From assembly GCF_021495345.1 (NCBI RefSeq), contig NZ_CP099397.1, forward strand, positions 3,906,001-3,970,000: a stretch of DNA of 64,000 bases, written 5' to 3'. Origin of the DNA: Pseudomonas hydrolytica. Lineage in GTDB: Bacteria; Pseudomonadota; Gammaproteobacteria; Pseudomonadales; Pseudomonadaceae. The notes below the pieces were generated by a model. It did not search any database and was not told where the DNA came from. It saw only the letters and a list, made by a program, of their open reading frames with translations. A program made the position numbers and the translations under genes. Positions 1-64,000 of this stretch are shown in pieces (within the stretch, counting starts at the first letter, position 1; each line of letters starts with the position of its first letter).

Positions 1-632
1 CGCATCAGGCGCTTGCTGTCGACCACTGCCGAGGGCGCCAGGTCGAGAAAGCGCAGGGCCATCTCGCGTGCCTTGGCCAGCGTCGCCGCACCGTCGTCCA
101 GCGCCTGATTGGCGATGCCCCAGGCCGCCGCCTGTTCGCCACTGAACGCCTGGCCGAGCAGCAGCAACTCAGCCGCTCGCGCATGCCCCAGCAGACGCGG
201 CAGGATCAGGCTGGAGCCGTACTCCGGGCACAAGCCGAGGTTGACGAACGGCATCTTCAGCTGCGCATCACGGCTGACGTAGACCAGATCGCAGTGCAGC
301 AGCAGCGTGGTGCCGATACCCACGGCCGAGCCGGCCACCGCCGCCACCACGGGTTTGGGGAATTCGAACAGCGCGCGCATGAACTGGAACACTTCGCTGT
401 TCAGCCCGGTCGGCGGCGCCTGGAGGAAGTCGGCGACGTCGTTGCCGCTGGTAAAGCATTGCTCGCTGCCGGTCAGCAGGACGACGCGTACGCTCGGGTC
501 CTGAGCCGCCTGGTCCAGCACCTCGGCCATACCGGCGTACATGGCGCGGGTCAGCGCGTTCTTCTTGTCAGGTCGTTGCATGCGCAGGGTCAGCAGACCG
601 CCGTCGCGTTCGATATGCAGGTGTTCGCTCAT
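1..632 (-). CDS. enoyl-CoA hydratase/isomerase family protein (3' end outside window)
   Basis: Crotonase-fold protein of acyl-CoA metabolism. About 210 residues are visible and the C-terminus runs off the window edge. The N-terminal strand (MSEHLHIERDGG), the oxyanion-hole region near SGNDVADF and the segment AVAGSAVGIGTTLLLHCDL are typical of the family. A Glu in the GLCPEYGSS segment sits where crotonases place a catalytic acid. The ATG at 632 has GGAG seven bases upstream. The same order (hydratase, ferredoxin reductase, diguanylate cyclase, fumarase) is recalled from P. aeruginosa PA4330-PA4333. Substrate is unknown. Confidence 0.88.
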   Translation of the reverse strand, partial: MSEHLHIERDGGLLTLRMQRPDKKNALTRAMYAGMAEVLDQAAQDPSVRVVLLTGSEQCFTSGNDVADFLQAPPTGLNSEVFQFMRALFEFPKPVVAAVAGSAVGIGTTLLLHCDLVYVSRDAQLKMPFVNLGLCPEYGSSLILPRLLGHARAAELLLLGQAFSGEQAAAWGIANQALDDGAATLAKAREMALRFLDLAPSAVVDSKRLM

Positions 633-647
633 ACAAGGCTCCAAAAC

Positions 648-669
648 CGTAGGGTACGCTGTGCGCACC
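648..669. repeat. dispersed GTAGGGTGCGCC-type intergenic repeat, copy 1
   Basis: Reads CGTAGGGTACGCTGTGCGCACC. It lies between the hydratase and the ferredoxin reductase and matches copies near 25.6, 36.7 and 57.6 kb with two or three changes. The core is a short inverted repeat (GGTGCGC/GCGCACC in the best copy). Confidence 0.6.
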
Positions 670-723
670 AGAAGCCCGATGCCATCGGATCTGGTATGCA
701 CAGCCGAGGCGGCCCCGGGCACC

Positions 724-1683
724 CTAGGTACGGGTTAGAAAGACGTCGGCGAACATCTGGCTGCGCGGCAAACCCGCCATGTAGAGACGCCGCGCGAAGC
801 CGTCGACCGTCTCCGGATGGCCGCAGAGTAAGGCGAGGGTCTGCCGCGAGACAAGTCGTAGTTCGGCCAAAGCAGCCGGCAACTGCGCCGCCGTCACCAG
901 CTCCACCTGCAGGTTCGCATGCTGCGCCGCCAAGGCGCGAAGCTCGCTGGCCAGGTAGTGCTCGGTCGGCTCGTGGGCCACGTGCAACAGGCGAATGGCG
1001 CCCTGGTGGTCCTGCCGCAATGCCTCACGCAACACGCCGTACAGAGGCGCCAGGCCGGTACCGGCGGCCAGCAGCCAGAGTGGCCGCGCCTGCCAGTCGG
1101 CGTCGTAATGCAGCGCGCCACCGCGCAGCTCGCCCAGACGCAGGCCATCACCGAGCTGCAGACGACGCGCAGCGTCGCAGAAGGCGCCAGGCAGGCGGCA
1201 ATCGAGGTGAAATTCCAGCCAGGGGTCCTCGCTGGGCAGGCTGGCCAGCGAATAGGGTCGCGCTATGTTGTCGGCAATCCACAGCACCAGGTGCTGGCCG
1301 GCCTGGTAGCGCAGTGCGCGCGCGGGCTGCAGACGCAGGCGCAACACCTGCGGGCTGGGCCAGTCGAGCCCCACCACCTGGGCGGCAATCCCGTCGCGCT
1401 GCGGGTCGAAGGGTTCGACATCCAGATCGCCGACCACCTGGCACTGGCAGGCCAGACGCCAGCCCTCGGCGCGCTTGTCAGATGCCAGCGCCTCGGGCAG
1501 ACGATCCAGCGGCTCGCCGGCTACGCAGCGCACCAGACAGGCGTGGCAACTGCCGGCGCGACAGCTGTAGGGCACGGCGACCCCACCGGCCAGCAGCGCA
1601 TCGAGCAGATTGCTCTGGCTGGCGACCTGCAGTTGCCGAGCGCCGACGCGCAGCTCAGGCACCGGCGCGCTCCCAACTGGCAT
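724..1683 (-). CDS. 2Fe-2S ferredoxin-FAD/NAD(P)H reductase
   Basis: Electron-transfer flavoprotein of 319 residues. An N-terminal plant-type 2Fe-2S domain carries the cluster motif CRAGSCHAC followed by a fourth Cys in LACQC. A ferredoxin-reductase FAD domain follows, with RPYSLAS as the flavin-binding Arg-x-Tyr-Ser motif, and then an NAD-binding domain (LWLLAAGTGLAPLYG). I chose the ATG at 1683, which gives a start overlapping the last codons of the upstream diguanylate cyclase; the longer frame adds 17 residues unlike the family. The overlap suggests translational coupling. It resembles oxygenase reductase components, but no oxygenase lies nearby, so its partner is unknown. Confidence 0.85.
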   Translation of the reverse strand: MPVGSAPVPELRVGARQLQVASQSNLLDALLAGGVAVPYSCRAGSCHACLVRCVAGEPLDRLPEALASDKRAEGWRLACQCQVVGDLDVEPFDPQRDGIAAQVVGLDWPSPQVLRLRLQPARALRYQAGQHLVLWIADNIARPYSLASLPSEDPWLEFHLDCRLPGAFCDAARRLQLGDGLRLGELRGGALHYDADWQARPLWLLAAGTGLAPLYGVLREALRQDHQGAIRLLHVAHEPTEHYLASELRALAAQHANLQVELVTAAQLPAALAELRLVSRQTLALLCGHPETVDGFARRLYMAGLPRSQMFADVFLTRT

Positions 1684-2791
1684 CGCAACGGTTGCGACCG
1701 CCGCGCTTGGCCTGGTACAGCGCCTGGTCGGCACGTTGCAGCGCCTCGTCCAGCTGATCGCCGGCGGTGAGCAGCGTCATGCCGGCGGACAGGCTGAGGT
1801 TGTCGATTTTCACCCCCACCGGCTCGGCCCGGGCGAACGCCTCGCGCAGCCGCTCGCAACAGGTGGTGAACTGATCGGCATCGGTATTGGGCAGCAGCAG
1901 CACGAATTCCTCACCGCCGTAGCGGGCAATGATGTCGCCGTCACGCAGACAGGCACGGGCTACCGCGGCGAAGGTCTGCAGCACCCGATCGCCAGCGGCA
2001 TGGCCATGAGCATCGTTGATTCGCTTGAAATGGTCCAGGTCGATCAAGGCCAGACCGTGCTGGCGCCCGTGCCCGAGATGCTCCAGCTCGCGACTGGCCA
2101 GACGCAGGAAATGGCGGCGGTTGAACAGCCCGGTCAGCTCGTCGGTGGCCACCAGATCCTCGAGCTGGCGCATCATCCCGCGCAGGGTGTCCTGGTGTGC
2201 CTGCAGGGCGAAACGGCGCTGGCGCATGCGCTTGCGCATGGCCTGCACGTAACTGGAGAACAGGCACAGCCAGACCAGCAGGACGAATAGCACCCAGACC
2301 TGCAGCCAGGCCATGCTCGGGTCCACCAACTGCATGCGATAGGCCTCCACCAGCACCATCGCGGTGAAGCCGAAGAAGGCAAAGGCGGCGCAACGTGCGA
2401 ACACCTTGGGCGGCAGCTGGAACACGCCGAACAGCAGGATCAGCACGTAGAACACCATCATGCTGCCGCGGGCGGTGTCGAAGAAGGCCATTACCAGTGG
2501 CTGCCAGGCCAGCGCGACCAGTACCTGGGCCTCGGTCAGGCTGGGATCGTCGAAGCGCAGGTTGCGCCCGCTGAGGAAGATCCAGAGAAACACCAGCTGG
2601 CTGCCGAACACGCCCAGCGTGAGCCAGACAGCGGCGCTGACGGGACCGAGGAACAGATCGTTGAGTACGGCGAACCAGCAGACGAGCGCCATCATCGCGT
2701 AGGTAGCGAATGCCATGGCGAAGCGTTTGAGCAGAAGACTCTGCAGGCTGCGTTGCGTGCCTCGGCGGCTGGTTGAGCTCATGGGCTCCAT
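1655..2791 (-). CDS. membrane diguanylate cyclase (GGDEF), SadC-like by position
   Basis: Makes cyclic di-GMP from two GTP at the inner membrane. Residues about 25-180 are hydrophobic with roughly five or six membrane spans and no recognisable sensor domain. A GGDEF domain follows, with an intact GGEEF active site at 292-296 and an allosteric I-site RDGD at 283-286, five residues upstream, so product inhibition is expected. In P. aeruginosa the gene between the ferredoxin reductase and the fumarase is sadC, a surface-attachment cyclase. This protein (378 aa) is about 100 residues shorter than the SadC length I remember, so orthology is by position and architecture only. Met-4 is an alternative start. 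Confidence 0.88.
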   Translation of the reverse strand: MEPMSSTSRRGTQRSLQSLLLKRFAMAFATYAMMALVCWFAVLNDLFLGPVSAAVWLTLGVFGSQLVFLWIFLSGRNLRFDDPSLTEAQVLVALAWQPLVMAFFDTARGSMMVFYVLILLFGVFQLPPKVFARCAAFAFFGFTAMVLVEAYRMQLVDPSMAWLQVWVLFVLLVWLCLFSSYVQAMRKRMRQRRFALQAHQDTLRGMMRQLEDLVATDELTGLFNRRHFLRLASRELEHLGHGRQHGLALIDLDHFKRINDAHGHAAGDRVLQTFAAVARACLRDGDIIARYGGEEFVLLLPNTDADQFTTCCERLREAFARAEPVGVKIDNLSLSAGMTLLTAGDQLDEALQRADQALYQAKRGGRNRCDASWERAGA

Positions 2792-3065
2792 CCCATACTG
2801 GCATCTGGCCGTTACTCTACCCCCGTGATCACAAATTGCCTAGCGCGCCGAGAGCGCCCACGGCTAGCACCATCGACCTTTGGCGGCTGTGCCCTGTGCG
2901 ACCGTCGCGCTATACTGCCGCGCCTTTTTTGTTGCCTGCCGTCCCTGGCGCGCTGCAGAAGGCCGTCGCGGGCGAGGTGAAATCGTTCCCGACCATTTTT
3001 CGCCGTTGCGCCGGGTTCTGATTCGGCGCTTCCTTATAGATGTTCCCTGATAGAGGAGCGCCCCA

Positions 3066-4589
3066 ATGACCGTGATCAAGCAGGACGACCTGATTCAGAG
3101 CGTCGCCGACGCCCTGCAGTTCATCTCCTATTACCACCCCGTCGACTTCATCCAGGCCATGCACGAGGCCTACCTGAAGGAAGAGTCCCCGGCGGCCAAG
3201 GACTCCATGGCGCAGATCCTGATCAACTCGCGCATGTGCGCCACCGGCCACCGCCCGATCTGCCAGGACACCGGCATCGTCACCGTGTTCATCAAGGTCG
3301 GCATGGACGTGCGCTGGGACGGCGCCACCATGAGCGTCGACGACATGATCAACGAGGGCGTGCGTCGCGCCTACAACCTGCCGGAGAACGTCCTGCGCGC
3401 CTCGATCCTGGCCGACCCGGCCGGTGCCCGCAAGAACACCAAGGACAACACCCCGGCGGTGATCCACTACTCCATCGTCCCCGGCGACAAGGTGGAAGTG
3501 GACGTCGCGGCCAAGGGCGGCGGCTCCGAGAACAAGTCGAAGATGGCCATGCTCAACCCGTCCGACTCCATCGTCGACTGGGTGCTGAAGACCGTGCCGA
3601 CCATGGGCGCCGGCTGGTGCCCGCCGGGCATGCTCGGCATCGGCATCGGCGGCACCGCCGAGAAGGCCGCGGTGATGGCCAAGGAAGTGCTGATGGAGCA
3701 CATCGACATTCACGAGCTGCAGGCCCGCGGCCCGCAGAACCGCATCGAGGAGCTGCGTCTGGAGCTGTTCGAGAAGGTCAACCAGCTGGGCATCGGCGCC
3801 CAGGGTCTGGGCGGCCTGACCACCGTGCTCGACGTGAAGATCATGGATTACCCGACCCATGCAGCAAGCCTGCCGGTGTGCATGATCCCCAACTGCGCCG
3901 CCACTCGTCACGCCCACTTCGTGCTCGACGGCTCGGGCCCGGCCGTTCTGGAAGCGCCGGATCTGGACGCCTACCCGGAAATCGTCTGGGAAGCCGGCCC
4001 GAGCGCACGCCGCGTCAACCTCGATACCCTGACCCCGGAAGAGGTGCAGAGCTGGAAGCCGGGCGAGACCGTGCTGCTCAACGGCAAGATGCTCACCGGC
4101 CGCGACGCCGCGCACAAGCGCATGGTCGACATGCTGAACAAGGGCGAGCAACTGCCGGTGGATCTCAAGGGCCGCTTCATCTATTACGTCGGCCCGGTCG
4201 ATCCGGTCGGTGACGAAGTGGTCGGCCCGGCTGGCCCGACTACCGCCACCCGTATGGACAAGTTCACCCGCCAGATCCTCGAGCAGACCGGTCTGCTGGG
4301 CATGATCGGCAAGTCCGAGCGCGGCCCCATCGCCATCGACGCGATCAAGGACAACAAGGCCGTGTACCTGATGGCCGTCGGCGGCGCCGCCTACCTGGTG
4401 GCCCAGGCGATCAAGAAGTCCAAGGTGCTGGCCTTCGAAGAACTGGGTATGGAAGCCATCTATGAGTTCGAAGTCAAAGACATGCCGGTGACCGTCGCGG
4501 TCGACACCAAGGGCGAGTCGGTGCACATCACCGGCCCTGCGATCTGGAACAAGAAGATCGCCGAAAGCCTGGCGGTGGAAGTGAAGTAA
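3066..4589 (+). CDS. fumarate hydratase, class I (iron-sulfur)
   Basis: Interconverts fumarate and L-malate in the TCA cycle using an oxygen-sensitive 4Fe-4S cluster. The 507-residue length fits single-chain class I fumarases. The N-terminal domain contains the cluster-ligand segment GHRPICQDTG (Cys66), with further conserved Cys in PVCMIPNCAATRHAHF. The C-terminal beta domain (KMLTGRDAAHKRMVD, YYVGPVDP, GPAGPTTATRMD) is complete. A GAGGAG ribosome site lies eight bases before ATG. The preceding 274 bases hold no gene and presumably carry the promoter. A perfect 13-bp hairpin follows the stop. Confidence 0.95.
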   Translation: MTVIKQDDLIQSVADALQFISYYHPVDFIQAMHEAYLKEESPAAKDSMAQILINSRMCATGHRPICQDTGIVTVFIKVGMDVRWDGATMSVDDMINEGVRRAYNLPENVLRASILADPAGARKNTKDNTPAVIHYSIVPGDKVEVDVAAKGGGSENKSKMAMLNPSDSIVDWVLKTVPTMGAGWCPPGMLGIGIGGTAEKAAVMAKEVLMEHIDIHELQARGPQNRIEELRLELFEKVNQLGIGAQGLGGLTTVLDVKIMDYPTHAASLPVCMIPNCAATRHAHFVLDGSGPAVLEAPDLDAYPEIVWEAGPSARRVNLDTLTPEEVQSWKPGETVLLNGKMLTGRDAAHKRMVDMLNKGEQLPVDLKGRFIYYVGPVDPVGDEVVGPAGPTTATRMDKFTRQILEQTGLLGMIGKSERGPIAIDAIKDNKAVYLMAVGGAAYLVAQAIKKSKVLAFEELGMEAIYEFEVKDMPVTVAVDTKGESVHITGPAIWNKKIAESLAVEVK

Positions 4590-4605
4590 GCGTCAACGCT
4601 GCAAA

Positions 4606-4641
4606 GCAGAAGCCCGGCCATGTGCCGGGCTTCTGCGTTTT
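4606..4641. terminator. bidirectional terminator between fumarase and dsdA
   Basis: Perfect 13-bp stem, GCAGAAGCCCGGC (4606-4618) with its complement at 4624-4636, loop CATGT. GTTTT follows on the plus strand and a TTTGC tail on the minus strand. It lies between convergent genes and can serve both. Confidence 0.85.
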
Positions 4642-5990
4642 CAGGCGCCCTGCAACAGCTGCCGCCCCCGCGCCAGGTAACTGTCCATCTCCGCCTGCGG
4701 CACCATGCTGCCGCCGGTCGCCCAGACCAGATGGGTAGCCCGCGCCATGCGCTGCGGCGTCAGGCCCAGGCGCTGGCGATAGCCCTGCCGCTCGCCCAGC
4801 ACGCGCAATACACCCGGCATCCCGGCCAGGGCCGAAGGCTCCAGACGCTGGCCCTCGGCCTGTTCCATGAGCGCCAGGTAACGGAACATCTGCTCGTCGC
4901 TGACCGTGTAATAGCCGTCGATCAGGCGCTGCATGGCGCGACCGACGAACCCCGATGGTCGGCCGACCGCCAGGCCATCGGCTGCGGTGCGGTTGTCGAT
5001 GCCGAAATCCTGCACCGCCAGTTCTTCGTGTCGCCCGGTGTGGACGCCGAGCAGCATGCATGGCGAATGCGTGGGTTCGGCGAACAGGCAGTGCACCGCG
5101 TCACCGAACGCCAGCTTCAGCCCGAAGGCCACGCCACCCGGCCCGCCACCGACGCCACAGGGCAGGTAGACGAACAGCGGATGCTCGGCATCGACCACGA
5201 CGTTTGCCGCCGCGAGTTGCTGCCTGAGGCGTTCGCCAGCCACCGCGTAGCCGAGAAACAGGTGCCTGGAGTTCTCGTCGTCGACGAAGTGGCAACGCGG
5301 ATCGGCCTCGGCCTGGCGGCGCCCCTGCTCCACCGCAACGCTGTAATCGCTGGCGTACTCGACCACGGTCACGCCATGGGCACGCAGCTTGTCCTTCTTC
5401 CACTGGCGGGCATCGGCGGACATATGCACGGTGGCCTGGAAGCCCAGACGTGCACTGATGATGCCGATGGACAGGCCGAGATTGCCGGTGGAGCCGACCG
5501 CCACCTGATAGCCGCCGAAGAAGGCGCGCAGCGCGTCGCTGTCGAGGCAGGCGTAATCGTCGTCGAGACCGAGCAGGCCGGCCGCCAGCGCCAGGTCCTC
5601 GGCATGCTTGAGCACCTCGTAGATGCCGCCGCGGGCCTTGATCGAACCGGAGATGGGCAGATGGCTGTCGCGCTTGAGCCACAGCGCGCCGATCTCGCCT
5701 TTGGCCTCTTCACGCAGCAGCGCCTGCATCTGCGGCAGGGGCACTACGTCCGACTCGATGATGCCGCCGCTGCCGGCCGTCTGCGGAAACACCCGGGCCA
5801 GGTAGGGCGCGAAGCGCTCGAGACGCGCGCGGGCGTCGGCCACATCGGCGGCGCTCAAACCGACATCGGCCAGTGCTTCGGCAGCAGGCGCCACGGCGGG
5901 GTTGAACCAGCTGGTTTCGCGCAGGGCGATCAGCTCGTGGAGCAGCGGATATTGCGCGCGCCATTGGGCAAGCGGCTGGCCAAGAATCAT
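4641..5990 (-). CDS. dsdA: D-serine ammonia-lyase (D-serine dehydratase)
   Basis: PLP enzyme that converts D-serine to pyruvate and ammonia, detoxifying D-serine or using it as a nutrient. The family signature around the PLP lysine, [14 protein letters not shown], is present, as are the glycine-rich phosphate loop GVGGGPGG and the conserved [13 protein letters not shown] segment. Length (449 aa) is normal for DsdA. ATG at 5990 has a GAGGA ribosome site. The gene is single, divergent from the DUF1028 gene, and no dsdC regulator or dsdX permease lies next to it. Confidence 0.93.
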
Positions 5991-6129
5991 GCGGCGGTCC
6001 TCATAGCGGGCAGTGAACTGCGCGCATTAGACGACGCCTGCTGCCCGCTGGCAAAGGCCGCACACTCCGCGCCAGCGGAACGATACTCGCCCACCCATGG
6101 CCTAAGCTGAAAATCGCCCAGGAGTCGTC

Positions 6130-6804
6130 ATGACCTTTTCCATCATCGCCCGCTGTCCGCGCAGCGGTCAGTTCGGTGTCGCAGCAGCCACTGCGATGCC
6201 TGCCGTGGGCAAGCTGCTCAGCCACGCGGCGGCCGGCGTCGGCGCGGTGGCGACCCAGGCCCAGGTCAACCCCTATCTCGGCCTGGATGGCCTGGCGCTG
6301 CTGCGCCAGGGGCTCTCGGCGAAAACGGCGCTGGAGCGACTCAAAGGCACCGATCCCTGCATGGAACTACGCCAATGCGCGCTGATCGACGCCCAGGGCG
6401 ACAGCGTCTGCTGGACCGGGGAAAAATGCATTCCCTGGGCCGGCTCGCTAACCGGCGAGCAGTTCTCCGTACAGGGTAACCGCCTGGTTGGCCCGCAGGT
6501 GCTGGAAGCGGTGGCCGAGGCCTTTCGCCGCGGCGACGAGCGCCCGCTGATCGAGCGCCTGATCGAAGCGCTGGCGGCCGGTGACCAGTGCGGCGGCGAC
6601 CGCCATGGTGAATCCTCGGCGGTGATCTATGTGGTCGACCGGGAGCAGTACCCCCTATGGGACATCCGCGTCGACCACCACCTCGACCCGGTGGCCGAAC
6701 TGCGCCGCCTGCACGACGTATTCGCCCGCGAAGTGCTGCCTGAAATTCTCGCCATGCCGACGCGCGACAACCCGGCAGGCAAGGCAGCGGAAGACGCCGT
6801 TTAA
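6130..6804 (+). CDS. DUF1028 family protein (Ntn-hydrolase-like fold)
   Basis: A 224-residue protein with the DUF1028 N-terminus (MTFSIIARCPRSGQFGVAAATA) and the conserved VGAVATQAQVNPYLG block. The family is predicted to share the N-terminal-nucleophile hydrolase fold, but its reaction is not established. GGAG lies upstream of ATG. It stands alone, divergent from dsdA, so context gives no further hint. Confidence 0.85.
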   Translation: MTFSIIARCPRSGQFGVAAATAMPAVGKLLSHAAAGVGAVATQAQVNPYLGLDGLALLRQGLSAKTALERLKGTDPCMELRQCALIDAQGDSVCWTGEKCIPWAGSLTGEQFSVQGNRLVGPQVLEAVAEAFRRGDERPLIERLIEALAAGDQCGGDRHGESSAVIYVVDREQYPLWDIRVDHHLDPVAELRRLHDVFAREVLPEILAMPTRDNPAGKAAEDAV

Positions 6805-6897
6805 GGCAACACTGCCGATAAGTGGTGGACGATAACACCACAGGCTGGAGGCCCTTGGGCGAGACGCCAGTGTGGCGACAGCGTGGGCCCGATAGGC

Positions 6898-6926
6898 TGC
6901 CAAACCCGTCGTTCGACGGCCTGGCA
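6898..6926. other. hairpin in the 291-bp gap before the PslG-like gene
   Basis: Inverted repeat with outer arms TGCCA/TGGCA and inner arms CCGTCG/CGACGG around a TT loop. A smaller hairpin (GTGGTG/CACCAC) lies at 6822-6841 just after the DUF1028 stop. The first may be structural or a repeat remnant, the second a weak terminator. I see no gene in 6805-7095. Confidence 0.4.
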
Positions 6927-7095
6927 ACGCCAAGTGACAACTCCAAACGTCAATCTTCTGGCTTAGCAAAACGCCATCAAACCGTCAGTCGCGTTATCGC
7001 TGCCCTCCATCACCAAGCCCGGTACAGCCAGGTTTGCAGCCGATGGGCCGGTCTTAAGCTGCTATTCCGAGTCACTCTCGCAAGGGAGAGCAGCC

Positions 7096-8430
7096 ATGTT
7101 CCGTATCCCCTCCTTCCGCCTGCGTCGCGCCCTGGGCGCGGGCCTGTTGTCTCTGTCACTGGGCCTCGGTCTGAGCGCCCAGGCCGCCCCCTCGAATTCG
7201 ATGAAGGCGCCGCGCCCGGTGGTCTGGTCGGACTTCCTGGGCCTCAACGTACAACTGCAGTGGTTTCCCGAGCAGACCTATCGACAGCAGATCGCCAAGT
7301 TGAAGGCGCTCGATCTGCGGTGGATTCGCCTGGGCCTGCACTGGGAGCGCCTGGAGCCCGCCCCGGGACAATGGCAATGGACGGACCTTGATCGCCTGAT
7401 GCAGGTGATCGAGCAGGAACAACTCAAGCCCCTGGTGTACCTGGTCGGTTCGGCCCCCTTCGCCACGTCCGCACCGACCGGCGTGAGCAACCCCGACCAG
7501 TACCCGCCAACCAACCCGCAACTGTTCGCCAACAGCTTCGCCACACTGGCCAGCCGCTATACCCATGTCGGTGCCTGGCAGGTCTGGAACGAGCAGAACA
7601 TTCCGCCCTTCTGGCAGCCGGCCGAAGATCCGGTCCAGTACCGGCAGTTGCTGGAAAGCAGCCTCGGCGCACTGACCGCCGCCCGCCCGGACGCCACCCA
7701 TGTGATTGGCGGCCACGCCTACTACAGCCAGATGCCCGTGCGTGGCGGCCTGATGCTGCAGGCCATGACCCAGCTCGGCAGCGTGAGGCCGGATCGAGTG
7801 ACGGCCTATCACCCTTACAGTCACGAGCCTGAGGGCGACGTGCCCGGCGTCGGCGATTTCATTGCCCACGCCAATACGGTCAACCAGTATCTGCGCCATT
7901 CCGGTAGCGGGCCAATCTGGGCCACGGAGTTCGGCTGGTCGAGCTATGCCGGGCCGGTGGAACTGCAACCGATCATCGGCGAACAGGGCCAGGCCGACTA
8001 CATGCTGCGGCGCCTGGCGCTGATGAGCGCGATGGATTTCGACCGCATCTTTCTCTTCACCCTCAGCGATCTGGATGCGCGCGCCACGCCACGCGACCAG
8101 TTCTATGGTCTCCTGCGCCTGAACGGCAGCGAGAAGCCCGCCTACCAGGCACTCAAGCGTTTCCTGCAGATCAGCGGCCCCAGCCTCACGCCACTGGACC
8201 CGCCGGCCTTCGCCAGTGCGCCGGCCGGCATGTTCAGCATCGCCTGGCAGCGCGCCGATGGGCGCTGGCTGTGGATGTTCTGGGCACAGGAGAACGGCAC
8301 CGTGCGCCTGCAACGCAGTGGCAGCGGCACCCTCTACAACCCGCTGCGTGGCACCAGCCAGAGCGTGCGCTCGAACGGCGGCAGCATCAACGTCACGGTC
8401 GGCCGCGAGCTGCAGATGCTGATCCTATGA
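7096..8430 (+). CDS. pslG: secreted glycoside hydrolase, PslG-type (GH39-like)
   Basis: Exported endoglycosidase of 444 residues, close to the 442 of P. aeruginosa PslG, which cuts Psl exopolysaccharide. A signal peptide (about 1-30, ending AQA) precedes a TIM-barrel domain. The acid/base Glu is in WNEQN at residue 166 and the nucleophile Glu in ATEFGW at 278; I recall E165 and E276 for PslG. A C-terminal beta domain follows. GGAGAG precedes ATG. No other psl-type polysaccharide genes are present, so this is an orphan copy, perhaps remodelling the cell's own or a neighbour's polysaccharide. The symbol denotes homology; function in this genome is inferred. Its tail overlaps the convergent ATPase gene by six bases. 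Confidence 0.75.
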   Translation: MFRIPSFRLRRALGAGLLSLSLGLGLSAQAAPSNSMKAPRPVVWSDFLGLNVQLQWFPEQTYRQQIAKLKALDLRWIRLGLHWERLEPAPGQWQWTDLDRLMQVIEQEQLKPLVYLVGSAPFATSAPTGVSNPDQYPPTNPQLFANSFATLASRYTHVGAWQVWNEQNIPPFWQPAEDPVQYRQLLESSLGALTAARPDATHVIGGHAYYSQMPVRGGLMLQAMTQLGSVRPDRVTAYHPYSHEPEGDVPGVGDFIAHANTVNQYLRHSGSGPIWATEFGWSSYAGPVELQPIIGEQGQADYMLRRLALMSAMDFDRIFLFTLSDLDARATPRDQFYGLLRLNGSEKPAYQALKRFLQISGPSLTPLDPPAFASAPAGMFSIAWQRADGRWLWMFWAQENGTVRLQRSGSGTLYNPLRGTSQSVRSNGGSINVTVGRELQMLIL

Positions 8431-9534
8431 GCGGCCGAAGCGCTCCAGCTGCATCTCGCGCAGACGGCTCAGCGTGCGGCGAAAGGCAAAGTCGAGGTAG
8501 CCCTGGGTGTACAGCTCGTCCAGCGCCACCTCGGCTTCGATATACAGCGGCACGCGGCGGTCGTAGCACTCGTCGACCAGGGCGATGAAGCGGCGTACCG
8601 CATCGTCGTTGCGCGACAGCGCCGGCAGTTTCCGGTCACCGGCATCGACCCGCTCGGCACCGTCCTCGGTGCCACGGGCGATGCGTCCCTCGCGCTGCTC
8701 ACCGCCCAGGCGCGGCACTTCGCCAAGCAGGATCGCCGGGAAGCGCTCGCAGAGTTCGATGAAATCCGGTGCGGCCAGCGGCTGCTCGCACAGATCCCGG
8801 AAGCGGCACCAGAGCGCCGCTGGGCCATGGCCGAGGTTTTCGATACGGCGATGGCTGAGTTCTACCGGCTCGCGGCTGATGGTTTGTCCCTCGCTCAGAC
8901 GAGCGAAAAGCTGACCCAGCGCCTGTGGCTGCTGCACCCAGTAGCGTTGCACCTCGCTACCGGGATGCAGGCGATGATCCTGCTCGCCGTCCACGGCGAC
9001 CACCTGCATGTGCGCCTCAAGCGCGGCGATGGCCGGCAGGAAACGCTCGCGGTTGTAGCCATCGGCGTAGAGCTGATCCGGCGGCTGGTTGGAGGTCGCC
9101 ACCAGCACCACGCCCTGCTCCACCACCAGGCTGAGCAGGCGACCGAGCAGCATGGCGTCGCCGATGTCACTGACGAACAGCTCGTCGAAACACAGCACGC
9201 GCAGCTCGCGCCCCAGTTCCTTGGCCAGCAGGCGCAACGGATCGGCATTGCCGGTGAGCTGGAACTGGCGGCGATGCACCCACTGCATGAAGTGGTGAAA
9301 ATGCTGCCGCCGCGCCGGCACGCGCAGCGTGCTGTAGAAGCTGTCCATCAGCCAGGTCTTGCCACGACCGACCGGTCTCCAGAGGTACACACCCAGCGGT
9401 CGCTCGCCCCGGTGCACGGCCTGGTGACAGCGATGCAGCGCCTCGACCGCACGATGCTGCGCGGCATCGACCACGAAGCCGGTAGCGAGCGCACGCTGGT
9501 AGGCGGCCCGCGGCGAGTCGGGCGGCGCCTGCAT
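8425..9534 (-). CDS. AFG1/ZapE-type ATPase
   Basis: AAA-type P-loop ATPase of 369 residues related to cell-division protein ZapE and yeast Afg1. The Walker A region reads LWRPVGRGKTWLMD with K59-T60. Walker B is RVLCFDELFVSDIGDAMLL, and the sensor region is VLVATSNQPPDQLY. The first glycine of the P-loop (normally G-x4-GKT) is replaced by Arg53, encoded by the rare codon AGA. The start ATG at 9534 removes a long non-homologous extension. It ends a GNAT, nitrilase-fold, ATPase operon with only five bases to the gene upstream. Pseudomonas also carries a separate canonical zapE, so this may be a divergent paralogue. Confidence 0.82.
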   Translation of the reverse strand: MQAPPDSPRAAYQRALATGFVVDAAQHRAVEALHRCHQAVHRGERPLGVYLWRPVGRGKTWLMDSFYSTLRVPARRQHFHHFMQWVHRRQFQLTGNADPLRLLAKELGRELRVLCFDELFVSDIGDAMLLGRLLSLVVEQGVVLVATSNQPPDQLYADGYNRERFLPAIAALEAHMQVVAVDGEQDHRLHPGSEVQRYWVQQPQALGQLFARLSEGQTISREPVELSHRRIENLGHGPAALWCRFRDLCEQPLAAPDFIELCERFPAILLGEVPRLGGEQREGRIARGTEDGAERVDAGDRKLPALSRNDDAVRRFIALVDECYDRRVPLYIEAEVALDELYTQGYLDFAFRRTLSRLREMQLERFGRS

Positions 9535-9539
9535 CGCGG

Positions 9540-10424
9540 TCAACGCAGCACCAGCCGGCCGTCGTCGAACTGCCGCGGCCAGTCGCGGCGGGTGAATACC
9601 TGGCCCTGCTCGCGCACGCGGCGCACTTCGTCCAGGTCCAGCTCGCAGATCAGCCAGTGACTGCGCGAGGGGCACAGCTCCGCGCTCTCGGCGACGATAC
9701 CGCTGGCCGGCATGCCGTAGTCCGACGGCACGTACAGCGAGGCGCGGCCGTAGCCTTCGTCCAGCGACGGCGACCAGGGTGCCAGGCCCACGGTGGGCGA
9801 ATGCAGCACGGCGATCTGGTTTTCCAGGGCACGCGCCTGGGCACCGATGCGCACACGATGAAAACCGGCCTCGGTATCGGTGCAGCTGGGCGCCAGGATC
9901 AGGTCCACACCCGCCTCGGCCAGGGTGCGCGCCAGCAACGGGAATTCGTTGTCGTAGCAGATCAGGATGCCCAGCTTGCCCAGCGCCGTGTCGAACACCT
10001 TGAGCCCACTGCCGGCCGCGATGCGCCACTGCTCCAGCTCGAAGCGCGTCATGATCAGCTTGTCCTGACTGCCCAGGCAGCCGTCCGGGCCGAACAGCCA
10101 GGCGCGGTTGCGGTAGACGCCATCGTCATCCAGCACGGCCACCGAGCCGGGTTGCAGATGGACCTTGAGCCGCCGCGCCAGGCTTTCGCACAGTTCCAGC
10201 CAGCGCGGCAGCAGTGGCTGGATGCCGGCGATGGAGCCGTGCAGGTCGCTGCGCTCGGCCTCCGGCAACTGCCCGGTCAGCACCAGACCGGCGTACTCCG
10301 GTAGCAGCAGCAACTCGGCGCCCTGCCCGGCCGCCTCCTCGCACAGGGTGGTGAGGTGCTCGGCGTAGGCATCCCAGGTGGTGAAAAGATCGATGTGGTA
10401 CTGGCAGGCGACAACCTTGATCAT
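9540..10424 (-). CDS. carbon-nitrogen hydrolase (nitrilase superfamily)
   Basis: Amidase- or nitrilase-like enzyme of 294 residues. The catalytic triad is clear: Glu43 (LLLPEYAGL), Lys122 (GSQDKLIMTRFE) and Cys156 (GILICYDNEFPLL). The start ATG at 10424 overlaps the stop of the upstream GNAT gene as ATGA, indicating translational coupling. Acetyltransferase and C-N hydrolase pairs of this kind are common, which suggests acylation and deacylation of a small amine, but the substrate is unknown. Confidence 0.9.
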   Translation of the reverse strand: MIKVVACQYHIDLFTTWDAYAEHLTTLCEEAAGQGAELLLLPEYAGLVLTGQLPEAERSDLHGSIAGIQPLLPRWLELCESLARRLKVHLQPGSVAVLDDDGVYRNRAWLFGPDGCLGSQDKLIMTRFELEQWRIAAGSGLKVFDTALGKLGILICYDNEFPLLARTLAEAGVDLILAPSCTDTEAGFHRVRIGAQARALENQIAVLHSPTVGLAPWSPSLDEGYGRASLYVPSDYGMPASGIVAESAELCPSRSHWLICELDLDEVRRVREQGQVFTRRDWPRQFDDGRLVLR

Positions 10425-11011
10425 GGGGTGAGCTCCTTCAGCCAGAACGACATGGGCTTGGCCGACTCCTCGGCCTCGTCCAGATCGCGCCAGTGGTAGC
10501 GGGTGTGCAATTCGGGATGATGGCGATAGCCGCGGCGCGCCCAGAAGGCGTCCAGTGGCTGATAGTCGGCGGGCCGCCGCGGATGGTCGGCCGGGCGCTG
10601 CACGGCGCAGAAGGCGCACCAGTCGAAATGGCCCAGGCGCCGCGCGTGGGCCTCGCGCTCGGCGAAGAAGCGCACGCCCAGGCCACGTCCGCGCCAGGCC
10701 GGCAACACCACCGACTCGGCGCAGTAGAAGATGCGCGCCGGGTCCCAGCCCGCGGCGAGAAAGGGCTGCTGGAACTCCTCGGTTTCGTCAGCCAGTGGCA
10801 GCGCCGTGGAGGCGCCGACCACACGGCCCTCGTCACGCACCAGCACGCACAGGCTGCCGACGCTGCGCACATAGGTGCCCAGGTACTCGGCCTCGTAGTC
10901 GAAGCTGCCATCGTAGAGGTAGGGAAATTCGCGGAAGACCGTGATTCGTAGCTGCGCCAGGTCCTCTATATGGGGCGCTATCTGCGGCCCCCGGAGCAAT
11001 TCGATGTCCAT
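10421..11011 (-). CDS. GNAT family N-acetyltransferase
   Basis: A 196-residue acyl-CoA-dependent acetyltransferase. The GNAT core is visible as VLVRDEGRVVGASTALP, the ESVVLPAWRGRGLGVRFFAEREAHAR acetyl-CoA loop (R-G-R-G-L-G) and a C-terminal YRHHPELHTRYHW strand. It is first gene of an operon with the nitrilase-fold hydrolase (ATGA overlap) and the ATPase. Substrate is unknown. Confidence 0.87.
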   Translation of the reverse strand: MDIELLRGPQIAPHIEDLAQLRITVFREFPYLYDGSFDYEAEYLGTYVRSVGSLCVLVRDEGRVVGASTALPLADETEEFQQPFLAAGWDPARIFYCAESVVLPAWRGRGLGVRFFAEREAHARRLGHFDWCAFCAVQRPADHPRRPADYQPLDAFWARRGYRHHPELHTRYHWRDLDEAEESAKPMSFWLKELTP

Positions 11012-11123
11012 GTGAAGTCGTTCGCCAGCAGCAGGGTGACGCCGGCGGCTATGCCGGCTCGAAGGCGCGAACTTATCATGCGCGCCAACCCACCACTAAC
11101 CATGCTACGAAAGGAACTTAGCC

Positions 11124-11525
11124 ATGACCGCCACCGAACTGGTTCAGGCCTACTACGCCGCCTTCAACGCCGGCGACATGCCCGCCTTCCTCGACCTGCT
11201 GGCCGAGGACGTGGTGCACGACATCAACCAGGGCGAACGCCAGATCGGCAAGGCCACCTTCGCCGCCTTCATGGACAAGATGAACCGCTGCTACCGCGAG
11301 CGCCTGGCCGACATCGTGGTGATGCAGAACGCCGAAGGCAGCCGCGCCGCCGCCGAGTTCGTGGTGCACGGCGAGTACCTGGCCGACGACGAAGGCCTGC
11401 CGCCCGCCAACGGCCAGACCTACGTGCTGCCCGCCGGCGCTTTCTTCGAGATCAAGGACGGCAAGGTGGCGCGCATCAGCAACTACTACAACCTCAACGA
11501 CTGGATCGCGCAGGTGGGCGGCTGA
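11124..11525 (+). CDS. SnoaL-like / nuclear transport factor 2-fold protein
   Basis: Small 133-residue alpha+beta barrel protein of the SnoaL/ketosteroid-isomerase group. Hallmarks are LVQAYYAAFNAGDMPAFLDLLAEDV, the central helix KATFAAFMDKMNRCY and the closing strand GKVARISNYYNLNDWI. Relatives are isomerases, hydratases or ligand-binding proteins and the catalytic residue cannot be assigned here. It is divergent from the GNAT operon with 112 bases between. Confidence 0.8.
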   Translation: MTATELVQAYYAAFNAGDMPAFLDLLAEDVVHDINQGERQIGKATFAAFMDKMNRCYRERLADIVVMQNAEGSRAAAEFVVHGEYLADDEGLPPANGQTYVLPAGAFFEIKDGKVARISNYYNLNDWIAQVGG

Positions 11526-11630
11526 AAACCGCCTTTAGATAATCGATGCGATAGCCACAATTGAATTCATCAATCCAAGGCGAGACCGGATCATGCGTTC
11601 CTGTTCATTCAACACACAGGAGTCTTACCC

Positions 11631-11729
11631 ATGAGCGCCATCAAACGTCTTTTCCAGCACGTTCGCCCCAGCCAGAAACCCGCTGCCGCACCGGAGCAGG
11701 AACATCCGAATTTCTGGATGTATCAATGA
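11631..11729 (+). CDS. very short basic protein, 32 aa (hypothetical)
   Basis: A short open frame starting MSAIKRLFQHVRPSQK and ending HPNFWMYQ before TGA. It is preceded by a good ribosome site (AGGAG, eight bases before ATG). The N-terminal half is basic and possibly amphipathic, the middle is Ala/Pro/Glu rich, and the end is aromatic. The frame stops one base before the convergent ribbon-helix-helix gene ends. Function unknown; coding status rests on the ribosome site and tight placement only. Confidence 0.5.
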   Translation: MSAIKRLFQHVRPSQKPAAAPEQEHPNFWMYQ

Positions 11730-11730
11730 T

Positions 11731-12033
11731 TCAGACGGCTGTGCCCACCACCCGCAGCGGCACCTGCCGCCCGGCCTTCTGCGCCAGGTAGCGGGTGCAG
11801 CTGACGCGCAGGAAAGAGGCGAAGTTGACCACCTCGCCGCGAAAATCCATGACCTCTTCGTAAAGCTTGGCGATCAGCTGATTGGTGGTCATGCCATCGA
11901 CTTCGGCGATCTCGCGCAGGATGTCCCAGAACTGATTCTCCAGACGCAGGGTCGTCACCACACCGTGGATGCGCAACGAGCGCGAGCGCGACTCGTAGAG
12001 AATCGGGTCGGCCTTCACATAGAGTTCGCACAT
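11731..12033 (-). CDS. ribbon-helix-helix domain protein
   Basis: A 100-residue protein of the RHH_4 type, a probable small DNA-binding regulator. The pattern RSRSLRIHGVVTTLRLENQFWDILREIAEVDGMTTNQLIAKLYEE fits a beta strand followed by two helices. Start ATG at 12033 has a strong GAGGAG ribosome site; the longer frame would read into the repeat upstream. Target is unknown. Confidence 0.78.
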   Translation of the reverse strand: MCELYVKADPILYESRSRSLRIHGVVTTLRLENQFWDILREIAEVDGMTTNQLIAKLYEEVMDFRGEVVNFASFLRVSCTRYLAQKAGRQVPLRVVGTAV

Positions 12034-12057
12034 CGGCTTCGTCTCCTCACGAGCGTC

Positions 12058-12120
12058 GTAGCCCGGATGCCATCCGGGAAATACCGGCAATGATGCACCC
12101 CGGACGGTAACCGGGCTACG
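12058..12120. repeat. inverted pair of GTAGCCCGG-type repeats
   Basis: GTAGCCCGGATGCCATCCGGG at one side and its imperfect complement ending CCGGGCTAC at the other form a large stem between the DJ-1 gene and the RHH gene. This is a REP-like intergenic element of the kind found across Pseudomonas chromosomes. Confidence 0.65.
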
Positions 12121-12126
12121 GGTCGG

Positions 12127-12708
12127 CTACAGGCGGATCTCGGTGCCCAGCAGCTTGAGGAAACCGGCCAGCCAGGCCGGGTGTGCAGGCCAGGCCGGCG
12201 CCGTCGCCAGATTGCCCTGCACATGGGCCTGATCCACCGGGATATCCACATACGTACCACCGGCCAACGCCACTTCCGGCGCACAGGCAGGATAGGCGCT
12301 GCATTCACGCCCCTCCAGCACGTCGGCCGCTGCCAGCAGCTGGGCGCCGTGGCAGACCGCAGCGATGGGCTTGTCGGCCTTGGCGAAGGCCTTGACCAGC
12401 GCCACGACGTCGCCATTCAGGCGCAGGTACTCCGGCGCGCGCCCGCCGGGGATGACCAGGGCGTCGTAATCTTCGGCACTGACCTTGGCGAAGTCGAAGT
12501 TGAGCGCAAAGTTGTGCCCAGGCTTCTCGCTGTAGGTCTGGTCGCCCTCGAAATCGTGAATGGCGGTACGCACCGTCTGCCCGGTGACCTTGTCCGGGCA
12601 GACCGCATGCACGGTGTGACCGACCATCTGCAGCGCCTGGAACGGCACCATGGTTTCGTAATCTTCGGCGTAGTCGCCGACCAGCATCAGAATCTTCTTG
12701 GCAGCCAT
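12127..12708 (-). CDS. DJ-1/PfpI family protein
   Basis: Class I glutamine-amidotransferase-like protein of 193 residues. The nucleophile elbow [10 protein letters not shown] supplies the conserved Cys followed by His, and the N-terminal [16 protein letters not shown] carries the acidic residue typical of DJ-1 proteins. [16 protein letters not shown] is the family's glycine loop. Relatives are deglycases, chaperones or proteases; activity here is unassigned. AGGAG lies upstream of ATG. Confidence 0.88.
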
Positions 12709-12817
12709 GATCGTCTCCTGAAGGTGGGGGGAGCGAAGCCATTATTCGCCCCTAGTTCCTCCGACAGGTAACAGCCCGGTACTACTCCGCAGGGCATGCC
12801 GCGCGGCCCCGGGGGCG

Positions 12818-13426
12818 TCAGATGCCGATCTTGTCCAGTGCCTGGCCGACGGAGCGCCAGAAGCCGCGCTGCGGGCGCTCCGGGTCTTCGACGCTGGCAG
12901 CAATCCGGGTCATGGGCTGCACCCGACGCGTGGCGCTCAGCTCGGTATCGGCCAGCGCCGCCGCCACCAGCTGCAGCGGCCCGTCGCCGCTGCCATCCAG
13001 CACGCTGCCCTGCGGCGGCGGGCCGTCCTCGTCGTAGCGCAGGTAATAGGTACTGCCCACGGCGGCATCGAGGGTGAAGCTGGCGATCAGGGTGAAGTCC
13101 AGCGGCCCGTCGGCCAGCAGTGTCCAGAAGCTGCCGGCCAGAGGCCGGCGCATCTCCAGCTTGTAGCTGGCGGCGTCGAACTCCAGCACCAGATAGCCGT
13201 TGCTGGGCAGGCTGCCGATCAAGCGATTGTCGAGAAACAGCGCAGGCGCCTCCAGTTCCTGATCGGCCCAGTCGTTGCGCGGGCGGTACAGGTAGACCAG
13301 GGCATGATTTTCGTCGCTGAGGACATGAGGCGCGAAGGCATCGCCGTCCAGGTCGCCGAAGAAGGCGCCGGGGGTCGAGCAACCGACGAGCAGGACGGCG
13401 AGCAAGGGCAGGAGCAAACGGCGCAT
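12818..13426 (-). CDS. lipoprotein, DUF2846-like
   Basis: Predicted lipoprotein of 202 residues. The signal MRRLLLPLLAVLLVGCS ends in a lipobox (LVGC). The mature part contains LVYLYRPRNDWADQELEAP, an LDNRLIGSLPSNGYL turn and a YYLRYDEDGPP strand, as in DUF2846-type proteins. Function unknown. ATG at 13426 was chosen so that the signal peptide is N-terminal. Confidence 0.75.
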   Translation of the reverse strand: MRRLLLPLLAVLLVGCSTPGAFFGDLDGDAFAPHVLSDENHALVYLYRPRNDWADQELEAPALFLDNRLIGSLPSNGYLVLEFDAASYKLEMRRPLAGSFWTLLADGPLDFTLIASFTLDAAVGSTYYLRYDEDGPPPQGSVLDGSGDGPLQLVAAALADTELSATRRVQPMTRIAASVEDPERPQRGFWRSVGQALDKIGI

Positions 13427-13504
13427 CGAGCATTCCTTGTGAGGGGCATGCATGCAGCTTAGCCGGCCCGCGCACGGGCCACACCCGACAAAAGTGCGGC
13501 CTGT

Positions 13505-14272
13505 TCAGAAGGCGCCGTGGCGCCCCTTGCCGTCGCGAAAGCGTCGCGCACCCGCCACCGTCTCGCCGCTGGCCACCACCGCCAGGCCACCGCGGAATTC
13601 GCCGGCCAGCGCCTCGCTCAACGGCAGATCCCACTGTGCATAGACACTGGCGCGGTCGGCCAGCAGGCAGCGCTGGGGGAAGGCGGCGAGCTGCGCCGCC
13701 AGCTCCTGCGCCGCCGCCAGCGCCTGACCGGGCGCCACCACGCGATTGACCAGGCCCATCTGTAGCGCCTCGTCCGCCGCCACCGGGCGGCCGGTCAGGA
13801 TCAGGTCCAGCGCCCGCCCCTGGCCGACGATGCGCGGCAGGCGCACCGTGCCGCCGTCGATCAGCGGCACGCCGAAGCGCCGGCAGAACACCCCGAGCAA
13901 CGCATCCTGCGCCATCACCCGCAGGTCGGCGAGCAGCGCCAGCTCCAGGCCGCCGGCCACGGCATGCCCCTCGATGGCGGCGATCAACGGCTTGCCAAGT
14001 TGCATGCGACTCGGCCCCATCGGCGCATCGCCCTGCTCGTCCAGACGATTGGCGCGCTCGCCGCCCTCGGCCACTGCCGACAGATCGGCACCGGCGCAGA
14101 AGGTACCGCCGCTGCCGGTCAGTACCGCCACGCGTGCTTCATCGTCCGCCTCGAAGGCGCGCAGGGCAGCGGCCAGCGCCGCGGCCGTGGGTCGGTCGAC
14201 GGCGTTGCGTACCTGCGGCCGGTCGATGCTCAGGGTGGTCACCGGGCCGTTCTTCTCGACTGTCACCGACAT
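13505..14272 (-). CDS. enoyl-CoA hydratase/isomerase (crotonase) family
   Basis: A 255-residue crotonase. The oxyanion-hole block VLTGSGGTFCAGADLSAVA and the AIEGHAVAGGLELALLADLRV helix are intact, followed by FGVPLIDGGTVRLPRIVG, where an Asp stands in the position often held by the catalytic Glu. Start ATG at 14272 has GGAG nine bases upstream. It lies downstream of a hydroxyacyl-CoA dehydrogenase-like gene but a terminator separates them. Confidence 0.88.
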   Translation of the reverse strand: MSVTVEKNGPVTTLSIDRPQVRNAVDRPTAAALAAALRAFEADDEARVAVLTGSGGTFCAGADLSAVAEGGERANRLDEQGDAPMGPSRMQLGKPLIAAIEGHAVAGGLELALLADLRVMAQDALLGVFCRRFGVPLIDGGTVRLPRIVGQGRALDLILTGRPVAADEALQMGLVNRVVAPGQALAAAQELAAQLAAFPQRCLLADRASVYAQWDLPLSEALAGEFRGGLAVVASGETVAGARRFRDGKGRHGAF

Positions 14273-14296
14273 GAAGCTGCACTCCGCTGGCTGAAC

Positions 14297-14324
14297 GAAA
14301 AAGGCCGGCATCACTGCCGGCCTT
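14297..14324 (-). terminator. terminator after the SDR gene
   Basis: Perfect 10-bp stem AAGGCCGGCA (14301-14310) and TGCCGGCCTT (14315-14324) with loop TCAC. On the minus strand it is followed by TTT, so it ends transcription of the SDR gene before the crotonase gene. Confidence 0.85.
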
Positions 14325-14368
14325 CGAGCCTAATCCGCCTGCGTCGGCGCGTCAGCCTGGCTGGCCGA

Positions 14369-15280
14369 TCAGAGGGCGTACTTCTGCAGATTCGCCATCA
14401 TTTCCTTGAGCGCCTCGACGTTGTCCGCCGGGTGCGCGGCGCCCTGGAAATCGCAGATCTGCTGCCACTGCGCGGCGACGTCATCGGGGCTGAAACCGGC
14501 CTTGGGATCGAAACCGACGCCCAGGCTGCGCTCCCAGCGCACCTTGCCGACCCAGCCGCCACCGACTTCGAACAGGCCGCCGGTGTCCTGGCAGTTCTGG
14601 CTGCCCAGATACACCACCAGCGGGCTGACCAGCTCGGGTTTGAGCTGCTCGAATACCTGCGGCGGGATCAGCCCTTCGGTCATGCGCGTGGCGCCAGTCG
14701 GGGCGATGGCGTTGACCAGAATGTTGTTCTTGCGTCCTTCGATGGCCAGGGTACGGGTCAGGCCATAGAGACCGAGCTTGGCCATGCCGTAGTTGCTCTG
14801 GCCGAAGTTGCCGTAGATGCCGGAGGTGGACGAGGTGAAGATCACCCGGCCGTAGTTCTGCTCGCGCAAATGCGGCCAGGCAGCGTGAGTGGTCTTGTAG
14901 GCGCCTTCGACATGGACCTTGTAGACCAGGTCCCAGTCGGCGTCTTCCATCTTGTGAAAACTCTTGTCGCGCAGGATGCCGGCGTTGTTGACCAGCACGT
15001 CGATGCGGCCGAAATGATCTAGCGCAGTCTGCACGATCTTGTCGCCGTCGGTCACCGAATCGTGGTTGGCCACTGCAGTGCCACCGAAGGCGCGAATCTC
15101 TTCCACCACCCTGTCGGCAGCCGAAGCGTTGGCCCCTTCACCGTGCGTGCTACCACCCAGATCGTTGACCACTACCCTGGCGCCATGGCGGGCGAACAGC
15201 AGCGCATGCGCGCGGCCAAGGCCACCGCCGGCACCGGTGACAATCACCACTTGATCTTCGAAACGGATGGCATCGCTCAT
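14369..15280 (-). CDS. SDR oxidoreductase, MFE-2-type hydroxyacyl-CoA dehydrogenase
   Basis: NAD-dependent short-chain dehydrogenase of 303 residues. The cofactor motif is TGAGGGLG, NNAG marks the core, and the active site is Ser (TSSTSGIYG) with YGMAK. The sequence follows the dehydrogenase part of peroxisomal multifunctional enzyme type 2 (VNDLGGSTHGEG, GILRDKSF, AIAPTGATRMTEG), which oxidises (3R)-hydroxyacyl-CoA. GAGGAG precedes ATG. A nearby crotonase supports a fatty-acyl-CoA role. Confidence 0.88.
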   Translation of the reverse strand: MSDAIRFEDQVVIVTGAGGGLGRAHALLFARHGARVVVNDLGGSTHGEGANASAADRVVEEIRAFGGTAVANHDSVTDGDKIVQTALDHFGRIDVLVNNAGILRDKSFHKMEDADWDLVYKVHVEGAYKTTHAAWPHLREQNYGRVIFTSSTSGIYGNFGQSNYGMAKLGLYGLTRTLAIEGRKNNILVNAIAPTGATRMTEGLIPPQVFEQLKPELVSPLVVYLGSQNCQDTGGLFEVGGGWVGKVRWERSLGVGFDPKAGFSPDDVAAQWQQICDFQGAAHPADNVEALKEMMANLQKYAL

Positions 15281-15393
15281 CGGCAGGCTCCTCGGGCAGG
15301 CTATTGATGCCCGGAGTGTCAGGCAGCACCGCGCGCTTCACAAGAAGGCGCGGGGCGCCTGAATGACGGCCGATAATACGACCTTATACGGCG

Positions 15394-15699
15394 TCAGTTA
15401 CCGGAGCCGCTGCCACCAGTGCCGCCGGTGCCGGTGCCGCTGCCGCCGGTACCAGTACCGGTGCCGTTACCACCGGTACCAGTGCCAGCATCGTTACCTG
15501 GATTGCCGTCGGTATTCGGACCACCGGCAGGCGGAATGCCGTTACCCTCGTCGCCCGGCGTCATCGGCCCTTCACCGGGTGCGGAAGGCATGGTCGGCCC
15601 AGGGGAGGTGGTGCCATCGGAATCGGTCTCGGCAAAGGTAGGCAGCGCCATGGCGCCCAGAATCCCGCTCAGCAGTAGTGCAGATAATGTCTTGTACAT
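15394..15699 (-). CDS. secreted Gly/Thr-rich repeat protein (hypothetical)
   Basis: A 101-residue protein with a clear signal peptide (1-23, cut after TFA). The rest is disordered: a Pro/Gly segment, then about 30 residues of alternating Gly-Thr with a few Ser and Asn. There is no known domain. GAGGT lies upstream of ATG. The repeat tract is coded by CCGGTACC/CCGGTGCC units and is probably prone to length change. Function unknown. Confidence 0.65.
   Translation of the reverse strand: MYKTLSALLLSGILGAMALPTFAETDSDGTTSPGPTMPSAPGEGPMTPGDEGNGIPPAGGPNTDGNPGNDAGTGTGGNGTGTGTGGSGTGTGGTGGSGSGN
15405..15500. repeat. GC-rich minisatellite coding for the Gly-Thr tract
   Basis: Imperfect tandem units of about 6 to 12 bases built from CCGGTACC, CCGGTGCC and CCGCTGCC, within the secreted repeat protein. 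The units stay in frame. Confidence 0.6.
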
Positions 15700-15820
15700 G
15701 TGTGACCTCTACTTTTTCTGTGAGTGACAGAATTAGTGAGTCACGGCGGCGCCGGTAGGTTCGATAAAAATGATCGCCGGCCCTTCGCCACCAGCCGGGA
15801 ATGGCGAACGGCGTCGCCCC

Positions 15821-16351
15821 TCAGGCCGGGCGAATAAGGCTCAGGTGGTTGTACAGGTGCAGCACATGCGCCCGGGCATACTCGCCGTGATCAAGCGCGC
15901 CGTAGGCGAAGTGCGGCTGCAACTCACCGCCGTAAGCGGCGAAACGTTCGAAAGCCACCTGCAGCCGCTCGAGGGCCTGGGCCTGGCTGGCCGGTTCGAG
16001 CAGTGGCGCCGCACCGGGAATCGCCTCATCCAGCGGATGCCGCATGGCCCCACGGGCGCTGAAAACGGCGAAGGCAGCCGGCCCGAGGCTGTGGCGAAAC
16101 CAGGCCGGTTTCAGCGCCGGATAACCCTCCATGGAATACTCGATGCTCTGCGCGCAGTGATTGAACACTTCGCTCGGGCTCCAGCCCTTGAGGCTGCGCA
16201 GCGTCATCCCCTGCAAGGTGCCGAGCACCGCCAGCGCGCCCTCCAGGCTTACCGCTGCCGGCCGCGGCCCGCCGGGCAGCGCCCAGAAGCCGCCACCGAG
16301 CAGCGCCAGGCCGCCTAGCGCGGCACCTTTCACGAGGGTTCTGCGCTGCAT
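15821..16351 (-). CDS. DUF1569 family protein with Tat-like signal
   Basis: A 176-residue exported protein. The N-terminus MQRRTLVKGAALGGLALLGGG looks like a twin-arginine signal. The GWSPSEVFNHCAQSIEYSMEGYP block is typical of DUF1569, a DinB-like four-helix family with metal-ligand His residues (FNHC, FRHS, HVLHLYNHL). It is last in an operon with the alpha/beta hydrolase, overlapping it by 22 bases. Role unknown. Confidence 0.75.
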   Translation of the reverse strand: MQRRTLVKGAALGGLALLGGGFWALPGGPRPAAVSLEGALAVLGTLQGMTLRSLKGWSPSEVFNHCAQSIEYSMEGYPALKPAWFRHSLGPAAFAVFSARGAMRHPLDEAIPGAAPLLEPASQAQALERLQVAFERFAAYGGELQPHFAYGALDHGEYARAHVLHLYNHLSLIRPA

Positions 16352-17238
16352 GGCATCTCCTGTCGGGCGCGAAACTGCAGGTAGTGCTCGAGCACCTGCG
16401 AGGGTGCTTCGAGCTGCGGGTAGTGGCCGATCCCGTCGAGCAGGACGGTATCGGCGCCGGCGATCAGCTCGCGGTAACGCGCCACCATATGCGCACCGGA
16501 AATGGGGTCGAAGGCGCCGTCGATCACCCGCATAGGCACGGCCGTGGCCTGCATCGCCGTCACCCAGCGCTCGCGCTGCTGGCGGCGTTCGGGCATGTAG
16601 CGAATCAAGCGGTGCATCACCGCCGGGCCGTTGTTGCACTGAATCAGCTGCCAGAGCGCGTCCAGCTCCTCCTCGCTGGCCTGGCTCTGCGGGCCGAAGA
16701 TGCGGGCGAAACTCTGCGCCAGCTTGCGCCGCGAGAACAGCCGCCCGATCAGCGGTCCAAGCGGGCCGAGCAACAGCTTCTGCACCCGTACCGGGTGGTG
16801 CGTCTCGGGGAACAGACCGCCATTGAGGAACACGCAACTGGCCAGTTGCAGCCTCCCCTCCTGATGCCGCGCGATCAGTTCCTGCGCCACGCTGTCGCCA
16901 TAGTCGTGAGCCAGCACGTGCACCGGGCGCCGCTCGCCGATGTGCGCCAGCAGCGCCTGCTGCAGGTCGGCCTGCTCCAGCAGGCTGTAGGCATGGCCGC
17001 GCGGCTTGGCGGAATAGCCGAAGCCGAGCATGTCGCAGGCGATCAGCCGGTAACGCCCGGCCAGCGGCGCCCACAAACGGTGCCAGTCCCAGCTGGCGGT
17101 GGGAAAACCGTGGATCAGCAGCAGCGGCTCGGCTTCGGCGTCACCGGCGACCCAGTAGCGGATGGCGTGGCCACCAAAGTCCAGCGCCTGACTTTGCCCG
17201 CGCCACGCATCCAGGGCGATGCCCGGCAGCTCGCTCAC
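16330..17238 (-). CDS. alpha/beta hydrolase, MEST/haloalkane-dehalogenase-like
   Basis: A 302-residue alpha/beta hydrolase. The oxyanion motif is LLIHGFPTASWDW and the nucleophile elbow reads LAHDYGDSVAQEL, so an Asp replaces the usual Ser, as in epoxide hydrolases, haloalkane dehalogenases and MEST proteins. The charge relay is completed by DGAFDPIS and GIGHYPQLE. Start is GTG at 17238, forming a GTGA overlap with the aldolase stop. Substrate unknown. Confidence 0.85.
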   Translation of the reverse strand: MSELPGIALDAWRGQSQALDFGGHAIRYWVAGDAEAEPLLLIHGFPTASWDWHRLWAPLAGRYRLIACDMLGFGYSAKPRGHAYSLLEQADLQQALLAHIGERRPVHVLAHDYGDSVAQELIARHQEGRLQLASCVFLNGGLFPETHHPVRVQKLLLGPLGPLIGRLFSRRKLAQSFARIFGPQSQASEEELDALWQLIQCNNGPAVMHRLIRYMPERRQQRERWVTAMQATAVPMRVIDGAFDPISGAHMVARYRELIAGADTVLLDGIGHYPQLEAPSQVLEHYLQFRARQEMPCSAEPS

Positions 17239-18011
17239 TGGTCGTAACCCGGCATCTGCTGATCCAGCTTGCGCAGCAATGCCGGCCAGGGCAGCGCACC
17301 ACCCATGCCCTGCGGCGATTTCATCACCCCGGCGATCATCGCCCGCGCACCATCGAGGATCTGCTGGGGGATGTGGATCAGCTCGCCGCCGCCACTTTGC
17401 GCCATGACCTGGATCTCGCAGGCCCGCTGCAGGGTGAACATGCCGAGGAAGGCATCGGCGATGCTGCCGAAGGCGGTCAGCAGCCCATGGTTAGGCAGGA
17501 TCATGAAGTTCTTCTCGCCCAGGTCGGCCTGCAGTCGCGCCTTCTCGTCATGGTTCAGCGCCACGCCTTCGTAACCGTGGTAGGCCAGGCTGGCGAGGAC
17601 GAACAGCGACTGCTGCGACAGCGGCAGCAGGCCCTGCTTCTGCGCCGAAACCGCGATGCCGGCCGGGGTGTGGATGTGCAGCACGCAGCCGACGTCGTGA
17701 CGGACCTCATGCACGGCGCTGTGGATGGTGTAACCGGCCGGGTTGAGGTCGAACGGGCTGTCCATCAGCTTGTTGCCGGCCAGGTCGACCTTGACCAGGC
17801 TCGAGGCGGTGATTTCATGGAACATCAGCCCGTATGGGTTGATGAGAAAGTCCTCGGTGCCCGGCACCTTGGCGGAGATATGGGTGAAGATCAGATCGTC
17901 CCAGCCATACAGGGCGATCAGTCGGTAGCAGGCCGCCAGGTCGACGCGCGTGCGCCATTCGGCCTCGGACACCTGGTTCTTCACGGCAGGAAGTTTCAGC
18001 GGAGCATTCAC
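17235..18011 (-). CDS. class II aldolase/adducin family protein
   Basis: A 258-residue zinc-type class II aldolase/adducin domain protein. The first metal-site region is LHIHTPAGIAVSA and the second is MILPNHGLLTAFG; YGWDDLIFTHISAK is the N-terminal signature. No ATG fits; the best start is GTG at 18011 with GAGGTGA about eight bases upstream. It heads an operon with the alpha/beta hydrolase and DUF1569 protein. The real substrate of this subgroup is unknown. Confidence 0.85.
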   Translation of the reverse strand: MNAPLKLPAVKNQVSEAEWRTRVDLAACYRLIALYGWDDLIFTHISAKVPGTEDFLINPYGLMFHEITASSLVKVDLAGNKLMDSPFDLNPAGYTIHSAVHEVRHDVGCVLHIHTPAGIAVSAQKQGLLPLSQQSLFVLASLAYHGYEGVALNHDEKARLQADLGEKNFMILPNHGLLTAFGSIADAFLGMFTLQRACEIQVMAQSGGGELIHIPQQILDGARAMIAGVMKSPQGMGGALPWPALLRKLDQQMPGYDQ

Positions 18012-18175
18012 GGCGGTCACCTCGATCTTCTTGTTGGTCGGTGGTGAGCGCAGTCTAGCCGGGCACATGCCAGGCGCTAGTTGCCCTGGCAGCCATCTTG
18101 ATGGCTTTGCGGGACAACGCGCCGGGGGACGTGGCGCGATAGCCGAGCATTCGCCATCCTGATCGAGCCAGTGCT

Positions 18176-18643
18176 TCAGATCAGTTCGGCGTGCTCGCTC
18201 AGCAGGCGCGGCCACAGGGCCTGCGCCTGCGCATCGTCGGCGAACAGACGGAAGCCCTCGAACTGAAACTCCGGCGCCACGGTGCAGCCCACCAGGCTGT
18301 AGCTGCCCGTGCAGCGCGCAGCCTGCCAGGCATGTGCCGGTACGGCGCGTTGCGGCAGCTGCCCGGCAGCGACCGGACCCAGCAGCTCGCGCCGCAGGCT
18401 CTCGGGCGATTCGGCCACCAGCAGCTCCAGGGGATCGCCTTCATGAAAATGCCAGAGTTCGTCGGCATCGACCCGATGCCAGCGGCTGACCGCCCCGGCC
18501 GGCAGCAGGAAGAGGATGGCGCTGGACGCCGCCCTGCCCCGCGCGTCGCGCTGCGCGGACACGAACAAGCGCCGGTAGAAGCCGCCCTCGGGATGCGCCT
18601 GAAGTTCCAGGCTATCGATCAGCTGGCGGGCGCGTGGGTGCAT
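18176..18643 (-). CDS. cupin, DUF985 family
   Basis: A 155-residue single cupin domain. The family start LIDSLELQAHPEGGFYRR is present, followed by SRWHRVDADELWHFHEGDPLELL, which supplies metal-binding His and Glu, and a second motif SLVGCTVAPEFQFEGF. Ligand unknown. It begins one base after the flavodoxin gene's stop, so they form an operon. Confidence 0.85.
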   Translation of the reverse strand: MHPRARQLIDSLELQAHPEGGFYRRLFVSAQRDARGRAASSAILFLLPAGAVSRWHRVDADELWHFHEGDPLELLVAESPESLRRELLGPVAAGQLPQRAVPAHAWQAARCTGSYSLVGCTVAPEFQFEGFRLFADDAQAQALWPRLLSEHAELI

Positions 18644-18644
18644 G

Positions 18645-19094
18645 TCAGCCCCTCAGCGCCGCGGCGAAGGTCTGCAGCCAGGGCTCGGCATCGCTCTCGG
18701 GGGTGACCGTCTCGCTGGAATCCAGACGCAGCATCGGCACCACCTCGCGCAGCCCCAGTTCGGCATACAGCTCGCGAATCAGCTCGCCGCCGCCGCAGAA
18801 GGTGTCGTAACTGGAGTCGCCCAGCGCCAGCACCGCTGCCGGCAGCCCGTGCCAGGCCGGCAGACGGTCGCGAATGGCGCAGTACAGCGGCATCAGGTTG
18901 TCCGGCAGCTCGCCCATGCCGGTGGTGGAGGTCACGGTGAGGAAGGCATCGGGGGCGAAGGCCAGCAGATCGTCGAGGCTCATGTTCGACTTGTGCCAGG
19001 CGTCCAGCCCGGCGGCCTTGAGCTGGCGCCCGGCGTGACGCGCGACTTCTTCGGCCGTGCCGTAGACCGAACCCGAGAGAATGGCGACTTTCAT
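18645..19094 (-). CDS. flavodoxin (MioC-type)
   Basis: FMN-binding electron carrier of 149 residues. The phosphate loop SGSVYGTAEEVARH and the isoalloxazine loops STTGMGELPDN and LGDSSYDTFCGGGE are all intact. GGAG lies upstream of ATG at 19094. In P. aeruginosa the corresponding flavodoxin (PA3435) sits near folM-folE-folX, as here. It is divergent from the LOV photoreceptor, with 102 bases between. Confidence 0.88.
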   Translation of the reverse strand: MKVAILSGSVYGTAEEVARHAGRQLKAAGLDAWHKSNMSLDDLLAFAPDAFLTVTSTTGMGELPDNLMPLYCAIRDRLPAWHGLPAAVLALGDSSYDTFCGGGELIRELYAELGLREVVPMLRLDSSETVTPESDAEPWLQTFAAALRG

Positions 19095-19196
19095 GACAAC
19101 TCCGGAAACAGGAAAAACGCCGCGCATTATGCCGCAAGTGGACAGCCCGACCCGATGTTTTAGAATGCAGCGCACATCTCTCGCGGAATCGCATCC

Positions 19197-19643
19197 ATGA
19201 TCAATGCCAAGCTGCTGCAACTGGTAGTCGACGCCTCCAACGACGGAATCGTGGTGGCCGAGCAGGAGGGCGAAGACAACATCCTGATCTACGCCAACGC
19301 GGCATTCGAACGCCTGACCGGCTATCCCTGCGACGATATCCTCTATCAGGACTGCCGTTTCCTGCAGGGCAACGATCGTGCGCAGATCGGCCTGCAGGCC
19401 ATCCGCGACGCGGTCAAGGCGCACAAGCCGTGCCGCCAGATCATCCGCAACTACCGCAAGGACGGCAGCGCCTTCTGGAACGAACTGTCGATCACCCCGG
19501 TGCTCAACGAGAGCGACCAGCTGACCTACTACATCGGCATTCAGAAGGACGTCACCGAACAGGTGGAAGCCCAGCAACGCGTGCGCGAGCTGGAAGCCGA
19601 AGTGGCGGAGCTGAAAGCCGAGCTGGCACGCCTGAAAAACTGA
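19197..19643 (+). CDS. short LOV blue-light photoreceptor
   Basis: A 148-residue LOV-only protein, the size of P. putida PpSB1-LOV and PpSB2-LOV. The flavin-adduct motif is QDCRFLQG, with Cys53 at the same position as the photoactive Cys of PpSB1-LOV. Other FMN contacts appear in NYRKDGSAFWNELSITPV and YYIGIQKDVTEQ. The C-terminal helix (QRVRELEAEVAELKAELARLK) is a clear coiled coil for dimerisation. There is no output domain, so it must act through a partner, most likely the nearby LitR/PplR-type regulator. GGAA upstream of ATG is a weak ribosome site. Confidence 0.92.
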   Translation: MINAKLLQLVVDASNDGIVVAEQEGEDNILIYANAAFERLTGYPCDDILYQDCRFLQGNDRAQIGLQAIRDAVKAHKPCRQIIRNYRKDGSAFWNELSITPVLNESDQLTYYIGIQKDVTEQVEAQQRVRELEAEVAELKAELARLKN

Positions 19644-19708
19644 CGAACGTACAAAACTATCGCAGCGGCTGATGGTCTGAAGGGTTTGCACTCCATGCAG
19701 TACCCATC

Positions 19709-20317
19709 ATGCAAAGCGACCCGCTGCTGACCCAAGACGAGCTGGACTTCATCCAGCAACTGCTTTCCCAAACAACGCGCCAGCACCACCGCAGCGCTCC
19801 TTCGGAGCTGGCCATCGGTGAACGCCTGAGCGAGCTGCTCAGTCGCCTGGGCGATGAAAAGCAGCTGAGCCTGGACACCCACAGCGACGACGAGCACCTG
19901 AGCTTCCCGCTACGCCTGATTCAGGACGACCAGCGGCATTCACGCCTGGAGCTGGGCGCCCCGCTCATCTTCGAGAACGGCGTCAACGAACGCCCCTGGC
20001 GCCTGACCCTGTCCAGCCCGCTGCCACTGCTCGACAGCGCCGAGCGCCCCAGTGGTTTGCAGGCCGTGGAACTGTCCAACAATGGCATGCTGGTGCAGTA
20101 CGGCAAATCCGGCAGCCCGGCCAAGGATCAGCTGCTGCAACTGATCCTGCCGCAGCAGCGCCGCGTACAGCTGCGCGCAAGGTTGGTCAGACGCGTGAGT
20201 CAGAGCCACTACGCCTACAGCCTGCAGACGTTGCACAGCGAAGACGAGCAGACGCTGCGCCAGTACCTCTTCGACGAGCACAGCAACCGCCAGCGCGAGC
20301 CCGAAGCGGTCGGCTGA
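19709..20317 (+). CDS. PilZ-like protein with degenerate c-di-GMP motif
   Basis: A 202-residue protein. The first 100 residues have no recognisable domain. The second half resembles PilZ: ERPWRLTLSS, then AVELSNNGMLVQYG in place of the (D/N)xSxxG motif, then RVQLRARLVRRVSQSHYAYSLQ. The RxxxR element is reduced to RxxR and the acidic residue is Glu, so c-di-GMP binding is doubtful. It lies between the LOV and LitR-type genes. No strong ribosome site precedes the ATG, so the start is uncertain. Confidence 0.55.
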   Translation: MQSDPLLTQDELDFIQQLLSQTTRQHHRSAPSELAIGERLSELLSRLGDEKQLSLDTHSDDEHLSFPLRLIQDDQRHSRLELGAPLIFENGVNERPWRLTLSSPLPLLDSAERPSGLQAVELSNNGMLVQYGKSGSPAKDQLLQLILPQQRRVQLRARLVRRVSQSHYAYSLQTLHSEDEQTLRQYLFDEHSNRQREPEAVG

Positions 20318-20334
20318 ACGGCTACTTCGCCTTA

Positions 20335-21288
20335 TCAGGTATCGAGATGACCGGCGAGGAACTGCTGCAGACGCCGCTGCATGAGCCGCCCCTCATTGCC
20401 CAGGCATGCGATGGGCGAGCCGGCCAGGCTTTCCTCGGCCAGGTCGGCGCTATCCCCCGCCAATAGCAACGGACACTCCAGCGCGAGCGCCAGACGCGAC
20501 AGCTGACGCGGGAAGTCTTCGGCCGGCGGCTGGTTGCTGAACAGCACCAGCGCCTGCGGCTGCATGCGCTCGCACACCAGCGGCAGATCGCTCAGCGGCA
20601 CCCCGGGCCCCATCACGCTCACTTCGATGTCCTGAGTGCTCAGCATCAGCGCCGCGACCAGCAGTTCCAGCTCGCGACAGTGTCCGGGCTGGGCCGCCAG
20701 CAGCACCCGCTCACCCGACTCGCCCCGCCCCAGCTGCAGGCGCTGCCAGCAGCGGCCGCGCAGAAAACCGTCGAGCAGTACCCATTCGCTGCGCTGGCCG
20801 ACCTCGTCCTGGCGCAGCAACAGCTCCTGCCAGATCGGCATCAGGATGTCCTGAAACACCACCGGCAGCGGGTAGCAGGAGAATATCTGGCCATACAGCC
20901 GCTCCAGACGCGCCTCGTCGAAACTGTCCAGCGCGCGGCGGATCTGCGCCTGCCACTGGCTCCAGTCATCGCTGCTGACCTCGTTGTAGGCCGGGGTGAC
21001 GGCGCTGCGACTGCTGGCGCTCTTGGCCAGGATCGAGCCCACCTTGCTCACCGCAACACCGCGCTCTATCCAGGCCAGGATGCTGCGCACGGCATCGATG
21101 TCGGCCTGCGAATAGAGCCGATGCCCGCTGTCGGTGCGGGTCGGCTGGATCAGCCCGTAACGCCGCTCCCAGGCGCGCAGGGTGACCGGGTTCACGCCCG
21201 TTAGACGAGAGACCTCGCGAATGGGGAACAGCTCCTCCTGCTTCAGGGCGCTGGACGCAAGTGATGTAACACCGGCGGGTTCGGACAT
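20335..21288 (-). CDS. MerR-type regulator, LitR/PplR class (no cobalamin motif)
   Basis: A 317-residue regulator. Residues about 21-90 form a MerR DNA-binding domain (FPIREVSRLTGVNPVTLRAWERRYGLIQPTR, GHRLYSQADID). The rest follows the B12-binding LitR/CarH fold (PIWQELLLRQDEVGQRSEWVLLDGFLR, AAQPGHCRELELLVAALML) but lacks the DxHxxG cobalamin ligand. Published work on P. putida describes such LitR proteins (PplR1-3) that work with short LOV proteins to induce genes including folE in light. The adjacent LOV gene and the downstream folE operon match that pattern. ATG at 21300 is an alternative start; neither has a clear ribosome site. Confidence 0.85.
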   Translation of the reverse strand: MSEPAGVTSLASSALKQEELFPIREVSRLTGVNPVTLRAWERRYGLIQPTRTDSGHRLYSQADIDAVRSILAWIERGVAVSKVGSILAKSASSRSAVTPAYNEVSSDDWSQWQAQIRRALDSFDEARLERLYGQIFSCYPLPVVFQDILMPIWQELLLRQDEVGQRSEWVLLDGFLRGRCWQRLQLGRGESGERVLLAAQPGHCRELELLVAALMLSTQDIEVSVMGPGVPLSDLPLVCERMQPQALVLFSNQPPAEDFPRQLSRLALALECPLLLAGDSADLAEESLAGSPIACLGNEGRLMQRRLQQFLAGHLDT

Positions 21289-21615
21289 GGCTTCAGGCAT
21301 CGCGCAAGAAAATTCAGGAAGGGAGTGTAACTCAGTCGCGATAGGCGCACATGGCGCATCGGGCACCAGCCCCGCCGTCCTGGCCGAATGGCGGCGAGCG
21401 AAGGGGGCTCCGTGCACCTCATCCGTCCTTCTCCTGCACCGTCCGGGTGCAGTCCGGCGGCGCAACGATGCGTTGCCTGCCCGTCATCGCGCGGCACTGG
21501 CTAATTTGCGCAAAACCGGAATAATCCTTGCTGCATTTTTGTCGGGCACAACACCCCGTGCCCGATCACGCCTGTCGCCACACCCGGCCCAGGGCAATGT
21601 TCGAGGAGATACACA
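21289..21615. other. 327-bp divergent intergenic region, LitR-type gene / ABM gene
   Basis: Holds the promoters of both divergent genes but I cannot place a convincing pair of -35/-10 boxes. No TGTACA-type site is present here. An AT-richer stretch near 21500-21545 is the likeliest promoter region. No gene seen. Confidence 0.4.
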
Positions 21616-22182
21616 ATGTCCCCCGTTACTCTCATGGTGGCGCGCCGCGTCGCCAGTGGCCGTTATCACGACTTCATCGCCTGGCTGCGTGAAGGTGAAC
21701 ACCTGGCCACCGACTTCCCCGGCTATCTCGGCTCCGGCGTGCTGGCACCGCCAGCTGGCGATGACGAATTTCAGATCGTCTTCCGCTTCAGCGACGAGCA
21801 GACCATGGCCGCCTGGGAGCATTCGGCCTCGCGCAAGGCCTGGCTCGAGCGCGGCGCCGGGCTGTTCGCCCAGCCGCAGGAAAGACGTGCCGTCGGCCTC
21901 GACGCCTGGTTCGGCAGCGTTCACAAGCAACCGCCGCGCTGGAAGCAGAGCGTGGCGATCTGGCTGGCGTTCTTCCCGGTCTCGCTGGCCTTCAACCTGT
22001 TGTTCGGCCCCTGGCTCACCGACCTGTCGCTGGTCACCCGCGTGCTGCTGTCCACGCTCGCACTGACGCCGCTGATGACCTACCTGTTCATCCCCCTGTC
22101 CACTCGCCTGCTCGAGCCGTGGCTGCAGGGCTCTTCGTCCCACCGCCTGGGCAGACGCCCGGCCAGCATCGGCAAATCCTGA
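21616..22182 (+). CDS. membrane protein with antibiotic-biosynthesis-monooxygenase domain
   Basis: A 188-residue protein. Residues 1-100 form an ABM ferredoxin-like domain (VTLMVARRVASGRYHDFIAWL, FPGYLGSGVL, FQIVFRFSDEQTMAAWEHS). The C-terminal part has two membrane spans (about 113-135 and 142-162). This fusion is common in Pseudomonas but the activity is unknown. A strong GAGGAG ribosome site precedes ATG and a terminator follows. It is divergent from the LitR-type regulator, which may control it. Confidence 0.82.
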   Translation: MSPVTLMVARRVASGRYHDFIAWLREGEHLATDFPGYLGSGVLAPPAGDDEFQIVFRFSDEQTMAAWEHSASRKAWLERGAGLFAQPQERRAVGLDAWFGSVHKQPPRWKQSVAIWLAFFPVSLAFNLLFGPWLTDLSLVTRVLLSTLALTPLMTYLFIPLSTRLLEPWLQGSSSHRLGRRPASIGKS

Positions 22183-22198
22183 CCCTGCCGTCTTCCGC

Positions 22199-22225
22199 AA
22201 AGGCCAGCCTCGCGCTGGCCTTTTT
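22199..22225 (+). terminator. terminator after the ABM gene
   Basis: Stem AAAGGCCAGC (22199-22208), loop CTCGC, GCTGGCCTTT (22214-22223) running into a T tract. Good intrinsic terminator. Confidence 0.9.
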
Positions 22226-22246
22226 AGTTCGCCGCCACTCCATACC

Positions 22247-22270
22247 TGTACACAACATATGGATCGTACA
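22247..22270 (+). promoter_or_regulatory. candidate PplR/LitR binding site upstream of folM-folE-folX
   Basis: TGTACA (22247-22252), twelve bases, then CGTACA (22265-22270). As I recall, the P. putida PplR1 site is T(G/A)TACA-N12-TGTA(C/T)A; this differs at one base. Further GTAC cores lie at 22277 and in a TGTACA at 22380-22385. The 22226-22497 gap is AT-richer than its surroundings and otherwise holds no convincing gene. Its 80-codon open frame is not supported. Confidence 0.6.
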
Positions 22271-22497
22271 GCCAAAGTACAAAAATACGTCCAGCAGAGA
22301 AATCATGGAAAGTCCTTTGAAGTCAGTGAAATAGCCAATTTCACTCGCCTCTCCTGGAAAACCATATGTTTCCCATGGTTGTACAACCCGCAGCTCTGGT
22401 ATAGCTTTATCCTCGGTCTGGTGAGTGCCGCCTGCCACTGGTCAGGTATCCCGAGGCGGTACAAGCCAGGCCTTCATTTTCTTTGCACGAGTCGCCC

Positions 22498-23208
22498 ATG
22501 AGCGCTGCCAGCTTTCCCGTCCTGATCACCGGCGCCGGCCAGAGGGTCGGCCTGTACTGCGCCGAGCGCCTGCTCGACGAGGGCCAACCGGTGATCGTCA
22601 GCTATCGCCAGGAGCGCGACAGCATTGCGCGCCTGCGTGAGCGCGGTGCCATTGCCGTGCAGGCGGACTTCGGCGCCGAGGCTGGCATCCTCGCCTTCAT
22701 CGACCAGATCAAGGCGCAGTGCAGCGGCCTGCGCGCGATCGTGCACAACGCCTCGCAGTGGCTGGCCGAAACGCCGGGCGAAGAGGCCGAGGCCTTCCGC
22801 CAGCTGTTCGCCGTGCACATGCTCGCGCCCTACCTGATCAACCTGCACTGCAGCGACCTGCTGCTGCAGTCGCAGCGCGCCGACATCGTCCACGTCAGCG
22901 ACGACGTGGTGCGCAAGGGCAGCGCCAATCGTCCGGCCTACTGCGCCAGCAAGGCCGGGCTGGAAAGCCTGACGCTTTCCTTCGCCGCCCGCCTGGCGCC
23001 ACGCATCAAGGTCAACGCCATCGCTCCAGCGCTGCTGATGTTCAACGCGGGCGATGACGAGGCCTACAGGAGCAAGACCTTGGCCAAGTCGGCGCTGGGC
23101 ATAGAACCCGGCCCGCAAGCCTTTTACCAGAGTTTGCGCTACCTGCTGGACAACCCCTACGTAACCGGAACGACCCTTACCCTCAACGGCGGCCGCCACC
23201 TCAAGTGA
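22498..23208 (+). CDS. folM: dihydromonapterin reductase (SDR)
   Basis: A 236-residue short-chain dehydrogenase that reduces dihydromonapterin to tetrahydromonapterin with NADPH. The cofactor motif is TGAGQRVG, the NASQW segment replaces NNAG as in FolM, the catalytic YCASK is present, and [12 protein letters not shown] follows. In Pseudomonas tetrahydromonapterin is the cofactor of phenylalanine hydroxylase. ATG at 22498 is chosen over an upstream TTG because homologous sequence starts here. It heads a folM-folE-folX operon, 22 bases before folE. Confidence 0.88.
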
Positions 23209-23230
23209 GGCGACTGCCCAGGACACTGCC

Positions 23231-23791
23231 ATGAGCCATCCTCTTTCCCAGCATTACCGCGAGATTCTTGTCGGCCTCGGTGAAAACCCCGAGCGTGAAG
23301 GCCTGCTCGATACGCCCAAGCGGGCGGCCAAGGCCATGCAGTACCTCTGTCATGGTTATCAGCAGTCGCTGGAGGAAATCGTCGGCGGTGCCCTGTTCGA
23401 GTCCGACAACGACGAGATGGTGATCGTCAAGGACATCGAGCTGTATTCGCTGTGCGAGCATCACCTGCTGCCCTTCATCGGCAAGGCGCATGTCGCCTAT
23501 ATCCCGACCGGCAAGGTACTCGGGCTGTCGAAGGTGGCGCGCATCGTCGACATGTACGCGCGGCGCCTGCAGATCCAGGAGAACCTCACCAAGCAGATAG
23601 CCGACGCCATCGCCCGCGTCACCAACGCCGCCGGCGTGGCCGTGGTGATCGAGGCCAAGCACATGTGCATGATGATGCGCGGGGTGGAGAAGCAGAACTC
23701 GGTGATGAGCAGCTCGGTGATGCTTGGCGCCTTCCGCGAGTCCTGCAACACTCGCCATGAATTCCTGCAATTGATCGGACGGAACAACTAA
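23231..23791 (+). CDS. folE: GTP cyclohydrolase I
   Basis: Zinc enzyme converting GTP to dihydroneopterin triphosphate, the first pterin step. The 186-residue chain carries the zinc ligands in [20 protein letters not shown] and a later Cys in [15 protein letters not shown], plus the GTP-binding [27 protein letters not shown] region. In P. aeruginosa the homologue in this context is folE1. In P. putida a folE gene is light-inducible through LOV and PplR proteins. Its stop overlaps the folX start (TAATG). Confidence 0.96.
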
Positions 23792-24162
23792 TGCCGCGAC
23801 TGGAACCCGGAATGGCGCGCATCCGCGTCAAGGACCTGCGCCTGCGCACCTACATCGGCATCAAGGAAGAGGAGATCAACAACAAGCAGGACGTGTTGAT
23901 CAACCTGACCATTCTCTATCCGGCAGTGGACGCGGTGCAGGTCAACGACATCGACCACGCCCTGAACTATCGCACCATCACCAAGGCGATCATCGCCCAC
24001 GTCGAGGGCAACCGCTTCGCCCTGCTCGAACGCCTGACCCAGGAAATCCTCGACCTGATCATGGCCCATCAGGCCGTGCGTTACGCCGAGGTGGAGGTGG
24101 ACAAGCCGCACGCCCTGCGCTTCGCCGAGTCGGTGTCGATCACCCTCGCCGGTCATCGCTGA
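23791..24162 (+). CDS. folX: dihydroneopterin triphosphate 2'-epimerase
   Basis: A 123-residue T-fold enzyme that epimerises dihydroneopterin triphosphate toward monapterin. It is related to the aldolase Fol[30 protein letters not shown], then [30 protein letters not shown] and [17 protein letters not shown]. The operon with folM and folE identifies it as FolX rather than FolB. Start overlaps the folE stop by one base. Confidence 0.92.
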
Positions 24163-24237
24163 GGCCATGCTGCGGCGGCTTGCCGCTCTCCGGCGAGGCT
24201 CTTATCATCGCCGCCATCCATCCCCGGAGAGCCCAGC

Positions 24238-24531
24238 ATGACCGAGCAAGAACGCCTCGAACTGGAAGCCGCAGCCTTTCGCGCCCTGGTGCAGCACCTG
24301 CGCACACGCCCCGACGTGCAGAACATTGACCTGATGAACCTGGCCGGTTTCTGCCGCAACTGCCTGTCCAAATGGTACAAGGCCGCCGCGGACGACCTCG
24401 GCGTCGAGGTCAGCGCCGACCAGGCCCGCGAGACCGTGTATGGCATGCCCTATGCCGACTGGAAGGCCAAGTATCAGAAGGAAGCCACGGCCGAGCAGAA
24501 GGCCGCATTCGAAAAAGGAAAGCCTGAATGA
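24238..24531 (+). CDS. DUF1244 family protein
   Basis: A 97-residue small helical protein with the DUF1244 signature VQHLRTRPDVQNIDLMNLAGFCRNCLSKWYKAAAD and YGMPYADWKAKYQ. The Cys pair in FCRNC is conserved in the family. Function unknown. It overlaps the next gene as ATGA and follows the pterin operon, as in other Pseudomonas. Confidence 0.88.
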   Translation: MTEQERLELEAAAFRALVQHLRTRPDVQNIDLMNLAGFCRNCLSKWYKAAADDLGVEVSADQARETVYGMPYADWKAKYQKEATAEQKAAFEKGKPE

Positions 24532-24869
24532 CCGCCCTCGACGAACTGCGCAGCCGTCTGCAGCAGGACGATTACGCCTTCAGCGAAACCCTGGCCTTCG
24601 TCGCCGAGCACTACGACTATCAGCCCAGCGCCTTCCGTAACGGTGACGTGGAGAACGCCGCCGGACAGAACGAAGGCTCCTGCAAGACCCTGGGCCTGGC
24701 CCTGCTGGAGGGCTTGAGCACGGACGAAGCGCTGCGCGCCTTCGGCGAACACTACCGCAGCGTGTTGGCCACACCGCAGGGCAGCGACCACGGCAATATC
24801 CGCGCGCTGATGAGCCATGGCCTGGAAGGCCTGAAATTCGAGCAGGAACCGCTCAAGCGCAAGGCTTGA
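24528..24869 (+). CDS. HopJ-type (type III effector HopJ family) protein
   Basis: A 113-residue protein matching the HopJ family: FSETLAFVAEHYDYQPSAFRNGD, ENAAGQNEGSCKTLGLAL and FGEHYRSVLATPQGSDHGNIRAL. The family was named from plant-pathogen effectors but is widespread in free-living bacteria, so it is probably not an effector here. Translationally coupled to the DUF1244 gene. Confidence 0.85.
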   Translation: MTALDELRSRLQQDDYAFSETLAFVAEHYDYQPSAFRNGDVENAAGQNEGSCKTLGLALLEGLSTDEALRAFGEHYRSVLATPQGSDHGNIRALMSHGLEGLKFEQEPLKRKA

Positions 24870-25031
24870 GCGAATAGCGCAAAAACCTGCGCAACTGTCG
24901 GCAAAAGCTGACAGACATCACATTGCAATCACTTTATGCTGCGCGCCATCACAACTGATGGAACACGAGGGACCGTGTTCTGCGCGCAGCCGCCCTTCCC
25001 TCCTGTTTCGCGATCGGCATGGAGTCGCCCG

Positions 25032-25619
25032 ATGCAGCAGACCTTGGTATGGAAACCTTGGTACACCCCCGGCGTGGAAACCCTGCGCCTCAGTCAGGAT
25101 GCCAGTGGCATCCACGCCACCAGCCACCTGATGCAGGTGATCAAGGGCAACAGCATCGTCGCCAACTACCTGATCGACTGCGACGCGCGCTGGCGCTTCC
25201 GCCGCCTCTGGCTCAAGGTCGACAACCATGGCCAGCGCAGCCTTTGCCTGCAGCGCGACCTGCGTGGCAACTGGGTGCTCAACGGCCAGCCGCGCAGCGA
25301 CCTGCAGCAGTGCCAGCACGTCATGCTCTCGGCTTCCCCGTTCACCCACACCCCGCCGCTGCAACGCAGCGCCCTGGAAACCGGGCAAAGCGACGAAATG
25401 AAGGTCGCCTACATCGACATGCTCAGCCTCAGGGTCGAGGTACGCAGTCAGCGCTACCACTGCCTGCGCCGACGTCCGGGTGAAAGCCTCTACCGCAGCC
25501 AGGCCGAGGATCATGCCAGCGAAGAACTGAGCGTGGACGACCAGGCCCTGCTGCTCAAGGCCAACGAACGGTTTCTGCGCCTGAGCCAGCGCGAGCTGAC
25601 GGTCAGCGCGCTGGTGTAG
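25032..25619 (+). CDS. putative glycolipid-binding domain protein
   Basis: A 195-residue beta-rich protein like the putative glycolipid-binding family (DUF1089): WYTPGVETLRLSQDASGIHATSHLM, NYLIDCDARWRFRRLWLKV, DLRGNWVLNGQP and a C-terminal YHCLRRRPGESLYRSQ. ATG at 25032 has GGAG directly upstream; the longer frame is not homologous. Function unknown. Confidence 0.75.
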   Translation: MQQTLVWKPWYTPGVETLRLSQDASGIHATSHLMQVIKGNSIVANYLIDCDARWRFRRLWLKVDNHGQRSLCLQRDLRGNWVLNGQPRSDLQQCQHVMLSASPFTHTPPLQRSALETGQSDEMKVAYIDMLSLRVEVRSQRYHCLRRRPGESLYRSQAEDHASEELSVDDQALLLKANERFLRLSQRELTVSALV

Positions 25620-25632
25620 CTGCCAGTCTGCC

Positions 25633-25687
25633 GGTGCGCACGGCGCACCCTACAGGGCAGCCCTACGTAGGGTGTGCCGTGGGCACC
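25633..25687. repeat. inverted pair of GTAGGGTGCGCC-type repeats, copies 2 and 3
   Basis: GGTGCGCACGGCGCACCCTA at 25633-25652 faces GTAGGGTGTGCCGTGGGCAC starting at 25667. Together they form a potential long hairpin between convergent genes. Confidence 0.7.
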
Positions 25688-25709
25688 AGGCGCAGCAGAA
25701 CCACGCCTC

Positions 25710-26039
25710 TCAGATCGGCAGTTGGCCGAACGCCCAGCGCAGCAGGAAGAACACCAGCAACCCGCCACCGATGGTCGCCAGCAGGTGCCGTGTGAACGCG
25801 GCGATGGCGATGGCAGCCAGGCCCGCCAGCAGGTAGGCGTTGTTCCAGTTCAGCGCCCAGCTCTGCCCGTCCGGCAGCAACATGCCCGGCACCACGATGG
25901 CCGTCAGCACCGCCGTGGGCACGTAGTGCAGCCCTTGCCTGACCAGGGGAGGGAAACGCAGATCGGGAAAGGCGAACAGGCTGTAGCGCGTGGCAAAGGT
26001 GATCGCCAGCATGCCGAGAATCAGCAACCAGATATCCAT
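25710..26039 (-). CDS. azlD: AzlD family branched-chain amino acid transport protein
   Basis: A 109-residue membrane protein with about three to four spans, starting MDIWLLILGMLAITFATRYS as in AzlD. It pairs with AzlC to export branched-chain amino acids or analogues. Start overlaps the azlC stop by one base (TGATG), so the two are coupled. Confidence 0.88.
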   Translation of the reverse strand: MDIWLLILGMLAITFATRYSLFAFPDLRFPPLVRQGLHYVPTAVLTAIVVPGMLLPDGQSWALNWNNAYLLAGLAAIAIAAFTRHLLATIGGGLLVFFLLRWAFGQLPI

Positions 26040-26749
26040 CAGAGCAACTCCTCCTGCAGGACCGGCGTGCGCCGCTCCAGCCAAACGCCGACCACGATGC
26101 CGCTGGCGGCCGCGGCCATCAGCCCGAGCTTGTACGGCAGCGCATGGCAAGCCAGCGCCACGGCAGCGGCGACCAGCGCAGCAGCCACCTGCGGCTGGTT
26201 GCGCAGCATGGGCACTACGATGCCGATGAAGGTCGCCAGCATGGCAAAGTCCAGCCCCCACTCGCCGATGTTTGGCACCGCCTGGCCGAACAGCACGCCG
26301 ACCAGGGTGCACAGCAGCCAGTTGCAGTACATCGCCAGCGCCGCGCCGAGAAAGTACCAGTGCCGCAACGGTGCCGAATCGCCCCGCGCGTAGCGCTGCA
26401 GCACGACCGCATAGGCCTCGTCGGTCAGCCAGAACGCCAGTGGCACGCGCCAGCGCTTGGGCAGGTGACGCACATGGGGCTGCAGGCTGGCGCTGTACAG
26501 GGCATGGCGCAGATTGACCACCAGGGTGGTCAGCAACACCACGGCCACACCGGCACCGCCGGCCAGCAGGCTGATGGCGATGAACTGCGCCGAACCGGCG
26601 AACACCAGCGCCGACATCCCCATCGTCTGCACCGGGCTGAGCCCGGCAGCGCCGGCCAGGCTGCCGAAGATGATGCCGAAGGGAATGGCGCCGAGCAGCA
26701 TCGGCAGCATATCGCGGGCGCCCTGGGTGAATTCGTGATGACGGGACAT
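26039..26749 (-). CDS. azlC: AzlC family amino acid exporter subunit
   Basis: A 236-residue inner-membrane protein of the AzlC family. Signature segments are MLPMLLGAIPFGIIFGSLAG, GMSALVFAGSAQFIAISLL, LRHALYSASLQPHV and FWLTDEAYAVVLQRY. Eight hydrophobic stretches are visible. A perfect AGGAGG ribosome site precedes ATG at 26749. It is divergent from the di-haem/imelysin operon. Confidence 0.92.
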   Translation of the reverse strand: MSRHHEFTQGARDMLPMLLGAIPFGIIFGSLAGAAGLSPVQTMGMSALVFAGSAQFIAISLLAGGAGVAVVLLTTLVVNLRHALYSASLQPHVRHLPKRWRVPLAFWLTDEAYAVVLQRYARGDSAPLRHWYFLGAALAMYCNWLLCTLVGVLFGQAVPNIGEWGLDFAMLATFIGIVVPMLRNQPQVAAALVAAAVALACHALPYKLGLMAAAASGIVVGVWLERRTPVLQEELL

Positions 26750-26847
26750 GGAACCTCCTTGGGCCGACCAGCTTAACCAAGCAGCCCCAGGCAGGTCTTG
26801 AACGTTCTTGCGCATATAGCGCGCCACGCGACCATTTGCCCCGCCCG

Positions 26848-26866
26848 GATAACGCTAATTGATCTT
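26848..26866 (+). promoter_or_regulatory. weak Fur-box-like sequence before the di-haem/imelysin operon
   Basis: GATAACGCTAATTGATCTT matches 12 of 19 positions of the Fur consensus. It lies in an AT-rich stretch 65 bases before the DUF1111 gene. The match alone is weak; the function of the operon makes it worth noting. Confidence 0.35.
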
Positions 26867-26930
26867 ATTTAAATTACGTTAGCCTGCTAATCTTGGCGCC
26901 CCGTTTCCTGCCCGCTCGGATAGTTCCACG

Positions 26931-28343
26931 ATGTCGCCGCTTCAGCGCTGCCTGCTGCCGTTTCTGGCATTGACCCTGATCGCTTGCGAGCAGCAACCGC
27001 GCTTCACCGCGGCGGAACCGGGCGAAGCGCTGTCGGCCGGCTCCGCCACGGTGCGCAAGTTCGACCAGAATGCCTTTTCCATGCCCTCGGCCAATCTCGC
27101 GCCGAGCCGCCGTCTGGATTTCGCGGTGGGCAACAGCTTCTTCCGCAACCCCTGGGTTACGGCGCCGGCCACCACCACCGCGCGCGACGGCCTGGGCCCG
27201 TTGTTCAATACCAATGCCTGCCAGAACTGCCACCTCAAGGACGGCCGCGGCCATCCGCCCGAGCCGGGCGCACTCAGCGCCGCCTCCATGCTGGTGCGTC
27301 TGTCGCTGCCGGCCAGCCCCGAGCATGCCGAGTTGCTGCAACGCCAGGGCGTGGTCGCCGAGCCCACCTACGGCACCCAGCTGCAGGACATGGCCAACCC
27401 CGGCGTAGCCCCCGAGGGCAAGGTCCGCGTCACCTACAGCAGCGTGCCGGTGCGCTTCGCCGACGGCACCCTGGTGGAGCTGCGCAAACCCGAGCTGCAG
27501 ATCAGCCAGCTGGGCTACGGCGACCTGCATCCGGACACCCTGCTCTCCACTCGCATCGCCCCGCCGATGATCGGCCTTGGTTTGCTCGAGGCCATTGCCG
27601 AGCAGGACATCCTCGCCGCTGCCGATCCGGATGATGCCGATGGCGACGGCATTTCCGGGCGCCCCAACATCGTCTGGGATCGACAGCTGCAACGCAGCGT
27701 GCTCGGGCGCTTCGGCTGGAAGGCCGGACAACCCAACCTCAACCAGCAGAATGCCGATGCCTTCGCCAACGACATGGGCCTGACCAGTTCGCTGATCCCC
27801 CATGACAACTGCACCGCGGCGCAGGCCGACTGTCTGGCCACGCCACACGGCGGCGAACCGGAAGTAAGCGACAACATCCTGGCCAGCGTGCTGTTCTACA
27901 GCCGCAATCTCGGCGTACCGGCGCGGCGCGATGTCGACTCCCCCGCGGTGCTCAAGGGCAAGAGCCTGTTCCATCAGGCCGGTTGCCAGAAGTGCCACAC
28001 CCCCAGTTTCACCACCTCGGCCGATGCCGCCGAGCCGGAACTGGCCAACCAGTTGATTCGTCCCTATACCGACCTGCTGCTGCACGACATGGGCGAGGGG
28101 CTGGCCGACGGCCGCGAGGAGTTTCTCGCCAGCGGCCGCGAATGGCGCACGGCGCCGCTGTGGGGCATTGGCCTGACGCACGCGGTGAACGGTCATACCC
28201 AGTTCCTCCACGACGGTCGTGCCCGCAACCTGCTGGAGGCCATTCTCTGGCATGGCGGCGAGGCCGAAGCGGCCAAGCAGCGGGTGCTGCGTTTCGATGG
28301 CGAAGAGCGCTCCGCCCTGCTCGCCTTCCTCAATTCCCTCTAA
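26931..28343 (+). CDS. di-haem oxidoreductase-like lipoprotein (DUF1111)
   Basis: A 470-residue exported protein. The signal ends in a lipobox (LIAC, Cys19). Two c-type haem sites are present: CQNCH at 97-101 and CQKCH at 352-356. The C-terminal GHTQFLHDGRARNLLEAILWHGGEA region is typical of the family often called thiol oxidoreductases and related to MauG/peroxidase domains. It begins an operon with an imelysin and a DUF1513 protein. In P. aeruginosa the same genes follow icmP (about PA4370-PA4373). Likely periplasmic iron-linked redox role; reaction unknown. Confidence 0.9.
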   Translation: MSPLQRCLLPFLALTLIACEQQPRFTAAEPGEALSAGSATVRKFDQNAFSMPSANLAPSRRLDFAVGNSFFRNPWVTAPATTTARDGLGPLFNTNACQNCHLKDGRGHPPEPGALSAASMLVRLSLPASPEHAELLQRQGVVAEPTYGTQLQDMANPGVAPEGKVRVTYSSVPVRFADGTLVELRKPELQISQLGYGDLHPDTLLSTRIAPPMIGLGLLEAIAEQDILAAADPDDADGDGISGRPNIVWDRQLQRSVLGRFGWKAGQPNLNQQNADAFANDMGLTSSLIPHDNCTAAQADCLATPHGGEPEVSDNILASVLFYSRNLGVPARRDVDSPAVLKGKSLFHQAGCQKCHTPSFTTSADAAEPELANQLIRPYTDLLLHDMGEGLADGREEFLASGREWRTAPLWGIGLTHAVNGHTQFLHDGRARNLLEAILWHGGEAEAAKQRVLRFDGEERSALLAFLNSL

Positions 28344-28353
28344 GGAGCCTGCG

Positions 28354-29415
28354 ATGTTGCATAGAACCCTGATCGCTTCACTGCTCGGCCTGGCCCTGGT
28401 CGGGTGCAACCAGCAGGACCCTCGCGCCAAGGTCAGCGCCGCACTGGTCGACGGCGTTCTGCTGCCGGCCTACAGCAGCTGGCAGGAAGCCGATCGCCAG
28501 CTCGCCGGGAGCACCGCCGCGTTCTGCGCGGGCACTGCCGATCTGCCGGCCGCGCGCCAGGCCTTCCTCGGCGCGCAGAATGCCTGGGCCGGGCTGCAGC
28601 CCCTGCTGATCGGGCCACTCGCCGAAGGCAATCGCGCCTGGCAGATCCAGTTCTGGCCGGACAAGAAGAACCTGGTACAGCGCCAGGTCGAAGCGCTGCT
28701 GAAGAACAAGCCGCAACTGACCCCGGCCGACCTGGCCAGCGCCAGCGTGGTGGTGCAGGGCCTGACCGCTTATGAGTACGTCCTGTTCGATGCCAACCTG
28801 GACCTCAACGATGCCGAGCAGAAGGCGCGCTACTGCCCGCTGCTGCAGGCCATCGGCACGCACCAGCAGGCGCTGGCTGCCGATATCGTCGAGCAATGGC
28901 AGGCCAAGCCGGGCATGGCCGAGCAGCTGAGAAAATTCCCCAACGAACGTTATGCCGAGGCCAACGAGGCCATCGCCGAGCTGCTGCGCGTGCAGGTCAG
29001 TGCGCTTGACGGCCTGAAGAAGAAACTCGGCGCGCCCATGGGCCGCCAGAGCAAGGGCATTCCCCAACCCTACCAGGCCGAGTCCTGGCGCAGCGCCGCC
29101 AGCCTGAGCAACCAGGCTGCCGCCCTGGCCAGCGCCGAAAGGCTCTGGCACGGCAGCAACCGCGACGGCATCCAGTCCCTGCTGGACAAGGATCAGGCGC
29201 AGCTGGGCCAGCGCATCGACGCCGCCTACCAGGACACCCGTCAGCGCCTGGCCGCCCTGGATCGCCCGCTGGGCGAACTGCTTGCCGACGAAGCCGGCCG
29301 CACCAGCCTCAACGAGCTGTACGACAGCCTCAATCGCCTGCATCGCCTGCAGGAAAGCGAACTGGCCAAGGCGCTCGGCGTGCAGATCGGCTTCAACGCC
29401 CACGACGGAGACTGA
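28354..29415 (+). CDS. imelysin family lipoprotein with altered metal motif
   Basis: A 353-residue lipoprotein (signal MLHRTLIASLLGLALVGC, Cys18) of the imelysin family. The family GxHxxE motif is replaced by GLTAYE at 136-141, so the His is Thr138. AAGGAG overlaps the stop of the gene before, and the DUF1513 gene follows two bases after the stop, so all three are co-transcribed. Probable partner of the di-haem protein in iron handling; peptidase activity is unlikely. Confidence 0.88.
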   Translation: MLHRTLIASLLGLALVGCNQQDPRAKVSAALVDGVLLPAYSSWQEADRQLAGSTAAFCAGTADLPAARQAFLGAQNAWAGLQPLLIGPLAEGNRAWQIQFWPDKKNLVQRQVEALLKNKPQLTPADLASASVVVQGLTAYEYVLFDANLDLNDAEQKARYCPLLQAIGTHQQALAADIVEQWQAKPGMAEQLRKFPNERYAEANEAIAELLRVQVSALDGLKKKLGAPMGRQSKGIPQPYQAESWRSAASLSNQAAALASAERLWHGSNRDGIQSLLDKDQAQLGQRIDAAYQDTRQRLAALDRPLGELLADEAGRTSLNELYDSLNRLHRLQESELAKALGVQIGFNAHDGD

Positions 29416-29417
29416 GC

Positions 29418-30521
29418 ATGCAGCGCAGAGCCTTTCTCGGCCTTGGCGCGGCGGCCGCCAGCCTCGCCGCCGCTGGTGCGTTCGGCGGCTGGACGCTGTT
29501 CGGCCCGTCAGGCCAGCCGCTGCTACTGTCGGCGCGCGACGATGGCGAAGGCCGTCACTACGCCGTCGGTTATCGCCTCAGCGGCGAGCGCGCCTTCGCC
29601 ACCCAGGTCAACGAACGCTGCCATGATGTGGTACCGCACCCCAGCCTGCCGCTGGCACTGTTCGTCGGCCGCCGCCCGAGCACCGAAAGCTATCTGATCG
29701 ATACCCGCGACGGCCGCCTGCTGCAGACCCTGCGCTCAGCGGCCGACCGTCACTTCAATGGGCACGCGGTGTTCCACCATGGCGGCGCCTGGCTGTACGC
29801 CACCGAAAATGACACCCGCGAGCCCGGTCGCGGTGTACTGGGCGTCTATCGCCTGGACGGCCAGCAGCTGACGCACGACGGCGAACATGCCACCCATGGT
29901 GTCGGCCCGCATCAGCTGCTGTGGATGCCCGACGGCGAAACCCTGGTGGTGGCCAACGGCGGCATCCGTACCGAAGCGGAAAGCCGCGTGGAGATGAATC
30001 TCGACGCCATGGAAGCCAGCCTGGTGCTGATGCGCCGCGACGGCAGCCTGATCAGCCAGGAGCAGCTGGCCGAGCAGCGCAACAGCATCCGCCACCTCGC
30101 CGTGGCCCGTGACGGCACGGTGGTCAGCGGCCAGCAGTACATGGGCGAGCTGCTCGACCAGGTGCCGCTGCTGGCGATCAAACGCCCCGGCCAGCCGTAC
30201 CAGCCCTTCCCCCTGGGCGAAGCGCAGCGGGCGGCGATGAACCAGTACACCGCCAGCGTGGCCATTCACGACGAGCTGCGCCTGCTGGCGCTGACCGCAC
30301 CGCGTGGCAACCGCTTCTTCATCTGGGACCTGGACAGTGCCCAGGTGCGCCTGGACGTGCCCCTGCCGGACTGCGCCGGAGTGGGCGCGGTCGCCGACGG
30401 CTTCGTCGTCACCTCGGGCCAGGGCCGCTGCCGACTCTACGACTGCCGCGGTCAGCGGATCGTCGCCAAGGCGCTGGAGTTGCCAGCCGGTCTGTGGGAC
30501 AACCACTTGCGCCTGGCCTGA
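29418..30521 (+). CDS. DUF1513 family Tat-exported protein
   Basis: A 367-residue periplasmic protein with a twin-arginine signal (MQRRAFLGLGAAAASLAAAG). The rest looks like a beta-propeller: repeated strand blocks such as HYAVGYRLSGERAFATQV, HFNGHAVFHHGGAWLYATEND, GVGPHQLLWMPDGETLVVANGG and GNRFFIWDLDSAQVRLD. It is last in the imelysin operon. Function unknown; the context points to iron or haem metabolism. Confidence 0.88.
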   Translation: MQRRAFLGLGAAAASLAAAGAFGGWTLFGPSGQPLLLSARDDGEGRHYAVGYRLSGERAFATQVNERCHDVVPHPSLPLALFVGRRPSTESYLIDTRDGRLLQTLRSAADRHFNGHAVFHHGGAWLYATENDTREPGRGVLGVYRLDGQQLTHDGEHATHGVGPHQLLWMPDGETLVVANGGIRTEAESRVEMNLDAMEASLVLMRRDGSLISQEQLAEQRNSIRHLAVARDGTVVSGQQYMGELLDQVPLLAIKRPGQPYQPFPLGEAQRAAMNQYTASVAIHDELRLLALTAPRGNRFFIWDLDSAQVRLDVPLPDCAGVGAVADGFVVTSGQGRCRLYDCRGQRIVAKALELPAGLWDNHLRLA

Positions 30522-30635
30522 ATGGCTGGCCCGCTCGATGAACCGGACGTTCAGGCACCGCCGAGAGGCGGCCCCGCGACCCGGCACTGTGGCGGCGCAC
30601 CACGGTTGATTTACCCCAGCAACCAGTCGAGATAC

Positions 30636-30648
30636 GTTGTCATACAAC
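30636..30648. promoter_or_regulatory. FadR-subfamily GntR operator-like palindrome
   Basis: GTTGTCATACAAC is a perfect 5-3-5 palindrome and its core TTGTCATACAA fits the FadR-subfamily pattern TNGTNNNACNA exactly. It shares the GTCATAC half-site with the operator at 30892-30911. The likely binder is the FadR-type GntR regulator at 36.7 kb. Confidence 0.6.
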
Positions 30649-30854
30649 TTTAGTCAAAAGCCTCAGGGACACGGCCTGGGAATCTCGCCCCGGCCCGCCC
30701 GTCACTGCACCAGGCGAAGCCCGCGGAACAGAGCGAGATCTGCGTCATAGAGCGGTCCGACTCCTGCGTTCAGCTGAACGCTGAATACCCCAGGCAGACG
30801 CTAGCCCCCACGACCGGGGGCAAGGTACAGCTTGAAATCCACGGCTGCCTGGCG

Positions 30855-30883
30855 TTGACATCGCCCTGCTTGCTGCAGATAAT
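30855..30883 (+). promoter_or_regulatory. sigma-70 promoter of the uronate operon
   Basis: TTGACA (30855-30860), 17-base spacer, GATAAT (30878-30883). Near-perfect consensus. Predicted transcription start is about 30890, directly at the palindromic operator. Confidence 0.8.
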
Positions 30884-30891
30884 CGACCCAA

Positions 30892-30911
30892 GTCATACGA
30901 CAACGTATGAC
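30892..30911. promoter_or_regulatory. operator palindrome at the uronate promoter start site
   Basis: Arms GTCATACG and CGTATGAC with a four-base centre ACAA form a perfect inverted repeat. It sits immediately downstream of the -10 box, where a bound repressor would block initiation. Probable site for the GntR/FadR regulator of the cluster. Confidence 0.75.
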
Positions 30912-30949
30912 ACCAAATAACAACAAGCGACAAGAGCCCAGGCCCCGCC

Positions 30950-31777
30950 ATGACCACCACTCCCAGCGAGCTTCGCCCCTTCAATCGCCTGCTGCTCACC
31001 GGTGCCGCCGGTGGCCTGGGCAAGGTACTGCGCCAGCGCCTACGCCCCTACGCCAATGTCCTGCGTCTGTCCGATATCGGCGAGATGGCGCCGGCCGAAG
31101 GCCCACACGAAGAAGTGGTGCACTGCGATCTGGCCGACAAGGCCGGCGTGCAGCAACTGGTCGAAGGCGTCGATGCCATCGTGCATTTCGGCGGCGTCTC
31201 GGTCGAGCGCCCGTTCGAGGAAATTCTCGGCGCCAACATCTGCGGCGTGTTCCATATCTACGAAGCGGCCCGCCGCCATGGCGTGAAGCGCGTGGTGTTC
31301 GCCAGCTCCAACCATGTGATCGGTTTCTACAAGCAGGACGAGCGCCTCGACGCCCATTCTCCGCGCCGGCCGGACGGCTACTACGGGCTGTCCAAGTCCT
31401 ACGGCGAGGACATGGCCAGCTTCTATTTCGACCGCTACGGCATCGAGACCGTGAGCATCCGCATCGGCTCCTCCTTCCCCGAGCCGGCCAACCGCCGAAT
31501 GCTGAGCACCTGGCTGAGCTATGACGATCTCACCCAGCTGATCGAACGCGCCCTCTATACCGCGAATGTCGGCCACACCGTGGTCTACGGCATGTCGGAT
31601 AACCGCGAGGTGTGGTGGGACAACAGCCAGGCCGCGCACCTGGGCTTCACGCCCAAGGACAGCTCGGACGTGTTCCGCGACAAGGTGGAGGCGCAACCCA
31701 TGCCGGCCGCCGACGATCCGGCGCGCATCTATCAGGGCGGCGCCTTCGTTGCCGCGGGGCCCTTCGGCGACGATTGA
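30950..31777 (+). CDS. udh: uronate dehydrogenase (NAD-dependent)
   Basis: Oxidises D-galacturonate and D-glucuronate to the aldaro-lactone with NAD, the first oxidative step to galactarate or glucarate. The 275-residue extended-SDR protein has TGAAGGLG (17-24), SSNHVIGFY and the catalytic Tyr145-x3-Lys149 in YYGLSKSYGED. Its sequence follows characterised Pseudomonas Udh proteins. It is the first gene after a strong promoter and operator and is followed by a lactonase and a TRAP transporter. The aldarate dehydratases that complete the pathway are not in the window. Confidence 0.93.
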   Translation: MTTTPSELRPFNRLLLTGAAGGLGKVLRQRLRPYANVLRLSDIGEMAPAEGPHEEVVHCDLADKAGVQQLVEGVDAIVHFGGVSVERPFEEILGANICGVFHIYEAARRHGVKRVVFASSNHVIGFYKQDERLDAHSPRRPDGYYGLSKSYGEDMASFYFDRYGIETVSIRIGSSFPEPANRRMLSTWLSYDDLTQLIERALYTANVGHTVVYGMSDNREVWWDNSQAAHLGFTPKDSSDVFRDKVEAQPMPAADDPARIYQGGAFVAAGPFGDD

Positions 31778-31832
31778 AAGCCCCAGCAGGCCCGACGCGA
31801 GAACCCGGAACAACAGCGAGCGACGAACCGCC

Positions 31833-32708
31833 ATGCAAGCCGAACTGATCCTCGATGCCCGCAATGCCACCGGCGAAAGCCCGGTGTGGCACGCCGCCGA
31901 ACAGGCCCTGTACTGGGTCGACATTCCCGCCGCACGCCTGCATCGCTGGAGCCTGCGCGATGCCAGCAGCCGGAGCTGGCAGGCCGGGGAAATGCTCGCC
32001 TGCATCGCCCGCCACCCGGCCGGCGGCTGGCTGGCCGGCATGCAGAGCGGCCTCTTCCATCTGCATCCGCAGGACGATGGCAGCATGCAGGCCTCACGCC
32101 TGGCGCAGGTCGAACACGCCCGGCCGCAGATGCGCTTCAACGATGGACGCTGCGACCGCCAGGGGCGTTTCTGGGCCGGCAGCATGCTGCTGGACATGGC
32201 TGCCGGTGCCCCCGTCGGCGCCTTGTATCGCTTCGACGGTCAGTTGGAGGAATGCCTCGCCGATCTTATCGTGCCCAACGGCCTGGCCTTCAGCCCCGAT
32301 GGCCGCACGCTGTACCTCTCCGACTCGCACCCGAGCGTGCAGGCCGTGTGGGCCTTCGATTACGACACCGACAGCGGCACGCCGCATAACCGCCGCCTGT
32401 TCATCGACATGCAGCAGCACCCCGGTCGTCCGGACGGCGCCGCCGTGGACGTCGACGGCTGCTACTGGATCTGCGGCAACGACGCCGGACTGATCCACCG
32501 CTTCACCCCCGACGGCCGCCTGGATCGTTCCCTCGCCGTGCCGGTGAAGAAGCCGGCGATGTGCGCCTTTGGCGGGGCGAAGCTGGACACCCTGTTCGTC
32601 ACCTCGATTCGCCCGCATGGCGACCTCGCCGACCAGCCGCTGGCCGGCGGCGTGTTCGCCCTGAACCCCGGCGTGACGGGGATCGAGGAGCCCGCCTACC
32701 GCGCCTGA
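31833..32708 (+). CDS. SMP-30/gluconolactonase family lactonase
   Basis: A 291-residue six-bladed beta-propeller hydrolase. Metal-binding elements include the N-terminal GESPVWH Glu, RFNDGRCDRQGRFWAGS and VPNGLAFSPDGRTLYLSDS. Next to udh its probable job is to open the galactaro- or glucaro-lactone produced by Udh. Start ATG at 31833 gives the family's usual N-terminus; the long upstream extension is not homologous. Confidence 0.88.
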   Translation: MQAELILDARNATGESPVWHAAEQALYWVDIPAARLHRWSLRDASSRSWQAGEMLACIARHPAGGWLAGMQSGLFHLHPQDDGSMQASRLAQVEHARPQMRFNDGRCDRQGRFWAGSMLLDMAAGAPVGALYRFDGQLEECLADLIVPNGLAFSPDGRTLYLSDSHPSVQAVWAFDYDTDSGTPHNRRLFIDMQQHPGRPDGAAVDVDGCYWICGNDAGLIHRFTPDGRLDRSLAVPVKKPAMCAFGGAKLDTLFVTSIRPHGDLADQPLAGGVFALNPGVTGIEEPAYRA

Positions 32709-32785
32709 ATCCGCTCCACCCGAGGCCGCCCGCGGCACCGGTTTGCTCTGCTGCTTACCAACAACAACAAGACGGAGATTTCCGC

Positions 32786-33760
32786 ATGAACCTCAAACGC
32801 AAGCTGCTTCTGGCCACACTTCCGCTAGCCCTCGGCCTGTCTTCCCTGGTGCAGGCCGAGGTGACCCTGAAGATCGCCGAGATCCACCCCGCCGGCTACC
32901 CCACCGTGGTGGCCATGGAGAACCTGGGCAAGAAGCTGGAGGCGGCCACCAATGGCGAGATCAAATCGCGCATGTTCGCCGGTGGCGTACTCGGCTCGGA
33001 GAAGGAAGTGATCGAGCAGACCCAGATCGGCGCCGTGCAGCTGACCCGCGTCAGCCTCGGCTCGGTGGGCCCGGTGGTGCCGGCCACCAACGTGTTCAAC
33101 ATGCCCTTCGTGTTCCGCGACGTCGATCATATGCGCAAGGTGGTCGATGGCGAGATCGGCCAGGAAATCCTCGACGCCATCACCAACTCCGACTTCAACA
33201 TGGTCGGCCTGGCCTGGATGGAAGCCGGCAGCCGCAGCCTCTACACCAAGAAGCCGGTGCGCAGCCTGGAAGACCTCAAGGGCATGAAGATCCGCGTGAT
33301 CGGCAATCCGCTGTTCATCGACACCCTCAACGCCATGGGCGCCAACGGCATCGCCATGGACACCGGCGAGATCTTCAGCGCCCTGCAGAGCGGCGTGATC
33401 GACGGCGCCGAGAACAACCCGCCGACCCTGCTCGAGCACAACCACTTCCGTGCCGCCAAGTACTACACCCAGACCCATCACCTGATCCTCCCCGAGCCGC
33501 TGCTGATGTCCAAGACCACCTGGAACAAGCTCACCCCCGAGCAGCAGGAACTGGTCAAGAAGCTGGCCAAGGAAGCCCAGCTGGAAGAACGCGACCTGTG
33601 GATCGCCAAGGAAAACGCCAGCAACGAGAAGCTCAAGGCCGAAGGCGTCGAGTACATCGAGGTCGACACCAAGCCCTTCTACGACGCCACCGCCCCGGTC
33701 CGTGAGAAGTACGGCGCGCAGTTCGCCGAACTCATCCAGCGCATCGAAGCCGTTCAGTAA
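32786..33760 (+). CDS. dctP: TRAP transporter substrate-binding protein (DctP)
   Basis: A 324-residue periplasmic binding protein. The signal peptide ends at VQA, about residue 24. The TRAP pattern follows: GYPTVVAMENLGKKLEAATNGEI, GGVLGSEKEVIEQTQIGAVQL, SLEDLKGMKIRVIGNPLF with the conserved carboxylate-binding Arg, and GVIDGAENNPPTL. In this operon the substrate is probably a uronic acid. GGAG precedes ATG. Confidence 0.92.
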   Translation: MNLKRKLLLATLPLALGLSSLVQAEVTLKIAEIHPAGYPTVVAMENLGKKLEAATNGEIKSRMFAGGVLGSEKEVIEQTQIGAVQLTRVSLGSVGPVVPATNVFNMPFVFRDVDHMRKVVDGEIGQEILDAITNSDFNMVGLAWMEAGSRSLYTKKPVRSLEDLKGMKIRVIGNPLFIDTLNAMGANGIAMDTGEIFSALQSGVIDGAENNPPTLLEHNHFRAAKYYTQTHHLILPEPLLMSKTTWNKLTPEQQELVKKLAKEAQLEERDLWIAKENASNEKLKAEGVEYIEVDTKPFYDATAPVREKYGAQFAELIQRIEAVQ

Positions 33761-33819
33761 TCCACGCGCAAGCGCGCGGCGCAGGCCATCGGTCTGCGCC
33801 GCGCCACCGGTGAAATCCG

Positions 33820-34347
33820 ATGAAAAACCTGGTTCTGGGCGTCAACGACGCCATCTATCGCGCCTGCATCTGGGTCGCCGGCCTGGCGATCGTGATCATG
33901 GCGCTGATCATCCCCTGGGGCGTGTTCAGCCGTTACGTGCTCGGCCAGGGCCTGGGCTGGCCCGAGCCCATCGCCATCCTGCTGATGGTGCTGTTCACCT
34001 TCGTCGGCGCCGCCGCCAGCTACCGCGCCGGCGCGCACATGGCCGTGCAGGTGTTGAGCGATCGCCTGCCCGACGTGGCTCAGCCCTTTCTCACCCTGTT
34101 CGTACGTCTGGCCATGGCCGCCATCGCCCTGTTCATGATGATCTGGGGCTACAAGCTGTGCGTGGCCACCTGGAACCAGTACCTGAGCACCCTGACCTGG
34201 CTGCGCGTCGGCCTGAGCTACGCGCCGATTCCGCTGGGAGGGCTGATCACCCTGCTGTTCGTCATCGAGCAACTGCTGTACGGCGACCAGAGCAAGCGCC
34301 GCGTCGTCGACTACGAGAACTGCGAAGATTCCAAGGAGTCCGTGTAA
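33820..34347 (+). CDS. dctQ: TRAP transporter small permease (DctQ)
   Basis: A 175-residue membrane protein with four spans, including MALIIPWGVFSRYVLGQGLGWPEPIAILLMVLFTFVGAA, the DctQ signature with the conserved Arg-Tyr and Trp-Pro-Glu. Its stop overlaps the start of dctM by one base (TAATG). Confidence 0.92.
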   Translation: MKNLVLGVNDAIYRACIWVAGLAIVIMALIIPWGVFSRYVLGQGLGWPEPIAILLMVLFTFVGAAASYRAGAHMAVQVLSDRLPDVAQPFLTLFVRLAMAAIALFMMIWGYKLCVATWNQYLSTLTWLRVGLSYAPIPLGGLITLLFVIEQLLYGDQSKRRVVDYENCEDSKESV

Positions 34348-35627
34348 TGGATGCCGCCATTCTGCTGGGCAGCTTCATTGCCCTGATCCTGCTGCGCGTC
34401 CCGGTCGCCTATGCCCTCGGCCTGGCCACCCTGATCGGCGCCTGGTGGATCGAGATTCCCCTGCACGCGGTGATGATCCAGATCGCCGGCGGCGTGAACA
34501 AATTCTCCCTGCTGGCCATCCCCTTCTTCGTCCTGGCCGGCGCGATCATGGCCGAAGGCGGCATGGCGCGGCGCCTGGTGGCCTTCGCCGGGGTGCTGGT
34601 CGGCTTCGTCCGCGGCGGCCTGTCGCTGGTCAACATCACCGCCTCGACCTTCTTCGGCGCCATCTCCGGCTCGTCGCTGGCCGACACCGCCTCGGTGGGT
34701 TCGGTGCTGATTCCAGAGATGGAAAAGAAGGGCTATCCGCGCGAATTCTCCACCGCCGTCACCGTCTCCGGCTCGGTGCAGGCGCTGCTCACCCCGCCCA
34801 GTCACAACTCGGTGATCTACTCGCTGGCCGCCGGCGGCACGGTGTCCATCGCCGCACTGTTCGTCGCCGGCATCGGCCCGGGCCTGCTGCTCAGCGCCAC
34901 CATGGCCACGCTGTGCCTGCTGTTCGCGCGCAAGCGCAACTACCCCAAGGGCGAGGTGATTCCGCTGCGCCAGGCGCTGAAGATCTGCGTCGAGGCGCTG
35001 TGGGGCCTGATGACCATGGTGATCATCCTCGGCGGCATCCTCAGCGGCGTGTTCACCGCCACCGAGTCGGCCGCGGTGGCCGTGGTCTGGGCCTTCTTCG
35101 TGACCATGTTCATCTACCGCGACTACAAGTGGAGTGAACTGCCGAAGATGCTGCACCGCACGGTGCGCACCCTGTCGATCGTGATGATCCTCATCGCCTT
35201 CGCCGCCAGCTTCGGCTACATCATGACCCTGATGCAGATTCCGTCGAAGATCACCACGGCCTTCCTGACCCTGTCGGACAACCGCTACGTGATCCTCATG
35301 TGCGTCAACTTCATGCTGCTGGTGCTGGGCACGCTGATGGACATGGCGCCGCTGATCCTGATCCTCACGCCCATTCTGCTACCGGTGGTCACCTCCTTCG
35401 GCGTCGACCCGGTACACTTCGGCATGATCATGCTGGTCAACCTGGGTATCGGCCTGATCACGCCGCCGGTGGGCGCGGTGCTGTTCGTCGGTGCCGCCAT
35501 CGGCAAGGTCAGCATCGAGACCACGGTCAAGGCGCTGTTGCCGTTCTACGCTGCGCTGTTCGCGGTGCTGATGGCGGTCACCTATATCCCGGCCATCTCG
35601 CTATGGCTGCCGAGCGTGGTGTTGTAA
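34347..35627 (+). CDS. dctM: TRAP transporter large permease (DctM)
   Basis: A 426-residue sodium-coupled permease with about twelve spans. Family segments are FSLLAIPFFVLAGAIMAEGGMARRLV, TASTFFGAISGSSLADTASVGSVLIPEM, TVSGSVQALLTPPSHNSVIYS and LGIGLITPPVGAVLFVGAAIG. The true start is at 34347, overlapping dctQ. It completes a three-part uronate-type TRAP system. Confidence 0.93.
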   Translation: MDAAILLGSFIALILLRVPVAYALGLATLIGAWWIEIPLHAVMIQIAGGVNKFSLLAIPFFVLAGAIMAEGGMARRLVAFAGVLVGFVRGGLSLVNITASTFFGAISGSSLADTASVGSVLIPEMEKKGYPREFSTAVTVSGSVQALLTPPSHNSVIYSLAAGGTVSIAALFVAGIGPGLLLSATMATLCLLFARKRNYPKGEVIPLRQALKICVEALWGLMTMVIILGGILSGVFTATESAAVAVVWAFFVTMFIYRDYKWSELPKMLHRTVRTLSIVMILIAFAASFGYIMTLMQIPSKITTAFLTLSDNRYVILMCVNFMLLVLGTLMDMAPLILILTPILLPVVTSFGVDPVHFGMIMLVNLGIGLITPPVGAVLFVGAAIGKVSIETTVKALLPFYAALFAVLMAVTYIPAISLWLPSVVL

Positions 35628-35702
35628 CGGCTTTTCATCACACCGATGCATCTCGAGCCGCCGCCTGGCGGCTCTCGCTTTATAAGGACGTAACACCCCG
35701 CC

Positions 35703-36605
35703 ATGCCTGCCACCGCGTTCCCCCGGCATATCGCCGCGCTGATTCTCGCCACCCTGGCCTGCTCCTTCGCCGGCAACCATATCGCCGCACGCATCGCCTT
35801 CGATCATGAGGCCGGTCTGCTGCTGGCGATACTCTGCCGCTCCGGGGTGACTTTCCTGGTGCTCATCGTGCTGGTGCTGTGGCAACGCGACTCGCTGCGC
35901 CTGAGCCGCCAGACCTGGGGCTGGCAACTGATGCTGGGCCTGCTGATCGCGGTGCAGAGCTTCTGCATCTACTCGGCGGTGGCGCGCATTCCGGTAGGCC
36001 TGGCGCTGCTGGTGGTGAACCTCTCGCCGATCCTCCTGGCGCTGCTCACCTGGCTGCTCGGCGGTCCGGCACCGACCCGCCGCGCGGCGCTGATCATGGG
36101 CGTGATCCTGTTCGGCCTGGTGCTGGTGCTGGACGTACCAGCGCGCCTGGCCGGACAGGGCGTCAGCGACGAACGCTGGGTCGAAGGCGTGCTGTTCAGC
36201 CTGACCGCGGCGGCGGTGTTCGCCGTGGCCCTGTGGATCACCGAGCATCGTCTGTCGGCCATGCCCGGACGGGTGCGCAGCATGCTGACCATGGCGGTGG
36301 TGTTCAGCGCCTCGGCCCTGGCTGGCGCCAGCGGCGCCCTGCCCGGCGGCCTCGGCTTGCCCAACGCCCTGGCCGGATGGATCGCCCTGGCGGTGCTGGT
36401 GCTGCTCTACGGCACCGCCTTCTCGCTGCTGTTCATCCTCATGCCGCGCCTGGACATCGCGCGCAACGCACCGGTGATGAACATGGAGCCGGTGGCCGGC
36501 ATGCTGTTCGGCTGGCTGATCCTCGGCCAGTTGCTCGGCGCCCTGCAGGTGGTCGGCGGGGTGATCGTGGTCGGCGGCATCATCGCCCTGGCCTACCGCC
36601 GCTAG
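35703..36605 (+). CDS. EamA/DMT family transporter
   Basis: A 300-residue membrane protein with ten predicted spans in two EamA repeats (about 10-140 and 160-298). Segments such as SFCIYSAVARIPVGLALLVVNLSPILLALLTWLL and NAPVMNMEPVAGMLFGWLILGQ are typical. It is 75 bases downstream of dctM and may be co-transcribed; substrate unknown. Confidence 0.88.
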   Translation: MPATAFPRHIAALILATLACSFAGNHIAARIAFDHEAGLLLAILCRSGVTFLVLIVLVLWQRDSLRLSRQTWGWQLMLGLLIAVQSFCIYSAVARIPVGLALLVVNLSPILLALLTWLLGGPAPTRRAALIMGVILFGLVLVLDVPARLAGQGVSDERWVEGVLFSLTAAAVFAVALWITEHRLSAMPGRVRSMLTMAVVFSASALAGASGALPGGLGLPNALAGWIALAVLVLLYGTAFSLLFILMPRLDIARNAPVMNMEPVAGMLFGWLILGQLLGALQVVGGVIVVGGIIALAYRR

Positions 36606-36655
36606 GTGCGCGGGGGCGCCCAGGTTGTGCGCACCGAGAACTACGCACTCAAGCT

Positions 36656-36677
36656 GGTGCGCACAGCGCAGCCTACG
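36656..36677. repeat. dispersed GTAGGGTGCGCC-type intergenic repeat, copy 4
   Basis: GGTGCGCACAGCGCAGCCTA and following bases match the family in inverted orientation; a partial arm (TGTGCGCACC) lies at 36627-36636. It lies between the convergent EamA and GntR genes. Confidence 0.6.
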
Positions 36678-36695
36678 GACGGCCGCAGCCGTGGC

Positions 36696-37451
36696 TCAGC
36701 CGTGCAGCGCCTCGGCCTCGGCTGCCTCATGCGCCTGACGCAGACGCTCGCGGCTGTTGGTCAGGTGCAGACGCATGGCTGCACGCGCCGCCTCGGCATC
36801 CTGGCGGGCGATGGCCTCGAAGATCTGCTCGTGCTCGCGCTCCAGCCGCGCCATGTAGTGGGTCTGATCGTCACGCGCAAGGCTCGCGGAATTGACCCGG
36901 GTACGCGGGATGATGCTGGTACCCAGATGGCTGAGGATATCGGTGAAGTACCGGTTGCCGGTCGCCTCGGCGATGCGCAGATGGAACTGGAAGTCCGAGG
37001 AGACCGCGTCGCTGGCGTGCGCCGCGCTCTCGTTGATGGCATCCAGCGCCTCGCGGATGGCTTTGAGCTGCGCCTCGCTGCGCCGCTGCGCCGCCATGCC
37101 CGCGGACTCCACTTCCAGGCTGATGCGCAGTTCGAGAATCGCCAGGATATCGCGCAGGGTGACGATGGTCGCCGGGTCGATGCGAAAACCGCTGGCACTG
37201 GGGGTGTCGAGCACGAAGGTACCGATGCCGTGGCGGGTTTCCACCAGGCCGGCGGCCTGCAGCCGCGACAGCGCCTCGCGCACCACGGTGCGGCTGACGC
37301 CCTGCTCTTCCATGATCGCCGACTCGGTCGGCAGCTTTTCACCGCGCTTGATCACCCCATCGCGAATGCGCTGCGACAGCTCGGCCACCAGCTCCTGAGC
37401 CAGGCTGCGGTGCTTGCGACGAGCGCGAGGTTGGGTGTTTTGCATTTCCAT
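36696..37451 (-). CDS. GntR family regulator, FadR/FCD subfamily
   Basis: A 251-residue regulator. The N-terminal winged helix (LAQELVAELSQRIRDGVIKRGEKLPTESAIMEEQGVSRTVVREALSRLQAAGLVETRHGIGTFVL) is followed by an FCD ligand domain with metal-site residues in DFQFHLRIAEATGN and the distal EHEQIFEAIARQDAEAARAAMRLHL. It closes the uronate cluster and very likely represses it with an aldarate or uronate as inducer. Its own divergent promoter holds a related half-palindrome (GTTGTACGATGACA, about 37500). Confidence 0.9.
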   Translation of the reverse strand: MEMQNTQPRARRKHRSLAQELVAELSQRIRDGVIKRGEKLPTESAIMEEQGVSRTVVREALSRLQAAGLVETRHGIGTFVLDTPSASGFRIDPATIVTLRDILAILELRISLEVESAGMAAQRRSEAQLKAIREALDAINESAAHASDAVSSDFQFHLRIAEATGNRYFTDILSHLGTSIIPRTRVNSASLARDDQTHYMARLEREHEQIFEAIARQDAEAARAAMRLHLTNSRERLRQAHEAAEAEALHG

Positions 37452-37551
37452 GGTGGGCGAGTTCTCACATGAAGACTTTCCCGCAATCATAGCCCAGCAG
37501 TTGTACGATGACACTATGAATTCCCGACAAATACCGCCCTTGGAGCGGCAG

Positions 37552-38427
37552 ATGCAAACCCAGCTTCTGACCCTGCGTGATTCGCTAACCGAACTGACCC
37601 TGGCCCCTGCCCTGGGCGCCAGCCTGGTCAACTGGACCCGCCGCGCCGATGGCCGCCCGCTGTTGCGCCCTAGCGATGCGCACGCGCTGGCCAGCGGCAA
37701 TCCGCGGCGCCTGGCCTGCTACCCGCTGGTGCCCTGGTCCAACCGTATCGGCGGTGGCGGCTTCGCAACCCCGGACGGCTGGCAACCGCTCGCGGCCAAC
37801 ACTGATCATGAAGCCCTGCCGATACATGGCAGCGCCTGGCAACAGCCCTGGCAGATAGTGGGTGCGACATCCGACAGCGCCATCCTGCAGCTCGACAGCC
37901 TGACGCCCTTTGCCTATCGGGCGCGACTGGAAATCACCCTCGACACTGGCCGCCTGAGTCTGCAATTGCAGGCGACCCACAAAGGGCCGCGAGCCAATTG
38001 GTATGGGCTCGGCCTGCATCCCTATTTTCCTCGCAGCAGCACTACCCAATTACAGGCGAGTGCCGAGGGCGTATGGCTATGTGGCGATGACAAACTTTCC
38101 AGTCAATGGATAGCGCTGCCCGATAGTTGGAACTTCAGCGAGCCCGGCAGATTGCCCGGACAACTGGTCGACAATGCCTTTACTGCCTGGCCGGGCTGCG
38201 CACGCATCATTGAACAGGACGCCGGCTATCAAATTAGCTGCCGGGCCAAAGGTACCGATCTGTTTCTGTTGTATTGCCCACCCGAGCAGAACTTCTTCTG
38301 TTTCGAGCCCGTCACTCATCCGGTCAATGCTCACCACCTGCCCCAGCGCCCAGGCCTGCACCTGCTGGGCCCCGGGCAAAGCTGCAGGTTGCAGTTCGAG
38401 CTGCAGTACCAGGCCCTGGCGAGCTGA
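37552..38427 (+). CDS. aldose 1-epimerase family protein
   Basis: A 291-residue galactose-mutarotase-like protein. Family landmarks are LAPALGASLVNWTRRADGRPLLRP, ACYPLVPWSNRIGGGGF, the catalytic-region His of PIHGSAWQQPWQ, and GLGLHPYFPR. A late Glu (FCFEPVTHPVNA) is the probable base. GGAG six bases before ATG at 37552 decides the start. It is divergent from the GntR gene and may interconvert uronate anomers for Udh. Confidence 0.88.
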   Translation: MQTQLLTLRDSLTELTLAPALGASLVNWTRRADGRPLLRPSDAHALASGNPRRLACYPLVPWSNRIGGGGFATPDGWQPLAANTDHEALPIHGSAWQQPWQIVGATSDSAILQLDSLTPFAYRARLEITLDTGRLSLQLQATHKGPRANWYGLGLHPYFPRSSTTQLQASAEGVWLCGDDKLSSQWIALPDSWNFSEPGRLPGQLVDNAFTAWPGCARIIEQDAGYQISCRAKGTDLFLLYCPPEQNFFCFEPVTHPVNAHHLPQRPGLHLLGPGQSCRLQFELQYQALAS

Positions 38428-38670
38428 TTGCTGGACATTCGAGAAGCTTTCGCGATAATACGCGCAAGTTGCCCCCGGCAACTGTTTTCAAAGCCAAGTT
38501 ACCGAAACATAAGTAACTGAAGATAAAGGGGAAATAAATAAATTACGGAACTTCACCAAGTTTCGTCCCCTCGAAAGAAAAGCAATATTCCGGATCGATT
38601 TGGCGACCGCAGCAGTGAAACGGAGCGTTTCACGCGTCGCCGCGATCATCAGACCATATAGGTAAACCCA

Positions 38671-38883
38671 GTGACGAAAGACGAACTGCGCGCCGAACTC
38701 GAGCGCCAGGCGCAGCGTTACAAGGATGTATACGGCGGCGAGGTGATCACCTACGCCGCACAGCCGGACCCTGACCGCAAACCCTGGCGCAAGAAACCCA
38801 GCCTGCTCGATCAGGCCTTCGAGAAAGAACTCGAGAAAATCGAAAAAGAGCGTCAGGACAAACGGGACGCGGCCAACGACTAG
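38671..38883 (+). CDS. small charged protein, 70 aa (hypothetical)
   Basis: Start is GTG at 38671 with AGG about nine bases upstream. The protein is highly charged: an N-terminal helix TKDELRAELERQAQRYKDVYGG, a middle YAAQPDPDRKPWRKKPSLLD and a lysine/glutamate-rich end (FEKELEKIEKERQDKRDAAND), probably helical. No domain is recognised. The 243 bases upstream hold no gene. Confidence 0.65.
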   Translation: MTKDELRAELERQAQRYKDVYGGEVITYAAQPDPDRKPWRKKPSLLDQAFEKELEKIEKERQDKRDAAND

Positions 38884-38965
38884 CGCCGCGAATCATCGAC
38901 CTCGAGTCAAACGGCCTTGCAGGGTGGGCGGCCACATCCCCACCCGGCATGGCGCCCTCGCCTGC

Positions 38966-39110
38966 TAGGGTTTGTACGAAAAGTGGTCGAGCGAAGGTCA
39001 GGCGAGACAAAAACGGGTGAGGAAGCGGAGTTTACGAGCTGTAAATGAGCATTCCGAACCCGTTTTTAACGAAGCATCACCGAGCGCAGGCACTTTTCGT
39101 ACAAAGCCTA
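38966..39110. mobile_element. MITE-like element with 18-bp terminal inverted repeats
   Basis: Left end GGGTTTGTACGAAAAGTG (38968-38985) and right end CACTTTTCGTACAAAGCC (39091-39108) are inverted copies with one mismatch. TA lies at both outer borders (38966-38967, 39109-39110), a probable target-site duplication. The 141-bp body has no coding frame of note. The parent transposase family is not identified here. The right border supplies bases of the stop codon of the next gene. Confidence 0.75.
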
Positions 39111-40592
39111 ACGCCTCTTGCCGCCCATCAACGACCCCATCAACCCGCGCACCAGTTGCCGGCCGAGCTGGTTGGCGGCCTGACGCAACGCCGATTTCAT
39201 CGCACCGCCAAGCAGGTCACCGGCCATCTGGCCCAGGCCCTGCTCCTGCGCCGCGGCCTTCTGCCGCCCACCTGCCTGAGCCGGCGCCTCGGCACTGGCC
39301 TGCGCGGCACGTGCAGTAAGCAGCTCATAGGCCGACTCGCGGTCGATGGGCTTGTCGTAGCGCCCGGCCAAGCTCGACTGACGGACCAACGCAGCGCGCT
39401 CACTCTCGTTCAACGGGCCGATGCGCGACTGCGGCGGCGCAATGGCCACGCGCTGCACCATGGCCGGCGTGCCCTTTTCCTCCAGGGTGCCGACCAGCGC
39501 CTCGCCGATGCCCAGTTCGGTCAGCACACTCAGGCTGTCGAACGCCGGGTTGGGACGAAAACCGTCGGCCACCGCGCGTAGCGCCTTCTGCTCCCTGGCG
39601 GTGAAGGCACGCAGGCCATGCTGGATGCGCAGGCCGAGCTGGGCCAGCACGTCGTCCGGCAGGTCGCTCGGCGACTGGGTGACGAAATACACCCCGACGC
39701 CCTTGGAACGGATCAGCCGCACCACCTGTTCCAGACGTTCCTGCAGCGCCTTGGGCGTACCCTGGAACAGCAGGTGCGCCTCGTCGAAGAACAGCGCCAG
39801 CACCGGCTTGTCAGCGTCGCCGCGCTCGGGCAGTTGTTCGAACAGTTCGGCCAGCAGCCATAGCAGGAAGGTCGCGTAGACCTTAGGCGCCTCGTGCACC
39901 AGGCGACTGGCGTCGAGCAGATGAATCCGCCCGCGGCCGTCGCGATCCGGATACAACAGATCTTCCAGTTGCAGCGCCGGCTCACCGAACAGCGCCTCGG
40001 CGCCCTGCTGTTCCAGGCCGGCCAGGCGGCGCAGCAGAGCCTGAGCCGAGGTGCTGGTGAACAGCGCACTGTCCTCGCCGAGCACCTGCGGGTTGTCCTT
40101 CAGGTAGCCGAGCAGCGCCTTGAGGTCCTTCAGATCGAGCAGTAGCAAGCCCTCTCGATCCGCCACCTTGAACGCGGCGTAGAGCGCAGCCTGCTGGCTG
40201 TCGGTCAGCTCCAGCAGCGCGCCGAGCAACAGCGGCCCCATCTCGCTCAAGGTGGTACGCAGCGGATGGCCGCTTTGCCCATGCACGTCCCACAGGGTCA
40301 ACGGGTAGGCCTGCGGCACATGGCCCAGCCAGGGCATGCTGGCGATGCGTTCGGCCACCTTGCCCTGCGGCGCACCGGCCGCTCCCAAACCGCACAGGTC
40401 GCCTTTCACGTCGGCGGCGAACACCGCCACGCCGGCATCACTGAAGGTTTCGATCAGGCGTTGCAGGGTCACCGTCTTGCCGGTGCCGGTGGCCCCCGCG
40501 ATCAGACCGTGACGATTGGCCAGCCGCAACGGCTGGCCGACGGGCTGGCCATCGCTGCCAGCACCAAGCAGGAACTGTGAATTTTCGGCCAT
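39108..40592 (-). CDS. HerA-like / DUF853 P-loop ATPase
   Basis: A 494-residue HerA/FtsK-fold ATPase. Walker A is GATGTGKTVTLQRL near residue 35, Walker B is LALFFDEAHLLF, and a YFVTQSPSDLPDDVLAQLGLRIQHGLRAFT segment is typical of DUF853 proteins, whose cellular role is not established. A C-terminal Ala/Gln-rich linker leads to a conserved tail (RQLVRGLMGSLMGGKRR). The stop TAG overlaps the border of the MITE-like element. Confidence 0.9.
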   Translation of the reverse strand: MAENSQFLLGAGSDGQPVGQPLRLANRHGLIAGATGTGKTVTLQRLIETFSDAGVAVFAADVKGDLCGLGAAGAPQGKVAERIASMPWLGHVPQAYPLTLWDVHGQSGHPLRTTLSEMGPLLLGALLELTDSQQAALYAAFKVADREGLLLLDLKDLKALLGYLKDNPQVLGEDSALFTSTSAQALLRRLAGLEQQGAEALFGEPALQLEDLLYPDRDGRGRIHLLDASRLVHEAPKVYATFLLWLLAELFEQLPERGDADKPVLALFFDEAHLLFQGTPKALQERLEQVVRLIRSKGVGVYFVTQSPSDLPDDVLAQLGLRIQHGLRAFTAREQKALRAVADGFRPNPAFDSLSVLTELGIGEALVGTLEEKGTPAMVQRVAIAPPQSRIGPLNESERAALVRQSSLAGRYDKPIDRESAYELLTARAAQASAEAPAQAGGRQKAAAQEQGLGQMAGDLLGGAMKSALRQAANQLGRQLVRGLMGSLMGGKRR

Positions 40593-40748
40593 CTTGCCAT
40601 CCCCTGGGTTAAAGCTTTACTGCTGATATGCCGACTTAAAGGTCAGACCAAAGGCGTATTGCCTTCCATACCCATCCCACGACGTCTCGCCCCTGGCAGG
40701 CGCGTGGGCACCAAGACTGGTTCCTGAGCCCACCGGACGCAAGACAAC

Positions 40749-42626
40749 ATGACTAAAAACCTGCAGTTCAGCCACAAGATTCTGCTCGCAGCATCGCTGG
40801 TGGTGATAGTCGCCTTCTCCCTGTTCACCCTCTACAACGATTACCTGCAACGCAACGCCATCCGCGAGGACCTGGAGAGCTACCTGCAGGAGATGGGCAA
40901 CGTGACCGCCAGCAATATCCAGAACTGGCTGTCGGGGCGCATCCTGCTGGTGGAAAGCGCGGCGCAGACCATAGTCAATGACAGCAGCCCGGATCGCGTG
41001 GTCAAGCTGCTGGAGCAGAAAGCGCTGACCTCCTCCTTCGCCTTCACCTATCTGGGCACCGAAAGTGGCGGCTTCACCATGCGCCCGGACGAGGAAATGC
41101 CCGCCGATTACGACCCGCGCGTGCGCCCCTGGTACAAGGACGCCATGGCGGCGGGCGGCACCACGCTCACCGAGCCGTACGTGGATGCGGCCACCGGCGA
41201 GCTGATCATCACCATCGCCACGCCGGCCAGACCGGCCGGCGTGGTGGGCGGCGACCTCAGCCTGCAGACGCTGGTGAACATCATCAACGCGCTGGATTTC
41301 GACGGCATCGGCTACGCCTTCCTGGTCAGCGCCGACGGCAAGGTTCTGGTGCACCCGGACAAGAACCTGGTGATGAAGAACCTCAAGGACATCTATCCGC
41401 AGAACACCCCGCGCATCAGCAGCGAATTCAGCGAAGCGCAGCTCGACGGCGACACCCGCATCCTCACCTTCACCCCGGTCAAGGGTCTGCCCTCGGTCAA
41501 CTGGCATATCGGCCTGTCGATCGACAAGGACAAGGCCTACGCCATGCTCACCGAGTTCCGCGCCTCGGCCATCATCGCCACGGTGATCGCCGTGGTGCTG
41601 ATCATCGCCCTGCTCGGCCTGCTGATCCGCGTGCTGATGCAGCCGCTTACCACCATGGGCAAGGCCATGGAGGATATCGCCAAGGGTGAGGGCGACCTGA
41701 CCAAGCGCCTGGCGATTCAGTCCAACGACGAATTCGGCGCCCTGGCGCGCTCGTTCAACCAGTTCGTCGAACGTATCCACAGCTCGATCCGCGAGGTGTC
41801 GTCGGCCACGGTCCAGGTCAACGAAGTGGCCAAGCTGGTGCTGGGCGCCTCCAACTCCTCGATGGCCAACTCCGACGAGCAGGCCAGCCGCACCAACAGC
41901 GTCGCCGCGGCGATCAACCAGCTCGGCGCCGCCGCCCAGGAGATCGCGCGCAACGCCGCCGACGCCTCGAACCAGGCCTCCGATGCCCGCCACCAGGCCG
42001 AAGACGGCGGCAAGGTGGTACAGCAGGCGATTCACTCCATGAGCGAGCTGTCGCACAAGATCAGCGACGCCTGCGCCAAGATTGAGATGCTCAACAGCAA
42101 GACCGTGGACATCGGCCAGATCCTCGAAGTGATCAAGAGCATCTCCCAGCAGACCAACCTGCTCGCGCTCAACGCCGCCATCGAGGCGGCCCGTGCCGGC
42201 GAGGCCGGGCGTGGTTTCGCCGTGGTGGCCGACGAAGTGCGCAACCTGGCGCACCGTACCCAGGAGTCGGCGCAGGAAATCGAGAAGATGATCGAGGAAC
42301 TGCAGATCGGCTCGCGAGAATCGGTCACGACCATGACCGAAAGCCAGCGCTACAGCGAGGAAAGCGTGGAGATCGCCAACCAGGCCGGCGAGCGTCTGGG
42401 CACGGTGACTGCCCGTATCGGCGAGATCGACGGGATGAACCAGTCGGTGGCCACTGCCACCGAGGAGCAGACCTCGGTGATCGAGTCGCTGAACATGGAC
42501 ATCATCGAGATCAACACCCTCAACCAGGAGGGAGTGGAAAACCTGCAGGCCACCCTGCGCGCCTGCGGCGATCTGGAACAGCAGGCCGCGCGCCTCAAGC
42601 AGCTGGTCGACAGCTTCCGAATCTGA
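40749..42626 (+). CDS. methyl-accepting chemotaxis protein, PctA/PctB/PctC type (amino acids)
   Basis: A 625-residue inner-membrane chemoreceptor. A first span (about 11-29), a periplasmic dCache domain, a second span (about 276-297), HAMP and a signalling domain with the tip [42 protein letters not shown]. The dCache amino-acid motif is present: Tyr121, Arg126, Trp128, Tyr129 and Asp169, as in the P. aeruginosa amino-acid receptors PctA-C. Compared with PctA the loop before that Asp is shorter by about four residues. No NWETF tail. A strong terminator follows. Confidence 0.93.
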
Positions 42627-42640
42627 GCCTCCATACAACG

Positions 42641-42664
42641 AGAAGGGCGCCGCGGCGCCCTTCT
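42641..42664. terminator. terminator between chemoreceptor and small minus-strand gene
   Basis: AGAAGGGCGCC and GGCGCCCTTCT form a perfect 11-bp stem with a minimal loop, directly after the chemoreceptor and before the end of the convergent 59-aa gene. Likely used in both directions. Confidence 0.8.
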
Positions 42665-42667
42665 TCG

Positions 42668-42847
42668 TTATCGCTCATGCTCAGGTTTGTCTTCGGCCTG
42701 TTCCTGCAACTGGCGCCACAGTTCGGCCGCATCGGCGAAATCGGTCCCGTCCTGTTCGCTCAGCGCATCGGGGTCGTATCGCCGCACGCAGCCCTCGCCC
42801 AGAGTCGGCGGCGCCTTGGAAGTGGCCTTGTCCAGTGGATCGGTCAT
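42668..42847 (-). CDS. small acidic protein, 59 aa (hypothetical)
   Basis: A short gene downstream of the CBS-domain gene, start ATG at 42847, with GGAGG about ten bases upstream. The protein begins MTDPLDKATSKAPPTLGEGC, continues VRRYDPDALSEQDGTDF and ends in an acidic helix (ADAAELWRQLQEQAEDKPEHER). No domain recognised. The position 16 bases after the CBS gene suggests co-transcription. Confidence 0.7.
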   Translation of the reverse strand: MTDPLDKATSKAPPTLGEGCVRRYDPDALSEQDGTDFADAAELWRQLQEQAEDKPEHER

Positions 42848-42863
42848 GCCGTGCGCACCTCCA

Positions 42864-43289
42864 TCAGCCTACCTCCAGAGTGCCCTGCTCGTGCTGGGCG
42901 AATTCCTTGACGGCGCGCAGCACGTCACAGCGACTGATCTGCCCCACCAGACGACCGTGCTCGATCACCGGCAAACGCCGCCGCCGTCCCCGCAGAAAAC
43001 GCTCGGACAACTCGATGATGTCGGCCTCCGGCGTCACCGTCTCCACCTCGGTGGTCATGTAGGTGCTGACCGTTCCGCCGGTCGCCTCGTAATAGGCCCC
43101 GGAGAGAATGCCTCGCAGACAATCGCCCTCCGACAGCAGACCAATCAGATGGCCCTGGGAATCGACCACCGGCGCACCGGAAATGCGGTGCTCCAGCAGT
43201 CGGTTGATGGCGGTGAACAGATCGGTATCCGATCTGAAGGTCACCAGATGGCGAGTCATGTAGTCCCGCACCTTGATGGATTTGAGCAT
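42864..43289 (-). CDS. CBS-domain protein
   Basis: A 141-residue protein of two CBS repeats (about 7-65 and 73-135): VRDYMTRHLVTFRSDTDLFTAINRLLEHRISGAPVVDSQGHLIGLLSEGDCL, then TTEVETVTPEADIIELSERFLRGRRRRLPVIEHGRLVGQISRCDVL. Such pairs bind adenine nucleotides. GAGGAG fits ATG at 43289 (seven bases) and not the ATG six bases earlier, so I use the shorter start. Confidence 0.88.
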   Translation of the reverse strand: MLKSIKVRDYMTRHLVTFRSDTDLFTAINRLLEHRISGAPVVDSQGHLIGLLSEGDCLRGILSGAYYEATGGTVSTYMTTEVETVTPEADIIELSERFLRGRRRRLPVIEHGRLVGQISRCDVLRAVKEFAQHEQGTLEVG

Positions 43290-43334
43290 GGGCATTCTCC
43301 TCTGACGTGCATCGGATCGGCCCGGGCGGCAAGC

Positions 43335-44186
43335 TCAGTCGAAGACGACCGTCTTGTTGTCGTGGACCAAAACCCGATCTTCCAAGTGATAGCGTAGCCC
43401 ACGCGCCAGCACCATCTTCTCCACGTCCTTGCCGAGGCGCACCATTTCCTCGATATCGTCGCGGTGGGTGATGCGCACCACGTCCTGCTCGATGATCGGG
43501 CCGGCGTCCAGCTCCTCGGTGACGTAATGCGAGGTGGCACCGATCAGCTTGACCCCGCGCAGCGAGGCCTGGTGATAAGGCTTGGCCCCCACGAACGACG
43601 GCAGGAAGCTGTGATGGATGTTGATCACCCGCTGCGCGTATTCGCTGCACAGCGCCGGCGGCAGAATCTGCATGTACCGCGCCAGGACGATTACGTCGGC
43701 GCCATGTTCCTTGACCAGGCGTTCCACCTCGGCGAAGGCCGGTGCCTTGTCCTGCGGATTGACCGGCACGTGGAAGTAAGGAATGCCGTGCCACTCGACC
43801 ATGCTGCGCAGGTCATCGTGGTTGGAAATCACGCAGGGGATGTCGCAATCGAGTTCGTTGCTGTGCCAGCGGTGCAGCAGGTCGGCCAGGCAGTGCGATT
43901 CGCGGCTGGCCATCAGCACCACGCGTTTCTTCTGCGCCGAGTCGGTAACGCGCCACTCCATGGAGAACTCGCGAGCGATCGGCGCGAACGCCTGCTTGAA
44001 ACCTTCCAGGTCGAATGGCAGCGAATCGGCACGAATTTCATGACGCATGAAGAACCAACCGCTTTGCGTATCGGAATGATGGCTCGCTTCGGTAATCCAG
44101 CCGTTGTAGGTCGCCAGGAAATTACTGACTTTGGCAACGATGCCGACCCGGTCCGGGCAGGCGATGACCAATCTGAAGGTGCGCAT
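43335..44186 (-). CDS. purU: formyltetrahydrofolate deformylase
   Basis: Hydrolyses 10-formyl-THF to formate and THF, supplying formate for purines and balancing one-carbon units. The 283-residue chain has an N-terminal ACT domain (RLVIACPDRVGIVAKVSNFLA) and a formyltransferase domain with VISNH, ARYMQILP, NIHHSFLPSFVGAKPYHQA and the catalytic Asp in ELDAGPIIEQDV. ATG at 44186 has GGAG. Adjacent to mvaT as in P. aeruginosa (purU2). Confidence 0.95.
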   Translation of the reverse strand: MRTFRLVIACPDRVGIVAKVSNFLATYNGWITEASHHSDTQSGWFFMRHEIRADSLPFDLEGFKQAFAPIAREFSMEWRVTDSAQKKRVVLMASRESHCLADLLHRWHSNELDCDIPCVISNHDDLRSMVEWHGIPYFHVPVNPQDKAPAFAEVERLVKEHGADVIVLARYMQILPPALCSEYAQRVINIHHSFLPSFVGAKPYHQASLRGVKLIGATSHYVTEELDAGPIIEQDVVRITHRDDIEEMVRLGKDVEKMVLARGLRYHLEDRVLVHDNKTVVFD

Positions 44187-44400
44187 ATAAAACTCCAATG
44201 ACGGCGCAAAAGTCCGCCATTCTAACGACAAGCCTGAGAAACCGCAGTAGTGCAGGCATCTGGAAAGAGCCTGCAGGGCGCAGAAAAAGCCAGGGAGCAC
44301 AGCGATAGGGAACTTTGCGCAGGATGATATTTGGCAAACTTAACTTGAAATTGCCGACACAAAGCGTTGCACTAGCGCGCCAGCATTTTTTGCTTGAGTG

Positions 44401-44429
44401 TTTACTTGTTATTTGCGCGTGACTATTAT
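44401..44429 (+). promoter_or_regulatory. sigma-70 promoter of mvaT
   Basis: TTTACT (44401-44406), 17-base spacer, TATTAT (44424-44429), in an AT-rich stretch 47 bases before the mvaT start. The 289-bp gap between purU and mvaT otherwise holds nothing seen. Confidence 0.7.
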
Positions 44430-44475
44430 TGCCCCCACTGCTCCTATGAAATTTATTCACGCCAAGGTACTGCCC

Positions 44476-44850
44476 ATGTCGCTGATCAACGAATACCGCG
44501 CTACAGAAGAAGCCATCAAGGAACTGCAAGAGCGCCTGAAGAACCTGTCGCAAGACGACAAGCTGAAAAAAGAACTGGAGTTCGAAGGCAAGCTGCGCAC
44601 CCTGATGGGCGAATATCAGAAGTCGCTGCGCGACATCATTGCCCTGCTCGATCCTGAAGCCAAAACCGGCAAGGGCGCTCGCGCCGCCAAGCCTGCTGCG
44701 ACCAAGCGCGCACGCAAGGTCAAGCAATACAAGAACCCGCACAGCGGCGAAGTGATCGAAACCAAAGGCGGCAACCACAAGACGCTGAAAGAGTGGAAAG
44801 CCAAGTGGGGCGCCGACGTGGTCGAAGGTTGGGCCACCCTGCTGGGCTAA
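44476..44850 (+). CDS. mvaT: H-NS-family xenogeneic silencer MvaT
   Basis: A 124-residue nucleoid protein that silences AT-rich DNA. The N-terminal coiled-coil (INEYRATEEAIKELQERLKNLSQDDKLKKELEFEGKL) mediates dimer and higher-order assembly. The C-terminal domain (KVKQYKNPHSGEVIETKGGNHKTLKEWKAKWG) is the MvaT DNA-binding domain with the GGN loop that enters the minor groove. Own promoter and strong terminator; neighbours purU and sbcB as in P. aeruginosa PA4314-PA4316. Confidence 0.97.
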   Translation: MSLINEYRATEEAIKELQERLKNLSQDDKLKKELEFEGKLRTLMGEYQKSLRDIIALLDPEAKTGKGARAAKPAATKRARKVKQYKNPHSGEVIETKGGNHKTLKEWKAKWGADVVEGWATLLG

Positions 44851-44866
44851 TTCCTGCGCAACACCC

Positions 44867-44894
44867 AAAAACGCCAGCCATGCTGGCGTTTTTT
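44867..44894 (+). terminator. mvaT terminator
   Basis: AAAAACGCCAGC (44867-44878), loop CAT, GCTGGCGTTTTTT. Classical intrinsic terminator; A-run upstream also allows function on the minus strand. Confidence 0.92.
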
Positions 44895-45031
44895 ATTGGC
44901 TCGCTCTTTTCGAATGCTCAATGCCGCGCAGTTTCAGGCAACTCATCGGCGCACGGCGACCATCGCAAAATTACCTGATCACGCGGACAGCCATACACAT
45001 CCGGCCGCCGGTAAATAGCGTGGGTTCTGTA

Positions 45032-45061
45032 GAAAAAGTTCCCAGCCATGGAAACTTTTTC
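45032..45061. terminator. inverted repeat downstream of sbcB
   Basis: GAAAAAGTTCCC (45032-45043) and GGAAACTTTTTC (45050-45061) form a stem with one mismatch and a six-base loop. It lies 100 bases after the sbcB stop on the minus strand and carries a five-T run. May be a terminator or another structured element. Confidence 0.55.
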
Positions 45062-45160
45062 GCCAGCGATTGTTCTTCTGCGCGTTGCCGGAGAGCTGCC
45101 CGGGTCTGACCGCCGCGTCATCCGCAGCGATCTTTCCATCAGTGTGAAGCTTTTCTGACT

Positions 45161-46606
45161 TTATTCGCCGGGCCACTCCAGGCCATAGCGCTGCTGTAGT
45201 GTCCGGGCATGCGCCTGCCACTGCTGAAGAAGTTGCAGTTGGCTTGGCGTACAACTAGCGGCGAGTTCATCGAGCGCCGCCCGAAACTGCGCCAGGGTAT
45301 TGGGCGCGCCGTATTGCGCGTCATTCAGACGCAGACGGCAAAACTCCATCCAGCGCTGCTGCTCGGTCGGCGACAGACTCTCGGGAAAGTTGCGTGCGCG
45401 GTAGCGAAACAGCAATTCCGGCAGGCGCGCATCGTCGAACGGCCAGCTCTGCGAGGCCAGAGCCTGCGGCTGGGCATTACGCACCTGCTCGCACAGGCGC
45501 CGGTCGCGGTCGCCGATGAATCCGTCATAGAGCTGCTGTTCGGGGTCGGCGCTGGCAGCGAAGGCCTCCTCGCGATAGATGGCCGGCAACTTGTCCTGCC
45601 ACAGCGTCTGCGCCGCCTTGAGCCTCTCGACGTTGCGCTCGCATACCGACCAGTCCAGCTGCAGACGCTGCCTGTCGGCATCACGCAGCACGGACAGCGG
45701 CGCAACTACCGGGCAACGGTTGATATGCAGCAACTTCAGCGGCACCGGCGCCTCGTGTTCGGCCAGATCCTCGCGGCGGGTGTACAGGCGGGCGCGCAAG
45801 GTGTCGGCGTCCAGTTCCAGCAGGGGTGCGGGGTCGGCCTGCAGATCGCAGACGATCAGGGCATTGCGATTGCGCGGATGCCAGGCCAGCGGCAGCACCG
45901 GCGCCAGATAGTGACGGGCCGCGGAGAAGCGCCCGGATACATGCAGCAGCGGCTGCAGCAGACGGATCTGGTCCATCACCCGCTGCTTGCTGCGCAACTG
46001 GTAAAGAAAGTCGTATAGCCGCGGCTGGCGTTCGCGCAACAGGCGCGCCAGACCGATGGTGGCGCGCACATCGGACAATGCATCGTGCGCCTGACCGTGA
46101 TCGATGCCGTTGGCCTGGGTCAGCCGCTCCAGCTTGAGGCTGACACGCCCCTCCTCCTGCGGCCACTCGATGCCCTCGGGACGCAGCGCGTAGGCAGTGC
46201 GCACCAGGTCGATCAGATCCCAGCGGCTGTTGCCGCCCTGCCATTCACGGGCATAGGGGTCGAAGAAGTTGCGGTAGAGGCTGTAGCGCGTCACCTCGTC
46301 ATCGAAGCGCAGGCTGTTGTAGCCGGCGCCGCAGGTGCCCGGTGCGGACAGCTCGGCGTGCACCCGGGTGACGAACTCGCCTTCGTCCAGCCCCAACTGC
46401 TGCAACCGCTGCGGATCGATGCCGGTCACCAGGCAGGCAGCCGGGTGCGGCAGAATATCGTCGCTGGGCCGACAGTAGATGTTCAGCGGCTCGCCGATCT
46501 CGTTGAGCGCCTCGTCGGTGCGGATGCCGGCCACCTGCAACGGACGGTCGCAGCGCGGATTGATGCCGGTGGTCTCGTAGTCGTACCAGAAAATGCTGGA
46601 AGTCAC
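45161..46606 (-). CDS. sbcB: exodeoxyribonuclease I
   Basis: 3'-5' single-strand DNA exonuclease for repair and recombination. A 481-residue DnaQ-like enzyme beginning SSIFWYDYETTGINPRCDRPLQVAGIRTD with the first catalytic Asp-x-Glu. The exonuclease core continues through GYNSLRFDDEVTRYSLYRNFFDPYAREW and GQAHDALSDVRATIGLARLL, followed by the SH3-like and helical C-terminal domains. Start is GTG at 46606 with AGGGGA; the longer frame has an unrelated extension. Convergent with mvaT. Confidence 0.95.
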   Translation of the reverse strand: MTSSIFWYDYETTGINPRCDRPLQVAGIRTDEALNEIGEPLNIYCRPSDDILPHPAACLVTGIDPQRLQQLGLDEGEFVTRVHAELSAPGTCGAGYNSLRFDDEVTRYSLYRNFFDPYAREWQGGNSRWDLIDLVRTAYALRPEGIEWPQEEGRVSLKLERLTQANGIDHGQAHDALSDVRATIGLARLLRERQPRLYDFLYQLRSKQRVMDQIRLLQPLLHVSGRFSAARHYLAPVLPLAWHPRNRNALIVCDLQADPAPLLELDADTLRARLYTRREDLAEHEAPVPLKLLHINRCPVVAPLSVLRDADRQRLQLDWSVCERNVERLKAAQTLWQDKLPAIYREEAFAASADPEQQLYDGFIGDRDRRLCEQVRNAQPQALASQSWPFDDARLPELLFRYRARNFPESLSPTEQQRWMEFCRLRLNDAQYGAPNTLAQFRAALDELAASCTPSQLQLLQQWQAHARTLQQRYGLEWPGE

Positions 46607-46782
46607 GCGGTTCCCCTGTGCACGGTGGCCAGGCAGTCTATCATTCAAGTCCGAGCGCTTCGCTGCGGGCAAAGCTTGAACCAGTGCACATCGGCTGCAT
46701 GCCCCGCGACGCGCCGCTTGTAGGCCAAATGCCAGTAGCACTAGCATGGCCACCCCTCCACTCTATGTACAAGGACGCCGCC

Positions 46783-47541
46783 ATGAGTGACGCAATCACC
46801 CCCAATCCCTACGCAGCCCCCGCCAGCAACCTGCAGCAGACCACTGGCGACCAGGTTCCGAGCATCGAAGAAGCGCTGGCACGCGGTTACGACTTCAGCA
46901 TCGGCGAGCTGATCAGCGAGTCCTGGAACAGGGTAAAAGGCACCAAGGGCATCATCATCGGCGGTTTTCTGGTGTTCTACGTCGTGCTGATGCTGGCCAC
47001 CCTGATTCTTGGCGGCGTCATCGGCATCTTCGGTGCCCTCAGCGAAAACCTGTTCCTGACGTTCGTCGGCGAGATTGTGATTTCGCTGCTGGCTTCGGCG
47101 CTGGCCTATCCCTTCATGGCCGGTATCAACATGGTGGGCATCCGCCGCGCCGCCGACCAACCGATCAGCTTCAACGAGATCTTCAGCCACTTTGGCCGCA
47201 CCGTGCCGCTGGTCATCACCGCGGTGGTGATGATGCTGCTGATCTACCTGGGCATGTTCCTGCTGCTGATTCCCGGCATCTACCTGGGCGTGGCCTACCT
47301 GCTGGCGATCCCCCTGGTGGTCGAGCGCGGCCTGAGCCCCTGGCAGGCGCTGGAAGCCTCGCGCAAGGCCATCACCCAGCACTGGTTCAAGGTCTTCGGC
47401 CTGTTCCTGCTGCTCGGCCTGATCGTCATGGTCAGCGCCATTCCCCTGGGTATCGGCCTGGTCTGGACCATTCCGCTGATGGTCATCGCCATGGGTGTGC
47501 TCTATCGCACCATCTTCGGCGTACTGCCCGCCGCTCAATAA
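46783..47541 (+). CDS. multi-pass membrane protein, BPSS1780-like
   Basis: A 252-residue inner-membrane protein. The first 40 residues are polar (NPYAAPASNLQQ), followed by about six spans with conserved LLLIPGIYLGVAYLLAIPLVVERGLSPWQALEASRKAI, a motif of the glycerophosphoryl-diester/DUF975-like group. AAGGA precedes ATG at 46783. Located upstream of the RDD-to-DUF58 operon but separated by a terminator. Function unknown. Confidence 0.75.
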   Translation: MSDAITPNPYAAPASNLQQTTGDQVPSIEEALARGYDFSIGELISESWNRVKGTKGIIIGGFLVFYVVLMLATLILGGVIGIFGALSENLFLTFVGEIVISLLASALAYPFMAGINMVGIRRAADQPISFNEIFSHFGRTVPLVITAVVMMLLIYLGMFLLLIPGIYLGVAYLLAIPLVVERGLSPWQALEASRKAITQHWFKVFGLFLLLGLIVMVSAIPLGIGLVWTIPLMVIAMGVLYRTIFGVLPAAQ

Positions 47542-47550
47542 GCCGACGTT

Positions 47551-47572
47551 CCGGGCCAGTTCGCTGGCCCGG
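47551..47572 (+). terminator. hairpin after the BPSS1780-like gene
   Basis: CCGGGCCAG (47551-47559), TTCG tetraloop, CTGGCCCGG (47564-47572). Very stable but followed by only a weak T tract. Confidence 0.7.
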
Positions 47573-47628
47573 TTGCGTTCGTGTCCCGCTGCTCGCTAGC
47601 ATCGGGCTTTCTCTGATGCAGTCCGCCG

Positions 47629-48354
47629 ATGCCCTCACGCTCAAGCGCCAAGCTTTCGCTTAGCCAGCCCCCCTTGGATACGCGCTATCAGGTCGAAACG
47701 CCGGAAGGCATCGATCTGCATCTGCGGCCGGCCGGTCTGGTGCCGCGTGCCCTGGCATTCGCCATCGACCTGGCCATCCGCGGCCTGCTTCTGCTGGTGA
47801 TGTTCATCGTGCTTGGCCTGCTCGGACAGTTCGGCATGGGCCTGGGCACCATCCTGCTGTTTCTGGTCACCTGGTGGTACATGGTGCTGTTCGAGGTACT
47901 CAACCAGGGGCGCTCGCCCGGCAAACAGATGCTCGGCCTGCGCGTGGTACATGATGACGGCACGCCAATCGGCTGGGCCGCTTCACTGACCCGCAACCTG
48001 CTGCGCTTCGTCGACATCCTGCCGTTCGGTTACACCCTGGGCATTCTCAGCTGCCTGAACCATCCCGCCTTCAAGCGCCTCGGCGATATCGCCGCCGGCA
48101 CCCTGGTGGTCTATCGCGACGCTCCCCTGACGCGCCCGCAACTGCCGGAGGCCGAACCGCTGCCGACGCCCTTTGCGCTGACCCTCGGCGAACAACGCGC
48201 CCTGCTCGGTTTCGCCGAACGCGGCGCGCAATTGTCCGCGGCGCGCCGCGCCGAACTGGCCGCCCTGCTGGCCGAGCCGCTGCAGGTGCCCGCCGAACAG
48301 GCGGAAGTGCGCCTGAACGGCATCGCCCGTGGCCTGCTGGGAACGGCGCCATGA
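47629..48354 (+). CDS. RDD family membrane protein
   Basis: A 241-residue protein with an RDD domain: RPAGLVPRALAFAIDLAIRG, then spans at about 47-70 and 75-95, then NQGRSPGKQMLGLRVVHDDGTPIGWAASLTRNLLRFVDILP. The C-terminal 60 residues are cytoplasmic and helical. No ribosome site is evident at the ATG, so the start is uncertain. First gene of a coupled membrane/MoxR operon; stop overlaps the next start as ATGA. Confidence 0.85.
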   Translation: MPSRSSAKLSLSQPPLDTRYQVETPEGIDLHLRPAGLVPRALAFAIDLAIRGLLLLVMFIVLGLLGQFGMGLGTILLFLVTWWYMVLFEVLNQGRSPGKQMLGLRVVHDDGTPIGWAASLTRNLLRFVDILPFGYTLGILSCLNHPAFKRLGDIAAGTLVVYRDAPLTRPQLPEAEPLPTPFALTLGEQRALLGFAERGAQLSAARRAELAALLAEPLQVPAEQAEVRLNGIARGLLGTAP

Positions 48355-49337
48355 AACAGAGCCTGTTCGAAAGCCGTCATCAGGCCGACTGGAACGCCTT
48401 CTCCGCACAACTCGAAGCACTCGAGCGGGGCAAGGACAAGAACCAGCAGCAGGCCTGCACCCGCTTCGCCGCCAATTACCGGCAACTCTGCCAGCACCTG
48501 GCGCTGGCACAGGCACGTGGCTACAGCAGCCACCTGATCGATCAACTGCAGCAACTGGCGATGCGCGGCCATCAGCAGTTCTACCGCCACCGCAGCCACC
48601 TCGGTGCCCAGCTGATTCGCTTTCTGCTCGGCGGCTTTCCGCGTCTGGTACGCGCCGAATGGCGCAGCGTCTGCGTGGCCAGCCTGCTGTTCTTCGGCAG
48701 CCTGGCAGCGATGGGCCTGCTGACCTACCTGTATCCCGAACTGATCTACAGCCTGATCGACCCCGACCAGGTCAGCGAAATGGAGCGCATGTACGACCCT
48801 GACGCGCGCCGCCTCGGTCGGTTCAGCGAGCGCGGCTCCGGCGAAGACTGGGTGATGTTCGGCTTCTACATCATGAACAACATCGGCATCGCCTTTCAGA
48901 CCTTCGCCAGCGGCCTGCTGCTGGGTCTCGGCAGCCTGTTCTTCCTGCTGTTCAACGGCCTGATGATCGGCTCGGTAGCCGGCCATCTGACCCGCATCGG
49001 CTATGGCGAGCCCTTCTGGTCCTTCGTCATCGGCCACGGCGCCTTCGAACTAACCGCCATCGCCCTGGCCGGCGCCGCCGGCTTCAAGCTCGGCTGGGCC
49101 TTGCTGGCACCGGGTCGCCTGCCGCGCGGTGAGGCCCTGCGCCTGGCGGCCGGCAAGGCGATCCAGCTGGTGGCCGGGGTGATCCTGTTCCTGCTGCTGG
49201 CCGCCTTCATCGAGGCCTTCTGGTCGTCTACCACCTTCGCCAGCCCGACCGTCAAATATGCAGTCGGCAGCGGGCTGTGGGCACTGGTGCTGAGCTATCT
49301 GCTGCTGGCCGGACGGAGGCAGCATGCGCCTGACTGA
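48351..49337 (+). CDS. stage II sporulation protein M (SpoIIM) family membrane protein
   Basis: A 328-residue membrane protein of the SpoIIM/DUF95 family. A cytoplasmic helical region (1-95) precedes spans near 105-125, 175-215, 220-245 and 270-325. The family motif FYIMNNIGIAFQTFASGLLLGLGSLFFLLFNGLMIG and the FVIGHGAFELTAIALAGAAG segment are present. Not involved in sporulation here. It overlaps the DUF4129 gene by 14 bases. Role unknown, likely membrane homeostasis with the MoxR ATPase. Confidence 0.9.
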   Translation: MKQSLFESRHQADWNAFSAQLEALERGKDKNQQQACTRFAANYRQLCQHLALAQARGYSSHLIDQLQQLAMRGHQQFYRHRSHLGAQLIRFLLGGFPRLVRAEWRSVCVASLLFFGSLAAMGLLTYLYPELIYSLIDPDQVSEMERMYDPDARRLGRFSERGSGEDWVMFGFYIMNNIGIAFQTFASGLLLGLGSLFFLLFNGLMIGSVAGHLTRIGYGEPFWSFVIGHGAFELTAIALAGAAGFKLGWALLAPGRLPRGEALRLAAGKAIQLVAGVILFLLLAAFIEAFWSSTTFASPTVKYAVGSGLWALVLSYLLLAGRRQHAPD

Positions 49338-50901
49338 AGCCAGCGTGGCCATCCGCCCGCGCACCGCCTGGGAAGCCATCGACCTCGGCGTACTGCTCGC
49401 CCGGCGTCATGCCGGCCTGCTGATGGCCAGCTGGACGCTGGTCACAGTGCCGCTGTTCGCCCTGCTCTGCGCCCTGCTCTGGCAGTATCCGGGCTGGGCC
49501 ATCTTCCTGTTCTGGTGGCTCAAGCCGGCTTACGAACGCCTGCCGCTGTATATCCTGTCGCAGGCGCTGTTCGGCAACACCCCCTCGCTGAAGCAGGCCT
49601 TGCGCGCCCTGCCGCGCCTGCTCAAACCGCAACTGCTGGCCAGCCTGACCTGGCGCCGTCTGAGCCCGACACGCAGCTTCGATCTGCCGGTGCTGCAACT
49701 CGAAGGGCTGGCGGGCCAGGCGCGCAGCCAGCGCCTGATCGTCCTGGGCCAGCGCGATAGCGGCGCCGCCACCTGGCTGACCCTGGTCGGTGTGCACCTG
49801 GAAATCGCCCTGTGGCTGGGGCTGGTCGCGCTGTTCTACCTGATGCTGCCGCAGCAGGTGGAACTGGACTGGAGCTGGGAAACCCTGATCGCCGCCAGCA
49901 GCGGCCAGTGGCTATGGCTGGAGCACCTGTCCAACCTGCTCTACGTGCTGCTGCTGATCGTCTGGGAGCCGGTCTACGTGGCCTGCGGCTTCACCCTCTA
50001 CCTCAATCGCCGCACCGCGCTGGAAGCCTGGGACATCGAGCTGATCTTCCGCCGCCTGCGCCAGCGCCTGACCGGCAGCGCCTACGCCGTGCTGCTCGGC
50101 GCCGCCCTGCTGCTGACGCAACTACCGAACACCGCCTGGGCCGAGCCGCAGCCTGCGACCAGCGAGCAGGCGGACCCACAGGGCCCGGATGCGCCGCGCC
50201 TGCTCAAGCAACCGCTGACCAGCCAGGCCGCACGCGCCAGCATCGAGGCGCTGCTCGACGAGCCGCCGTTCCAGCACCGCGAAACCGTCACCCGCTGGCG
50301 CCTGGGCGAAGAGAAGCCTGCCGAGGAACCCAAACCGGAAGATGTCGAAGCCTTCCTCGAGATGATCAAGAACCTGCTCAAGCTCGGCGAATGGTGGAAA
50401 AGCCTGGATATCGTCGCGCAGGTCTTCGAGGTCCTGCTGTGGGCCGCACTCGCCGCCCTGCTGGCCTTCGTCCTGTGGCGCTATCGGGAATGGTTGCAGA
50501 CCTTCGGCGAGCGCCTGGGCCTGCCGAGCCGGCGCAAGCTGGCCGCGCCGGAGCAGCTGTTCGGCCTCGAACTGGCGCCGGAAAGCCTGCCCGAGGATGT
50601 CGCCAGCGAAGCCGAACGCCTGTGGCCCGAACAACCGCGGGCTGCGCTCGGCCTGCTCTATCGTGCCCTGCTCAGCCGCCTGCTGCATGAGCATCGCCTG
50701 CCGCTGAAGCAGTCGCACACCGAAGGCGAGGTGCTGCATCTGGTCGAAGCCCTGCAGCAGCAGGAGCTGGAAGCTTACAGCCGTCAGCTCACCGGCCACT
50801 GGCAGGCCCTGGCTTACGGCCACCGTCTGCCCGCCGAGGCCCTGCGCCAGGGCCTGTGCCAGGGCTGGCGCGAACTGTTCGGCCAGGAGCGCGCAGCATG
50901 A
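49324..50901 (+). CDS. DUF4129 domain membrane protein
   Basis: A 525-residue membrane protein. Hydrophobic regions occur at about 35-60, 155-180, 200-225 and 250-270, then a periplasmic-like stretch, another span near 365-380 and a C-terminal DUF4129 domain (AALGLLYRALLSRLLHEHRLPLKQSHTEGEVLHLV). DUF4129 is found with MoxR/DUF58 systems and transglutaminases. The stop overlaps the next start as ATGA. Confidence 0.85.
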   Translation: MRLTEASVAIRPRTAWEAIDLGVLLARRHAGLLMASWTLVTVPLFALLCALLWQYPGWAIFLFWWLKPAYERLPLYILSQALFGNTPSLKQALRALPRLLKPQLLASLTWRRLSPTRSFDLPVLQLEGLAGQARSQRLIVLGQRDSGAATWLTLVGVHLEIALWLGLVALFYLMLPQQVELDWSWETLIAASSGQWLWLEHLSNLLYVLLLIVWEPVYVACGFTLYLNRRTALEAWDIELIFRRLRQRLTGSAYAVLLGAALLLTQLPNTAWAEPQPATSEQADPQGPDAPRLLKQPLTSQAARASIEALLDEPPFQHRETVTRWRLGEEKPAEEPKPEDVEAFLEMIKNLLKLGEWWKSLDIVAQVFEVLLWAALAALLAFVLWRYREWLQTFGERLGLPSRRKLAAPEQLFGLELAPESLPEDVASEAERLWPEQPRAALGLLYRALLSRLLHEHRLPLKQSHTEGEVLHLVEALQQQELEAYSRQLTGHWQALAYGHRLPAEALRQGLCQGWRELFGQERAA

Positions 50902-52079
50902 GTCGGCGCGCCGGATTCATCCTCAGTCTGGTCCTGCTGCTGATGCTGGGCCTGCTCGCCAGCTACCTGCTGGGCAAGCTGGAGCCCTACGAAGATGTGG
51001 TCGAGCACGGCCCCGCCCCCGAGGTCGCCAGCAGCCCCTATCTGGCCGCCGAACATTTTTTGCGCAAGCAGGGCCTCAAGGCCCAGCGCGCCGAGGGCCT
51101 CGAGGTGCTGGACGGCCTGCCCAGCCAGGGCCAGACCCTCATGCTGCTGGCCGATCGCAGCAACATGACGCCGCGCCAGGTGGAGCGCGTCCTGCAATGG
51201 ACGGCCAATGGCGGCCATCTGCTGTTCATCGCCGAGCGCCTGTGGGACGAGGAAGAGGGCAAGAGCGGCGACCTGCTGCTCGATCTGCTCGGCATCCAGC
51301 AGTACATGAGCGACGAGCTGGATGAGGAGGATGGCGGCGAAACGGAGGAAGGGCATGAAGAAGGCGAGGCCTATCCCCAGCTGACCAAGCTCTACCTGGA
51401 AAACGAAGACGCGCCCGCCTATATCGCCTTCGATACCGACTTCCACCTGTTCGACTCGCAGAACCGCGCCCATGCCTGGGCCAACAGCGACGCCGCCACC
51501 CACCTGCTGCAGCTGTACCATGGCGACGGTCTGATCACCGTGCTCAGCGACCCGTGGATCTGGCAGAACCGCAACATCGATGAATACGACCACGCCTGGC
51601 TGCTCTGGTATCTCGGCCAGGACAGTGCCGTCACCCTGCTCTACCACGCCGAACGCGACGCCCTGGCTAGCCTGCTGCTGCGCCATTTCCCACTGGCGCT
51701 GGTGCTGCTGGCCCTGTTGCTCGTCGCCCTGCTCTGGCACGTCGGCATGCGCCACGGCCCGTTGCAGGCACCGGCCAGCCGCGCGCGCCGGCAACTGGAA
51801 GAACACCTGCGCGGCAGCGCCGACTTCCTGCTGCGCCGCAGCGGTCAGCACAGCCTGCTCAAGGGCTTGCAACAGGACATCGCCCGCCGCGCGCGGCGCC
51901 GCTATCCCGGCTTCGAGAAGCTCGCGGTGGCCGAACAGTGGCAGGTGCTCGGCCGCCTCACCCGTCTTCCCGCCAAGGACATCAGCCAGGCCATGCGCCC
52001 ACTGCCGCCGCAGCGCCTATCCGCCAGCGACTTCACCCGCCAGGTCGCCCACCTGCAAACCCTCAGGAACGCCCTATGA
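50898..52079 (+). CDS. DUF4350 domain membrane protein
   Basis: A 393-residue protein with an N-terminal span (7-25), a DUF4350 domain (SPYLAAEHFLRKQGLKAQ, MLLADRSNMTPRQVERVLQWTANGGHLLFIAE) like the GATase-like domain of Bat/IFT proteins, and a second span near 265-285. Residues 139-158 are an unusually acidic insert (mostly Glu/Asp/Gly). Coupled at both ends by ATGA overlaps. Function unknown. Confidence 0.85.
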   Translation: MSRRAGFILSLVLLLMLGLLASYLLGKLEPYEDVVEHGPAPEVASSPYLAAEHFLRKQGLKAQRAEGLEVLDGLPSQGQTLMLLADRSNMTPRQVERVLQWTANGGHLLFIAERLWDEEEGKSGDLLLDLLGIQQYMSDELDEEDGGETEEGHEEGEAYPQLTKLYLENEDAPAYIAFDTDFHLFDSQNRAHAWANSDAATHLLQLYHGDGLITVLSDPWIWQNRNIDEYDHAWLLWYLGQDSAVTLLYHAERDALASLLLRHFPLALVLLALLLVALLWHVGMRHGPLQAPASRARRQLEEHLRGSADFLLRRSGQHSLLKGLQQDIARRARRRYPGFEKLAVAEQWQVLGRLTRLPAKDISQAMRPLPPQRLSASDFTRQVAHLQTLRNAL

Positions 52080-53119
52080 TGAGCGAACAGACGCCCGATA
52101 GCGAAAACACCCCGGTCAGCGACGCCCCGGCGGCGGTGCCCCCAAGCAACCCGCAGGCGCAACAACGTCAGCGCGCCAGCGCCCTGGCCCAGGCCCTGCG
52201 GGCCGAGCTGCGCAAGGCGGTGGTCGGTCAGAGCGCGGTCATCGATGACGTGCTGACCGCCCTGATCGCCGGCGGCCATGTGCTGGTCGAGGGCGTGCCG
52301 GGCCTCGGCAAGACCCTGCTGGTACGTGCCCTGGCCCGCTGCTTCGGCGGCGAGTTCGCACGCATCCAGTTCACCCCGGACCTGATGCCCAGCGACGTCA
52401 CCGGCCACGCCGTGTACGACATGCAGAGCGAGCAGTTCAAGCTGCGCAAGGGGCCGGTGTTCACCAACCTGCTGCTGGCCGACGAAATCAACCGTGCCCC
52501 GGCCAAGACCCAGGCCGCCCTGCTGGAAGTGATGCAGGAGCGCCAGGTGACCCTGGAAGGTCGCGCTCTGGCCGTGCCGCTGCCCTTCATGGTGCTGGCC
52601 ACCATGAACCCCATCGAACAGGAAGGCACCTACCCGCTGCCGGAAGCCGAGCTTGACCGCTTCATGCTCAAGCTGCGCATGGACTATCCGGCGCAGGACG
52701 AAGAGCTGAGCATGGTGCGCCAGGTGACCCGCTCGGCCAAGGCCGACATGCTCGAAGTCAGCCCGCTGCGCACCCTGCTGCAGGCCAAGGACGTGCTCGC
52801 CCTGCAGAAGATCGCCAGCGACCTGGCGCTGGACGACCAGGTGCTCGACTACGCCGTGCGCCTGGCCCGTGCCACCCGCAGCTGGCCGGGCCTGGCCATG
52901 GGGGCGGGGCCGCGTGCCTCCATCGCCCTGGTACGCGGCGCCCGCGCTCGCGCCCTGCTGCGCGGCGGCGACTTCGTTCTGCCCGACGACATCAAGGGCT
53001 GTGCCCTGGCCGTGCTGCGCCACCGCGTGCGCCTGGCACCGGAGCTGGACATCGAAGGCCTGTCGGTGGATCAGGTACTGCAACAGCTGCTCGATCAGGT
53101 GCCGGCTCCGCGTCTATGA
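52076..53119 (+). CDS. MoxR family AAA+ ATPase
   Basis: A 347-residue AAA+ chaperone-like ATPase. Walker A is EGVPGLGKTLLVRALA, Walker B is LLLADEINRAPAKTQAALLEVMQERQVTLEG, sensor 1 is VLATMNPIEQEGTYPLPEAELDRFMLKL, and the lid carries sensor 2 (AGPRASIALVRGARARAL). MoxR proteins help to assemble or mature membrane or metal-enzyme complexes, usually with DUF58/VWA partners, which follow here. Starts at ATG 52076, overlapping DUF4350 (ATGA). Confidence 0.95.
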   Translation: MMSEQTPDSENTPVSDAPAAVPPSNPQAQQRQRASALAQALRAELRKAVVGQSAVIDDVLTALIAGGHVLVEGVPGLGKTLLVRALARCFGGEFARIQFTPDLMPSDVTGHAVYDMQSEQFKLRKGPVFTNLLLADEINRAPAKTQAALLEVMQERQVTLEGRALAVPLPFMVLATMNPIEQEGTYPLPEAELDRFMLKLRMDYPAQDEELSMVRQVTRSAKADMLEVSPLRTLLQAKDVLALQKIASDLALDDQVLDYAVRLARATRSWPGLAMGAGPRASIALVRGARARALLRGGDFVLPDDIKGCALAVLRHRVRLAPELDIEGLSVDQVLQQLLDQVPAPRL

Positions 53120-54447
53120 AACCCTCGCGCCTGCTCCTCGGGCTGCTGAGCGGCCTGTTCGCCGCCGCCGTACTGCTCGGCGCCCTGCCCCTGCTCGGCG
53201 TGCGCCTGGCCGACAGCCTGATGCCGATGGCCTGGGGGCTGTTGCTGGCCGTGCTGCTGGTGGCAACGGTGGATGCCCTGTGGTTGCGCCGCCTGCCCTC
53301 GCCACGCCTCGAGCGCACGCTGCCCGGTAACCTGCCGCTGGGCCGCTGGAGCGAGGTGCAGCTGACCGCGCATCACGAATACGCCCAGGCCCTGCATATC
53401 GAGGTCTTCGACCATGTGCCGGAAGGCATGGAGTTCGAGCTCCTGCCGCAGCGTATCGCCCTGCGCCCCGGCCAGCAGACGCGCATCACCTATCGCCTCA
53501 AGCCACTGGTGCGCGGACATTTTCTCTTCGAGCGCTGCGAACTGCTGCTGCCCAGCCCGCTGCGCCTATGGCAGGCCAGGCGCCTGCTGGAGCTGGCCGA
53601 CGAGAGCCGCGTATACCCCGATTTCGCCCGTCTCTACGGAGCCCAGCTCAAGGCAGTGGACGACTGGCTCAGCCAGCTGGGCGTACGCCAGCGCCCACGC
53701 CGCGGCCTGGGCCTGGAGTTTCATCAGCTGCGCGAATTCCGTGATGGCGACACCCTGCGCCAGATCGACTGGAAGGCCACGGCGCGCAAGCGCACCCCCA
53801 TCGCCCGCGAATATCAGGACGAACGCGATCAGCAGATCGTCTTCCTGCTCGACTGCGGTCGGCGCATGCGCAGCCAGGACGACGAGCTGTCGCACTTCGA
53901 CCACGCCCTCAACGCCTGCCTGCTGCTCAGTTACGTCGCGCTGCGCCAGGGCGACGCGGTGGGCCTGGCCACCTTCGCCGGCAACCAGTCGCGCTATCTG
54001 GCGCCGGTCAAGGGCCCCGCTCAGCTCAACGTGCTGCTCAATGCCGTCTACGACCTCGAGACAAGCCAGCAACCGGCCGACTTCAGCGCCGCCGCCGACC
54101 TGCTGCTGGCCCGTCAGCGCCGCCGTTCGCTGGTGGTGCTGGTGACCAATCTGCGCGACGAAGACGATCAGGATCTGCTCACCGCGGTGCGGCGCCTGTC
54201 GCGCCAGCACCGGGTGCTGATCGCCAGCCTGCGCGAGGAAGCGCTGGACCGCCTGCGCCATACGCCGGTGGAGCAGTTCGACCAGGCCCTGGCCTATTGC
54301 GGCACGCTGGACTACCTCAATGCCCGCGCCGAACTGCACGAACGCCTTGCCGCGCAGAGCGTTCCGGTACTCGACGCACGCCCCGGCGAGCTGGGGCCGG
54401 AGCTGGTCAGCAGCTACCTCGCCTGGAAGAAAGCCGGAGCACTCTGA
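53116..54447 (+). CDS. DUF58 domain protein (VWA-like partner of MoxR)
   Basis: A 443-residue protein with two N-terminal spans (about 5-27 and 35-50), a beta-rich region, and the DUF58/VWA-like domain marked by EFHQLREFRDGDTLRQIDWKATARKRTPIAREYQDERDQQIVFLLDCGRRM. Overlaps moxR as ATGA. Last gene of the six-gene coupled operon. Confidence 0.93.
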   Translation: MKPSRLLLGLLSGLFAAAVLLGALPLLGVRLADSLMPMAWGLLLAVLLVATVDALWLRRLPSPRLERTLPGNLPLGRWSEVQLTAHHEYAQALHIEVFDHVPEGMEFELLPQRIALRPGQQTRITYRLKPLVRGHFLFERCELLLPSPLRLWQARRLLELADESRVYPDFARLYGAQLKAVDDWLSQLGVRQRPRRGLGLEFHQLREFRDGDTLRQIDWKATARKRTPIAREYQDERDQQIVFLLDCGRRMRSQDDELSHFDHALNACLLLSYVALRQGDAVGLATFAGNQSRYLAPVKGPAQLNVLLNAVYDLETSQQPADFSAAADLLLARQRRRSLVVLVTNLRDEDDQDLLTAVRRLSRQHRVLIASLREEALDRLRHTPVEQFDQALAYCGTLDYLNARAELHERLAAQSVPVLDARPGELGPELVSSYLAWKKAGAL

Positions 54448-54654
54448 GGCAACTGGCGCCGCGGCAGGTTGTCGAAGCAACGGAAGCAAAGGCCCTGGCA
54501 TCGGCTTTCCCACACAGACGTTGCGTGGTTATGGCCGAGGCCGGGTGCTATGATCCGGAACTCGCGGCGCAAAGAGTACAAACTCCACGCCGCCCACAGG
54601 CCGCCCGTGATCGGCCTCGCGCATACCGCACACGACCTGAGTAGGAGATAGACC

Positions 54655-55236
54655 ATGGCTTTCGAACTGCCGCCGCTGCCTTACGAAAAGAACGCCCTCG
54701 AGCCGCACATTTCCGCCGAGACCCTGGAATACCACCACGACAAGCACCACAACACCTACGTGGTGAACCTGAACAACCTGGTGCCGGGCACCGAGTTCGA
54801 AGGCAAGAGCCTGGAAGAAATCGTCAAGACTTCCTCGGGCGGCATCTTCAACAACGCCGCTCAGGTGTGGAACCACACCTTCTACTGGAACTGCCTGTCG
54901 CCCAACGGCGGTGGCCAGCCCACCGGCGCCCTGGCTGACGCCATCAACGCAGCCTTCGGCTCCTTCGACAAGTTCAAGGAAGAGTTCAGCAAGGTCTCCA
55001 TCGGCACCTTCGGCTCCGGCTGGGGCTGGCTGGTGAAGAAGGCCGACGGCTCCCTGGCCCTGGCCAGCACCATCGGTGCCGGCTGCCCGCTGACCTCCGG
55101 CGACACCCCGCTGCTGACCTGCGACGTCTGGGAACACGCCTACTACATCGACTACCGCAACCTGCGTCCGAAGTACGTCGAGGCGTTCTGGAACCTGGTC
55201 AACTGGGACTTCGTCGCCCAGAACTACGCCGCCTGA
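54655..55236 (+). CDS. sodB: superoxide dismutase, iron type
   Basis: Converts superoxide to hydrogen peroxide and oxygen in the cytoplasm. The 193-residue protein has the iron ligands in [13 protein letters not shown] (His), [13 protein letters not shown] (His) and [14 protein letters not shown] (Asp, His), and the FGSGWGWLV core. Length and sequence fit Fe-SOD rather than MnSOD. The 207 bases upstream hold no gene. Terminator follows. Neighbour of bifA as in P. aeruginosa. Confidence 0.97.
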
Positions 55237-55257
55237 TTCCAGGCTGCGTAACCCGAG

Positions 55258-55283
55258 AACCCGGCCCCTGCGGCCGGGTTTTT
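55258..55283 (+). terminator. sodB terminator
   Basis: AACCCGGCC (55258-55266), loop CCTGC, GGCCGGGTT (55272-55280) and TTT. Strong intrinsic terminator. Confidence 0.92.
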
Positions 55284-55520
55284 CGTTTTCGGCCCTTGCC
55301 GATCGAGGCACGCGCGCCGGGGCGCCGAACGGTATTCAAGTCCGGCAAGAGCGCACCGATACAGAGCATGGCTTTCGCCAAAATAGATCGATCCGCAACA
55401 TGAGCGCGTCAATGGCAATGAAAAAGTGCCAGCAACCATGATGGCCCTTTGACGGCTAGAGCGAGATTGCCAATACTCTCGTCTGACTGCCGCTGTAAGC
55501 ACCGATACAAGGAACTGCCT

Positions 55521-57584
55521 TTGAAGCTGGAATTGAAAAACAGCTTGTCGCTCAAGTTACTCCGCGTGGTGCTGCTGTCGGCGCTGGTGGTCGGGGTAGT
55601 ACTGAGCTGCGCACAGATCGTCTTCGATGCCTACAAGACGCGGCAGGCGGTAGCCAACGATGCCCAGCGCATCCTCGGCATGTTCCGCGACCCCTCGACC
55701 CAGGCGGTATACAGCCTGGATCGCGAAATGGGCATGCAGGTCATCGAGGGGTTGTTCCAGCACGAGTCGGTGCGCTATGCGGCCATCGGCCATCCCAACG
55801 AGCCGATGCTGGCGGAAAAATCGCGCGAACTGGTACAGATCGCGACCCGCTGGCTGACCGATCCGATTCTCGGCCAGGAGCAGCAGTTTTCCACCAAACT
55901 GGTTGGCCGTGGTCCCTACAGCGAGTATTACGGCGACCTCAACATCACCCTGGACACCGCGCCCTACGGCGAGAGTTTCGTCACCAACTCGGTGATCATC
56001 TTCGTCTCCGGCGTGCTGCGCGCCATGGCCATGGCCCTGGTGCTGTACCTGGTCTACCACTGGCTGCTGACCAAGCCGCTGTCGAAGATCATCGAGCACC
56101 TGACCAGCATCAACCCGGACCGCCCCAGCGAACACAAGCTGCCCATGCTCAAGGGCAACGAGAAGAACGAGCTGGGCCTGTGGATCAACACCGCCAACCA
56201 GCTTCTCGCCTCCATCGAGCGTAACACCCACCTGCGCCGCGAAGCGGAGAACAGCCTGCTGCGCATGGCCCAGTACGACTTCCTCACCGGCCTGCCCAAC
56301 CGCCAGCAGCTGCAGCAGCAACTCGACCAGATTCTTGAAGACGCCGGCCGCCTGCAGCGCCGCGTCGCCGTGCTCTGCGTTGGCCTGGACGACTTCAAGG
56401 GCATCAACGAACAGTTCAGCTACCAGAGCGGCGATCAGTTGTTGCTGGCGCTGTCCGACCGCCTGCGCAGCCACAGCGGCCGCCTCGGCGCCCTGGCCCG
56501 CCTGGGCGGCGACCAGTTCGCCCTGGTCCAGGCCGATATCGAGCAGCCTTACGAAGCGGCCGAACTGGCGCAGAGCGTGCTGGACGATCTGGAGCTGCCG
56601 TTCCTGCTCGATCATCAGGAAGTGCGCCTGCGCGCGACCATCGGCATCACCCTGTTCCCCGAGGATGGCGACAGCACCGAAAAGCTGCTGCAGAAAGCCG
56701 AACAGACCATGACCCTGGCCAAGAGCCGCTCGCGCAACCGTTACCAGTTCTATATCGCCAGCGTCGACAGCGAGATGCGTCGTCGCCGCGAACTGGAGAA
56801 GGACCTGCGCGACGCCCTGGCCCTGAATCAGCTGCATCTGGTCTATCAGCCGCAGGTGGACTACCGCGATCACCGCGTGGTCGGCGTCGAGGCCCTGCTG
56901 CGCTGGCAGCACCCGCAGCACGGTTTCGTCGCGCCCGACCTGTTCATCCCGCTGGCGGAACAGAACGGCACCATCATCCCCATCGGCGAGTGGATTCTCG
57001 ATCAGACCTGCCGCCAGCTGCGCGAATGGCACGATCAGGGATTCACCGACCTGCGCATGGCCATCAACCTGTCCACCGTGCAGCTGCACCACGCCGAGCT
57101 GCCGCGGGTGGTCAACAACCTGATGCAGGTCTACCGTCTGCCGCCCAGAAGCCTGGAGCTGGAGGTCACCGAAACCGGCCTGATGGAAGACATCAGCACC
57201 GCCGCCCAGCACCTGCTGAGCCTACGCCGCTCCGGGGCCCTGATCGCCATCGATGACTTCGGTACCGGCTACTCGTCGCTGAGCTATCTCAAGAGCCTGC
57301 CGCTGGACAAGATCAAGATCGACAAGAGCTTCGTGCAGGACCTGCTGGAGGACGAGGACGATGCCACCATCGTTCGCGCCATCATTCAGCTGGGCAAGAG
57401 CCTGGGTATGCAGGTCATCGCCGAAGGCGTGGAGACCGTCGAGCAGGAAGCCTACATCATCGCCCAGGGCTGTCATGAGGGTCAGGGCTACCTGTACAGC
57501 AAGCCGCTACCGGCGCGCGAGCTGACCTTGTTCCTCAAGCAGGCCCGCCGCCTCAGTGCCGCGGCCAACCCCGCCACGCTCTGA
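55521..57584 (+). CDS. bifA: c-di-GMP phosphodiesterase BifA (degenerate GGDEF + EAL)
   Basis: A 687-residue inner-membrane enzyme that breaks down c-di-GMP. A periplasmic sensor region lies between two spans (about 12-33 and 157-182), a HAMP-like linker follows, then a degenerate GGDQF (329-333) and an intact EAL domain (EAL at 457-459, with NLSTVQL, DDFGTGYSSLSYLKSLPLDKIKIDKSFV). GGDQF is the form known in P. aeruginosa BifA, where it may regulate the EAL domain. The start is TTG at 55521 with AAGGA seven bases upstream, giving the BifA N-terminus MKLELKNSLS. Opposes the diguanylate cyclase at 1.7 kb. Confidence 0.94.
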   Translation: MKLELKNSLSLKLLRVVLLSALVVGVVLSCAQIVFDAYKTRQAVANDAQRILGMFRDPSTQAVYSLDREMGMQVIEGLFQHESVRYAAIGHPNEPMLAEKSRELVQIATRWLTDPILGQEQQFSTKLVGRGPYSEYYGDLNITLDTAPYGESFVTNSVIIFVSGVLRAMAMALVLYLVYHWLLTKPLSKIIEHLTSINPDRPSEHKLPMLKGNEKNELGLWINTANQLLASIERNTHLRREAENSLLRMAQYDFLTGLPNRQQLQQQLDQILEDAGRLQRRVAVLCVGLDDFKGINEQFSYQSGDQLLLALSDRLRSHSGRLGALARLGGDQFALVQADIEQPYEAAELAQSVLDDLELPFLLDHQEVRLRATIGITLFPEDGDSTEKLLQKAEQTMTLAKSRSRNRYQFYIASVDSEMRRRRELEKDLRDALALNQLHLVYQPQVDYRDHRVVGVEALLRWQHPQHGFVAPDLFIPLAEQNGTIIPIGEWILDQTCRQLREWHDQGFTDLRMAINLSTVQLHHAELPRVVNNLMQVYRLPPRSLELEVTETGLMEDISTAAQHLLSLRRSGALIAIDDFGTGYSSLSYLKSLPLDKIKIDKSFVQDLLEDEDDATIVRAIIQLGKSLGMQVIAEGVETVEQEAYIIAQGCHEGQGYLYSKPLPARELTLFLKQARRLSAAANPATL

Positions 57585-57589
57585 ACGCA

Positions 57590-57606
57590 AGCCCGCCTGG
57601 CGGGCT
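57590..57606 (+). terminator. short hairpin after bifA
   Basis: AGCCCG and CGGGCT around CCTGG, without a T tract; a possible weak terminator. Confidence 0.4.
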
Positions 57607-57612
57607 CGGCGC

Positions 57613-57634
57613 CGTAGGGTGCGCCGTGCGCACC
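57613..57634. repeat. dispersed GTAGGGTGCGCC-type intergenic repeat, copy 5
   Basis: CGTAGGGTGCGCCGTGCGCACC, the most regular copy in the window, with a perfect GGTGCGC/GCGCACC palindrome. Lies in the gap between bifA and the GIDE gene. Confidence 0.7.
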
Positions 57635-57706
57635 CACCTCGCAGCCTGGATTGGGTGCAGCGATACCCCGGAAAACAAACCGTCACCGCTGCGCGACAGC
57701 CTGCAG

Positions 57707-57734
57707 GGTGGAAAACCGCGAAGCGTTTTCCACC
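57707..57734. repeat. REP-like inverted repeat
   Basis: GGTGGAAAAC (57707-57716) and GTTTTCCACC (57725-57734) around CGCGAAGC. Similar to GTGGAAAAC-type hairpins common in Pseudomonas gaps. Confidence 0.6.
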
Positions 57735-57745
57735 ACGCCCCACTT

Positions 57746-58651
57746 TCAGAAATGCCGAATCCCGAGTAGCCAGGCAGTGGCCAGCGCGCCGACCAGGCAC
57801 AACAGCGCAGCGCCTGCCGCCTGCCAGTAGAACCCCCGCGCCAACTCGTCCTCCCCGGCATTGGAAAGAATGAACGGGCGCGACTCCCCCGGTTTGCTCA
57901 TCTTGTGCTGCGCGGGCTCCGCACTGCTGCGCCGGTGCCGGTGCTCGGCCTCGAGCTGGGCAGCCAGGCGTACACGATTCCATTCCCGATCATCCAGCTC
58001 ACCGTTGCCGTCGCTGTCGAAACGCCGCAGCAACCCGGCATAGTCGCTTTTCCACTCCCGAATCACCTGACCCTGGGCACTGGGCAGGTCCAGCCCCTGA
58101 TGACTGCTACCGGAAGTGCGAAAGTCGCCGATGGCATAGAGCGGCTGGCCGACATGAAAGCGCTCCTCGGTGTAGCGATAACGCGTGCTGCTGGTCAGAA
58201 AGCTCAGCAGCCCGGTCTTCTCCATACCCAGCGGATGACGCAGAGTGCCCTGCCAGATTTCGCGTATCGCGGGTCGAACCTCCGCGCCGCGCGGGTCGAT
58301 CAGGCAATCCCCGGTGCCATCGGAGAGGCGCAGCAAGGCATCGCTGCTGCCGCTTTCGATCACCCGCCAGGAGCGCTTCTTGCCGCTGGAGCGGTATTCC
58401 TCGATGCGAAAGCGCCACCACACGCAGGGCGTGTTGGTCAGCGGGCCGCGCAAGGAACTGCCAGGGAGTTCTTCGATCATGCCGTAGAGCTCGACATAGC
58501 CCTGTGCTGCCGAGCGGATCTTCGAGGTCGGCGTATCCAGCAGGTGGCGCGCCTGCGACCAGCGTCGCAGACACCACCAACCGCCGCCCAGAAATGCGCC
58601 GAGGGCGAACGCCAGCGTCAAGAAGAAGCCGATGGGGTCGCTTTGCATCAT
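57746..58651 (-). CDS. GIDE-domain membrane protein with an EF-hand-like loop
   Basis: A 301-residue membrane protein. An N-terminal span (about 7-27), a GIDE-type domain (GYVELYGMIEELPGSSLRGPLTNTPCVWWRFRIEEYRS, GQPLYAIGDFR), a later cytoplasmic part and a C-terminal span (about 277-297). Residues 212-223 (DSDGNGELDDRE) match a canonical EF-hand loop at all ligand positions, suggesting calcium binding. Downstream partner of lemA, two bases or less after its stop; start is ATG at 58651 or 58648. In eukaryotes GIDE domains occur in MUL1 ubiquitin ligase; the RING part is absent. Confidence 0.82.
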   Translation of the reverse strand: MMQSDPIGFFLTLAFALGAFLGGGWWCLRRWSQARHLLDTPTSKIRSAAQGYVELYGMIEELPGSSLRGPLTNTPCVWWRFRIEEYRSSGKKRSWRVIESGSSDALLRLSDGTGDCLIDPRGAEVRPAIREIWQGTLRHPLGMEKTGLLSFLTSSTRYRYTEERFHVGQPLYAIGDFRTSGSSHQGLDLPSAQGQVIREWKSDYAGLLRRFDSDGNGELDDREWNRVRLAAQLEAEHRHRRSSAEPAQHKMSKPGESRPFILSNAGEDELARGFYWQAAGAALLCLVGALATAWLLGIRHF

Positions 58652-58652
58652 T

Positions 58653-59225
58653 TCAGTTGAACAGCGACTTCAGGTCGACATCCGACTTCTCCGCATCGCT
58701 GAACACCAGCAGCTCGGCGGCCTGGAAGTTGAACATGCGCGCGAGGATCACATCAGGGAATTGCTCGATGCGCACGTTGTTGAGATTGACCGCCTCGTTG
58801 TACAGCTCGCGTCGATCGGCGATGCCGTTCTCCAGGCCGCTGATGCGCTGCTGCAGGTGCTGGAAACTGTCGTTGGCCTTGAGCTCGGGATAGTTCTCGG
58901 CCAGCGCGAACAGCTGCCCCAGACCGGCACGCAGACCGCTTTCGGCCTTGCCGAGAGCGCCCACGTCATGCTGCTCACGGGCATTGGCCACGGCGCTGCG
59001 GGCGGCGATCACCCTATCCAGCGTGGTGCGCTCATGCTGCATGTACTGCTTGCAGGTCTCCACCAGCTTGGGCAGCTCATCGTGGCGCTGCTTGAGCAGC
59101 ACGTCGATGTTCGACCAGGCCTTGCTCACGCCGTGCTTGAGGCGCACCAGGCCGTTGTACAGCGACACCGCATAGGCGCCCAGCAGGACGAGGACGACGA
59201 TGAGAATCACAGCGGTCAGGCTCAT
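58653..59225 (-). CDS. LemA family protein
   Basis: A 190-residue protein with an N-terminal membrane anchor (5-25) and the LemA helical domain (YNGLVRLKHGVSKAWSNIDVLLKQRHDELPKLVETCKQYMQHE, and AENYPELKANDSFQHLQQRISGLENGIADRRELYNEAVNLNNVRIEQFPD). LemA proteins are membrane-bound coiled-coil proteins of unclear role, often with GIDE or TPM partners. Divergent from icmP. Confidence 0.93.
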   Translation of the reverse strand: MSLTAVILIVVLVLLGAYAVSLYNGLVRLKHGVSKAWSNIDVLLKQRHDELPKLVETCKQYMQHERTTLDRVIAARSAVANAREQHDVGALGKAESGLRAGLGQLFALAENYPELKANDSFQHLQQRISGLENGIADRRELYNEAVNLNNVRIEQFPDVILARMFNFQAAELLVFSDAEKSDVDLKSLFN

Positions 59226-59329
59226 GCAGTTTTCTCCATACAGAACTGCGAATCGGGTGCTGGCATTCTAGCGGCAACGAAGCGGCCGGGCAGCGATATC
59301 CCGCACAGCGGCGAATAATGGCCTTTACA

Positions 59330-59354
59330 CATAATGCGAAACATTTGCATTATG
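59330..59354. promoter_or_regulatory. Fur-box-like palindrome upstream of icmP
   Basis: CATAATGC and GCATTATG as inverted arms around GAAACATTT. Each strand contains a 19-mer with 13 of 19 matches to GATAATGATAATCATTATC, offset by six, the usual arrangement of overlapping Fur sites. It overlaps a possible TTTACA-N18-CATTAT promoter. Suggests iron repression. Confidence 0.65.
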
Positions 59355-59415
59355 TCGCGGTTTACCAGGTACACCCGCGTACCACTCATATTCAGTACAT
59401 GCAAAGGACCCCGCC

Positions 59416-60753
59416 ATGATTCGTATGCCCCTGGCTTCGGCCAGCCTGCTGGCTATTGCCATTTCTCTCGCCGGTTGCGGCGACGACAAAGCTCCCGCCA
59501 CTCAAGCCGCAGCTCCGGCGGCCAGCAGCGAGAGCACTGCAGCGGCCGGCGCGGCGCAGGTCGACGAGGCAGCGGCCAAGGCGGTGGTCAATCATTACGC
59601 CGACCTGGCGCTGGCCGTGTTCAGCGACGCTGCCAGCACCGGCAAGGCCCTGCAGAGCGCGGTCGACGCCCTGCTCGCCGACCCCAGCGAGGCCACTCTG
59701 AAGGCCGCCCGCGAAGCCTGGCTGGCTGCTCGCGTGCCTTACATGCAGACCGAAGTGTTCCGTTTCGGCAACCCGGTGGTGGACGAGTGGGAAGGCCAGC
59801 TCAACGCCTGGCCGCTGGACGAAGGCCTGATCGACTACGTCGCCGACGACTATCAGCACGCACTGGGCAACCCCGGCGCCCAGGCCAACATCATCGCCAA
59901 CACCGAGATCCAGGTCGGTGAAGACAAGATCGACGTTGCCGAGATCACCGGCGAGCTGCTGGCCAGCCTCAACGAGCTGGGCGGCTCCGAAGCCAACGTC
60001 GCCACCGGTTACCACGCCATCGAGTTCCTGCTCTGGGGCCAGGACCTCAACGGCACCAACCCGGGCGCCGGCGAACGTCCCTACACCGATTACCTGGTTG
60101 GCGAAGGCGCCACCGGCGGCCACAACGAGCGCCGTCGCACCTACCTGAAAGTCGCTACCGACCTCTTGGTCAGCGACCTCAACGACATGGTCGAGCAGTG
60201 GAAGGATGGCGTCGAAGGCAACTATCGCAGCGAGCTGGTCGCCGACTCGGGCGAGAACGGTCTGCGCAAGATGCTGTTCGGCATGGGCAGCCTGTCCCTC
60301 GGCGAGCTGGCCGGCGAGCGCATGAAGGTCGCCCTCGAAGCCAACTCCACGGAAGACGAGCACGACTGCTTCAGCGACAACACCCACAACTCGCACTTCT
60401 ATAACGGCAAGGGCATTCGCAACGTCTACCTGGGCGAGTACAAGAAGGTCGACGGCAGCACCCTGAGCGGCCCGAGCCTGTCGGAACTGGTGGCCAAGGT
60501 CGATGCCCAGGCCGATGCCAGCCTCAAGGCCGATCTGCAAGCGACCGAGGCCAAGCTGCAGGCTCTGGTCGACAGCGCCGAGAAGAACAACGTGCACTTC
60601 GACCAGCTGATCGCCGAGGACAACGCCGAAGGCCAGCAACTGGTACGCGACGCCATCGCCGCCCTGGTCAAGCAGACCGGCGCCATCGAGCAGGCCGCGG
60701 CCAAGCTGGGCATCAGCGACCTGAACCCGGACACTGCCGATCACGAGTTCTGA
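59416..60753 (+). CDS. icmP: imelysin-family lipoprotein IcmP
   Basis: A 445-residue lipoprotein (signal ends SLAGC, Cys21) of the imelysin/insulin-cleaving metalloprotease family. The GxHxxE motif is intact: Gly198, His200, Glu203 in GYHAIEFLLWG. The C-terminal half contains DLLVSDLNDMVEQW and DCFSDNTHNSHFYNGKGIRNVYLGEY, typical of the outer-membrane IcmP group. In P. aeruginosa icmP is followed by the di-haem/imelysin/DUF1513 genes; here those lie 30 kb away. Fur-like box and terminator present. Confidence 0.92.
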   Translation: MIRMPLASASLLAIAISLAGCGDDKAPATQAAAPAASSESTAAAGAAQVDEAAAKAVVNHYADLALAVFSDAASTGKALQSAVDALLADPSEATLKAAREAWLAARVPYMQTEVFRFGNPVVDEWEGQLNAWPLDEGLIDYVADDYQHALGNPGAQANIIANTEIQVGEDKIDVAEITGELLASLNELGGSEANVATGYHAIEFLLWGQDLNGTNPGAGERPYTDYLVGEGATGGHNERRRTYLKVATDLLVSDLNDMVEQWKDGVEGNYRSELVADSGENGLRKMLFGMGSLSLGELAGERMKVALEANSTEDEHDCFSDNTHNSHFYNGKGIRNVYLGEYKKVDGSTLSGPSLSELVAKVDAQADASLKADLQATEAKLQALVDSAEKNNVHFDQLIAEDNAEGQQLVRDAIAALVKQTGAIEQAAAKLGISDLNPDTADHEF

Positions 60754-60772
60754 TCGACGTAGCGGGCTGAAG

Positions 60773-60807
60773 AAGCCGGCGTCCCGATAAGGAGCGCCGG
60801 CTTTTTT
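60773..60807 (+). terminator. icmP terminator
   Basis: AAGCCGGCG (60773-60781) and CGCCGGCTT (60795-60803) with a 13-base loop and a run of six T. Confidence 0.9.
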
Positions 60808-60828
60808 GTGCCTCGTGCCTCGGTCCGC

Positions 60829-61668
60829 TCAGCCTCGCGCCACCGCGCTGCGGTATTCGCCGGGGCTGACGCCATAGGTCTGCTTGAACTGCCGCGACAG
60901 ATGGCTCTGGTCGGCGAACCCCAGCTGCATGGCGACGCTGAGCGCCGAGCAGCCACTTCTGAGCAGCGTCCGCGCCTGCTCCAGACGACGCTGCCTGAGC
61001 CAGGCATGCGGTGGCAGACCGGTGGCCCGGCGGAATACCCGGGCGAAGTGAAAGGGTGAGAGATTGACCGCCGCCGCCAGCTCTTCCAGCGATGGCGGCT
61101 CGCTCAGCTGGCTGGCAAGCAGCTCCTTGGCCAAAGCCACCGCCCGCGGTTCCTGGCCGACGCCACGCGGCGCCGGCAGGCGCGCGTAACGCTGCAGCAG
61201 CTCGAGCATCGCCTCGCGCCACAGGGTCTGACGTTGCAGCGCCTCGCTGTGCGGATCCTCCAGCAGACGGTGCAGCGCACTCAGCCGCGACGCCAGGAGC
61301 GGATCATGGTGCACGCTGTCGTGGAACATGGGCGGTGCAGCCGGTGGCGACTCGAGTTCGGCCAGCAGCGCCTCGAAAGTACCGGGCTGCGGGTAGAACA
61401 CCCGGTACTGCCAGCCTTGCTCGACCCCTTTGGAACCGGTATGCACCTCGTCCGGATTGAGCAAGGCGATGCTGCCGGCGCCCGCCAGGTGATCGACACC
61501 GCGATAGCGATAGCGCTCAGCACCGGCTTCGAGCACGGCGATCACATGACCGTCGTGCACGTGCGGGGCGAAACGATGTTCGACAAAGCGTGCGGACAAC
61601 AGCTCCAAGCCGTGCAGATCGTCGCTGGCGCTGAACCGCGCGCGTTCGCTTCCCGTCAGTGGCTGCAT
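60829..61668 (-). CDS. AraC family transcriptional regulator
   Basis: A 279-residue regulator. The N-terminal cupin-like ligand domain (FAPHVHDGHVIAVLEAGAERYRYRG, SIALLNPDEVHTG) precedes two helix-turn-helix motifs (SLEELAAAVNLSPFHFARVFRRATGLPPHAWLRQRRLEQARTLL, and SALSVAMQLGFADQSHLSRQFKQTYGVSPGEYRS). Start ATG at 61668 follows the upstream GNAT stop by two bases. In such pairs the regulator often controls a nearby exporter or transferase; ligand unknown. Confidence 0.9.
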   Translation of the reverse strand: MQPLTGSERARFSASDDLHGLELLSARFVEHRFAPHVHDGHVIAVLEAGAERYRYRGVDHLAGAGSIALLNPDEVHTGSKGVEQGWQYRVFYPQPGTFEALLAELESPPAAPPMFHDSVHHDPLLASRLSALHRLLEDPHSEALQRQTLWREAMLELLQRYARLPAPRGVGQEPRAVALAKELLASQLSEPPSLEELAAAVNLSPFHFARVFRRATGLPPHAWLRQRRLEQARTLLRSGCSALSVAMQLGFADQSHLSRQFKQTYGVSPGEYRSAVARG

Positions 61669-61670
61669 GT

Positions 61671-62240
61671 TCAGCCGCCGAAGCGCGCTTCCAGGGCGGC
61701 GCGCACCTGCGGCCATTCCTGATCGGTGATGCTGTACAGCACCGTGTCGTCGAGACGGCCGTCGGCCAGGCGGCGATGGTTACGCAGCAGGCCCTCGCGG
61801 GCGGCGCCCAGCTTCTCGATGGCGCGTTGCGAGCGCAGGTTGCTGGCGGCGGTTTTCAGCTGCACACGGACCATGCCCCAGTTGTCGAAGGCATGCTTGA
61901 GCATCAGGTACTTGATGCTGGCGTTCAGCCCGCTGCCATGCTGGGCGCGATCGAGCCAGGTCCAGCCGATCTCGCAGGCCGGCAGGCTGTTCATGAAATC
62001 GCCGAAGCGAGTGGTGCCGACCAGCTGCTCGCCGAGACGGATGGCGAATGGCAGCGCGCGTTGCTCGCGCAGTTCGGCCAGTGCGCTGCGATACCAGTCC
62101 AGAGGCTGGGTACCGCTCATGTACAGCAGCTCGTCACGATTGGCCTCGGCCAACGCGACCAGGGCCGGGATATCGGCATCGGCCAGTGGCTCCAGGCGCA
62201 AGGCTCCTCGCTGCAGCGTGACCAATTGCGGTTTGAACAT
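61671..62240 (-). CDS. GNAT acetyltransferase, RimJ/RimL type
   Basis: A 189-residue acetyltransferase like RimJ/L: LEPLADADIPALVALAEANRDELLYM, FGDFMNSLPACEIGWTWLDRAQHGSGLNASIKYLMLKHAF, VRVQLKTAASNLRSQRAIEKLGAAREGLLRNH. A strong AGGAGG ribosome site precedes ATG. First gene of a pair with the AraC regulator. Confidence 0.9.
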   Translation of the reverse strand: MFKPQLVTLQRGALRLEPLADADIPALVALAEANRDELLYMSGTQPLDWYRSALAELREQRALPFAIRLGEQLVGTTRFGDFMNSLPACEIGWTWLDRAQHGSGLNASIKYLMLKHAFDNWGMVRVQLKTAASNLRSQRAIEKLGAAREGLLRNHRRLADGRLDDTVLYSITDQEWPQVRAALEARFGG

Positions 62241-62440
62241 GCTTCCTCCTGGCGCGGTTGCAAGCCGACCACGCTATCAGCCCATCGCCTGCGGCACAAT
62301 CGGACCGTTTCGCAAAGCGCGGTCGACACCCTGCGACCTTGGTCGCAGCCGACAGGCCGCGGCTTTGTGCAACACTGATGATTATCCGCCTCGCCCAGCA
62401 GCGCAGGCTTCTTCGTTCCACTCTGCGTTCCGGAGTTCGC

Positions 62441-64000
62441 ATGTCGCTGTCCCCCGGGCTGATCGCCGCGGTCGCCCTGATCTACATGGCCATTCTCTTC
62501 GCCATCGCGTTCTATGGCGATCGCCGCGGCACGCCCATGCCGCCGAAGGTTCGCGCCTGGGTCTACTCGCTGTCCCTGGCGGTCTACTGCACCAGCTGGA
62601 CCTTCTTCGGCGCGGTGGGTCAGGCCGCCGAGCAACTGTGGTCGTTCCTGCCGATCTACCTCGGCCCGACCATTCTGCTGCTGACCATGCCCTGGGTGCT
62701 ACAGAAGATGGTGATGATCAGCAAGCAGGAGAACATCACCTCCATCGCCGACTTCATCGCCGCGCGCTATGGCAAGTCCCAGTCCCTGGCCGTGGTGGTG
62801 GCGCTGATCTGTCTGGTCGGCGTACTGCCGTACATCGCCCTGCAGCTCAAGGGCATCGTGCTCGGCGTCAACCTGCTGATCGGCATCGATCCGCAGACCA
62901 TCGGCACCAGCGCCCAGGACACGGCGCTGATCGTGTCGCTGGCCCTGGCGCTGTTCACCATCCTGTTCGGTACGCGCAACCTGGACGTTACCGAGCACCA
63001 TCGCGGCATGGTGCTGGCCATCGCATTCGAGTCGCTGGTCAAGCTGCTGGCCTTCCTCGCCGTCGGTGCCTTCGTCACCTTCGGCCTGTACAACGGCGTG
63101 GGCGATCTGCTCGCCCAGGCCCGGGTCACCGCCGAACTGGACGACTTCTGGGCCAAGCCGGTCAACTGGCCGGCGATGCTGGTACAGACCGGCATGGCGA
63201 TGATCGCCATCGTCTGCCTGCCACGGCAGTTCCACGTCACCGTGGTGGAGAACATCGAACCCAAGGACCTGCGTCTGGCGCGCTGGGTATTCCCCGCCTA
63301 CCTGATGCTGGCCGCACTGTTCGTCGTGCCCATCGCCCTGGCCGGGCAGATGCTGCTGCCGGCGGGCATCACCCCGGACTCCTTCGTTATCAGCCTGCCC
63401 CTGGCCGAGGCCCATCCGAGCCTGGCGGTGCTGGCCTTCATCGGCGGTGCCTCGGCGGCCACCGGCATGGTGATCGTCGCGTCCGTGGCCCTGTCGACCA
63501 TGATTTCCAACGACATGCTGCTGCCCTGGCTGCTGCGCCGGCAGAGCACCGAGCGACCGTTCGAGGCCTTCCGCCACTGGATGCTCACCGCCCGCCGGGT
63601 CAGCATCGTGCTGATCCTGTTGCTGGCCTACGTCTGCTATCGCCTGCTCGGCGAGGGCACCAGCCTGGCCACCATCGGTCAGGTGTCGTTCGCCGCCATC
63701 GGCCAGCTGGCGCCGGCCATGTTCGGCGCCCTGGTGTGGAAACAGGCCAACCGCCGCGGCGTGTTCGCCGGGCTGATCTTCGGCGCCATACTGTGGTTCT
63801 ACACCCTGGTCCTGCCGCTGGCGGCACGCGGCATGGGCTGGTCGCTGGAAAGTTTCCCCGGCCTGACCACCCTGCTCTACGCGCCCCTCGGCCTGCAGGT
63901 GGATCCGCTGACCCGAGGCGTGGTGCTGTCGCTGGCCGGCAACCTACTGTTGTTTGCCTGGGTCTCGTGGTTCTCGCGCACCCGGGTGTCCGAGCACTGG
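62441..64000 (+). CDS. sodium:solute symporter-type sensor histidine kinase (3' end outside window)
   Basis: The first 520 codons of a long gene, open to the window edge. The visible part is an SSS-family transporter domain of about 13 spans: LIAAVALIYMAILFAIAFYGDRRG, LAVYCTSWTFFGAVGQAAEQLW, SIADFIAARYGKSQSLA, LPYIALQLKGIVLGVNLL, GNLLLFAWVSWFSRTRVSEHW. This start is typical of PA3271- and CbrA-like hybrid kinases, where PAS, HisKA and receiver domains follow. GGAG lies before ATG. The kinase part is not visible, so a plain symporter cannot be excluded. Confidence 0.8.
   Translation, partial: MSLSPGLIAAVALIYMAILFAIAFYGDRRGTPMPPKVRAWVYSLSLAVYCTSWTFFGAVGQAAEQLWSFLPIYLGPTILLLTMPWVLQKMVMISKQENITSIADFIAARYGKSQSLAVVVALICLVGVLPYIALQLKGIVLGVNLLIGIDPQTIGTSAQDTALIVSLALALFTILFGTRNLDVTEHHRGMVLAIAFESLVKLLAFLAVGAFVTFGLYNGVGDLLAQARVTAELDDFWAKPVNWPAMLVQTGMAMIAIVCLPRQFHVTVVENIEPKDLRLARWVFPAYLMLAALFVVPIALAGQMLLPAGITPDSFVISLPLAEAHPSLAVLAFIGGASAATGMVIVASVALSTMISNDMLLPWLLRRQSTERPFEAFRHWMLTARRVSIVLILLLAYVCYRLLGEGTSLATIGQVSFAAIGQLAPAMFGALVWKQANRRGVFAGLIFGAILWFYTLVLPLAARGMGWSLESFPGLTTLLYAPLGLQVDPLTRGVVLSLAGNLLLFAWVSWFSRTRVSEHW

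Follow-up and report, generated by a model that had tools for sequence, protein, structure and literature searches.

A probable blue-light switch at the folM-folE-folX operon of Pseudomonas hydrolytica and its PilZ-like neighbor lacking the c-di-GMP signature

A locus very probably orthologous to the PmSB-LOV/PmlR2 light switch that controls folM-folE-folX in P. mendocina, with a PilZ-like protein as a likely adaptor of the pterin neighborhood, was found in Pseudomonas hydrolytica. It occupies positions 19197-24162 of the window, the stretch of 64,000 nucleotides analyzed here, and encodes a short LOV protein, a divergent PilZ-domain protein, a class II LitR, a membrane protein with an ABM domain, and folM-folE-folX. 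Our own observations cover these parts, the operator-like sites and the conserved synteny. Interpretation of the locus as a LOV/class II LitR system is mostly right and has already been published for the orthologue, the P. mendocina locus studied by Maruyama et al. in 2022 (PMC9758184). Without light, TGTACA-type operators, including those before folM, would be occupied by the class II LitR repressor. In blue light, a Cys53-FMN adduct would form in the short LOV protein, and the lit protein would bind the DNA-binding domain of the repressor and free the promoters. Expression of folM-folE-folX and of other light genes of the rudS/phrB type would follow, and the supply of pterin, probably tetrahydromonapterin, would rise. 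LOV-LitR binding, in vitro anti-repression and light induction of folM/folE were shown for orthologues by others (PMC9758184); we infer the same behavior and the metabolic outcome for this strain.

A preliminary description of this DNA had reported LOV, PilZ-like, LitR-type, ABM and folM-folE-folX genes, and profile matches confirm each of them in place. The short LOV photoreceptor gene (19197..19643, plus strand; PAS_9, 77 bits) is followed by the gene for the PilZ-like protein of 202 aa (19709..20317, plus strand; PF07238, 33 bits, cut-off 22.5). Both are convergent with the gene for the class II LitR repressor, the PmlR2 orthologue (20335..21300, minus strand; MerR_1, 55.8 bits), and strands and coordinates agree with the described position of the PilZ-like gene between LOV and LitR. 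Next comes the gene for the ABM-domain protein, which has a hydrophobic C-terminal part (21616..22182, plus strand; PF03992, 30.3 bits, cut-off 23.1). The remaining genes, all on the plus strand, are folM for dihydromonapterin reductase (22498..23208; NCBIfam PRK06483, 345.4 bits, cut-off 249), folE for GTP cyclohydrolase I (23231..23791; TIGR00063, 253.8 bits, cut-off 181.6) and folX for dihydroneopterin triphosphate 2'-epimerase (23791..24162; NCBIfam PRK11245, 201.8 bits, cut-off 152). With a 22 bp gap between folM and folE and a 1 bp overlap of folE and folX, they form one apparent unit, as is characteristic of a tetrahydromonapterin operon. The constant left neighbor of the locus is a flavodoxin gene (18645..19094, minus strand; NCBIfam PRK05723 flavodoxin, 277.5 bits, cut-off 204). 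This gene, a hairpin after ABM and two LitR-type sites before folM were absent from the preliminary description. An Rfam scan of positions 18000-26000 gave nothing above threshold.

The LOV protein consists of 148 aa with a single PAS domain, carries the adduct Cys53 within QDCRFLQG and has no effector domain. Residues 1-147 align end-to-end to the best solved relative, the short LOV 7r5n, in support of its earlier description as a LOV-only protein. It is the one LOV over the search threshold in this genome. FMN binding and a blue-light photocycle were demonstrated for PmSB-LOV of P. mendocina (PMC9758184).

The LitR, 321 aa when counted from ATG, has an N-terminal MerR helix-turn-helix (PF13411, 55.8 bits). 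The cobalamin-ligand motif of light-sensing relatives is DxHxxG/ExHxxG. LitR contains neither D.H..G nor E.H..G, and the place of ERHEIG in an alignment to Thermus CarH reads HCRELE, so the ligand motif is indeed missing as first described. CarH and other class I LitR proteins have the MerR head and a related middle region in common with this LitR; unlike in CarH, light sensing has moved to a separate LOV protein. It is exceedingly unlikely that this regulator senses light itself through cobalamin and that LOV is dispensable, even though its architecture is of the CarH type (NCBIfam CarH, 105 bits, below the cut-off of 400) and the Thermus CarH alignment extends across residues 16-252. Against it stand the altered ligand motif and the statement in PMC9758184 that P. 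putida responds to light through PplR without needing B12. A B12-binding_2 helical-bundle domain was reported for PmlR2 (PMC9758184); LitR gave no PF02607 (B12-binding_2) match at E<=1, yet the CarH alignment spans that region. The genome yielded one LitR of this type over threshold and, near C1:4.20 Mb, a pmlR1-like gene.

Gene set and order are the same as in PmSB-LOV/PME15565/PmlR2/PME15555/folM-folE-folX of P. mendocina NBRC 14162, where LOV also has 148 aa with Cys53 and LitR 321 aa. The two proteins are nevertheless distinct from their counterparts, as calculated masses of LOV and LitR (16.80 and 35.62 kDa) differ from those published for P. mendocina (16.68 and 35.82 kDa; PMC9758184). 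Our ABM gene is equivalent to PME15555 by position, and PME15565 is not called a PilZ protein in PMC9758184. According to that paper, PmSB-LOV attaches to PmlR2 when illuminated and thereby inhibits the binding of PmlR2 to DNA. The folM promoter is among the DNA bound by PmlR2, and light raises folM/folE 1.6-3.3 fold versus 25-33 fold for phrB and ufaM. Its authors could not make P. mendocina mutants, and their gel shift indicated a stable LOV-LitR-DNA complex, at odds with the BIAcore result of the same paper (PMC9758184). Joint control of light-induced genes including folE by PplR, a class II LitR, and PpSB-LOV proteins in P. putida, as quoted in the preliminary description, is consistent with the introduction of PMC9758184 and with PMC8508746. 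As described there, P. putida KT2440 combines class II LitR with short LOV as here, but with three regulators (PplR1-3) and two LOVs (PpSB1/PpSB2-LOV), compared to one LOV, one such LitR and the pmlR1-like gene in our strain.

Two LitR-type sites, each with one mismatch, were found by site scan before folM on the plus strand: a distal TGTACA-N12-CGTACA (22247..22270) and a proximal TGTACA-N12-GGTATA (22380..22403). The proximal site has the same half-sites and the same distance from folM as the P. mendocina operator TGTACA-N12-GGTATA (PMC9758184), the single folM site given there. Predicted sites of the class II LitR form, T(G/A)TACA-N12-TGTA(C/T)A, occur at candidate target promoters; the exact pattern is found at 4 places in the genome versus 1 for the reversed control. 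Elsewhere in the genome, a perfect LitR-type site lies ahead of the chemoreceptor gene at C1:1543398. The published core of the P6650 promoter, TTGACT-N16-TATGAT, and a pair of perfect sites lie before a 2-thiouracil desulfurase/DUF1722 (RudS-type) gene; P. mendocina has the same core and paired sites. The same genes and order, the LitR length and the match of the folM site and its distance to PMC9758184 all support the light-switch model. Sites before folM were detected in 23 of 76 scanned loci, versus 0.06 expected in base shuffles. The proximal site is kept, in alignment, in 20/20 close loci and a second, distal-type site in 18 of these 20, while only 3/56 more distant loci have a folM site at <=1 mismatch. 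Operator control is therefore supported by sequence in the close group only.

A hairpin with a short T run lies 3' of ABM (22199..22223, plus strand) and is terminator-like; the fold of 22184-22236 has -18.8 kcal/mol and a z of -2.24. The consensus terminator scan does not list this hairpin, and the consensus promoter scan lists none before folM. The LitR-ABM gap contains a site with <=1 mismatch in only 2/76 loci, and the flavodoxin-LOV gap a LitR-type site in 0/76. Since the hairpin separates ABM from folM and sites are so rare in the LitR-ABM gap, the light-controlled unit probably does not extend to ABM. Light induction of ABM was considered and set aside on the same 2/76 count.

The gene order at this locus is conserved far beyond chance. 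The preliminary description had called for a comparison across genomes, and the one made here covered 80 related loci, the best 80 of 315 encoding a relative of the PilZ-like protein. LitR and flavodoxin are present in all 80, LOV in 78, ABM and DUF1244 in 76 each, folM (at least 60% identity) in 76, folE in 72 and folX in 74, with two loci (L033 and L034) ending before folX. The LOV and LitR genes converge in 78 of these best 80. Among 69 family genomes, 37 have this LitR, and in 36 of them LOV is found no more than 4 kb from it; folE is beside folM in 21/21 genomes with LitR adjoining folM versus 19/46 others. Fisher values on these linkages ignore kinship, and members of the same genus mostly show the same pattern. 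Both linkages support the light-switch model, as does the P6650 core. The scarcity of folM sites in distant loci, the modest folM/folE induction and the 19/46 genomes with folE beside folM but no LitR near count against it. New here, by comparison of sequences only, are the folE-LitR linkage at folM, the second operator-like site of folM and the candidate site of the chemoreceptor gene.

Twenty of the 69 genomes have the PilZ-like gene, which is near folM in 18 and near LOV in only 9; LOV is elsewhere in 9 and absent in 2. One possibility is that the PilZ-like and fol genes are mere old neighbors of the light switch with no meaning for fol regulation in this strain, consistent with the distant LOV genes in these nine genomes and with most distant loci having no recognizable folM site. 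This is very improbable given the published site kept throughout the close loci, and given PmlR2 binding and light induction of folM/folE in P. mendocina (PMC9758184).

The PilZ fold itself is clear for residues 92-198, by Pfam over cut-off and by an AlphaFold2 model with structure comparison. Residues 1-91 had no match by aligner; with regard to a YcgR-type N domain, the structure-comparison rows span 92-198. RxxxR and [D/N]xSxxG are motifs of c-di-GMP receptors of the PilZ family, such as those of the YcgR/MrkH/FlgZ type. Unlike these, our protein has an invariant R95-P-W-R98 instead of RxxxR, and the first position of [D/N]xSxxG is E (89) or Q (1) in the 90 pattern-aligned homologues; by eye, the remaining 4 of 94 also have E or Q. 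The combined signature was found in 0/94 homologues, yet it is present clearly in 6 and loosely in 1 of the 11 further PilZ places listed for this genome; that list is incomplete, as the PF07238 search missed the PilZ-like gene of the window itself.

A two-input gate, in which light and c-di-GMP would meet through a c-di-GMP-binding PilZ-like protein acting on LOV or LitR, would fit the PilZ domain, its clear fold and the location of its gene, flanked in this group by LOV and LitR. PMC10912698 describes a PilZ protein binding a transcription regulator (TssZ-HinK), and PMC13259868 describes pterins controlling c-di-GMP in Agrobacterium by another route. We nevertheless consider this gate quite improbable, because the signature is missing from all 94 homologues and LOV is nearby in only nine genomes and lacking in two. 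Of the proposed tie between light sensing and pterin synthesis, the LOV/LitR switch over folM-folE-folX stands through the orthologue (PMC9758184); the entry of c-di-GMP via the PilZ-like gene is not supported, given the missing signature and given that this gene tracks flavodoxin/folM more than LOV-LitR. The protein is unlikely to be a c-di-GMP sensor; the role we infer as most likely is that of an adaptor binding other proteins. By comparison of genomes, its gene is part of the pterin neighborhood rather than of the light switch, a point also new here. Among the publications found on PilZ with LOV or blue light in Pseudomonas, none concerned this gene, judging by titles and abstract openings.

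The N-terminal peptide LLTQDELDFIQ is conserved and resembles the N-terminus of FliM (L094, LLSQDEIDALL). The DNA pattern has matches at 3 places in the genome versus 0 for the reversed control; one match is FliM, and another falls within what looks like a Clp-type ATPase. Homology to FliM is not claimed, since helices often start in this way and the model has a confidence of only about 50 in this region. A more detailed scenario, tentative and on balance unlikely, is that this c-di-GMP-blind adaptor of the pterin locus became a third part of the light switch where LOV-LitR joined, for instance by docking LitR or a Fol enzyme via this peptide, and that LOV-LitR and folE form a module joining the folM-folX locus, thus placing pterin supply under light.

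These results add another genome to those with the published light switch, along with family-wide context. They also single out the PilZ-like gene, conserved at the pterin locus and devoid of the c-di-GMP signature, for which the adaptor question replaces the c-di-GMP story. Through the conserved operator-like sites and the folE-LitR linkage, pterin supply may be tied to blue light.

Gene calls, Pfam and NCBIfam matches confirmed the genes and positions of the preliminary description. The short LOV photoreceptor (19197-19643, + strand) has 148 amino acids, with Cys53 within QDCRFLQG, and a solved short LOV protein aligns with residues 1-147. The class II MerR-type repressor LitR (20335-21300, - strand) has 321 amino acids counted from the ATG at 21300; neither cobalamin-ligand motif D.H..G nor E.H..G occurs in this 321-residue protein, and HCRELE stands at the aligned place of the CarH motif ERHEIG. 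In the PilZ-like gene (19709-20317, + strand), the PilZ domain is matched with 33 bits (cut-off 22.5), while folM (22498-23208), folE (23231-23791) and folX (23791-24162), all on the + strand, each exceed their own NCBIfam cut-offs. The ABM-domain gene (21616-22182, + strand), with a hairpin at 22199-22223, is probably a unit separate from the fol genes. A DUF1244 gene (24238-24531) lies 3' of folX in 76 of the 80 related loci (the best 80 of 315), and also in seven of eight loci whose LOV-LitR pair is elsewhere, making it a constant right neighbour.

The proposal that light controls the fol genes is well supported, and such control is already in print for the P. mendocina orthologue (PMC9758184). 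As reported in that paper, the P. mendocina NBRC 14162 region comprises PmSB-LOV, PME15565, PmlR2, PME15555 and folM-folE-folX, matching the P. hydrolytica locus, and the trio pmlR2, PME15565 and pmSB-LOV is conserved in Pseudomonas. PmlR2 binds the folM promoter region; illuminated PmSB-LOV contacts its N-terminal domain and inhibits its DNA binding, relieving repression in vitro, and light raises folM 2.4-2.5 fold and folE 1.6-3.3 fold. The words PilZ and c-di-GMP are absent from its main text. The P. hydrolytica LOV and LitR proteins are close but not identical to these, with calculated masses of 16.80 and 35.62 kDa versus the published 16.68 and 35.82 kDa. The best supported reading is that LOV would likewise act as an anti-repressor of LitR at the fol operator.

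The published P. mendocina folM site, TGTACA-N12-GGTATA, lies 95 bp upstream (PMC9758184), and the predicted proximal site at 22380-22403, before the folM ATG at 22498, is the same. A second predicted LitR-type site, TGTACA-N12-CGTACA, is found at 22247-22270. Among 76 of the 80 related loci (best 80 of 315), scanned where folM had at least 60% identity (L055, L057, L062 and L065 were dropped), 23 carry a site with at most one mismatch before folM, against 0.06 expected from base shuffles. The proximal site is kept in all 20 close loci (L013-L032) and the distal one in 18 of them; any such site occurs in 3 of the 56 remaining, more distant loci.

Gene distances were tabulated in 69 family genomes, where we detected LOV (E<=1e-38) in 41, the PilZ-like gene (E<=1e-10) in 20, folM in 67 and LitR of the locus type in 37. 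This comparison upheld the LOV-LitR pairing, at most 4 kb apart in 36 of the 37 genomes having LitR, and not the tie of the PilZ-like gene to LOV. In 18 of the 20 genomes that have the PilZ-like gene, folM lies no more than 6 kb away; of the other two, G014 has it at ~11 kb and G007 gave no folM above the threshold. LOV lies at most 3 kb from the PilZ-like gene in nine of the 20, at another place in nine more, and is missing in two. Nine stretches (L104-L112) were compared from the 11 genomes in which LOV does not adjoin the PilZ-like gene. In eight of them the PilZ-like gene lies 5' of folM-folX in the same orientation, six times as direct neighbour and twice with ABM between, and in none of these eight does folE intervene. 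In L104, flavodoxin is the sole locus gene still beside it. By these counts the PilZ-like gene goes with the pterin/flavodoxin neighbourhood, and the LOV-PilZ-like-LitR order is one arrangement among several. Since shared gene-order descent explains much, such counts are no proof of joint function. The loci of Pseudomonas sp. 6D_7.1_Bac1 (L057) and P. brassicacearum 48H11 (L062) keep flavodoxin, the PilZ-like gene and LitR and have no LOV, ABM or fol genes, leaving LitR with no LOV neighbour.

The suggestion that light meets c-di-GMP signalling through the PilZ-like gene is weakened. Most likely its product is a binding protein without c-di-GMP control; as a precedent, a TssZ mutant unable to bind c-di-GMP is reported to bind the regulator HinK and keep it off DNA (PMC10912698). 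Pterins and c-di-GMP could be linked in some other way, because a PruA-PruR-DcpA route from pterin to c-di-GMP is described in Agrobacterium (PMC13259868). Residues 6-16 of the PilZ-like protein, LLTQDELDFIQ, hardly vary although the rest of the protein changes fast, and they resemble the FliM N-terminus of the same genome, LLSQDEIDALL.

In all 21 genomes with LitR no more than 6 kb from folM, folE lies at most 3 kb from folM, versus 19 of 46 with no LitR near folM (Fisher p 1.4e-6, a value that takes no account of kinship). Of the nine genomes in which LOV adjoins the PilZ-like gene, eight have folE next to folM; none of the other 11 genomes with the PilZ-like gene does. G031 carries a LitR-folE-folX-LOV island (L115, C21:187200-199640) apart from its PilZ-like-folM locus (L106), which has folX-like pieces of its own. 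This pattern fits a functional link between folE and light control, although folM-folE occurs with no LitR near in the 19 genomes, and folE is absent from 4 of 76 loci with LitR and folM (L037, L067, L073, L075).

The exact LitR-type pattern, T(G/A)TACA-N12-TGTA(C/T)A, occurs at four places in the whole P. hydrolytica genome, versus one for the reversed control. Two together form a P6650-type promoter in front of a RudS-type gene (2-thiouracil desulfurase/DUF1722), and RudS genes are reported in LitR-controlled operons (PMC11417400); one precedes a flavin amine-oxidoreductase-type gene. The last, TGTACA-N12-TGTACA at C1:1543398-1543421 (L009:1501-1524, outside the window), lies upstream of a CHASE3-HAMP-MCP chemoreceptor gene, ending ~95 bp short of it; this chemoreceptor gene adjoins an acetyl-CoA synthetase-like gene. 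In the relative L141 (G076, C1:1032389), a perfect site also adjoins an acetyl-CoA synthetase-like gene and precedes reading frames that look like a short membrane protein and an EAL-like protein; in L134 (G074, C90:104087), one precedes the gene of a membrane protein that looks like a chemoreceptor. The chemoreceptor behind the predicted P. hydrolytica site may be under light control, and the remaining interest lies in this site, the PilZ-like gene and the linkage of folE with LitR.
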